29,153 nt of DNA from a virus. Below, in pieces: positions 1 to 29,153 of this stretch. The notes beneath the pieces were generated by a model, which saw nothing but the letters and a program-made list of their open reading frames with translations, was not told the DNA's origin and ran no database searches. The DNA is taken from positions 1 through 29,153 of IMG/VR virus record IMGVR_UViG_3300035701_000203; one strand, 5' to 3'. The first letter of the stretch is position 1, and each line of letters begins with the position of its first letter. The position numbers were made by a program, and so were the translations under genes.

Positions 1-29
1 AATTCTGCTACTGTGCGGTTGTCTCTCAT
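1..29 (-). CDS. Start of a leftward gene cut by the window edge
   Basis: Nine codons are visible, beginning MRDNRTVAE. An SD-like GGGGAG lies at 38-43 on the minus strand, about 8 bases before the ATG. It sits just downstream of the first copy of the 65-bp intergenic element (44-108), exactly where the second copy precedes the gene starting at 351, which supports a real start. No function can be assigned from nine residues. Confidence 0.4.
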
Positions 30-43
30 CGTCCCTACTCCCC

Positions 44-108
44 GTTAGTTGTTAACTCCTGGCTTCAAGCCCGCCCGCGATCGCTCACGGGCAAGGTGAA
101 ATCAGGAT
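44..108 (-). repeat. Intergenic 65-bp two-block element, copy 1
   Basis: This shares two exact blocks with 367-431: 16 bases at 44-59 (containing GTTAAC) and 36 bases at 73-108, with a diverged 13-base centre. The larger block contains GCCCG...CGGGC arms around the palindrome GCGATCGC, so it could fold or bind a dimeric protein. Each copy lies just upstream of the SD of a leftward gene. A promoter/operator or an RNA leader are both possible. Confidence 0.7.
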
Positions 109-351
109 TCAACTCCCGCCGACATCCCAGATATCTCTCTCAGTCGAGATATGATGTGCCCGGTGGTGGTAGCGTCCGCGCTCATCCCTGCCATCATCGT
201 ATGCCGTCGTGACATAGGTGGGGCTAAACCACCGTCGATTTTTTCCACAACAGTACACGCTCAGTCGCCCATATCCAGGATTCGTGAGCAACCGCCCACA
301 TGCAGTACATTTAGTCGCAAAATAGTCTTTTCTCTCTGTTTTCCTGATCAT
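109..351 (-). CDS. Small four-cysteine (zinc-ribbon-like) early protein, 80 aa
   Basis: The start is placed at 351 because GGAGGAG at 360-366 (minus strand) lies a proper distance before this ATG; the longer reading from 417 would run through the conserved intergenic element. The protein begins MIRKTERKDYF and has Cys15, Cys18, Cys34 and Cys35, a spacing compatible with a small zinc-binding fold. The C-terminal half is rich in His, Arg and Asp. Nothing identifies a precise family. It belongs to a leftward run of small genes, a typical arrangement for early or host-takeover phage genes. The role is unknown; binding nucleic acid or host protein is only a guess from the cysteine pattern. Confidence 0.7.
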   Translation of the reverse strand: MIRKTERKDYFATKCTACGRLLTNPGYGRLSVYCCGKNRRWFSPTYVTTAYDDGRDERGRYHHRAHHISTERDIWDVGGS

Positions 352-366
352 GGCAATTCTCCTCCA

Positions 367-431
367 GTTAGTTGTTAACTCCCGTCTCCAATCCTGCCCG
401 CGATCGCTCACGGGCAAGGTGAAATCAGGAT
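367..431 (-). repeat. Intergenic 65-bp two-block element, copy 2
   Basis: Second copy of the element at 44-108, offset by 323 bp. Identical blocks are at 367-382 and 396-431. It fills the space between the stop of the gene at 433-612 and the SD of the gene at 109-351. The middle 13 bases differ, while the GTTAAC block and the GCGATCGC-centred block are intact, pointing to conserved sites rather than a recent whole-unit copy. Confidence 0.7.
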
Positions 432-432
432 G

Positions 433-612
433 CTATATGTCCTTTTCACCGCCCACCTTGCGGTATTCTGCATAGGCCAGGCGCACCCGCTCTTCATGTT
501 GTCTTTGGCCATGCGATGTAACAAAGACGCTTCCCATGTAGCGGTCTTCTTCGCTTATCGCCATGCGAAGTTCTTTTTCGGCCCTACTCTGTTGTTTCGT
601 TTGTCGCTTCAT
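433..612 (-). CDS. Small charged protein of unknown function, 59 aa
   Basis: Reading starts at the ATG at 612 and ends with TAG at 433-435. The protein begins MKRQTKQQSRAEKELRMA and ends GGEKDI. It is strongly charged and looks largely helical (AEKELRMAISEEDRYMG; QHEERVRLAYAEYRK). A purine-rich GGGGGCAAGG stretch precedes the start. It sits 13 bp downstream of the gene at 626-763 and is separated from the next leftward gene by the 65-bp element. No family was recognised. Its SD, clean packing with neighbours and sensible composition argue that it is real despite its length. Confidence 0.65.
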   Translation of the reverse strand: MKRQTKQQSRAEKELRMAISEEDRYMGSVFVTSHGQRQHEERVRLAYAEYRKVGGEKDI

Positions 613-625
613 ATCCTTGCCCCCT

Positions 626-763
626 TCACTTCAAAATATCGGCGCATTCTAACAGCTCGACTAACCGCCGAGCCCATGCCTCAGCTTCACGGTCCTTGCC
701 GCAGTTCTTGTACGCAATAGCCTTGGCCAGTGCCCGCGCTACCTCTGATCGGTCAATGCTCAT
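626..763 (-). CDS. Small helical protein of unknown function, 45 aa
   Basis: The protein begins MSIDRSEVARALAKAIAY and ends ECADILK. Two ATGs are in frame, at 769 and 763. The GGGGGG run at 771-776 is only about one base from the first but about seven from the second, so 763 is preferred; starting at 769 would add Met-Asp. The sequence is mostly amphipathic helix with two cysteines (KNCGKD and LLECAD). The stop is 13 bp from the start of the gene at 433-612, so the two are probably co-transcribed. No homology is recognised. Confidence 0.65.
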   Translation of the reverse strand: MSIDRSEVARALAKAIAYKNCGKDREAEAWARRLVELLECADILK

Positions 764-833
764 GTCCATTCCCCCCATTGGTTGTTGTCGTTTCTCGTCA
801 GTCGTTCAAGGCTGGGCAGGTGGTTGGTTGTTC

Positions 834-1016
834 CTATTGCTTTAACGGCTTGGGATACGTCGCCGTGTGAAGGTTCGCCCGATGCAAACAATATTCGCCC
901 CACTCGCTTTCCGACATCGCCCCACCATCATCCATGTAAGCCTCAGTCGCACCATCGCCCCAAGGCTTATGCTTCACCACTCGTCCATTCTCTAACGCGA
1001 TATCTTCTATTCTCAT
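834..1016 (-). CDS. Small acidic protein of unknown function, 60 aa
   Basis: The ATG at 1016 follows GGTGAGAT on the minus strand, a short-spaced SD. The protein begins MRIEDIALENGRVVKHKPWG and contains an acidic centre (MDDGGAMSESEWGEYC). It is the first convincing gene leftward of the divergent control region, so it probably heads the leftward transcript. A short unrelated frame upstream ends in ATGA at this start but has no credible beginning of its own. No family was recognised; the base composition matches its neighbours. Confidence 0.55.
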   Translation of the reverse strand: MRIEDIALENGRVVKHKPWGDGATEAYMDDGGAMSESEWGEYCLHRANLHTATYPKPLKQ

Positions 1017-1475
1017 ATCTCACCGCCCATTTTTACCTGCCCACTATTAAACCACTGACACTATCTATATGGGGCACTGCCTCTGTCTAGGTGCACCCCT
1101 CAGCCGCCAGCTACTCACCGATCAACCCACCGTGATCGGGTGCCTGTAAGCCCCGTTTTTGGTCTGATTGGCCGCTCCGTTCGAGCGCTCCCCCAGTTCC
1201 CTCATGGTCCCTGAGCGCCCCCGGTTTGTTTGCGCCGGAGTTACCTGTTGATACTGCGAGACTCGTGCCAGCTTGGCATCGCGGTAAAATTATTTTGTCG
1301 TGTGGCAATAATGGCCGCGTCGCGGTGACGGTGCACAGATTGATGGGCAACCCGTGGCTGGGCATGGCGGGATTATGGCAGGTTAAAGTGACGGTGTTCG
1401 GCAAGCCGATGGCTGCTGGGTTGAAGGGGCTATGTCGCTGTCAACCCGCATGGAACCTGTGTTGTAAATTGTCAG
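1017..1475. other. About 460 bp with no convincing gene
   Basis: Two overlapping open frames exist here (leftward 1404-1111 and rightward 1226-1483). Both depend on TTG starts, lack a good SD and have unconvincing composition. This is best regarded as leader or spacer DNA between the divergent control region and the first leftward gene. A TTGACA on the minus strand (1439-1444) has no good -10 box. Confidence 0.4.
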
Positions 1476-1522
1476 TCGAGTGACAAAAATTGGCAGTCGA
1501 GCGTTGTGTCACGTCTTTTCCA

Positions 1523-1627
1523 TTTGTGACACGTGGGGTGTCAAAAATTTGACACATGGGTTTGTGACACGTGGGGTGTCAAATTTTTGACACGTGGGGT
1601 AGGCGTTATGCAATTTTTGACATAACG
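1523..1627. promoter_or_regulatory. Cluster of direct repeats and palindromes (operator or iteron-like)
   Basis: A 23-base direct repeat occurs at 1523-1545 and 1561-1583 (38 bp apart). Its core GACACGTGGGGT occurs three times (1528-1539, 1566-1577, 1589-1600), with a weaker GACACATGGG at 1551-1560. Palindromes GTGTCAAAAATTTGACAC (1538-1555) and GTGTCAAATTTTTGACAC (1576-1593) are reverse complements of each other. A hairpin with 7-bp arms CGTTATG/CATAACG follows (1604-1627). The cluster lies between leftward and rightward transcription units, where phage repressor operators or replication iterons are expected. Confidence 0.7.
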
Positions 1628-1645
1628 ATGTCGAGCCGGTAATAA
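1617..1645 (+). promoter_or_regulatory. Candidate rightward promoter P1
   Basis: A perfect TTGACA (1617-1622) is followed after 17 bases by TAATAA (1640-1645), a weak -10 match. The -35 box overlaps the right arm of the 1604-1627 hairpin, so a protein bound there could control it. Weak evidence on its own. Confidence 0.3.
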
Positions 1646-1662
1646 CCACCGTTGTTATGTGC

Positions 1663-1692
1663 TTGACAACGTCCGCAACCATGTTCTATTAG
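1663..1692 (+). promoter_or_regulatory. Candidate rightward promoter P2
   Basis: A perfect TTGACA at 1663-1668 is followed after 17-18 bases by CTATTAG (1686-1692), a moderate -10. It points toward the first rightward gene at 1786 and lies just outside the repeat cluster. Transcript mapping would be needed to choose between P1 and P2. Confidence 0.35.
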
Positions 1693-1740
1693 ATACGAGG
1701 CTTACGAGGCTACCACTACCACTAACAGCATTTACCATGT

Positions 1741-1765
1741 AGCACAGCACAGCACAGCACAGCAC
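1741..1765 (+). repeat. Five tandem AGCAC pentamers
   Basis: AGCAC is repeated exactly five times, followed by CACCGGGGG. It lies in the leader 21 bp before the first rightward start codon. Such short perfect repeats can change copy number by slippage. Confidence 0.85.
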
Positions 1766-1785
1766 CACCGGGGGATCATCGACCA

Positions 1786-2016
1786 ATGACGCCCGAGCAC
1801 CTAGCACCAGCACATCACCCGCACCTGGCGGGCACGCTCTGCCGCCTGTACGAGTCAATCCGGCGCATACGCCGCATAATCGACGACATCCTTCCCCCCG
1901 ACCATCCCCGACGCAGCAGCCTCCTCAATGAGACCCAGGCGTGTATGCTAATCCTCAACGATGTGCGAGCACAGTCCCTTTGTCCAGATCCACCACCCGG
2001 GGAGGGCAAGCTATGA
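1786..2016 (+). CDS. Small basic protein of unknown function, 76 aa
   Basis: First gene of the rightward unit. The protein begins MTPEHLAPAHHPHLAG and contains a basic/acidic helical stretch (YESIRRIRRIIDDILPPDHP). GGGGGAT lies about 11 bases before the ATG. Its stop overlaps the next start as ATGA (2013-2016), which supports translation of this frame. A rival minus-strand frame covers the same bases but lacks such coupling. Nothing points to a known family. The His/Pro-rich N-terminus may be disordered. Confidence 0.5.
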   Translation: MTPEHLAPAHHPHLAGTLCRLYESIRRIRRIIDDILPPDHPRRSSLLNETQACMLILNDVRAQSLCPDPPPGEGKL

Positions 2017-2192
2017 AGGGTGCATGGCTCTGCTGGGTCTTTGACTGTCGCTTGGTCCATGTGCTCGACCTGCTCACCGTTGACGGCAAGGTGCGCGGTC
2101 TGTGGCAGTGTTCGAGGTGCGGGGTATTGCGACCTGGCCGGCGCTGGGGGGCCCAGGATTGTGGACCAAAAAACGCCAGAAAGACATCTTAA
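2013..2192 (+). CDS. Small CxxC protein, 59 aa
   Basis: GGGGAGGG about eight bases upstream and the ATGA overlap with the previous gene fix the start at 2013; a longer in-frame reading from 1941 has no SD. The protein begins MKGAWLCWVF and has WQCSRCG (Cys33, Cys36) with another Cys at 50. An aromatic residue followed by CSxCG is common in small phage zinc-knuckle proteins, but a fourth ligand is not evident. Function unknown. It is probably co-translated with the gene before it. Confidence 0.6.
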   Translation: MKGAWLCWVFDCRLVHVLDLLTVDGKVRGLWQCSRCGVLRPGRRWGAQDCGPKNARKTS

Positions 2193-2217
2193 TGATGGAG
2201 GAGAGAGGAGGGAAGAC

Positions 2218-2424
2218 ATGAGGTTCATGAGGTCACTGCTCATAACCGTGCTGCTGGCGGGGTTGTTGTCGGGGTTGCTGGCCATTGCCGGCTGCATGAC
2301 AACCAACAACGTGATGTACGTCTACGACAACGACAACTGCACCATCACGCAGACGGTCAACCAAAACAAGCCCGTGACGCCTAGCACGACGCTATCTATT
2401 CCGGCTTCATTGCTGGGGTTGTGA
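2218..2424 (+). CDS. Small lipoprotein, 68 aa
   Basis: GGAGGG six bases before the ATG marks the start. The N-terminus MRFMRSLL is followed by a long hydrophobic stretch and the lipobox AIAGC, with the acylated Cys at residue 26. The mature part is short, polar and rich in Asn and Thr (MTTNNVMYVYDNDN). By family rules it would be exported, lipidated and processed by signal peptidase II. Phage lipoproteins of this size include spanin outer subunits and superinfection-exclusion proteins, but no spanin partner is adjacent and the mature part is not proline-rich like Rz1, so neither role is claimed. Confidence 0.75.
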   Translation: MRFMRSLLITVLLAGLLSGLLAIAGCMTTNNVMYVYDNDNCTITQTVNQNKPVTPSTTLSIPASLLGL

Positions 2425-2499
2425 GCCGCGCTGGGGGTTATAGCCACAAAGAAAAGACCGTCGAACTTCCACCTTCATACATGATCTGGAGAGCCGCCG

Positions 2500-2823
2500 A
2501 TGAAGAGACCCACATCATTGACTACATCGTTGTTAGCAATCGCATTTCTCATAATGTTTTCGTCCACATGTGGCTTAGCGGCCGACGAAGCCACGAAGAA
2601 AGCCGACAAGTCCACCGTCCAGATGGCGCAAGCGCCGCCGATTATCGACCAGCTTCAGCAGCAAAAAGCGGCGCTTGCGTTTGTGATCCGGGGAATAGAA
2701 CTCAGCAAGGCATCTATTGAGGACCGCCTGATCGCCGCCAAGGTCGAACTCAGCCAGGTCGAGGCTCAGATTGCGGCGACGGCTCCCAAGGTCGAGGGAA
2801 GCAACCTGGCACCAAAGAAATAA
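2500..2823 (+). CDS. Secreted or periplasmic coiled-coil protein, 107 aa
   Basis: GGAGAG lies six bases before the ATG. Residues 1-28 form a signal peptide (basic start, hydrophobic core, cleavage likely after GLA/ADEA). The mature part has a helical, heptad-like section from about residue 50 to 95 (QLQQQKAALAFVIRGIEL; EDRLIAAKVELSQVEAQI), which suggests a coiled coil. The C-terminus is basic. The export signal next to a lipoprotein gene suggests both act in the host envelope. No family was recognised. The last codons are part of a 17-bp tandem duplication. Confidence 0.65.
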   Translation: MKRPTSLTTSLLAIAFLIMFSSTCGLAADEATKKADKSTVQMAQAPPIIDQLQQQKAALAFVIRGIELSKASIEDRLIAAKVELSQVEAQIAATAPKVEGSNLAPKK

Positions 2824-2846
2824 TCACAGCAAAGAAATAATCACAG
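2813..2846 (+). repeat. Perfect 17-bp tandem duplication
   Basis: CAAAGAAATAATCACAG occurs at 2813-2829 and again at 2830-2846. The first copy holds the last codons and stop of the gene at 2500-2823; the second supplies sequence just before the SD of the gene at 2856. It looks like a recent small duplication. Confidence 0.9.
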
Positions 2847-2855
2847 GAGCCCAGA

Positions 2856-3344
2856 ATGGTAGACGAGAAAAAGCTGTTTTATGAGGCAGACACCTATAAA
2901 CATCAGAAAATTGTGGCTCAATTGATGGTTAATGCGGCCAAGAAAGTCCTAGATAGGGCCATGTTGCATGATGAGTCAAAACTGCACGAACCAGAGATGA
3001 GCGCCTATATCGGGCCAGTTTTTGCGCTAAACACGGAAGCGGTCGAGTATGGCAGTGAACGATATATCAAACTATGCAGGGAAATGGGGGCAGGTTGGGA
3101 ACATCACAAATCAGCAAACGATCATCACATCGAGTTTTTCCTGCCGCATGCAGTTGAAACATTAAACGATCCAGTTTTGCAATTAGACATATTTTGTCTG
3201 CTGGAAATGTGTTGTGATTGGACAGCGGCAGCTCAAAGGAGAGGGAACGAACCCGGTTTGGCTTTGAAAACAATGGCAGAGAAATATCATGTTGACGAGC
3301 AGCTACAACAATTGATCCGCAATACCTTGGCGCGTTTACAATAA
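2856..3344 (+). CDS. DUF5662-like phage protein, 162 aa
   Basis: CAGGAG sits eight bases before the ATG. The protein has the pattern I associate with the DUF5662 family found in phages and bacteria: an early HDESKLHEPE segment (around residues 38-47), a Tyr-containing middle, WEHHKSANDHHIEFF (about 81-95), and CDWTAAAQRRG (about 120-130). The ordered His, Asp and Glu residues suggest a helical metal-binding protein, perhaps HD-domain-like, but the family's reaction is not known to me. Its AT content is higher than that of flanking genes (many AAA, TTG, CAT codons), hinting at a separate origin. Confidence 0.65.
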   Translation: MVDEKKLFYEADTYKHQKIVAQLMVNAAKKVLDRAMLHDESKLHEPEMSAYIGPVFALNTEAVEYGSERYIKLCREMGAGWEHHKSANDHHIEFFLPHAVETLNDPVLQLDIFCLLEMCCDWTAAAQRRGNEPGLALKTMAEKYHVDEQLQQLIRNTLARLQ

Positions 3345-3368
3345 ATGGAATGAAAGGACCGAATCACC

Positions 3369-3461
3369 ATGAAGCAGAAAGGTAAGAGCAAGAAGGGAAC
3401 GAAGCAGAAACCAAAGGGCAAGGCTGGAAAGGGTGCGTGCGCCACGGGCAGCACGAAGTAA
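3369..3461 (+). CDS. Very small Lys-rich peptide, 30 aa
   Basis: The ATG at 3369 is preceded by AAAGGA about ten bases upstream. The frame begins MKQKGKSKKGTKQKPKGK and ends GACATGSTK before TAA. About a third of residues are lysine, so it would bind nucleic acid non-specifically if made. Small Lys-rich peptides of this kind are common in phage genomes. The gap between 3344 and 3514 is otherwise empty. Length alone makes this uncertain. Confidence 0.4.
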   Translation: MKQKGKSKKGTKQKPKGKAGKGACATGSTK

Positions 3462-3467
3462 CCGGCG

Positions 3468-3501
3468 ACCACCACCATAATCACAACCACCACCATAATC
3501 A
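3468..3501 (+). repeat. Two copies of a 16-bp repeat before the 3514 gene
   Basis: ACCACCACCATAATCA occurs at 3468-3483 and 3486-3501, separated by two bases. The second copy ends just before the AGGAGGG SD of the next gene. No coding role is seen. Confidence 0.85.
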
Positions 3502-3513
3502 GGAGGGCGCTAG

Positions 3514-3726
3514 ATGCCGTGGAACCCAAAGCAGTTTCGAGCCAAACACAACAAGTCACTGACTCCCGCCCAGGCCGTCAATGCCTCCAAGATCGCAAAC
3601 GCAATCCTCGAAGATACCGGCGATGATGGTCAAGCCATCCGCATTGCCAACGCCAAGGTCAAGGACTCACAGGTCAAGGACCCCGGCGATCATGCGGGCC
3701 CCAAAGGTAAGCGGGGGTCGAAATGA
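3514..3726 (+). CDS. Small conserved phage/bacterial protein (DUF7218-like), 70 aa
   Basis: AGGAGGG lies nine bases before the ATG. The N-terminal two thirds match a pattern I recognise from small proteins in phages and bacteria: MPWNPKQFRAKHNKSLTPAQ followed by a helix ending in IANAI and a GDDGQAIRIANAK block. I associate this with DUF7218; the exact accession should be checked. The tail is basic (GPKGKRGSK). Its stop overlaps the next start in ATGA, tying its translation to the sugar cassette, though there is no obvious functional link. Function unknown. Confidence 0.65.
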   Translation: MPWNPKQFRAKHNKSLTPAQAVNASKIANAILEDTGDDGQAIRIANAKVKDSQVKDPGDHAGPKGKRGSK

Positions 3727-4403
3727 ACATCATTGCACTCATACCTGCCCGGGGGCAGTCGAAACGGATACCCAAGAAAAACCTGCGCCTGTTGGGGGGT
3801 AAACCATTGGTGCAATGGACCATCGAGGCGGCGCAACGACTGATGGTTGACTTGGTGGTTGTGTCCACGGAAGATACTGAGATAGCGGCGCTTGCCAAAC
3901 GTTCCGGCGCCCAGGTTCTCGACCGTCCGCCCGAGTTGGCGAGCGACAACAGTACTGATAATGATGTAGTCGCGCATTTCCAGCAGCACTACAACGCCGA
4001 CTTCATCATTTATCTCAGGCCAACAACGCCGTTCCGCGGTGTCACGATCATGAGGCGGGCGCTGATTGAGGCGCACCAGGCGGAGTCCGATGGGTTTTCG
4101 TCGTTGAGATCGGTGCAAGTTATGGCTGAGAGTGCGTTCAAAGCGTTTTTCCGTGGCCATGCCGGGAAGCTCACGCCTATACTGTTCAACGGCCAGGACC
4201 TCACCAACAGGCCAAACCATTTGTGTCCAACAACGTACCAGGCCAACGGTTACGTTGATATCCTGTTCCCAAAATCCCTTGATTACCGGTCGGATGACTG
4301 TTTCGGGCAGCGCATTTACGGGTTTATCACGCCGCATACGATTGAGCTGGACACGCCGGAGCAGTGGGACGAGGCTGCGCGGTTGGTGGAGGATGGTCGA
4401 TGA
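3723..4403 (+). CDS. CMP-nonulosonate/acylneuraminate cytidylyltransferase-like, 226 aa
   Basis: The N-terminus IIALIPARGQSKRIPKKNLR is the nucleotide-binding signature of CMP-sialic acid and CMP-Kdo synthetases; the usual Gly after ARG is Gln here. Further family marks are GGKPLVQWTIEAA, VVVSTEDTEIAALA, LRPTTPFR and NGYVDILF. Members transfer CMP from CTP to a 2-keto-3-deoxy sugar acid, releasing pyrophosphate, in the cytosol. The length fits a stand-alone synthetase without a fused phosphatase domain. It is the first of four coupled genes that end with a NeuB-type synthase, so a nonulosonic acid is a better substrate guess than Kdo. SpsF-like proteins of spore-coat and flagellar glycan clusters are similar. 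The exact sugar cannot be read from sequence. Confidence 0.8.
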   Translation: MNIIALIPARGQSKRIPKKNLRLLGGKPLVQWTIEAAQRLMVDLVVVSTEDTEIAALAKRSGAQVLDRPPELASDNSTDNDVVAHFQQHYNADFIIYLRPTTPFRGVTIMRRALIEAHQAESDGFSSLRSVQVMAESAFKAFFRGHAGKLTPILFNGQDLTNRPNHLCPTTYQANGYVDILFPKSLDYRSDDCFGQRIYGFITPHTIELDTPEQWDEAARLVEDGR

Positions 4404-5434
4404 GTGTGCTATTCAACCGTCAATTCAGGTGGCAACGGGCCGACAACGCCACCGTGTGGAGTTATGGCCGGGCATTCACCGACTTCACATCGGGGATCTT
4501 TTGCGCCAATGTGGGGCACAACAACCCGGTGGTTAATGATGCGGTGGCTGCTGCAATAGCCAAATACGGGCCGCACACGTACACCTACGATACGGGGTTG
4601 CGGAACACATATGAGAGGGAGTTGCTGGCGTGGACCGGGTATGATGCGATGCAATTGTTCACGACTGGTAGTGAGGCGGTCGAGGCGGCGCTGAGGATTG
4701 CGCGGTGGGATGTCGGGCCGGATGCGACCGTTTACAAGCTGGCGGATACGTTTCACGGGAAAACGTATGGACCGATGGAGACCTTGACTACGTACAATGT
4801 GCTCCCGGGAAAGATGCGGACAGGCATTATCGAGGGTTATCGCGGGTGGGATGCGCGGTTTTGGAGTCAAGAGACTGTTGATCTCATCAAATCTGCGGAG
4901 ATCGTGATCTTTGATGAGATTCAAAGCGGGTTTGGCCGCACGGGAACGAGGTTTGCCTACCAACATTATGATGGATTGGCGCCGGATCTCCTTGTCATTG
5001 GTAAGGGCATGTGCAATGGGTATCCGGGGAGCGCGGTGCTGGCTAGGGGAGAGATGGCGGAGATCATGAGCGTCAACCAGGAGGAGTGGAGCAACACTCA
5101 TGGCGGCAATCCGATCACGTGTGCGGCGGGGTTGGCGGTGTTGGGCGTGATTGACCGGGGGAAGATACCGGATCAGGAGAGTTGTGCGTTGTTGCAGTAC
5201 CGGTTGCGAGAGATTTGGGATGATGTGAGTGGTCGGGGAATGGTGGCGGCGCTGCTCACCAAGAGCGTCGAGGATGCAGACCAGATTGTACTGGCGGCAC
5301 GGGACAAGGGGTTGTTGTTGGTGCATACGGGCAAGGCTAGCGTCAAGATTGGGCCACCGTTAACGATTTCTTATGAGCAATTGGCCACAGGGCTGGTCAT
5401 ATTAGAGGAGGTTTTATGCGTCATGTTGGGTTGA
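4400..5434 (+). CDS. Class-III PLP aminotransferase (GSA-aminomutase-like), 344 aa
   Basis: GGAGG lies nine bases before the ATG at 4400, which overlaps the previous stop (ATGA); a longer in-frame start at 4364 is inside the upstream gene. Family marks are SGIFCANVGHNNPVV near the N-terminus, TGSEAVEAALRIAR (cofactor phosphate region), FDEIQSGFGRTG with PLP-binding Asp172, and VIGKGMCNGYP with the likely Schiff-base Lys202. At 344 residues it is shorter than typical members (about 420-450), mainly at both ends. Relatives next to SpsF- and NeuB-like genes in surface-glycan clusters aminate sugar intermediates. PseC/LegC aminotransferases belong to a different (DegT) family, so this would be an unusual nonulosonate route. 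Confidence 0.8.
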   Translation: MSVLFNRQFRWQRADNATVWSYGRAFTDFTSGIFCANVGHNNPVVNDAVAAAIAKYGPHTYTYDTGLRNTYERELLAWTGYDAMQLFTTGSEAVEAALRIARWDVGPDATVYKLADTFHGKTYGPMETLTTYNVLPGKMRTGIIEGYRGWDARFWSQETVDLIKSAEIVIFDEIQSGFGRTGTRFAYQHYDGLAPDLLVIGKGMCNGYPGSAVLARGEMAEIMSVNQEEWSNTHGGNPITCAAGLAVLGVIDRGKIPDQESCALLQYRLREIWDDVSGRGMVAALLTKSVEDADQIVLAARDKGLLLVHTGKASVKIGPPLTISYEQLATGLVILEEVLCVMLG

Positions 5435-5769
5435 TGGTCGAGGATGCGTCAATTGAGGACGAGATTGCTTGGTTCGAGGGGTTGGGATATTCGGTTGTGA
5501 TCCATCGCCATGAGATTTGGGCACATCGGCGGTTGCGGGTGGTGAAGATGCAGCGTGGTGATGACCCGGTGATGATCGAGTTGATCAAACCGATTGCCGG
5601 GGAATGGTCGCCGCATGTTAGTATTGATGTGGTGTCATGGCCCAAAGGGGTATTGGTGCGGCACCTGGGGGAGCCCGAGGATGAGGGGATTGAGGTGGGG
5701 TTTGCCATGAGCCCGGCGGGGAACGTGGTTGAAATGGTGAAACCGAAGGTGGTGGAGGTGGCGGCATGA
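5416..5769 (+). CDS. VOC-superfamily (glyoxalase-like) protein, 117 aa
   Basis: GAGGAGG lies before the ATG at 5416, inside the end of the aminotransferase gene (19-bp overlap). RHVGLMVEDASIEDEIAWFE followed by GLGY is the usual first strand-helix of a vicinal-oxygen-chelate module, and the end PAGNVVEMVKP matches the final strand with its metal-binding Glu. One VOC module is present, so it would work as a dimer. Metal ligands could be His4 at the start and the late Glu. Inside a sugar operon such a protein may be an epimerase, isomerase or lyase on a sugar-acid intermediate. That role is inferred from position only. Confidence 0.6.
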   Translation: MRHVGLMVEDASIEDEIAWFEGLGYSVVIHRHEIWAHRRLRVVKMQRGDDPVMIELIKPIAGEWSPHVSIDVVSWPKGVLVRHLGEPEDEGIEVGFAMSPAGNVVEMVKPKVVEVAA

Positions 5770-6593
5770 CACTGCTTATTGGGGAGCTGGGAATCAATCA
5801 TAACGCCAGCATGCTCGTCGCCAGGCAGCTCATCGACCAGGCCAAACATGCGGGTTGGGACATGGTGAAGTTTCAGAAACGGACCATTGATGTGGTGTAT
5901 ACTCGGGAGTTCCTGGATTCACCGCGGGAGAGTCCGTGGGGGATGACGCAACGGGCACAGAAAGAGGCGTTGGAGCTCAGTGTTGATCAGCTTCACGAGT
6001 TGTTTGAGTATGCGCGGGAGCTCGGACTGGAACCGTTTGCATCCGCCTGGGATTTGCAGGCGTTGGATGAGGTTGACGGGTTGGGGGTGAAACATCACAA
6101 GGTGGCTTCACCGATGATCACGAATCTACCCTTCATTGAGGCGGTGGCGCAGAGGAGGAAACACACGTTCATTGGCACGGGGATGAGTGAGACGTGGAAT
6201 GTGGAGGAGGCGGTACGGATTTTCAGGCGTGCGGATTGTCCATTCACGTTGATGCACTGCGTGTCGATCTATCCATGCCCTGATGCAATGTGCAATATTT
6301 TGACCATGAAGACCATGGCGGAACATTTCTCGTGTCCTGTTGGGTATAGCGGGCATGAAGCCGGGATTTTGCCGTCAATGGCTGCGGCGATGTTGGGTGC
6401 GGTGGCGATTGAGCGGCACATCACGCTGGACCGGGCGATGTACGGCAGTGATCAGGCGGCAAGCTTGGAACATCGAGGGATGGAATTGCTGGCGCAGTAT
6501 GTGCGGTCGATACCGGGCGTGCTGGGTGGTGGGTACAAGGCGATGTTGGCGGAAGAGAAGGAGAACGCGAAGAAGTTGAGGTATTGGGAGTGA
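5766..6593 (+). CDS. NeuB-type sialic/nonulosonic acid synthase, 275 aa
   Basis: The protein follows the NeuB family from end to end: GELGINHNA (3-11), MVKFQKR (33-39), a KVASPMITN block (112-120), GTGMSETW (138-144), LMHCVSIYPCP (162-172), GYSGHE (193-198) and IERHITLDR (215-223). His197 and His218 correspond to the metal-binding histidines of known synthases. Such enzymes condense phosphoenolpyruvate with an amino sugar to give a nine-carbon keto acid. The C-terminal antifreeze-like SAF domain, which helps bind substrate in classic NeuB (about 350 aa), is absent. A GGAGG SD and ATGA overlap tie it to the VOC gene. It provides the substrate for the synthetase at 3723. Confidence 0.85.
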   Translation: MTLLIGELGINHNASMLVARQLIDQAKHAGWDMVKFQKRTIDVVYTREFLDSPRESPWGMTQRAQKEALELSVDQLHELFEYARELGLEPFASAWDLQALDEVDGLGVKHHKVASPMITNLPFIEAVAQRRKHTFIGTGMSETWNVEEAVRIFRRADCPFTLMHCVSIYPCPDAMCNILTMKTMAEHFSCPVGYSGHEAGILPSMAAAMLGAVAIERHITLDRAMYGSDQAASLEHRGMELLAQYVRSIPGVLGGGYKAMLAEEKENAKKLRYWE

Positions 6594-6649
6594 GGGAGTA
6601 GTGATTTGACGCGGCGGGGTATGGCAATGCCCGTTCAGGAAAGGTTTGA

Positions 6650-6942
6650 TTCGGCATGGCATGGCAGGTTGGGCAAGGTGAGGTCCGGCAAGGCGAGGCC
6701 TGGCCTGGTATGGCGCGGTGGGGCCAGGTTCGGCATGGCAGGCAGGGCCAGGTGGACACAGGCGAGGACCGGTTGGGTCCGGTAAGGTACGGCAGGAGAG
6801 GTGGGGTTTGGTGAGGCGTGGCGAGGCACAGCGGGGCCTGGCTAGGTCTGGCCAGGTTTGGTACGGTACGGCAGGAGAGGCCCGGCACGGTCTGGCCTGG
6901 TGAGGCAAGGTCTGGCAAGGCAAGGTACGGCAGGCAAGGTCA
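6650..6942 (+). repeat. GG-every-five-bases array, left
   Basis: Nearly 300 bases have GG spaced five bases apart, approximately (GGYNN)n, with units such as GGCAT, GGCAA, GGTAC, GGCCT. Looser repeats start near 6610. The phase is kept over long runs although the variable bases differ, so this is not a simple microsatellite. The strand bias (G on +) is extreme. It fills the gap between the NeuB-type gene and the gene at 6975 and ends just before that gene's leader. It has no CRISPR-like repeat/spacer structure. Confidence 0.9.
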
Positions 6943-6974
6943 ACTTTTTTACCCTCTTTGAGGAGACTACGCAG

Positions 6975-7619
6975 ATGGCAAAAGCAGAAAAGAAGACGGC
7001 AATTGCAGAAACAGTAATCCCGGACATTTTAACCAGTGTCAAGAGAGTGAGTTTGGTTCTTCATGGACTACCGGGTTCTCCGTTAGTGGTTCATGCGTTT
7101 GCGGAGAAGGTCAAACAGGAGATCCGGGACAAGCAGCAGAAGAAGGTCAAGGAAAAGAAACAGGAACGCGACCCGAACGAGGAATTTCTTGCAGCACGTT
7201 ATGTTGATGCACAAGGGCGTGAATGCGCCCCGCTAACTGGTATCAAAAAGGCCATGGTCAGTGCGGCCACGGCGTTCGAGGATCTGACCAAGGTGGGGTT
7301 GAGGCAAGCGATTTTCGTATCATTCACTGATGATCCGGGTGCATCGCTGGTTCCGATTGAGCTCTTTGATGGTTCACCGGCGGTTGCTGTCATGCGTGAG
7401 GATGCGGTGACTATTGGCAACAACATTCGCGGATTGACTTATCGACCTTGTTACAACGAGTGGCAATTGCGCGTTGATGTGGAGTTCAACAGCCGAATTG
7501 TGTCAGAAGCGCAAGTTTTGGCGCTGATGGATCAGGCTGGATGGGGTGTTGGGATTTGCGAGGGAAGACCGGAGAAGACCAGCGCCCTTGGTTGGGGCAG
7601 GTTTTTGAGAGTGAGGTAG
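6975..7619 (+). CDS. Phage protein of unknown function flanked by GG arrays, 214 aa
   Basis: The ATG at 6975 follows GAGGAG at 6959-6964; an uninterrupted in-frame extension back to 6858 is array sequence and is not used. Residues 1-20 are basic. VLHGLPGSPLVVHAFAEKVKQE (about 29-50) and a Lys-rich linker precede the main domain; the end GWGVGICEGRPEK...GWGRFLRV is distinctive. I recognise this pattern (PLVVHAF... and a closing AGxxVGxxxxRPEK-GxxF) from widespread phage proteins without known function. It resembles neither packaging nor tail proteins. Being framed by two arrays, it may travel as a unit. Codon use is more AT-rich than that of the flanking arrays. Confidence 0.7.
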   Translation: MAKAEKKTAIAETVIPDILTSVKRVSLVLHGLPGSPLVVHAFAEKVKQEIRDKQQKKVKEKKQERDPNEEFLAARYVDAQGRECAPLTGIKKAMVSAATAFEDLTKVGLRQAIFVSFTDDPGASLVPIELFDGSPAVAVMREDAVTIGNNIRGLTYRPCYNEWQLRVDVEFNSRIVSEAQVLALMDQAGWGVGICEGRPEKTSALGWGRFLRVR

Positions 7620-7629
7620 GGGGTTGTTG

Positions 7630-7885
7630 CTTGGTGGTAGGACAGGCTAGGCTGGGCATGGCGCGGCTGGGCGAGGCAAGGTAGGGCATGGCGTGGTTCG
7701 GCAGGCCGGGTTGGGCATGGTGTGGTTTGGTGAAGTAAGGTTTGGTCGGGTTCGGCAGGCGCGGCCAGGCCGGGTAAGGCAAGGCGGGGTTTGGCGCGGC
7801 ATGGTGTGGTACGGCAGGCGAGGCGAGGCGGAGTCAGGCATGGTAGGGTTTGGCTTGGCGCGACGCGACACGACAAGACAAGGTT
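7630..7885 (+). repeat. GG-every-five-bases array, right
   Basis: Same design as 6650-6942: GG about every five bases on the + strand, with units such as GGCAT, GGCAA, GGTTC and GGTAC, over about 250 bases. It starts just after the stop at 7619 and decays into GCGAC/ACGAC units near 7858-7880 before the leader of the gene at 7923. The two arrays are in the same orientation, not inverted. Confidence 0.9.
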
Positions 7886-7922
7886 TCCATCAATCAATCT
7901 TCAATTCAACTAAAGAGGCGTT

Positions 7923-9248
7923 ATGACCCCGAGAGCGGCCCTGATCTCTTACGACAATGGCAGTCATCTACCCTTCCTCCCGCTAAATTTAGCGTACCTT
8001 TCGTCATCCATGCGCCGCTCGGGCTGGCATGTGGACACGATTAGGCAGGATATCTACCATTTTCCTGATGAGATGTTGACTGAGATCATTGATAATGGGC
8101 GGTACGACCTGGTGGGGCTCGGGTTTGTGGCTGGGTACTACCAGTATCGGAAGGCGTTGTCGATCTCTCGGGCCGTCAACGAGTGTGTGACTCGTGACCG
8201 GTTCAAATACGTCCTGGGCGGGCATGGACCGGCGGGGGCGCCGGAGTATTTCATGGATCAGTGCGGTGCTGACCATGTAGTGGTGGGATTTGGTGAAGGA
8301 TTGGCAAAACCCCTACTCGGACCGATAGTTAATGGTGACACTCATTATCCTGAAATACTGCCTGATTTTGCGTTCCCAGAGATGTTCACATATCGGCTTC
8401 ACAGGTTCCCAAATTCGGCTCCGACTGATTTCACCGTTCCGATACTGTCAGGACGTGGGTGTCCGTACAGTTGCACGTTTTGTTTTCGGATGATAGATGG
8501 ATTTTTCCCACGCCCGGTGGAAGAAGTGATGGAAGAAATCCGGATGCTCAACGCGACCATCGGAGCAACGCATATTCAGTTCGCCGATGAGCTCCTGATG
8601 AGCAGCAAGGCGCGGTCGGTCGAGTTTGCGGAGGCTATTGTTGATTTACCGTTCAAAATCAAGTGGGATTGCAACGGTCGGTTGAACCATGCGGCGCCGG
8701 AAGTCCTTGGAGTCATGAAACGGAGCGGATGCAACTACATCAACTACGGGGTGGAGGCGCTGAGTGACGAGGTTCTAGCCAAGATGAAGAAGAAACTGAC
8801 GGTCGAGACCATTCACGCCGGGGTGAAGGCGACGATTGACGCCGGGATCACTCCGGGTCTCAACCTGATGTGGGGTAACATCGGCGATGATGAGGACACC
8901 CTGCAAGCGGCGATGCAATTTCTGATCAAATATGATGGAGTATCGGAGTTGCGTACGATCAGGCCGGTGACGCCGTATCCTGGATGTGAATTGTTCGATA
9001 CGGCGGTCGAGCGTGGGTTGATTGATGATGAATCTGATTTTTACGAGAACAAACACACCAACTCGGACCTGTTCACGGTGTCGTTCATGGATGAGATCAC
9101 GGCAAAAGATGCCAATATGCTGTTGGCGAAAGCCAATGAACGTTTGTTATCGGCTTATTACATGCGGTGCGCGGTTGCATCGACGGCCAGGGCGCGGGCG
9201 TTTTACGAAGGCAGGGACACGGATTTTCGCGGGTGGAGGGCGGTTTGA
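7923..9248 (+). CDS. B12-binding-type radical SAM enzyme, 441 aa
   Basis: AGAGGCG precedes the ATG. Residues 1 to about 145 resemble a cobalamin-binding Rossmann domain (FLPLNLAYLSSSMRRSGWHV; YDLVGLGFVAGYYQ; YVLGGHGPAGAPEYFMDQCG). The radical SAM core follows, with CPYSCTFC (Cys180, Cys184, Cys187) to hold the 4Fe-4S cluster, then FADELLM, NYGVEALSDEVL and MWGNIGDDEDTL. This is the BchE/methyltransferase class-B layout. Substrates of such enzymes range from nucleotides and lipids to sugars and peptides, and none can be chosen here. It begins a coupled set with a small Cys-rich protein, a SPASM radical SAM enzyme and a methyltransferase. Confidence 0.85.
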   Translation: MTPRAALISYDNGSHLPFLPLNLAYLSSSMRRSGWHVDTIRQDIYHFPDEMLTEIIDNGRYDLVGLGFVAGYYQYRKALSISRAVNECVTRDRFKYVLGGHGPAGAPEYFMDQCGADHVVVGFGEGLAKPLLGPIVNGDTHYPEILPDFAFPEMFTYRLHRFPNSAPTDFTVPILSGRGCPYSCTFCFRMIDGFFPRPVEEVMEEIRMLNATIGATHIQFADELLMSSKARSVEFAEAIVDLPFKIKWDCNGRLNHAAPEVLGVMKRSGCNYINYGVEALSDEVLAKMKKKLTVETIHAGVKATIDAGITPGLNLMWGNIGDDEDTLQAAMQFLIKYDGVSELRTIRPVTPYPGCELFDTAVERGLIDDESDFYENKHTNSDLFTVSFMDEITAKDANMLLAKANERLLSAYYMRCAVASTARARAFYEGRDTDFRGWRAV

Positions 9249-9454
9249 AGGTAGAAATAACGGTAAGAAAAACAAGGAATGCAGACAACGATGAGGGATT
9301 TTTCTTGGCATTCAGATTCTCGGAAAGTTGTGAATGCGGAGAAGAAAAAATGCACAGCATTGTTCATCTATTTTGCCCAGAACGATGCGACAGGAAAGAC
9401 GCGGCAAAAGGATTGAGGATGTTAGCAGCGGAGATGGATGGTGGTTTGACATGA
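9245..9454 (+). CDS. TTG-started Cys-rich small protein between two radical SAM genes, 69 aa
   Basis: The TTG at 9245 overlaps the previous stop (TTGA) and has GGAGGG four bases upstream. The stop overlaps the next ATG (ATGA, 9451-9454). Coupling on both sides makes this frame convincing although it lacks an ATG. The product begins (M)KVEITVRKTRNADNDEGFFL and has four cysteines in a CxC...CxxxC arrangement (SCECGEEK; FCPERCDRK), fitting a metal site. The end is helical (AAKGLRMLAAEM). It could be a partner, a cluster-delivery protein or even a peptide substrate of the neighbouring radical SAM enzymes; it could also be unrelated. Confidence 0.65.
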   Translation: MKVEITVRKTRNADNDEGFFLAFRFSESCECGEEKMHSIVHLFCPERCDRKDAAKGLRMLAAEMDGGLT

Positions 9455-10275
9455 TTCTCGCACGACTCAACATAGAACTCACTTCACGCTGCAATAAAAC
9501 CTCATGCTGGATGTGTGGCCGGCGGCGATTGGAACGTGATCACCCGGAGAAATGCGATTGGGGGGACATGCCGATCTCTTTGGTTCATTCCATTGCCCGG
9601 CAGACGCCAGCAGGCACGATGGTTCAGTTTCATTGGAATGGTGAGCCCCTTCTTTATCCCGAGTTGGGGCAGGCGTTGTCGGCATTCCGTCATTGCATCA
9701 CCGGACTGGACACCAACGGCATCCTGTTGATGGATAAGGCGCAAGAACTGATCGGGAACATTGACACGTTGACGATCTCGGTCATTCAAAACGATGATGC
9801 GGGGTTGGTCAGACAACAGAAAGAGAACATCAAAGCGTTTGTGAAACTGAAAGGGGAGCAACGCCCGATCATGGTGTACCGGTTGTTGGGGGATGTGGAT
9901 AAACGCGAGTGGCGGCACTTGCCAGGGATCATTGCGACCCGTGTTCTTCATGCTCCGGAAGGTTCGGTAGGGTATGAAAAAGCCGTGACGATTCCGGAGA
10001 TGGGTGTTTGCATGGACATGCTGACGAGCATGGCGATTGACCGGTACGGGAAGGTGAATCATTGCGTGAGGTTTGATCCTGATGGTTTGGGGGTTATTGG
10101 CGACCTGGGCAACGCTTCATTACTGGAGATCTCTGAGGGGATCGAGTCGCAGGCATGGCATGTCGGGAAGCATTCACGGCGAAGATACACGGAACTGCAT
10201 GTGACTGGCAGGCGCGACGAGGTGCCGCTGTGTGCAAGGTGTGATTTTTGGGGGATTCCGAGGGGGAGAGAATGA
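9451..10275 (+). CDS. Radical SAM/SPASM-type protein with a CX4CX2C cluster motif, 274 aa
   Basis: The start at 9451 overlaps the upstream stop and places the motif at the usual N-terminal position; an in-frame ATG at 9334 would add 39 unlikely residues. LNIELTSRCNKTSCWMCGRR matches the radical SAM signature but with four residues between the first two cysteines (Cys14, Cys19, Cys22). HWNGEPLLYPEL is the usual GGEP-like strand. The C-terminal part has scattered cysteines (GVCMDM; NHCVRF; LCARCDFWG), as in SPASM domains that hold extra 4Fe-4S clusters. SPASM enzymes mostly modify peptides or proteins. ATGA overlap couples it to the methyltransferase downstream. Confidence 0.75.
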   Translation: MILARLNIELTSRCNKTSCWMCGRRRLERDHPEKCDWGDMPISLVHSIARQTPAGTMVQFHWNGEPLLYPELGQALSAFRHCITGLDTNGILLMDKAQELIGNIDTLTISVIQNDDAGLVRQQKENIKAFVKLKGEQRPIMVYRLLGDVDKREWRHLPGIIATRVLHAPEGSVGYEKAVTIPEMGVCMDMLTSMAIDRYGKVNHCVRFDPDGLGVIGDLGNASLLEISEGIESQAWHVGKHSRRRYTELHVTGRRDEVPLCARCDFWGIPRGRE

Positions 10276-11051
10276 GCATGAACAACGCCGAATTGCAGGC
10301 CAAATACAATGAGATGCACGCCGAGGGGAAGAAGGCATGGTTCTCGGACGGCGTGAATGAGCGCGAAACCATCATAACCATGGGCATTCCATGGCGAGGC
10401 AAACGTGTCCTGGAGATTGGTTGCGGCAAGGGTGAGTTGGGGATGATGATTGATTTTGCTGGATCGGCGGAATACTGCGGGATTGATTATTCAGCCGTGG
10501 CGATTGATGCCGCGAAAGAAAACAACTACGAAATCGAGAACTTCATCACCTATCATCTTGGCGATTATCGGACCTTTCCTTTCCCTCACAAGTTCGACCG
10601 GGTAGTAATGCAGGGGGTGCTCGAGCATTTTGATGATCCATGGACTGAATTGGCGTGGATCATTGACAACCTGCTCGAACCTGGTGGTGATGTGATCACG
10701 TCATCACCATGTTTTTGCAACCCACGGGGAATTATTTGGATGACGTTGGCTACGCTGTTTGACGCACCGATGAGTTTGACCGATCTTCACTTTCTCCATC
10801 CCTGGGAGTTCCGGAAATTCGCAAAGGAACATGGCATGAGATGCTATTTCGACGATACTGATATGAGTTGGGGCAACAGTTATGGGATGATCGACGATTT
10901 AAGGCAGCGTCTCTCGAAGGTTTTCCCCGATATCGACCCGAGAAGAATAGATACCCTGATGAAGTGGTTGTCGATGTCCGTTTCAGACGGGAGAATCGGC
11001 GAAGATACCGGCGCCACCATGGTTTATCATCTGAAAACAACGGTGGAATGA
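10272..11051 (+). CDS. Class-I SAM-dependent methyltransferase, 259 aa
   Basis: The ATG at 10272 overlaps the preceding stop, with GGGGGAGAG just upstream. Motif I is VLEIGCGKGELG (46-57), followed by the acidic strand end YCGIDYS and FDRVVMQGVLEHFDDPW (motifs II/III, UbiG/methyltransf_11 type), then LLEPGGDVITSSP. The C-terminal third (LHFLHPWEFRKFAKEHGM) is typical of small-molecule O- or N-methyltransferases of glycan and lipid pathways. Its position after two radical SAM genes suggests a shared substrate. It overlaps the terminase small subunit gene, so the accessory module is fused in translation to the packaging genes. Confidence 0.8.
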   Translation: MSMNNAELQAKYNEMHAEGKKAWFSDGVNERETIITMGIPWRGKRVLEIGCGKGELGMMIDFAGSAEYCGIDYSAVAIDAAKENNYEIENFITYHLGDYRTFPFPHKFDRVVMQGVLEHFDDPWTELAWIIDNLLEPGGDVITSSPCFCNPRGIIWMTLATLFDAPMSLTDLHFLHPWEFRKFAKEHGMRCYFDDTDMSWGNSYGMIDDLRQRLSKVFPDIDPRRIDTLMKWLSMSVSDGRIGEDTGATMVYHLKTTVE

Positions 11052-11686
11052 TGGACGAACCAATTACCAAACCCAAACGCAAGTCTCATGTCATCAATCG
11101 GATGAACCAGTTGTCTCATGTCGGCAATCGGATGAAACAGAAACTTGATTCTCCGAAGATGCACCAATTTGTGAAGGAGTATGCTGCAACGCGGGACCCG
11201 AAGGCATCGGCCATAGCCGCCGGATATGGGGGGAAAACCCCCTTGAGATCGGCTTATCGGTTATTGGCGCGTGATGACATCAAAGCCGAGATTGCCAAGG
11301 TTGATAAGACCCTGGAGAAAGAGCGGCACATAAAGAACCGGGACATCCTGATCGAGTTGAGGCGGGTTTGTTTCTCGGATATTCGGAAATTATTTGATGC
11401 CAACGGGGCATTGTTGCCCATGAGTGAATGGGACGATGAAATAGCCAAGGCGGTGGCCAGTGTCGAGGTTGTGCAGCGGGTGGTGAAGAGTGCCGAAGGT
11501 GATTACGCCCAGGAGTTTGTCAAGAAAATCAGGTTGTGGGACAAGAACGTGGCCATAGAAAAGGCCATGAAACATCTTGGATTGTTGATTGACCGGGTGC
11601 GGTTGGGGAACGAGGATGGATCACCTGTGAACTTCACCATGAATCTCATTGCGCCGCCGACTCCAACGGAAGATACCGATGGCTGA
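11048..11686 (+). CDS. terS: Terminase small subunit, 212 aa
   Basis: Begins at ATGATG (11048 or 11051), overlapping the methyltransferase stop. Residues about 38-75 carry the DNA-recognition part typical of the Terminase_2 family: FVKEYAATRDPKASAIAAGY followed by PLRSAYRLL, a helix-turn-helix-like start. KNRDILIELRRVCFSDIRKL follows, and the C-terminal region mediates contact with the large subunit in relatives. The product selects phage DNA and delivers it to the packaging motor. It lies directly before the large subunit with an 8-bp overlap, the usual order. Confidence 0.85.
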   Translation: MMDEPITKPKRKSHVINRMNQLSHVGNRMKQKLDSPKMHQFVKEYAATRDPKASAIAAGYGGKTPLRSAYRLLARDDIKAEIAKVDKTLEKERHIKNRDILIELRRVCFSDIRKLFDANGALLPMSEWDDEIAKAVASVEVVQRVVKSAEGDYAQEFVKKIRLWDKNVAIEKAMKHLGLLIDRVRLGNEDGSPVNFTMNLIAPPTPTEDTDG

Positions 11687-13124
11687 CATAACGTACAATG
11701 CGACTCCGACGATTTCCAAGTTTCATTTATCCGATGCGTTTTACCGCGGGGTCCTAGGCCCTGTGGGAAGTGGCAAGAGTACGGGCTGCTGCATGGAGAT
11801 CATGAGACGGGCGCAGGAACAGAAACCGGACAGCGAGGGGAAGAGGAAGACGAGATTCGCGGTGATACGAAACACATACAGAGAACTCGCCGACACTACC
11901 ATCCGCACCTGGCAGGATTGGTTCGTACCGGATTCTTTTGGTGATGTGAAGAAAGGTGATATGAGCCATCACATATTGAAACCCATGCCGGATGGCACCA
12001 AGATGGACATCGAGATCCTGTTCCGAGCGTTGGATACGCCGGATGATGTCAAGAAACTCTTGTCTTTGGAGATAACCGGGGCGTGGGTGAACGAAGCCAG
12101 GGAGGTTCCCAAGGGGATCATCGATGGTCTTGGTGATCGCGTGGGGCGCTTCCCGGCGGTGAAAGACGGTGGTTGTACGTGGCGTGGGGTGATAATGGAC
12201 ACAAACCCGCCGGATGATGATCACTGGTGGTATCGATTGGCTGAGAATGATCGCCCTGCCGGGTGGAATTTCTTCAGGCAACCGGGTGGGTTGGTGGAAC
12301 GTGGCGGGGAATTTTTTCAGAATCCATTGGCCGAGAACCTGAAAAACATCGAACCGAATTACTACCTGACCCGCATGGCCGGCAAACAACCGGACTACAT
12401 TCGGGTGTATTACTGTGCTCAGTATGGGTTTGTGAAGGAAGGCAAACCGGTTCATCCCGAGTATGTTGATTCCGTCCATTGTCATCCGAACGTTTTGGAG
12501 GTGGTGCCGGGACTCACCATTCATGTCGGTCTTGATTTCGGGTTGACGCCGGCCGCAGCTTTCGCGCAGAGACTTCCTAACGGACGGTGGATCTTCATTG
12601 ATGAGATTGTAAGCGAAGACATGGGGATCAAACGATTCGGTCAACTCCTCATGCTACCGAAGATGCAGGGGGAATATCAGGGGTATGCTTTTTCGATCTT
12701 TGGCGACCCGGCGGGTGACAAACGGGCGGATACTGATGAGACAACGCCGTACCAAATCCTTGATGCACTGCTGATAAAAGCCAGTCCTTGTTATACCAAC
12801 GACCCAATGATACGGCGGGGTGCGTTGGAGGCTCCATTCACCCGGATGGTTGACGGCAAACCGGGGGCAATAATCTCCCCGAAATGCCAGATTTTACGGA
12901 AGGGGTTGGCCGGTGGGTTTTGTTACAAACGGATGCAAGTGGCCGGTGCTGAGGAGCGATATCATGACATTCCGGTCAAGAACAAGTATTCTCATATCGT
13001 TGAAGCTGCGGAATATTGTATGGTGGGTGCTGGCGAGGGGGAACGTTTGACCGGTGGTCCGCAAGCGCCGCAGAAACCGTTCAGGATACGCATTCACAAA
13101 GGGAAACAATCATGGATGCAGTAA
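11679..13124 (+). CDS. terL: Terminase large subunit, 481 aa
   Basis: The start at 11679 (GGAAGA seven bases upstream) is preferred over an in-frame codon at 11649. The ATPase half shows Walker A GPVGSGKS (27-34), a RNTYRELADTTIRTWQDW segment and Walker B-like ITGAWVNEAREVP. The nuclease half begins with VGLDFGLTPAAAF (first acidic residue of the RNase H-like fold) and includes FSIFGDPAGDKRADTDE. The length is normal for the family. This motor cuts concatemeric DNA and pumps it into the prohead through the portal encoded next. Details resemble large subunits of P22-like podoviruses and their metagenomic relatives. Confidence 0.93.
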   Translation: MADITYNATPTISKFHLSDAFYRGVLGPVGSGKSTGCCMEIMRRAQEQKPDSEGKRKTRFAVIRNTYRELADTTIRTWQDWFVPDSFGDVKKGDMSHHILKPMPDGTKMDIEILFRALDTPDDVKKLLSLEITGAWVNEAREVPKGIIDGLGDRVGRFPAVKDGGCTWRGVIMDTNPPDDDHWWYRLAENDRPAGWNFFRQPGGLVERGGEFFQNPLAENLKNIEPNYYLTRMAGKQPDYIRVYYCAQYGFVKEGKPVHPEYVDSVHCHPNVLEVVPGLTIHVGLDFGLTPAAAFAQRLPNGRWIFIDEIVSEDMGIKRFGQLLMLPKMQGEYQGYAFSIFGDPAGDKRADTDETTPYQILDALLIKASPCYTNDPMIRRGALEAPFTRMVDGKPGAIISPKCQILRKGLAGGFCYKRMQVAGAEERYHDIPVKNKYSHIVEAAEYCMVGAGEGERLTGGPQAPQKPFRIRIHKGKQSWMQ

Positions 13125-13138
13125 TCGGTTTATTCACC

Positions 13139-13173
13139 AGAGCCCTAGAGGCCTTTATCGCAACGGGGGCTCT
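13139..13173 (+). promoter_or_regulatory. Hairpin overlapping the portal ribosome binding region
   Basis: AGAGCCC (13139-13145) can pair with GGGCTCT (13167-13173) across 21 bases. The right arm includes part of the GGGGG run (13165-13169) that is the only SD candidate for the portal start at 13179. Pairing could lower portal translation. Chance is possible. Confidence 0.3.
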
Positions 13174-13178
13174 AAACT

Positions 13179-15095
13179 ATGGATGCTACGGATCTTCACG
13201 CGACTGCGCGGAAACATTTCCAGGAAGCTAAAGACGCTTGGGGTGAGAACCACGATGAAATGTTGGACGATCTCCGGTTTCTTTCCGGGGAGCAGTGGCC
13301 ACAAGACATTCTTTCCGCCAGGGAGAGCGACGGCAGACCGTGTATCACCATCAATAAACTACCCTCGTTTGTCGATCAATACGTAGGCAACCAGCTTCAG
13401 AACAGACCTCAGATCAAATTTCTTCCCGTGGACGACAACGCCGACCCGGACACCGCCGAAGTAATGACCGGGATCTTCCGTCATGTCGAACAGCAGAGCG
13501 ACGCCGACGTTGCCTATGATACCGGGGCTGAATCAGCGGCTTCGTGCGGTTTGGGTGCATGGCGGGTGATCACCGAATATGCCGACGAAGATAGTTTCGA
13601 TCAGGAGATCAGGATCGAGCGGATCATTAACAGGTTCTCGGTCTTGCCTGACCCGCTGGCCAAGAAATGGGATTATTCGGATGGCAGATACTTCTTTCTC
13701 ACGGAGGAGATGAGCCGGGAATCGTTTGAAACGGCGCACCCGGATGCTTCCAGGTACGATTGGGAGGAGAACGTAGCCAGTGATGACTGGCATAGTCCCG
13801 ATACGGTGAGGGTGGCCGAATATTTCTATAAGGAGACCAAGAAACGCAAGATCCACGAGATTTTCTATGATGATGGCATGGGCGGCCGGGTGGATGTTGT
13901 CGAGGACCTGCCACCGAAAGAACCGCCGTATGAGGTTTTACGTTCACGCGAGTTTTCCAGTGACGAGCTTTGGTGGTGCAAGATGAACGGCGCCGAGATC
14001 CTGGAAGGTCCGACGAAGATGGCCGGCAGGTTGTTCCCGATTGTCCTTTTGTGGGGAAAGGAGCTGGTACTTGAGAAGAAACGCATTTATCGTGGGATCA
14101 TCAGATTCGCCAAGGACCCGACCAGACTCTACAACTATTCCCGGTCAATGCAGGCCGAGACCACCGCGCTTGCGCCCAAAGCCCCGGTTTACCTGACACC
14201 GAAACAGGTTGCCGGGCATGAAGGCCAGTGGAACACGAGCATGATAAAGAATTGGCCTTACATCTTGTTCAATCCAGATCCTCAGAATCCGGGCATTCCC
14301 CGCCGGGATCTCCCGCCACAGGTCAGTACGGCAATCCATTCCGAGATCATGATAGCGGACCAGGAAATTCATGACACAACCGGGTTGCAGTTGGCTTCAC
14401 TCGGGAAGGTGAGCAACGAAAAGAGTGGCAAGGCAATCATGGCTCGCCGGGTTGAAGGTGACATTGCGAACTACGCCTACAGCAATAACTTGGCTCGGGC
14501 GATGAAATACACGGCCAAGATTGTGTTGGAGCTCATCCCGGTCATTTATGACACCCCGAGGATGATCAGGATATTGGGGGAGGACGGCGCCGAGAAGATC
14601 ATCAAGGTCAACCAGCAGTACATGGACCCGATGGGGAAACCCAAGATGCACAATCTGAGCGCCGGGAAATACGATGTGGTGGCATCACCCGGACCTAGTT
14701 ACACCACGCGACGTGAAGAATCGGTGGCGAGTATGCTGGATTTCCTCAAGGTGTATCCGCAGGCCGCGCCGGCAACCGCCGACCTGGTGGTGAAAGCTCT
14801 TGATTGGCCGGGGAAGGATGAATTTCAGAAACGGCTTGAAAAGATGGTGCCTCCGGGGATTAAAGAACCGACTCAGGAAGAGATGCAGGCGGAACAGAAT
14901 CAACCGCCGCCACCGCCTGACCCGGTTATGGAGATGAGGATAGCGCAGGAGAAAGCGAAACTTGAGATCGATCAGATCAAGGTACAGCAGGAACAGATGA
15001 AGCTGGAAGGCATCAAGGTTGACAACGACACGAAGATCGCAGAACTTACCATGATGGCTCACGGACCCCGACCGTCGGCGCCGGTGGCGCAATAG
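13179..15095 (+). CDS. P22-type portal protein, 638 aa
   Basis: This is the dodecameric head gateway for DNA. Length and pattern match the P22 gp1 family: LSGEQWPQDILSARESDGRP and CITINKLPSFVDQYVGNQ near the N-terminus, a long middle with RFAKDPTRLYNYSRSMQAET, then IHDTTGLQLASLGKVSNEKS and GKAIMARRVEGD. The C-terminus is Pro/Gln-rich followed by a charged helix (EMRIAQEKAKLEIDQIKVQQ), as in the barrel region of P22-like portals. The start at 13179 has GGGGG nine bases upstream, partly inside a possible hairpin. It follows terL by 54 bp, the usual order. Confidence 0.9.
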   Translation: MDATDLHATARKHFQEAKDAWGENHDEMLDDLRFLSGEQWPQDILSARESDGRPCITINKLPSFVDQYVGNQLQNRPQIKFLPVDDNADPDTAEVMTGIFRHVEQQSDADVAYDTGAESAASCGLGAWRVITEYADEDSFDQEIRIERIINRFSVLPDPLAKKWDYSDGRYFFLTEEMSRESFETAHPDASRYDWEENVASDDWHSPDTVRVAEYFYKETKKRKIHEIFYDDGMGGRVDVVEDLPPKEPPYEVLRSREFSSDELWWCKMNGAEILEGPTKMAGRLFPIVLLWGKELVLEKKRIYRGIIRFAKDPTRLYNYSRSMQAETTALAPKAPVYLTPKQVAGHEGQWNTSMIKNWPYILFNPDPQNPGIPRRDLPPQVSTAIHSEIMIADQEIHDTTGLQLASLGKVSNEKSGKAIMARRVEGDIANYAYSNNLARAMKYTAKIVLELIPVIYDTPRMIRILGEDGAEKIIKVNQQYMDPMGKPKMHNLSAGKYDVVASPGPSYTTRREESVASMLDFLKVYPQAAPATADLVVKALDWPGKDEFQKRLEKMVPPGIKEPTQEEMQAEQNQPPPPPDPVMEMRIAQEKAKLEIDQIKVQQEQMKLEGIKVDNDTKIAELTMMAHGPRPSAPVAQ

Positions 15096-15105
15096 GTGCA
15101 GAAAA

Positions 15106-15294
15106 GTGTTGAAATATCAAACAAAGTATGATAGGGCGGTTTTGAACAAGATCAGATGCCCGATTTGCCACCGGTGGTTCATGTCGGGTTCGGTAATATT
15201 GGTCAGTATCAAATGTAGAAAATGCCAAAAGATCATCACTTTTGCGGGGACACCGGGGGGGACTGAAGTAGTAGAAATAAAGGATGACGATTAG
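15106..15294 (+). CDS. Com-like small zinc-binding protein, 62 aa
   Basis: The frame starts with GTG at 15106 (TTG at 15109 is also possible); AGGTG lies upstream. The protein has two Cys pairs, RCPICHRWF and IKCRKCQKIITF, about 20 residues apart, the arrangement of the Mu Com family and related phage zinc fingers. Mu Com binds mom mRNA and turns on translation of a DNA-modification gene. Similar small proteins occur in many phages without a mom gene, and none is seen here. Its position directly before the terminator at 15348 and the two MptE-like genes leaves open an RNA-binding role there. Confidence 0.6.
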   Translation: MLKYQTKYDRAVLNKIRCPICHRWFMSGSVILVSIKCRKCQKIITFAGTPGGTEVVEIKDDD

Positions 15295-15302
15295 GGCGAC
15301 TG

Positions 15303-15318
15303 TCTCATCCCGATGAGA
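15303..15318. promoter_or_regulatory. Perfect inverted repeat after the Com-like gene
   Basis: TCTCATC and GATGAGA are separated by only two bases. So short a loop makes a protein-binding site somewhat more likely than an RNA hairpin. It lies 9 bp after the stop of the Com-like gene and 30 bp before the terminator. Confidence 0.45.
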
Positions 15319-15347
15319 TAAGATAGAGCAGCAAGAGCCCGAACACT

Positions 15348-15388
15348 AAAGGCCGACCGTGCATTTAAGCATGTTCGGCCTTTTTGTT
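15348..15388 (+). terminator. Rho-independent terminator
   Basis: AAAGGCCGA (15348-15356) pairs with TCGGCCTTT (15375-15383), followed by a T-rich tail (TTTTTGTTT). The stem is GC-rich, and the A/T flank completes a classic intrinsic terminator. It cuts the head operon between the Com-like gene and the first MptE-like gene, so the genes downstream may have their own promoter or depend on read-through. Confidence 0.85.
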
Positions 15389-15400
15389 TAGGGTCACTCC

Positions 15401-15997
15401 ATGGAAATCGTTTTAACCGCTGAAATCAAACCTCGAATCACGCATTCCACCGTAGTCATAGCCGGCGATGGCCGGACCCTACTTGAAGACATCGAGGCAA
15501 TCGATTCTCTGGTGAGCTCCTACGATACCTATCCTATCGGTCGGTCGATCAATGTATTCCCTGTCGTGGATCATTGGGGCAACGTTGATTGCAACGAATC
15601 CATTTGGTGGGCCGAGAACCTCCCGAACAAATGGCGTGGGCAACCACAACGTCATACCCTTGGTCCTTGCAGGGGTTTTGATTTCTACTGGGACATCCCG
15701 CAGATCGATTACGACATCAAGGATCTTATGTGGCACGGCAGCACGGCGCTATTTGCCGTTCATACCAGTTTAGCCATGGGGTACGAACGGGTTGTGCTGG
15801 CTGGTTGTCCATTGGACGGGGCCGGTCACTGGTATTTTGGGCCGGAGGATAAAGGACCGAGATGGACCGGCGAGTGTTACCAGGCATGGCTTGATTTCTC
15901 GATTTGCAGGGAGGCTAGAAAGGTCCGGTCTCTCAGTGGTTACACCAAGATCATCCTCGGAGAACCAACGAGGGAGTGGGTACTGAATGGCCATTAA
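15401..15997 (+). CDS. MptE/sialyltransferase-like protein, copy A, 198 aa
   Basis: The start follows AGGG, a weak SD, 13 bp after the terminator's T-rich tail. The N-terminus VVIAGDGRTLLEDIEAID looks like the first nucleotide-binding strand and loop of the MptE-like (DUF115) and GT42 sialyltransferase-like folds, where G(N/P)GPSL is usual. The middle GSTALFAVHTSLAMGYERVV and LAGCPLDGAGHWYF matches the second conserved block (Ser..., then a G[CI]-D strand). The end RSLSGYTKIILGEPTREWV is shared with the next gene, a clear paralogue. Relatives are common in phages and lack an assigned role. Given the CMP-sugar genes upstream, a sugar-transfer role is attractive but unproven. Confidence 0.55.
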   Translation: MEIVLTAEIKPRITHSTVVIAGDGRTLLEDIEAIDSLVSSYDTYPIGRSINVFPVVDHWGNVDCNESIWWAENLPNKWRGQPQRHTLGPCRGFDFYWDIPQIDYDIKDLMWHGSTALFAVHTSLAMGYERVVLAGCPLDGAGHWYFGPEDKGPRWTGECYQAWLDFSICREARKVRSLSGYTKIILGEPTREWVLNGH

Positions 15998-16616
15998 ACC
16001 GACGAAGATCGACATCAACGACTGGACCAAGGTGGAACCAATCGATCTGAAGACACTCAGACCGCAACCGGAAAGGGATGTCCTGTTGATCCTGGGTGAT
16101 GGCCGATGCGTGTTCGATGATCTGAATGCTTTCCTTGATCTGGATTCACCGCCGTTCGACGTGATGCTCATCAACCATATGGCCATGGGATATCCGGGCA
16201 AATACCAGCATTACGTATGCGGTGACAGCCACATGAAACCCATGCAGCAGTTGGCCATGGAGTTGCCGGCGGGGATCATCCGGCATTGTTGGAACCCGGG
16301 GAGCAAGGGATTCGATGTCCGCTGGGTCAAGGAGGATGGCCGGGGATGGAACGGGACCACCGCGGCTCTGGCCGTCAAGATCGGCATCACCTTGGACTAT
16401 ATGAGGATTGTTTTGGCTGGGTGTCCGATGGATTTCAGCGGGCACTGGTACGACAAATACCTCCCGGCGAACGACAACAAATTGAGGAATGATCATCGAC
16501 ATCACCTTTGGTATTGGGCGGAAATGGCCACACGGCCGCTCGGCAGGTTCATCCGTTCGATGAGCGGGAACACCGCCGAACTGTTTGGGATACCAGACAA
16601 GGAATGGTTCACATGA
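15987..16616 (+). CDS. MptE/sialyltransferase-like protein, copy B, 209 aa
   Basis: Overlaps copy A by 11 bp. It shares the same landmarks in the same order: VLLILGDGRCVFDDLNAF at the N-terminus, GTTAALAVKIGITLDYMRIV and LAGCPMDFSGHWYD in the middle, and RSMSGNTAELFGIPDKEWF at the end. The extra segment YQHYVCGDSHMKP (about 72-84) is absent from copy A. Low overall identity outside these blocks points to an old duplication. The two may act as a heteromer or on different acceptors. The stop overlaps the scaffold-like gene start (ATGA), so it is translated with head genes. Confidence 0.55.
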   Translation: MAIKPTKIDINDWTKVEPIDLKTLRPQPERDVLLILGDGRCVFDDLNAFLDLDSPPFDVMLINHMAMGYPGKYQHYVCGDSHMKPMQQLAMELPAGIIRHCWNPGSKGFDVRWVKEDGRGWNGTTAALAVKIGITLDYMRIVLAGCPMDFSGHWYDKYLPANDNKLRNDHRHHLWYWAEMATRPLGRFIRSMSGNTAELFGIPDKEWFT

Positions 16617-17518
16617 GCATGGATGAAGTAGACGATCAGAGAGATTATGCGGAGAGCGTTGAGTTTGTACCCGAGGGATTCGCCGAATCATTGGATATGC
16701 TTTCCCCGGAGACCGAACCTGAGATTAGCGATAATGCACTGACCGAGATTCAACCCTCGGCGATACCCACCGGGACTGGTGAAGATGAACCCCCCGCTGG
16801 AGAAGTGGATGTAAAACCCAAGATCGACCCGGAAACCCTTGCGGCTGACATGGAAAAGCTCAAGGAACGACTGGAGAAGACCGAGAAACAAGCCGGTTAT
16901 TGGCGACGCCAAGCCGAGAAAACAGCAAAAGAATTGCCTCCCGTGGTGGAGACGCCGGCGACAACGGAACCGGAGAAAAAGAAGCCCATTATCACGGATT
17001 TTGATAGTGATGAGGAATATTTTGAAGCGCTTGCGGACTTCAAGACCGACATCAAACTAGCTCAATTCCGTGCTGAAAACGAGGCTTCACGACAGATTGT
17101 CGAGAAACAATCGTTTGAACAGAAGATGTTCGCCGATGGGATAGAGAAGTTCACGGATTTTCAAGATGTTGTGCAAGATCCGACCCTTCCTATCACGACA
17201 ACCATTATCGAAGCTCTGCGTGTGACCGAGATACCGGCTGAAATTGTTTACTACCTGGGCAAAAATCCAGCGGAGACGGCGCGTATTTCCCGCCTGAACC
17301 CCTTGGCCGTTGCCAGAGAAATCGGATTCATCGAGGCTAAACTCGCAGCGTCGAAGGAAGCTGTTGTTCCTGGAACGCCGCAACCTCCAACAGTCAAGAA
17401 AACCAGCAACGCGCCACCGCCAATCAATCCTATACGCGGAGGGTCATCGGTTTCCGTGGGTAAAAACCCGGAGAACATGACCAACGCCGAGTACAGGAAA
17501 TGGCGCATGGGAGGATAA
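16613..17518 (+). CDS. Scaffold-like head assembly protein, 301 aa
   Basis: ATGA overlap sets the start at 16613. The protein is acidic and low-complexity at the N-terminus (ESVEFVPEGFAESLDMLSPE), then has a coiled-coil segment (ADMEKLKERLEKTEKQAGYW, about 79-98), a helical centre (DSDEEYFEALADFKTDIKL), NPAETARISRLNPLAVAREI near residues 221-240, a Pro-rich linker, and ends NMTNAEYRKWRMGG. This layout and its place directly before the coat gene are those of P22-type scaffolding proteins, which direct coat assembly and then leave the prohead. Sequence similarity to P22 gp8 itself is not obvious, so the call rests on position and composition. Confidence 0.7.
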   Translation: MSMDEVDDQRDYAESVEFVPEGFAESLDMLSPETEPEISDNALTEIQPSAIPTGTGEDEPPAGEVDVKPKIDPETLAADMEKLKERLEKTEKQAGYWRRQAEKTAKELPPVVETPATTEPEKKKPIITDFDSDEEYFEALADFKTDIKLAQFRAENEASRQIVEKQSFEQKMFADGIEKFTDFQDVVQDPTLPITTTIIEALRVTEIPAEIVYYLGKNPAETARISRLNPLAVAREIGFIEAKLAASKEAVVPGTPQPPTVKKTSNAPPPINPIRGGSSVSVGKNPENMTNAEYRKWRMGG

Positions 17519-17521
17519 ACC

Positions 17522-18799
17522 ATGGGTAGTACAAACACTTTATTGAGCCCCACCATCATTGCCAAAGAGGCTTTGATGCTACTCGAAAACAACCTGGTTT
17601 TGGGCAACCTGGTCCACCGGCAGTACAAGAATGAGTTCAAAAAAGTCGGTGGGACGATAACCATAGCCAAACCTGTCAAGTTCCGCGTAACCAAATCGAG
17701 GACCAGAAGCAACACCACCCTGACCGAGAACAGTATCACCTTGTCCGTGGCCACGCAGGCGCATGTGTCATGGTCGTTCAACACTCTGGATTTGACCCTG
17801 ACCATCGAGGAATACAGCAAGAAGTATGTTTACCCCGCTGTCGCGGCCATTGCCAACGTGATCGATGCGGATCTCACCGCTCTGTACAAGAACGTGTTCA
17901 ACTCGGTCTGGGAATCGACCGGATTCATCACGCCTGAATCCTTCATCGTTCTCGGTAAAGCCGCGCAGAAACTCGATGAGGAAGCCTGCCCGCCCGAGAA
18001 CCGCTCCATTGCGTTGAACCCCGCCGCCAACTGGTCCATGGCCAATGCGTTGAAAGGTATCTTCGTGCAAGACATCGTGAGTGGAGCCGTTAAGGGTGGT
18101 ATCGCTCAAGGTGGACCGGCCAAAGGTTATCGTGGAAGCATCGCCGGGTTTGACATCTACATGGACCAGAATGTTAAAGCCCACAACACCGGGGTTTTCC
18201 ACGCTTCCGGCAGCACGCAGTCAATGCACGTTCAAACCGCCGGTGGTTCCGGCTTGCTCGGGACCGAGGGGAAAGCGTATCCGTTGATCGATTTCAAGGT
18301 GGTCAACACCAAATGCCTCGTGATCGGTGATGTATTCACTATCGCGGGTGTGTACGCGGTCAACCCGATGAGCGGTGATAGCACCGGGGCTCTTCGTAAC
18401 TTCGTCGTGACCGCCGATGCTTCCTGTGCTGCGACGGAAACCACGTCCGCTGCTGCGGTCAAGGTTTACTTCGAACCGGCCATGATCGACACCGGCCCGT
18501 ATCAAACGGTTGATACCCTGCCCGCCGGCGGCGCCCTTGTGGCTGTCGTGGGTACGGAAAATCGTCAGTATCCGCAGAACATGGCATTTCATCAGAACGC
18601 TTTCGCCCTGGTGACTGTGCCCCTGGAGATGCCCCATAACGTTTGGGGAGCCCGTGAGACCCACAACGGTTTGTCGCTCCGTATCGTGAAAGATTACGAC
18701 ATCGATACCGACGATGAGATATGCAGAATTGATGTTTTGTATGGGGTGAAAACATTGTATCCCGAGTTGGCTGCGCGGATATGGGGAGCTTCGGGTTAA
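17522..18799 (+). CDS. Major coat protein, P22 gp5-like, 425 aa
   Basis: GGAGG lies eight bases before the ATG. The N-terminal LLSPTIIAKEALMLLENNLV, the strand region KVGGTITIAKPVKFRV, and the ending SLRIVKDYDIDTDDEICRID followed by VLYGVKTLYPELAARI are marks of the P22 coat family, and 425-430 residues is the usual length. It builds the icosahedral shell with an HK97-like fold. The order scaffold, coat, then tail accessory factors supports the call. The GC-rich codons differ little from the genes around it. Confidence 0.93.
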   Translation: MGSTNTLLSPTIIAKEALMLLENNLVLGNLVHRQYKNEFKKVGGTITIAKPVKFRVTKSRTRSNTTLTENSITLSVATQAHVSWSFNTLDLTLTIEEYSKKYVYPAVAAIANVIDADLTALYKNVFNSVWESTGFITPESFIVLGKAAQKLDEEACPPENRSIALNPAANWSMANALKGIFVQDIVSGAVKGGIAQGGPAKGYRGSIAGFDIYMDQNVKAHNTGVFHASGSTQSMHVQTAGGSGLLGTEGKAYPLIDFKVVNTKCLVIGDVFTIAGVYAVNPMSGDSTGALRNFVVTADASCAATETTSAAAVKVYFEPAMIDTGPYQTVDTLPAGGALVAVVGTENRQYPQNMAFHQNAFALVTVPLEMPHNVWGARETHNGLSLRIVKDYDIDTDDEICRIDVLYGVKTLYPELAARIWGASG

Positions 18800-18867
18800 C
18801 GGTTGGCTTGTGATATGGCGTTCAATTTCCCACTGATAATATGGTGGGCATCCAATGAGGAGACAGG

Positions 18868-19371
18868 ATGCCCACCACGTTTCAAAACATGGAGGCACAT
18901 TTGACCGGCAACACTTACGACAATCTCCCGGATGGGATTTACGTCCACAACATTCCGGGAAGGGAATACAAACCATACCCAGCCTGGCGGTATCATGAAT
19001 GGTTGGAGCCGATCATAGTACAGGGTACGGAAGAGGATGAACGGGCCAAGGAAGGCGGGTGGATCGAGCATAACAAACCCATAACCGCGTCTCGTTGTCT
19101 TCTGAACCAACGATTTGATCTGGAGGATATGTCAGCCCGGCAATTGGCGCAGTATGCCAAGGATGAGTTTGGTGTGGACCTCCCGGTCGAGGCAGGGAAG
19201 GAGAAACTATTCAAGAGCATTTGGAAGATGTCGATCAACGCTCCCGAGAACAGGGACCGCGTGGTTTTAATGGCTCATTCCCTGGAGATGAATTACGACG
19301 AGACGCAAGCGCAGATATTGAAACAGATCAGAAACGCAGAGGATGTAACCACCGAAGAGTTTTGGGCATAG
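18868..19371 (+). CDS. Head-region protein with a HeH/SAP-like motif, 167 aa
   Basis: GAGGAGACAGG before the ATG gives a strong start. The first 75 residues are aromatic and Pro-rich (LPDGIYVHNIPGREYKPYPA). Residues about 89-112, MSARQLAQYAKDEFGVDLPV, then KEKLFKSIWKM, fit a short helix-extended-helix motif of the LEM/SAP/Rho-N kind, common in phage head proteins next to coat genes. It sits between the coat gene and the gp4-like gene, so a minor head or completion role is likely. The 68-bp gap before it contains CCCAC...GTGGG arms without a T-run. Confidence 0.55.
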   Translation: MPTTFQNMEAHLTGNTYDNLPDGIYVHNIPGREYKPYPAWRYHEWLEPIIVQGTEEDERAKEGGWIEHNKPITASRCLLNQRFDLEDMSARQLAQYAKDEFGVDLPVEAGKEKLFKSIWKMSINAPENRDRVVLMAHSLEMNYDETQAQILKQIRNAEDVTTEEFWA

Positions 19372-19389
19372 ACCAGGGGAAGGAACCAT

Positions 19390-19578
19390 ATGGCATCGGA
19401 AACAGTTGGATACACGGCGGATGGTATGATCTTCTTTTCAGCCGTCGCCAAGACGCAGGAAGGGACCCCGGCGCAATTGGTTTTCACTTGGGACCCGAAA
19501 CAAGCCAGACGGATTGCCGGATGGATCATGGACGCCGCCGACAAGGTGGACCGTCCGATGATAGTAATTAAAAACTAG
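19390..19578 (+). CDS. Small head-region protein of unknown function, 62 aa
   Basis: GGAAGGA precedes the ATG with good spacing. The protein begins MASETVGYTADGMIFFSAVA and ends PMIVIKN. It looks like a compact alpha/beta protein with a helix PKQARRIAGWIMDAADKV. It lies between two likely virion genes, 18 bp after one and 13 bp before the other. No family recognised. Confidence 0.6.
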   Translation: MASETVGYTADGMIFFSAVAKTQEGTPAQLVFTWDPKQARRIAGWIMDAADKVDRPMIVIKN

Positions 19579-19591
19579 ATGGAGATCCGAG

Positions 19592-20278
19592 ATGACCGTC
19601 ATGCAGCTTATCAAATCGAGCCTACGGCTGGCCAAGGTTCTTGACTCCAACAACATCCCGGATACCGAGATGATGATTGATGCCCTCGAATCCTTCCAGA
19701 CAATGGTGGATGGATGGAGCAGTGAAGGATTGATGGTCTTTTCCACGACGAGGGAAGATTTAGCGCTCGGGACATCGGCATCTTATACCATCGGGACGGG
19801 CGGCACATTCAATACCGTGAGACCGGAACAGATTCTCGGGGCTTATGTGAGTCAGGGCGGCGTTGATTATCCGGTGGACATCACGGATGCAGCCAAATAT
19901 CGGGACATCGGCAACAAAGGATTATCGGGCATTCCATCGAGTCTTTATTACAACCCCACCTATCCACTCGGGACCATCTATCTTGCGCCCGTTCCAAGCG
20001 GCGGCGGGACGCTCCACATCGATTCACTCAAACCATTGACCGAACCCGCCACGCTCAACACCGCATTATCTTTCCCGCCTGGATACAAGAGGGCGTTCAA
20101 ATTCAACCTGGCGGTGGAACTCGCCGGCGAATATGGCATCCCTCTTACACCGGAGATTGTTGCACTTGCAACCCACACTCTGGATCGCATACAGAGCAAG
20201 AACGCTGCGGCCAGAGTCGAGACGGTCAATCTGGAAATCCTTTCTCTCAATCGGAGTTATTCTATAGATGGAGGATAG
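19592..20278 (+). CDS. P22 gp4-like head-tail adaptor, 228 aa
   Basis: GGAGA precedes the ATG. The pattern is that of the P22 tail accessory factor gp4 family: an N-terminal helical bundle (LIKSSLRLAKVLDSNNIPDT...ALESFQTMVDGWSSEG), a beta segment YTIGTGGTFNTVRPEQILGA, then GIPSSLYYNPTYPLGTIYL and a C-terminal helical part. Such proteins bind beneath the portal and start tail assembly; some relatives degrade cell wall. At 228 residues it is longer than P22 gp4 (166), as is common in environmental relatives. It comes directly before the gp10-like gene, as in P22. Confidence 0.8.
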   Translation: MTVMQLIKSSLRLAKVLDSNNIPDTEMMIDALESFQTMVDGWSSEGLMVFSTTREDLALGTSASYTIGTGGTFNTVRPEQILGAYVSQGGVDYPVDITDAAKYRDIGNKGLSGIPSSLYYNPTYPLGTIYLAPVPSGGGTLHIDSLKPLTEPATLNTALSFPPGYKRAFKFNLAVELAGEYGIPLTPEIVALATHTLDRIQSKNAAARVETVNLEILSLNRSYSIDGG

Positions 20279-20280
20279 CT

Positions 20281-21645
20281 GTGCGTTTAGTGTTCGCCAT
20301 TGATTCAAACCGCAGTCATCCCCCAATCAATATGTATCCCGTACCGGATCAGGAAACGGAAATGATTTTGAAATCGTCTCCGGGTCTTTCGCCCTGGTAT
20401 CAAGGGGTGGGTATCACGGGTCCGGTTCGCGGGATGGCCACGTTGGGAGAGAACATCTACGCAGCCATAGGTGAGAACGTCTATCGAATCTCACCGGTGG
20501 GAGTAGCAACGCTTCTTGGTGCTCTTCAAACCAAGACTGGACCCGTTCAGATTGAAGTGGGACGACTTCAGATTGCTTTCTGTGACGCCGCGAAACTGTA
20601 TGTCTACACCATGGCCTCGCAGGTATTCGCACGAGTAACCGCGCTTTGGTTCAATCCCGGGACCATCACCTTCCTTGACAACTATTTGGTGGCTTCCACC
20701 TATGGTTCAGACCAGTGGGGGATCTCCGGCATAAATGATTTCACTGCGTGGAATGCTTTGCAGTTTGCCACGGCAGAAGCACGACCGGACAAGGTTCTGA
20801 GTGTTATCGCGGATCATCGTGAGCTCATGCTTCTTGGTGAGAAGACGATTGAACCCTGGAACAACACCGGGGCGGCTGACTTTACGTTCTCGCGGATATC
20901 CGGATCGATCATGGAAACCGGGTGCGGGGCGGCATATAGTACCGCCAGGGGGGATGAATCATTTTTCTGGATCAGTGACCAAGGTTTGGTGATGAGGGCG
21001 GCCGGATACCAACCGCAGATCATTTCCACCCGGTATCTTGAACGAAGGATCAAGAACTACGAGAGATTTGATGATGCGATAGGCTGGTGCCAGATATGGA
21101 ACGGACACACCTGGTATGTGATCACGTTCCCGACCGCGAACGAGACCTGGATTTTCGATTCAGCAACCAAACTATGGCATCGCCGGGCAAGTTTTTACAA
21201 GAACGGGCGTTATCGTGGCCAATGTTACACCATGGCGAACGGGAAACATTTTGTCGGGGATTACGAAAACCCGATCATTTATGAACTGAGCGATTCTGTG
21301 TTCGCTGATGGCGCGGAGGAGTTGCGGAGATCGGTGCAGAGCACGACTGTCGAGGAAGAGGGGGCGTTTATCCCTCATCGTGAGTTGAGACTCATTTTTG
21401 ACATGGGGCGTGGTCTTGAATCCGGGCAAGGTGTAGATCCACTGGTCACTGTTCGTTACAGCGATGATGGCGGGATGAAATGGTCGAATGACCGGCAAAT
21501 CCCTATCGGTAAGATCGGTGAGCATGAACGGCGGGCAACTCTTTTTAGGCTTGGAGCTTCGCGGCAACGGATCTATGAAACCGTGTTGACGGACCCGGTG
21601 ACAGAGATCATTCACGGGTGTTACCTCAATCCGAAGGGGGCATAG
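20281..21645 (+). CDS. P22 gp10-like packaged-DNA stabilisation protein, 454 aa
   Basis: The start is GTG at 20281 with GGAGG seven bases upstream, 2 bp after the gp4-like stop. The protein has NMYPVPDQETEMILKSSPGL near the N-terminus, then beta-rich repeats (GMATLGENIYAAIGENVYRI; FLDNYLVASTYGSDQWGISG; EKTIEPWNNTGAADFTFSRI), matching the beta-propeller body of gp10. Length compares well with P22 gp10 (472). It forms the tail hub that plugs the portal after packaging. The following gene takes the place of the P22 needle gene (gp26). Confidence 0.85.
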   Translation: MRLVFAIDSNRSHPPINMYPVPDQETEMILKSSPGLSPWYQGVGITGPVRGMATLGENIYAAIGENVYRISPVGVATLLGALQTKTGPVQIEVGRLQIAFCDAAKLYVYTMASQVFARVTALWFNPGTITFLDNYLVASTYGSDQWGISGINDFTAWNALQFATAEARPDKVLSVIADHRELMLLGEKTIEPWNNTGAADFTFSRISGSIMETGCGAAYSTARGDESFFWISDQGLVMRAAGYQPQIISTRYLERRIKNYERFDDAIGWCQIWNGHTWYVITFPTANETWIFDSATKLWHRRASFYKNGRYRGQCYTMANGKHFVGDYENPIIYELSDSVFADGAEELRRSVQSTTVEEEGAFIPHRELRLIFDMGRGLESGQGVDPLVTVRYSDDGGMKWSNDRQIPIGKIGEHERRATLFRLGASRQRIYETVLTDPVTEIIHGCYLNPKGA

Positions 21646-22044
21646 ATGGACCTCCCGCGTTTAACAATCCCGGTTGCGGACGGTAAAGGGTTGATCTCCC
21701 AGGCATGGTCGTATTTCTTGCGTGATCTGTCATCCGTGGCTGAATCGTTCTCGGGTCAGAACATCGAGAATCCGGCACAGGTAGGACGGTTCCTGGCGGC
21801 GCTCAGGGATTTGATGGTTTTATCGCATTGCGAGATCCCAGCGCGGGACATGACTGGTGATGTTGATGAGTTAGGCATGGTTGTTTTGGGGCAACCGGCG
21901 CAAAAACTAATCCATAAGGAGGAGCTTGTACCCATTGGTGGAATCATTGGATGGACCGGGGAAGTGGACAGCATCCCAGAGAATTACGCATTGTGCGATG
22001 GAACGGAAGGGACACCCGATTTAACGAGCCTGTTTCTGGCTTAG
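21646..22044 (+). CDS. Tail protein with a truncated collar-type ending, 132 aa
   Basis: Starts immediately after the gp10-like stop. The first 60 residues (LPRLTIPVADGKGLISQAWS) look like the attachment part of small phage tail proteins. The last 40, VPIGGIIGWTGEVDSIPENY then ALCDGTEGTPDL, match the start of the phage tail-collar domain, but the protein stops after SLFLA, where complete collar domains continue. It may be a shortened fibre or needle-like tip at the P22 gp26 position, or the collar fold may be completed by another chain. No pseudogene remnant is seen after the stop. Confidence 0.6.
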   Translation: MDLPRLTIPVADGKGLISQAWSYFLRDLSSVAESFSGQNIENPAQVGRFLAALRDLMVLSHCEIPARDMTGDVDELGMVVLGQPAQKLIHKEELVPIGGIIGWTGEVDSIPENYALCDGTEGTPDLTSLFLA

Positions 22045-22066
22045 AAGGGGAGTAGGGACGAAGATC

Positions 22067-22405
22067 ATGAAGAGATTGGTTTGGTTGGTTGCTTTTGTCA
22101 TTTTGGCTCTTGCCTCGGTTGCACTAGCCGCAGGCCCATACTTGGTATGTGACCCACAACCTGGCCAGGGAGTGACCTATTACGTTGTTCTCGGACTGCC
22201 TGCGTCTATTGACGCCTCCCACATTTCGCCTGATGCGAGCGGGACGTATGGATTCAAGCTTGATCTTGCGATGCTCCCCGTTGGTTCCTATACCGTGATC
22301 GCCAGAGCTTGTACGTCATGGGGGTGTTCCGGGGATTCAAGCCCTTTGGTCTTCAGCAGACCGGCAGCAGTGTCTATTCCCCAACACGTTATCATTTCAA
22401 ACTAA
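22067..22405 (+). CDS. Secreted beta-rich protein, 112 aa
   Basis: Residues 1-22 are a signal peptide (basic KR, hydrophobic run, ASVALA/AGP cleavage). The mature part (GPYLVCDPQPGQGVTYYVVL ... SYTVIARACTSWGCSGDSS) resembles a single Ig/Fn3-like beta-sandwich with three cysteines. The SD region includes GGGGAGTAGGGACGA, also found before the leftward gene at 29. Exported Ig-like proteins of phages can decorate the virion or sit in the host envelope. It precedes the mucin-like genes. Function unknown. Confidence 0.6.
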   Translation: MKRLVWLVAFVILALASVALAAGPYLVCDPQPGQGVTYYVVLGLPASIDASHISPDASGTYGFKLDLAMLPVGSYTVIARACTSWGCSGDSSPLVFSRPAAVSIPQHVIISN

Positions 22406-22437
22406 GGCGGGAACTGATCCCGAGATAACAGGGAATA

Positions 22438-22701
22438 ATGTCAAATACACCGTCGAGCACACCGTCATCAACTCCATCAAACACGCCATCGCGTACTCCG
22501 TCACGAACACCGTCACGAACACCGTCAAACACTAAATCCAACACTCCTTCAGCGACTCCGAGTGCTTCATCGACCCCATCTATGACACCTAGTTCAACGC
22601 CTTCGCCGACTCCGAGCAGCACACCATCGCAAACGCCGTCATCCACCCCGAGTGCCGGTGATGTTGTTTGGCAATACATGTTGATCATGAGGCAACAGTA
22701 G
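22438..22701 (+). CDS. Mucin-like Xaa-Thr-Pro-Ser repeat protein, short copy, 87 aa
   Basis: AGGGA lies just before the ATG. After MSN the protein is almost wholly tetrapeptides of the form X-T-P-S (X is S, N, R, A, M, P or Q) up to about residue 73, then a short end GDVVWQYMLIMRQQ. It has no signal peptide. Ser/Thr/Pro make up most residues, as in mucin-like O-glycosylated or extended linker proteins. The start MSNTPSSTPS and the ending W-x3-LIMR are shared with the next gene, so the two are duplicates of different length. Its frame is the only one with a start, SD and non-repeat end in register. Confidence 0.65.
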   Translation: MSNTPSSTPSSTPSNTPSRTPSRTPSRTPSNTKSNTPSATPSASSTPSMTPSSTPSPTPSSTPSQTPSSTPSAGDVVWQYMLIMRQQ

Positions 22702-23664
22702 ATGTCGAATACCCCATCATCAACTCCATCGAGGACTCCATCGAGGACTCCATCGAGGACTCCATCATCAACTCCATCGAGGACTCCATCATCAACTCCA
22801 TCGAGGACTCCATCGCGCACTCCAAGCGCGACCCCAAGTGCATCAGCGACCCCAAGCTCGACTCCAAGCAGCACCCCATCGCGCACTCCATCGAGCACCC
22901 CGTCAGCGACTCCAAGCGCGTCAGCGACTCCATCAAGTACACCATCAGCGACTCCAAGCGCGTCATCGACCCCAAGCAGCACCCCATCGCGCACCCCATC
23001 CAGCACTCCATCAGCTACTCCGAGTGCTTCATCGACCCCGAGTGCCACCCCGAGCGCATCAGCGACACCAAGCAGCACCCCATCAGCGACCCCTAGTGCC
23101 TCGTCAACGCCATCATCGACACCATCATCGACACCATCATCGACGCCATCACGCACACCTTCAAACACGCCATCAGCCACTCCGAGTGCATCAGCTACCC
23201 CTTCGTCAACGCCGTCATCAACACCAAGTGCGACACCCAGCGCGTCAGCAACACCGTCCAGCACGCCGAGTTCGACGCCATCACGCACACCTTCAAACAC
23301 GCCATCAGCCACTCCGAGTGCGTCAGCCACGCCTTCGTCAACGCCGTCAAGCACACCAAGTTCTACTCCTTCACGCACACCGTCATCAACGCCATCCAAT
23401 ACCCCGTCAGGTACGCCAAGCTCGACTCCGAGTTCAACCCCTTCACGAACGCCGAGCGCGACCCCAAGTGCTTCAGCAACACCCAGCACGACGCCAAGCT
23501 CGACTCCCTCACAAACGCCATCAAGCACGCCATCTTCGACGCCAAGCTCGACTCCTTCAGGTTCAACGCCTTCAGCTACGCCTTCGGCCACGCCGTCATC
23601 GACGCCTAGTTCCACGCCTTCATCACCTGATTGGAGCCGTGTTTTGATAATGAGGATGTGGTGA
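22702..23664 (+). CDS. Mucin-like Xaa-Thr-Pro-Ser repeat protein, long copy, 320 aa
   Basis: The ATG directly follows the stop of the short copy, with GAGG nine bases upstream. Nearly the whole protein is X-T-P-S tetrapeptides with interspersed ASATPS; it ends SPDWSRVLIMRMW. Serines are encoded by both TCN and AGY, and Pro and Thr third positions vary, which suggests selection on the protein rather than only recent DNA slippage. Two stretches are recent duplications (about 22712-22830, and 23140-23189 against 23272-23321). A rigid, extended, positively charged rod is expected, with very many possible O-glycosylation sites. Tail fibre, adhesin or decoration are all possible. Glycosyltransferase genes follow at once. 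Confidence 0.7.
   Translation: MSNTPSSTPSRTPSRTPSRTPSSTPSRTPSSTPSRTPSRTPSATPSASATPSSTPSSTPSRTPSSTPSATPSASATPSSTPSATPSASSTPSSTPSRTPSSTPSATPSASSTPSATPSASATPSSTPSATPSASSTPSSTPSSTPSSTPSRTPSNTPSATPSASATPSSTPSSTPSATPSASATPSSTPSSTPSRTPSNTPSATPSASATPSSTPSSTPSSTPSRTPSSTPSNTPSGTPSSTPSSTPSRTPSATPSASATPSTTPSSTPSQTPSSTPSSTPSSTPSGSTPSATPSATPSSTPSSTPSSPDWSRVLIMRMW
22712..22830 (+). repeat. Near-perfect 12-bp repeats in the mucin-like gene
   Basis: Units TCGAGGACTCCA and TCATCAACTCCA alternate with almost no substitutions over about ten copies. Elsewhere in the gene the same tetrapeptide is spelled with many different codons, so this patch is the youngest part and probably still changes in copy number. Confidence 0.85.
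23140..23321 (+). repeat. 50-bp exact duplication in the mucin-like gene, 132 bp apart
   Basis: Bases 23140-23189 and 23272-23321 are identical, and similarity continues for about 40 more bases. The offset of 132 bp is eleven 12-bp units, keeping both frame and tetrapeptide phase. This shows growth by segment duplication in addition to single-unit slippage. Confidence 0.9.
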
Positions 23665-24320
23665 TGTCAGATTTAACAGTGGTGTACTACACATCGAACC
23701 GGGAGAAACCGGAGTTTGAATCCAGGATATGCCGGACATTGTCTGAAACCGCCGCTGGATTGCCGATCATTTCAGTGTCTCAAAAACCCATTGATTTGGG
23801 ACGAAACATCTGTGTTGGCGATGTCGGGGCATCGAGCCACAACGCCTGGAGGCAGCTTCAAATAGGTGCGGCTGAAGCGAAGACCAAATTCATTTGCACA
23901 GCGGAATCCGATTTCCTTTATCCCAGGGAGTATTTCGATTTCAAACCGGACCGGGAAGACCTGGCATACATCGTTAAACCGTTGTGGGTGTTGTTTTCTC
24001 AACGCGGGAAGGCACGGCAGTTCGCCTACAAACCCAGGGGATCTGAGGCAGCCATGGTTGTTGGCCGGGATTATCTCGTGGCCGGCATTGAAAAGGTGTT
24101 GGATGGTTACGGGCAATGGGGGATGGGGAGTGCCAACGGGGACACCTTCCCATACCTCTTGAACGTCATCAATCATGAACGGTTCTTGATCGACAAACCA
24201 ACCGTGACATTCAAAACGGATCAGAACATGCACCGCAGGACACCACATGATGTTGACTCATACCGTAAAGACCTGCCATATTGGGGAAACATCTACGATT
24301 TGATAGGGAAATACCAATGA
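23664..24320 (+). CDS. GT-A-like glycosyltransferase of a phage family, 218 aa
   Basis: The start at 23664 shares a base with the preceding stop (TGATG); an upstream in-frame ATG lies inside the mucin-like gene. The N-terminus SDLTVVYYTSNREKPEFESR and LPIISVSQKPIDLGRNICVG resemble the first half of a GT-A fold, and FICTAESDFLYPREYF (77-92) holds an acidic ESD where DxD metal-binding motifs lie. I recognise the same pattern in other environmental phages, usually annotated as a glycosyltransferase. Donor and acceptor are unknown. Direct coupling to the long mucin-like gene makes that protein a candidate acceptor. Confidence 0.6.
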   Translation: MSDLTVVYYTSNREKPEFESRICRTLSETAAGLPIISVSQKPIDLGRNICVGDVGASSHNAWRQLQIGAAEAKTKFICTAESDFLYPREYFDFKPDREDLAYIVKPLWVLFSQRGKARQFAYKPRGSEAAMVVGRDYLVAGIEKVLDGYGQWGMGSANGDTFPYLLNVINHERFLIDKPTVTFKTDQNMHRRTPHDVDSYRKDLPYWGNIYDLIGKYQ

Positions 24321-24808
24321 AGACACAACCCAGGCGTGGCAGTCATTTACCGGTGCTCATGAAGCTTGTTCAGATGACGAATGGTTCGATAGTCGAGTTG
24401 GGATGCGGGATGTACTCCACGATCTTCCTTCATTGGGCCTGTTTCCCGAGGAAGCGACGACTGGTAACTTATGAGAACAACCCCAAATATTTTGATTTTC
24501 TGAACCAGTTCAAGAGCGATTTTCATGATGTGCGGTGTATTGATGATTGGGATGCTATCGATCTAAGCGAGCCGTGGGACATTGCTTTTGTTGACCATTC
24601 CCCGGAATCGCGCAGGGTCGAGGAAATCAAGCGGCTCACTCATGCCGGGTACGTGGTTGCTCATGATGCCGAGAACGCGAATGAAAAGAAGGTCCATTAC
24701 TCAAGGATTTTCAATCTATTCAAACAGCGGTATAAATACGATTGCGTGGCGCCTTACACGGCGGTCTTCAGCAACAAAAACGATCTCGTTCACTTTTCCG
24801 TAGGATGA
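24317..24808 (+). CDS. Methyltransferase-like protein, 163 aa
   Basis: ATGA overlap fixes the start at 24317. NGSIVELGCGMYSTIFLHW (about 22-40) is a SAM-binding motif I of Rossmann methyltransferases, LVTYENNPKYFDF is motif-II-like with an acidic strand end, and WDIAFVDHSPESRRVEEIKR follows the pattern of small O-methyltransferases where Asp-His lie near the metal or substrate. It ends AVFSNKNDLVHFSVG. It may methylate a sugar or act on a host molecule. Neighbouring glycosyltransferase genes suggest a glycan substrate. Confidence 0.65.
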   Translation: MKTQPRRGSHLPVLMKLVQMTNGSIVELGCGMYSTIFLHWACFPRKRRLVTYENNPKYFDFLNQFKSDFHDVRCIDDWDAIDLSEPWDIAFVDHSPESRRVEEIKRLTHAGYVVAHDAENANEKKVHYSRIFNLFKQRYKYDCVAPYTAVFSNKNDLVHFSVG

Positions 24809-24812
24809 GCCC

Positions 24813-25100
24813 ATGTTGGAAACTTTGAGACCCACACCCGAACATATCCTGACCGAGTTCAGATATTTAAATCCACGTAGGCGTTACACGATCTGCATGG
24901 TTTTGCGGGATCTCTACGCCGAAGTAACCGATCCGGCTCTGCGTCTGAAGATACGGTATGCCGAGATGGTGGCGAAAGCCATTGTTGGTGAGATGGAGAA
25001 ACGCGATCCGGTTTGGCTCAAAAACCTTTATCCACGTCGAAGTGAATTTGCCGAGGTGATGAAACTTGAGGCTCTCAATAATAATAGCGATCTTAAATAG
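24813..25100 (+). CDS. Small helical protein of unknown function, 95 aa
   Basis: GTAGGATGAG lies before the ATG. The protein is helical and charged: RPTPEHILTEFRYLNPRRRY, then VLRDLYAEVTDPALRLKIRY and AEMVAKAIVGEMEKRDPVWL. No family is recognised. Its end overlaps the next gene by 35 bp, and the SD of that gene lies inside it. The length and tight packing indicate a real gene. Confidence 0.6.
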   Translation: MLETLRPTPEHILTEFRYLNPRRRYTICMVLRDLYAEVTDPALRLKIRYAEMVAKAIVGEMEKRDPVWLKNLYPRRSEFAEVMKLEALNNNSDLK

Positions 25101-25800
25101 CCACGAAATCTTCCGAAGACAGTGTGAACACTTCAAGAAGATGGATCTCCCCGACAACGTTGAACTGATCTTCATTGATGATGGGAGCGACCCGCCGTTA
25201 CCCTATCCTTATGGTTTGAAGAACTGCCGCATGATCGTGACCGGGGACCGTCGTCCCTGGACCGTGGAATTGGCGCGAAACGCCGGGGCCAGGTTGGCGC
25301 GAGGGGATTACTACTTGATGACGGATCTCGACTACATCATTACCTGGGAGGCAATCGATTTGTCGCTCACGGTTCAGGAAGACAAGATGTGTTTCAGACG
25401 AGAGTTCGGGGTCATTGATGAAGCCGGTCTGATCACCCAGGATCTTGATGTTCTCAGATCATATGGGCTTCTCCAGGACAGGATAGAAAAGAGGGGAACC
25501 CGACTATCACCGCACCCCAACAACTTCGTTATGAGGCGGGAAACGTTCTGGGCACTCGGAGGATACCGCGAGGACCTTGTTGAACGGACCTATCCTAACA
25601 AGGGGGATACCTATTTCAAACGGAGATGGGCTGAATCCTATGCTAAAGGCAATGTGACACTTGCGCCATACCGTGCAACACTGTATATGTTTCCTAATGG
25701 CCAATTCTGCGGTGATGTTGACTATAACCCGTTTGGCCTGTTCCATGATCTAACCCGCAAAACCGAGAGGAACTACTGGTATGCGCGTGTGCCTGGTTAG
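25066..25800 (+). CDS. Family-2 glycosyltransferase, 244 aa
   Basis: The start is TTG at 25066, with GAGGTGAT seven bases upstream, inside the preceding gene. RLSIIIAILNSHEIFRRQCE is the GT2 N-terminal strand, VELIFIDDGSDPP binds the nucleotide, ARNAGARLARGDYYLMTDLD carries the DxD motif (87-89) for metal and sugar-diphosphate, and NNFVMRRETFWALGGYREDL is the usual acceptor-side block. No membrane segment is seen, so it should act in the cytosol. It overlaps the next radical SAM gene by 20 bp. The sugar is unknown. Confidence 0.8.
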   Translation: MRLSIIIAILNSHEIFRRQCEHFKKMDLPDNVELIFIDDGSDPPLPYPYGLKNCRMIVTGDRRPWTVELARNAGARLARGDYYLMTDLDYIITWEAIDLSLTVQEDKMCFRREFGVIDEAGLITQDLDVLRSYGLLQDRIEKRGTRLSPHPNNFVMRRETFWALGGYREDLVERTYPNKGDTYFKRRWAESYAKGNVTLAPYRATLYMFPNGQFCGDVDYNPFGLFHDLTRKTERNYWYARVPG

Positions 25801-26983
25801 ATGCCCCTCACCGTTTTTGATTGATGAGAAAGTATTCCCGCCGCTCGGTCTTATGTCTGTTGGAACCGCGTTGAAACAACAGGGTCATGACGTTGTGATT
25901 CATGATGGATCAGTCGAGAATGTTCCGGCCGATTTTGAATACTACGGATTCGGTCCCACCACTCCTGAGTACGCTTACGCACTGGATGCTTTGAGAGACA
26001 TCAAACGATCAAACCCAGCGGCTCGGGTGGTGATCGGCGGACCATACGCCACATTGAACCCTAATGGCTGTCTGCATGATGGATTTGATTGCGCGGTCGC
26101 GGGTGATGGAGAGATGGCGGCGCAACGCGCCTTTTCAAACGGGGCCAGGCACATAACTGCGGTGGAGCTCCCACTTGGCAGGTATCCGATCATCGACCGG
26201 ACTATCCTCGATCTTAACAACTACCTCTATTTCCTGAATGGCCGCATGGCGACAACCATGCTGACCAGCCAGGGATGCCCGTATAAATGCGGGTTCTGCT
26301 GCAAGACCTACCAGACGGTAAGGTTCAAAAGTATTTCCCGCGTGATCGAGGAAATCGACATCCTTCACCATGATTTTGGATACAACGCCTTAGCATTCCC
26401 CGAGGATTTGTTTATCATCAACAGATCGAGAACGGAAACTATCTGTGATCACCTGGCGAATCTCGGAATCATTTGGAGATGCTTGATTCGTGCGGATCTT
26501 CTTGTCAAATATGGTAATGAGTTTGTTGAAAAGATGGCCAAATCGGGCTGCGCTGAAGTGGGCATGGGGATCGAATCAGGATCTGACAAGATCCTTGCAA
26601 CGGTAAACAAAGGCGAGAATGTCGAGACTATAAAACAGGCCGTCAGGATGCTCAAAACCGGGGGGATTCGGGTCAAGGGATTCTTCATAGTGGGTCTTCC
26701 GGGGGAGGATGAACAGAGCCTTGCCGCTACCAGGTCATTCCTGGAAGAGATGCAGTTGGATGCTCTGGACATTAAGATTTATCAGCCATATCCGGGAACA
26801 CCGATTTGGGAGAACCGGTCGAGTTACGATCTTAAATGGGATGATGATATAGATTTCGGCAAGAAGTTCTATAAGGGCCGACCGGGTGAGTATTTCGGTA
26901 ACATTCGGACGGAAGCACTGACCACGGACCAGATTTACCGTGCATGGGTGGATATGGAGGCGGAGTTTACGAATGCAGGCTAA
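25781..26983 (+). CDS. B12-binding-type radical SAM enzyme, second copy, 400 aa
   Basis: Residues 1 to about 130 follow the cobalamin-binding layout (PPLGLMSVGTALKQQGHDVV; VVIGGPYATLNPNGC; DCAVAGDGEMAAQ). The radical SAM core has CPYKCGFC (Cys166, Cys170, Cys173), AFPEDLFI, GMGIESGSDKILATVNKGEN and KGFFIVGLPGEDEQS. Family relatives use B12 and SAM to methylate or rearrange unactivated carbons. It differs clearly from the protein at 7923, so it is not a recent duplicate. It is flanked by two glycosyltransferases with overlaps on both sides, which makes a sugar or glycan substrate more plausible than tRNA. Confidence 0.85.
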   Translation: MRVCLVRCPSPFLIDEKVFPPLGLMSVGTALKQQGHDVVIHDGSVENVPADFEYYGFGPTTPEYAYALDALRDIKRSNPAARVVIGGPYATLNPNGCLHDGFDCAVAGDGEMAAQRAFSNGARHITAVELPLGRYPIIDRTILDLNNYLYFLNGRMATTMLTSQGCPYKCGFCCKTYQTVRFKSISRVIEEIDILHHDFGYNALAFPEDLFIINRSRTETICDHLANLGIIWRCLIRADLLVKYGNEFVEKMAKSGCAEVGMGIESGSDKILATVNKGENVETIKQAVRMLKTGGIRVKGFFIVGLPGEDEQSLAATRSFLEEMQLDALDIKIYQPYPGTPIWENRSSYDLKWDDDIDFGKKFYKGRPGEYFGNIRTEALTTDQIYRAWVDMEAEFTNAG

Positions 26984-27935
26984 GGAATTGTCGGTCATTA
27001 TCATGGGCAGAAACGAGATGTTCTTTGCCAAGACCATCGAAAACGTCCTCGAAAACATGCGCGGGAATACGGAGATTATCGCTGTTTGTGATGGAAATTG
27101 GCCGGACCCTCCCATCAACGACCATCCTCGTGTAACCGTGGTCAAGAACACCGAAGCAATCGGACAGAGGGCATCCATGAACCTTGGCGCCAGGATATCG
27201 CAAGCCAAGTACATCATGAAGCTGGATGCTCATTGCGCGGTGGATGAGGGGTTCGATGTCAAACTCATGGCCGATTGTGAATACGATTGGACCGTTGTCC
27301 CTCAGCTTTACAATCTCCATGCTTTTGATTGGCAATGTCTCAATTGCGGTAATCGCACCTACCAGGGCAAAGAACCGGTGGTCTGTGACAAATGCAAGTC
27401 TGCCGGTGGGTTCGAGATAATCACCGTATGGCAACCGCGGTGGGATAGACTGTCGGTGAGTTGGAGATTTGACAGGAATTTGCAGTTTCAATACTGGCGC
27501 AAACATCGCGCCAGGCCGGAGGCTCAAGGCGAAATCATCGACACCATGTCTTTCCTGGGGGCTTACTGGTTCATGAATCGGGAACGGTTTTGGGATCTTG
27601 GAGGGATGGACGAGAACCATGGGTCGTGGGGCCAGGTGGGAACAGAGATGGCTTGCAAGGCTTGGCTATCGGGTGGACGGTTGGTCACAACAAAGAAAAC
27701 CTGGGTCGGTCATATGTTCAGAACGAACAATTTCGGTGGGTGGCCATATCCGATAACGCAGGAACAGATAGATTTGGCTCGGCAATATTCTCAGGATCTT
27801 TGGCTTAATGATAAATGGGACAAGGCGGTGAAACCCCTGCAATGGTTGGTGGACAGGTTCGCGCCCGTTCCGGATTGGCATGAACATTCCAGTAGTCCGA
27901 GACGAAACCGCAGATTGATGGAGCAAAGGAAATGA
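26973..27935 (+). CDS. Family-2 glycosyltransferase with inserted zinc ribbon, 320 aa
   Basis: The ATG at 26973 has GGAG about ten bases upstream and overlaps the previous stop by 11 bp; a longer in-frame start at 26940 is weaker. KELSVIIMGRNEMFFAKTIE, IIAVCDGNW and AKYIMKLDAHCAV (DxH at 85-87) are marks of GT2/polypeptide-GalNAc-transferase-like enzymes. A CLNCG...VCDKC zinc ribbon (Cys122, 125, 138, 141) is inserted before the acceptor half, which then shows FLGAYWFMNRERFWDLGGMD and GQVGTEMACKAWLSGG. In many relatives this half binds the acceptor. The Zn ribbon may recognise a protein or nucleic acid acceptor. Soluble; no membrane segment. Confidence 0.8.
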   Translation: MQAKELSVIIMGRNEMFFAKTIENVLENMRGNTEIIAVCDGNWPDPPINDHPRVTVVKNTEAIGQRASMNLGARISQAKYIMKLDAHCAVDEGFDVKLMADCEYDWTVVPQLYNLHAFDWQCLNCGNRTYQGKEPVVCDKCKSAGGFEIITVWQPRWDRLSVSWRFDRNLQFQYWRKHRARPEAQGEIIDTMSFLGAYWFMNRERFWDLGGMDENHGSWGQVGTEMACKAWLSGGRLVTTKKTWVGHMFRTNNFGGWPYPITQEQIDLARQYSQDLWLNDKWDKAVKPLQWLVDRFAPVPDWHEHSSSPRRNRRLMEQRK

Positions 27936-28264
27936 TAACCTATCACGCACGGTATGTTGGTCAACTGGGGTTGGTTGCATCGCAATTGTTCGCGGTTACA
28001 GCCAATGCAACGGAGCGCATTGTCAAGGCCGTGGCCTGCAATGACACCACCACGGATGTCACCTGCACCTTTCATCGCTTCATTTCAGGTGGCGCTGTCG
28101 ATCCGGCGAACATGGTCATCAATGCCAGGACACTCGGGACGAAAGAGACGATTCAGCTATGGGAACTTGAAGGAATGGTGATGGGACCTGGATATGAACT
28201 TCACGGCCTAGCTTCCGCCGACACTCAGGTCACCGTGCATGTCGACACGATCAAGGTTGTCTGA
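27932..28264 (+). CDS. Small beta-rich protein, possibly structural, 110 aa
   Basis: ATGA overlap with the glycosyltransferase stop. The sequence alternates beta-type stretches (ATERIVKAVACNDTTTDVTC; KETIQLWELEGMVMGPGYEL; DTQVTVHVDTIKVV), typical of a small jelly-roll or Ig-like virion protein. It has no signal or membrane segment. I have seen similar small proteins in phage tail regions, without assigned function. It could be a decoration or fibre-associated protein. Confidence 0.5.
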   Translation: MITYHARYVGQLGLVASQLFAVTANATERIVKAVACNDTTTDVTCTFHRFISGGAVDPANMVINARTLGTKETIQLWELEGMVMGPGYELHGLASADTQVTVHVDTIKVV

Positions 28265-28293
28265 TGACAAGAACCACGAGGACAGCGCCATGA
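28264..28293 (+). CDS. Nine-codon mini-frame bridging two genes
   Basis: ATG at 28264 overlaps the previous stop (TGATG), and the frame MTRTTRTAP ends in a TGA that overlaps the next ATG. A translated leader that carries ribosomes to 28290 is possible. It may also be chance. Confidence 0.2.
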   Translation: MTRTTRTAP

Positions 28294-28541
28294 TTGTCTT
28301 AGATGCCAAATGGAACGCTTTGACGATCCCCATGAGTGTCTTCTCGGGTCCACCGCCGGCTGGATACCAAGGATGGAGCAAATCAGCAGTGTCTTACTAT
28401 ATCCATGGTTTGCTAGTCCGAGAACTGTTCGATTTTAGCCGTGAGATTTACTCGAACTTTGACGAAGAGACCAATTCCATGATCTATTATCAGGAGACCT
28501 TTGGTTGGGAACAGTTGTCACTAGCTGCGGCTAAACATTGA
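28290..28541 (+). CDS. Small protein of unknown function, 83 aa
   Basis: The ATG at 28290 with GAGG nine bases upstream is preferred to an in-frame codon at 28239 inside the previous gene. The protein begins MIVLDAKWNALTIPMSVFSG and contains aromatic-rich segments (KSAVSYYIHGLLVRELFDFS). It looks compact and soluble, with no export signal. It lies between a likely virion gene and a membrane protein gene. Function unknown. Confidence 0.55.
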   Translation: MIVLDAKWNALTIPMSVFSGPPPAGYQGWSKSAVSYYIHGLLVRELFDFSREIYSNFDEETNSMIYYQETFGWEQLSLAAAKH

Positions 28542-28550
28542 GGACAAGAA

Positions 28551-28841
28551 ATGACTATACCGGGAGAAATCATCGGCGGATTGTTGGCGGCGAATATTGC
28601 TGTTGTTGGTTATCTGGCGGCCGGCATACGCTCGCTGGGGTCGAAGCTTGACAATATGGTCTGTGATCCTCTGTGCAAAGAGCGCTCAGAAAAATGCCAA
28701 CGGTCCATGTGCATCAAAATCGTTGAGCTGGAAAAAGCTGATGAAGCCATACGATTGGCTGCAACGAATGACACCACGGCGCTTTGGAATCGCGTGAACA
28801 CACACAGGCACGACGACAAGGGCCGGGTGGTGATCGGATGA
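28551..28841 (+). CDS. Membrane-anchored Cys/His protein, 96 aa
   Basis: GAGGACA precedes the ATG. Residues about 5-28 (GEIIGGLLAANIAVVGYLAA) form one membrane segment. The rest is polar with CDPLCKERSEKC and CQRSMC-type cysteines and an ending NRVNTHRHDDKGRVVIG. The layout of one N-terminal membrane helix followed by a helical domain resembles holin-associated or spanin-like phage proteins, but no specific family is recognised. It precedes another small membrane protein, so a lysis or envelope role is plausible. Confidence 0.5.
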   Translation: MTIPGEIIGGLLAANIAVVGYLAAGIRSLGSKLDNMVCDPLCKERSEKCQRSMCIKIVELEKADEAIRLAATNDTTALWNRVNTHRHDDKGRVVIG

Positions 28842-28848
28842 GTGATGG

Positions 28849-29016
28849 ATGATGATGATGGATGACCTGGCTTGCAGGCTTGAATCCGTGAGCACCGAGA
28901 TTGCTGTGGTGGTGATCGCCGTGGTGGCTGCTGTGGTGCTCGGGGCTGAGAGCAAGGACATCTTGCTGTCTGCGATTTCAGGGCTGGTTGGATTTCTCAG
29001 CGGTGGGAACAAATGA
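28849..29016 (+). CDS. Very small membrane protein (holin-like candidate), 55 aa
   Basis: Four in-frame ATGs lie in a row (28849, 28852, 28855, 28858); the true start is uncertain, giving 52-55 residues. The product has a short polar head (DDLACRLES), a strongly hydrophobic segment (EIAVVVIAVVAAVVLGAESK), and a second, weaker one (ILLSAISGLVGFLSGG). Two short membrane helices in 50-odd residues fit a small class of holins, though a purely structural membrane role is possible. The stop overlaps the next start (ATGA). Confidence 0.5.
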   Translation: MMMMDDLACRLESVSTEIAVVVIAVVAAVVLGAESKDILLSAISGLVGFLSGGNK

Positions 29017-29153
29017 AAATAACCATGGTCCTTCACAAATACAGCGTCGGCATTCATGATCCATGCTGTTTCCCGCTGGGGTTCATGTACATCGCGGCTA
29101 TGTTGAAATCCCTGGGGCATGACGTGAAATGGCTCAACCATAACCTTTGGGAT
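29013..29153 (+). CDS. B12-binding-type radical SAM protein, N-terminal part only
   Basis: The gene runs off the right edge after 47 codons. It begins MKITMVLHKYSVGIHDPCCF and continues PLGFMYIAAMLKSLGHDVKW, the pattern of the first strand and helix of the cobalamin-binding domain in radical SAM enzymes (compare PPLGLMSVGTALKQQGHDVV at 25781). The radical SAM core is outside the window, so the call depends on this start only. It overlaps the small membrane protein gene by ATGA. Confidence 0.55.
   Translation, partial: MKITMVLHKYSVGIHDPCCFPLGFMYIAAMLKSLGHDVKWLNHNLWD

Follow-up and report, generated by a model that had tools for sequence, protein, structure and literature searches.

A very probable VIPR locus: GGCA-punctuated GGYNN arrays on both sides of a RAMP-fold gene in a viral sequence record

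The window, meaning the whole stretch of DNA that was analysed, is the entire IMG/VR record IMGVR_UViG_3300035701_000203; it is 29,153 bases long and is probably a genome fragment. Within it, a single gene is flanked on both sides by arrays in which GG recurs every five bases:

6613-6939, + strand: array 1, GGYNN repeats in about four guide units split by GGCA
6613-6662, + strand: degenerate first copies of array 1
6975-7619, + strand: vipr gene, encoding a 214-aa protein of phrog_4652 with a RAMP/Cas7-like fold, homologue of SUSP1 Vipr (PDB 36pp)
7640-7881, + strand: array 2, GGYNN repeats in four guide units split by GGCA (periodic chain 7640-7858)

The next gene upstream of the locus encodes NeuB and the next downstream a B12-binding radical SAM protein. 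Genes at 3723-6593, just 5' of the arrays, encode a CMP-sugar cytidylyltransferase, a class III aminotransferase, a glyoxalase-like protein and the NeuB synthase, and with the radical SAM and methyltransferase genes 3' of the arrays they form a phage-borne glycan gene set (for a nonulosonic-acid-like sugar). The terminase of the window is nearest to those of podophages such as VA-RY-3, Ss1, MEP301 and BcepC6B, and the carrier is likely a podophage-like virus. Elsewhere, an open reading frame at 22438-23664 adjoins the virion genes and contains several hundred residues of TPSSTPSRTPSATPSA repeats (a 12-nt repeat in the DNA); the other strand is open there too. A 38-bp direct repeat lies at 1523-1598, its two copies 92% alike and with TTTGTGACACGTGGGGTGTCAAAAATTTGACACATGGG inside.

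The periodicity of both arrays is far stronger than composition would give. In array 1, 62 GG dinucleotides could be chained, with 52 steps of exactly five bases and a pyrimidine after GG in 48 of 52 cases (92%); the corresponding figures for array 2 are 43 chained GG, 37 steps of five and a pyrimidine in 36 of 38 (95%). The five-base periodicity scores were 95 and 69, against 3.9 ± 1.3 and 3.8 ± 1.4 in 500 dinucleotide shuffles of arrays 1 and 2, respectively, with a maximum of 11. A scan of both strands found no further comparable array elsewhere in the window. The observation of the sequence-only reading, two (GGYNN)n arrays in the same orientation around one gene, is therefore confirmed, and the gene itself runs in that orientation. 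Stop codons in most frames exclude a coding origin for the arrays. Toward its end array 2 degenerates (GACGC GACAC GACAA GACAA), with GA replacing GG from 7862 while the phase is kept, and positions 7857-7881 are a decaying guide.

The earlier description of a phase that is kept holds for most steps, but it had missed that the phase slips by −1 at a recurring 4-nt unit, GGCA, in both arrays. Parsing the arrays at GGCA suggests about eight guides in the window, of 10-15 repeats each, listed here with the variable NN dinucleotide of every repeat:

6667-6736, + strand: guide unit U1, 14 repeats; NN = TG AA GA CC AA GA CT CT AT GC GG CA TC AT
6741-6790, + strand: guide unit U2, 10 repeats, 1 irregular; NN = AG CA GG CA GA CC TG CC AA AC
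6795-6869, + strand: guide unit U3, 15 repeats, 1 irregular; NN = GA GG TT GA GT GA AC GG CT TA CT CA TT AC AC
6874-6928, + strand: guide unit U4, 11 repeats; NN = GA CC AC CT CT GA AA CT AA AA AC
7640-7699, + strand: guide unit V1, 12 repeats; NN = CA TA TG AT GC TG GA AA AG AT GT TC
7704-7753, + strand: guide unit V2, 10 repeats, 1 irregular; NN = CG TG AT GT TT GA AA TT CG TC
7758-7812, + strand: guide unit V3, 11 repeats; NN = GC CA CG AA AA GG TT GC AT GT AC
7817-7881, + strand: guide unit V4, 13 repeats, decaying; NN = GA GA GG CA AT AG TT TT GC GC AC AA AA
6663-6666, 6737-6740, 6791-6794, 6870-6873 and 6929-6932, + strand: GGCA units of array 1
7700-7703, 7754-7757 and 7813-7816, + strand: GGCA units of array 2

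The gene between the arrays starts at an ATG (6975) with GAGGAG 5' of it. Its product matches phrog_4652, a family of unknown function (E 4e-20), and no Pfam family. A profile built from 71 relatives, 70 of them members of phrog_4652, matched PDB entry 36pp, "SUSP1 Vipr protein", with an E-value of 6.2e-39 over 187 residues, whereas the same profile had almost no sequence similarity to CRISPR proteins (Csm5, E 1.4). An AlphaFold2 model of the product reached a pLDDT of 90.9, and the best 50 fold matches listed in the PDB were all CRISPR RAMP complexes or subunits, mainly of Csm (Csm3), the best being Csm 6ifl_F (E 6.7e-5, TM ~0.5). The motifs conserved in the relatives, SPL.H near the start, R.RP....W, and G.G..RP....GRF at the end, likewise suggest a RAMP.

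VIPR (Viral Interference Programmable Repeat) was described in a bioRxiv preprint first posted on 27 April 2026 (PMC13142463). In this system a phage-borne RAMP, Vipr, binds guide RNAs (vrRNAs) of 9-16 YNNGG repeats, whose NN dinucleotides read double-stranded DNA with one base skipped; the outcome is transcriptional repression, directed against competing phages and satellites (PMC13142463). Seven types are distinguished, some with staggered arrays and overlapping guides or with arrays interspersed with hammerheads (PMC13142463). VIPR has been proposed as an ancestor of CRISPR.

We examined the association between arrays and gene from both sides. An array-first scan for (GGNNN)12 in viral contigs returned at least 120 stretches. 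Sixteen of the 120 listed were poly-G, coding, simple-repeat or sub-threshold, leaving 104 real GGYNN arrays, and among these listed matches 81 of the 104 had a Vipr homologue in the examined sequence; of the other 23, eight lay at the end of the examined sequence and 15 were without a homologue. Among the matches listed, 151 arrays out of 153 shared the strand of the gene and two lay opposite to it. The gene-first set comprised 14 loci from phages and plasmids that were picked by protein alone, blind to arrays. Their best same-strand scores ranged from 6.5 to 99, compared with 3-6 on the opposite strand, and 13 of the 14 exceeded all 78 scans of control viral loci (mean 3.7, maximum 7.0). All four of the protein-fetched loci from UmaThurman, LESphi2, Cy-LDV1 and Ecliptus had a same-strand GG-every-five array beside the gene. 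Linkage is thus found in both directions, so the arrays do not lie at random positions, and the link to one gene family that the sequence-only reading had proposed stands. The array-first scan also provides independent confirmation of the VIPR gene/array linkage at more than 80 viral loci.

The family is widespread, in many unrelated phages and plasmids. Searches with tblastn against named phages found relatives in Gordonia phages, Pseudomonas LESphi2 and cyanophage Cy-LDV1; a related-locus search seeded with a single Vipr protein returned nothing. Homologues also occur on plasmids of Azospirillum, Bradyrhizobium and Paracoccus (L180-L186), with same-strand arrays that are mostly short, and on two Bradyrhizobium plasmids the vipr homologue is followed by metallophosphoesterase and AAA ATPase genes. 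Strong GGYNN arrays at L078:10563-10910, L048:10441-10586, L011:8662-8858 and L095:3096-4310 have no recognisable Vipr in the examined sequence; the first is placed among tail genes. It is possible that these are orphan guide arrays or that their Vipr proteins are too distant. In Gordonia phage UmaThurman, gp40 (L122:5571-5894), annotated as a hypothetical protein, falls almost wholly inside a GGYNN array; this gene call is probably spurious.

One gene bracketed by two direct arrays, in a family spread over unrelated phages and plasmids, is what would be expected if the arrays were recombination substrates that move the gene between phages as a cassette. However, arrays 1 and 2 share no long identical stretch, their homology being limited to the GG phase, and in many relatives the gene has its array, or several arrays, on a single side, which makes such a role extremely improbable. 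Nor does a reading in which the protein binds the arrays as DNA, as double-stranded or G-rich two-tetrad G-quadruplex sites serving copy number, recombination or autoregulation with RNA irrelevant, seem at all likely. In its favour, GG every five bases fits the two-tetrad motif, the arrays immediately adjoin the gene, and some Vipr relatives sit in replication/recombination modules. Against it, the protein has a guide-RNA-binding fold, the listed arrays keep to the strand of the gene as expected of a transcript, and the NN positions are hypervariable with a codon-like bias. Furthermore, GGY/NN RNAs co-purify with the Vipr proteins of SUSP1 and P. fulva (PMC13142463). The cassette and structural-DNA options of the sequence-only reading thus find no support, given the strand bias, the retention of one-sided arrays and variable bases that differ from copy to copy. 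The remaining option, that the product of the gene binds the arrays, was essentially right except that the molecule bound would be the array RNA, as in those relatives.

Across relatives, GGCA accounts for 66 of 69 four-nucleotide units flanked by in-phase repeats (23% expected), and its spacing is mostly 10-12 repeats. When 76 proteins were placed on a tree, one 25-row group (support 99/94) contained the window and 20 of the 22 loci with GGCA, away from SUSP1. Arrays of this clade are continuous and cut by GGCA, whereas SUSP1-like arrays (fjerdesal) consist of separate units with long A/T-rich tails. In the SUSP1 clade the repeats are followed by an invariable 3' tail whose structure is conserved (PMC13142463), and no such conserved tail is visible between the units of the window. 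Folding z-scores (0.18, −2.17 and −1.47) are not clearly special, an Rfam search that included hammerhead ribozymes matched no family, and no consensus promoter was found at the locus. GGCA would instead mark a processing or filament boundary. Within a locus, the repeats directly 5' of the GGCA units tend to resemble one another (five of the seven in the window carry AC or TC), and the boundary signal may therefore include part of this repeat. Tentatively, the one-nucleotide register slip at GGCA could be the boundary of a continuous, overlapping guide array, in which the 3' end of each guide comes from the start of the next, the Vipr filament stops at the register break, and the member in the window works with Vipr alone. 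The architecture may correspond to the "staggered arrays with overlapping vrRNAs" of the preprint, and the GGCA punctuation of continuous arrays appears to be new here, a point that the supplement of the preprint (PMC13142463) may or may not cover.

By profile search, a second gene of one family (phrog_15946 for a representative) lies near vipr in about 20 of the 25 loci that make up the clade, and this gene was absent from the whole window at E ≤ 10. It may lie elsewhere in the genome of this virus, because the record is incomplete. Since accessory vap genes are also typical of VIPR and not universal (PMC13142463), the missing vap removes no defining feature, and the window locus is possibly an accessory-free member. 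The absence could also be set beside the decayed ends of both arrays (6613-6662 and 7862-7881) and the irregular units in U2, U3, V2 and V4 as signs of a remnant, of VIPR origin and with its activity lost. This is unlikely given an intact vipr frame that keeps the conserved residues of the family, the high-confidence fold, the perfect phase of U1, U4, V1 and V3, and a 72%-identical relative that has arrays too.

We decoded the guides and searched them as NNxNNx patterns, with a one-base skip, in IMG/VR and GTDB genomes. For the guides scanned, neither collection yielded a natural target matched over its full length, scans with U4 and V1 gave no match, and none of the guides had a good one-base-skip match within the window. 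The partial matches all kept the reading frame, the skipped base falling on the wobble position. For V3, nine of the 11 units fitted a single VRR-NUC/Hjc-like nuclease gene, present in seven viral contigs; for U1, 10-11 of the 14 units fitted a T7-type primase-helicase (three contigs) and the 3' ten units an N4-like capsid gene (one contig). A calibration with U3 showed that 16 letters give 32 matches in about 19 unrelated genes, most of them in frame too, and an 18-letter scan is therefore expected to hit about one gene by chance. By this calibration the matches to the nuclease, primase-helicase and capsid genes stay within the range expected by chance, the 10-unit match of U1 being only modestly unlikely, and none of these genes stands as an established target. 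In the nuclease gene, an apparent second match, of U4 beside that of V3 (15 of 22), was discarded, as it breaks at a Q kept by most relatives. A test of the skip rule on all examined sequences was left unused, because the skip-1 excess came solely from loci that these very guides had been used to retrieve and is thus circular. Over 3544 repeats, 64% of N1 and 52% of N2 are purines, as at codon positions 1 and 2, and NN read as those positions gives sensible peptides. Such a bias would arise if many of the guides were sense-strand copies that skip the wobble base.

We conclude that the window very probably carries a VIPR locus, in which the GG arrays are guide-RNA arrays and 6975-7619 encodes a single RAMP guide-binding protein. 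The array anatomy, the family and fold of the protein, the two-way linkage and the clade were observed for this locus; guide RNA production, binding, the one-base skip and repression were demonstrated in VIPR relatives (PMC13142463). The arrays would be transcribed in the direction of the gene, and each guide RNA would comprise about 10-15 GGYNN repeats, with processing at the 4-nt GGCA setting its limits in this clade. Vipr, as a single-domain RAMP related to Cas7/Csm3, would coat the guide with one subunit per 5-nt repeat. GGY would be held by the protein, so that only NN pairs with double-stranded DNA and one target base is skipped between dinucleotides. Repression of genes in competing phages or satellites is the most likely function of the complex. 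The locus adds to a newly defined GGCA-punctuated clade an intact member with about eight decoded guides, and it is a compact candidate for the study of guide delimitation and of Vipr-alone function.

The protein shares with the RAMPs of class 1 CRISPR-Cas (Csm3/Cas7) the fold, a glycine-rich C-terminal loop and presumed oligomerisation along a guide RNA. It differs from them in having almost no sequence similarity, in a repeat of 5 nt in place of 6 nt, and in a guide that would be read non-contiguously. No cas family was found among the window genes searched and no CRISPR-like repeats, the direct repeats found in the window being 5-periodic or coding. TIGR-Tas arrays differ from the arrays of the window. 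As far as its description goes, TIGR-Tas (PMC12045711) resembles the locus as phage-borne, RNA-guided DNA targeting with an array of short guides, and is set apart by a protein, discovered through mining that began with Cas9, whose guide-binding domain belongs to another family. The likeness to SUSP1 VIPR is the closest, with a homologous RAMP, same-strand GGY/NN arrays flanking the gene, a phage-borne setting, and 10-15 repeats per guide compared with 9-16 (PMC13142463). Unlike SUSP1, the window belongs to a separate clade, has no accessory gene in its record, and carries continuous, GGCA-punctuated arrays in place of separate units with long A/T-rich tails.
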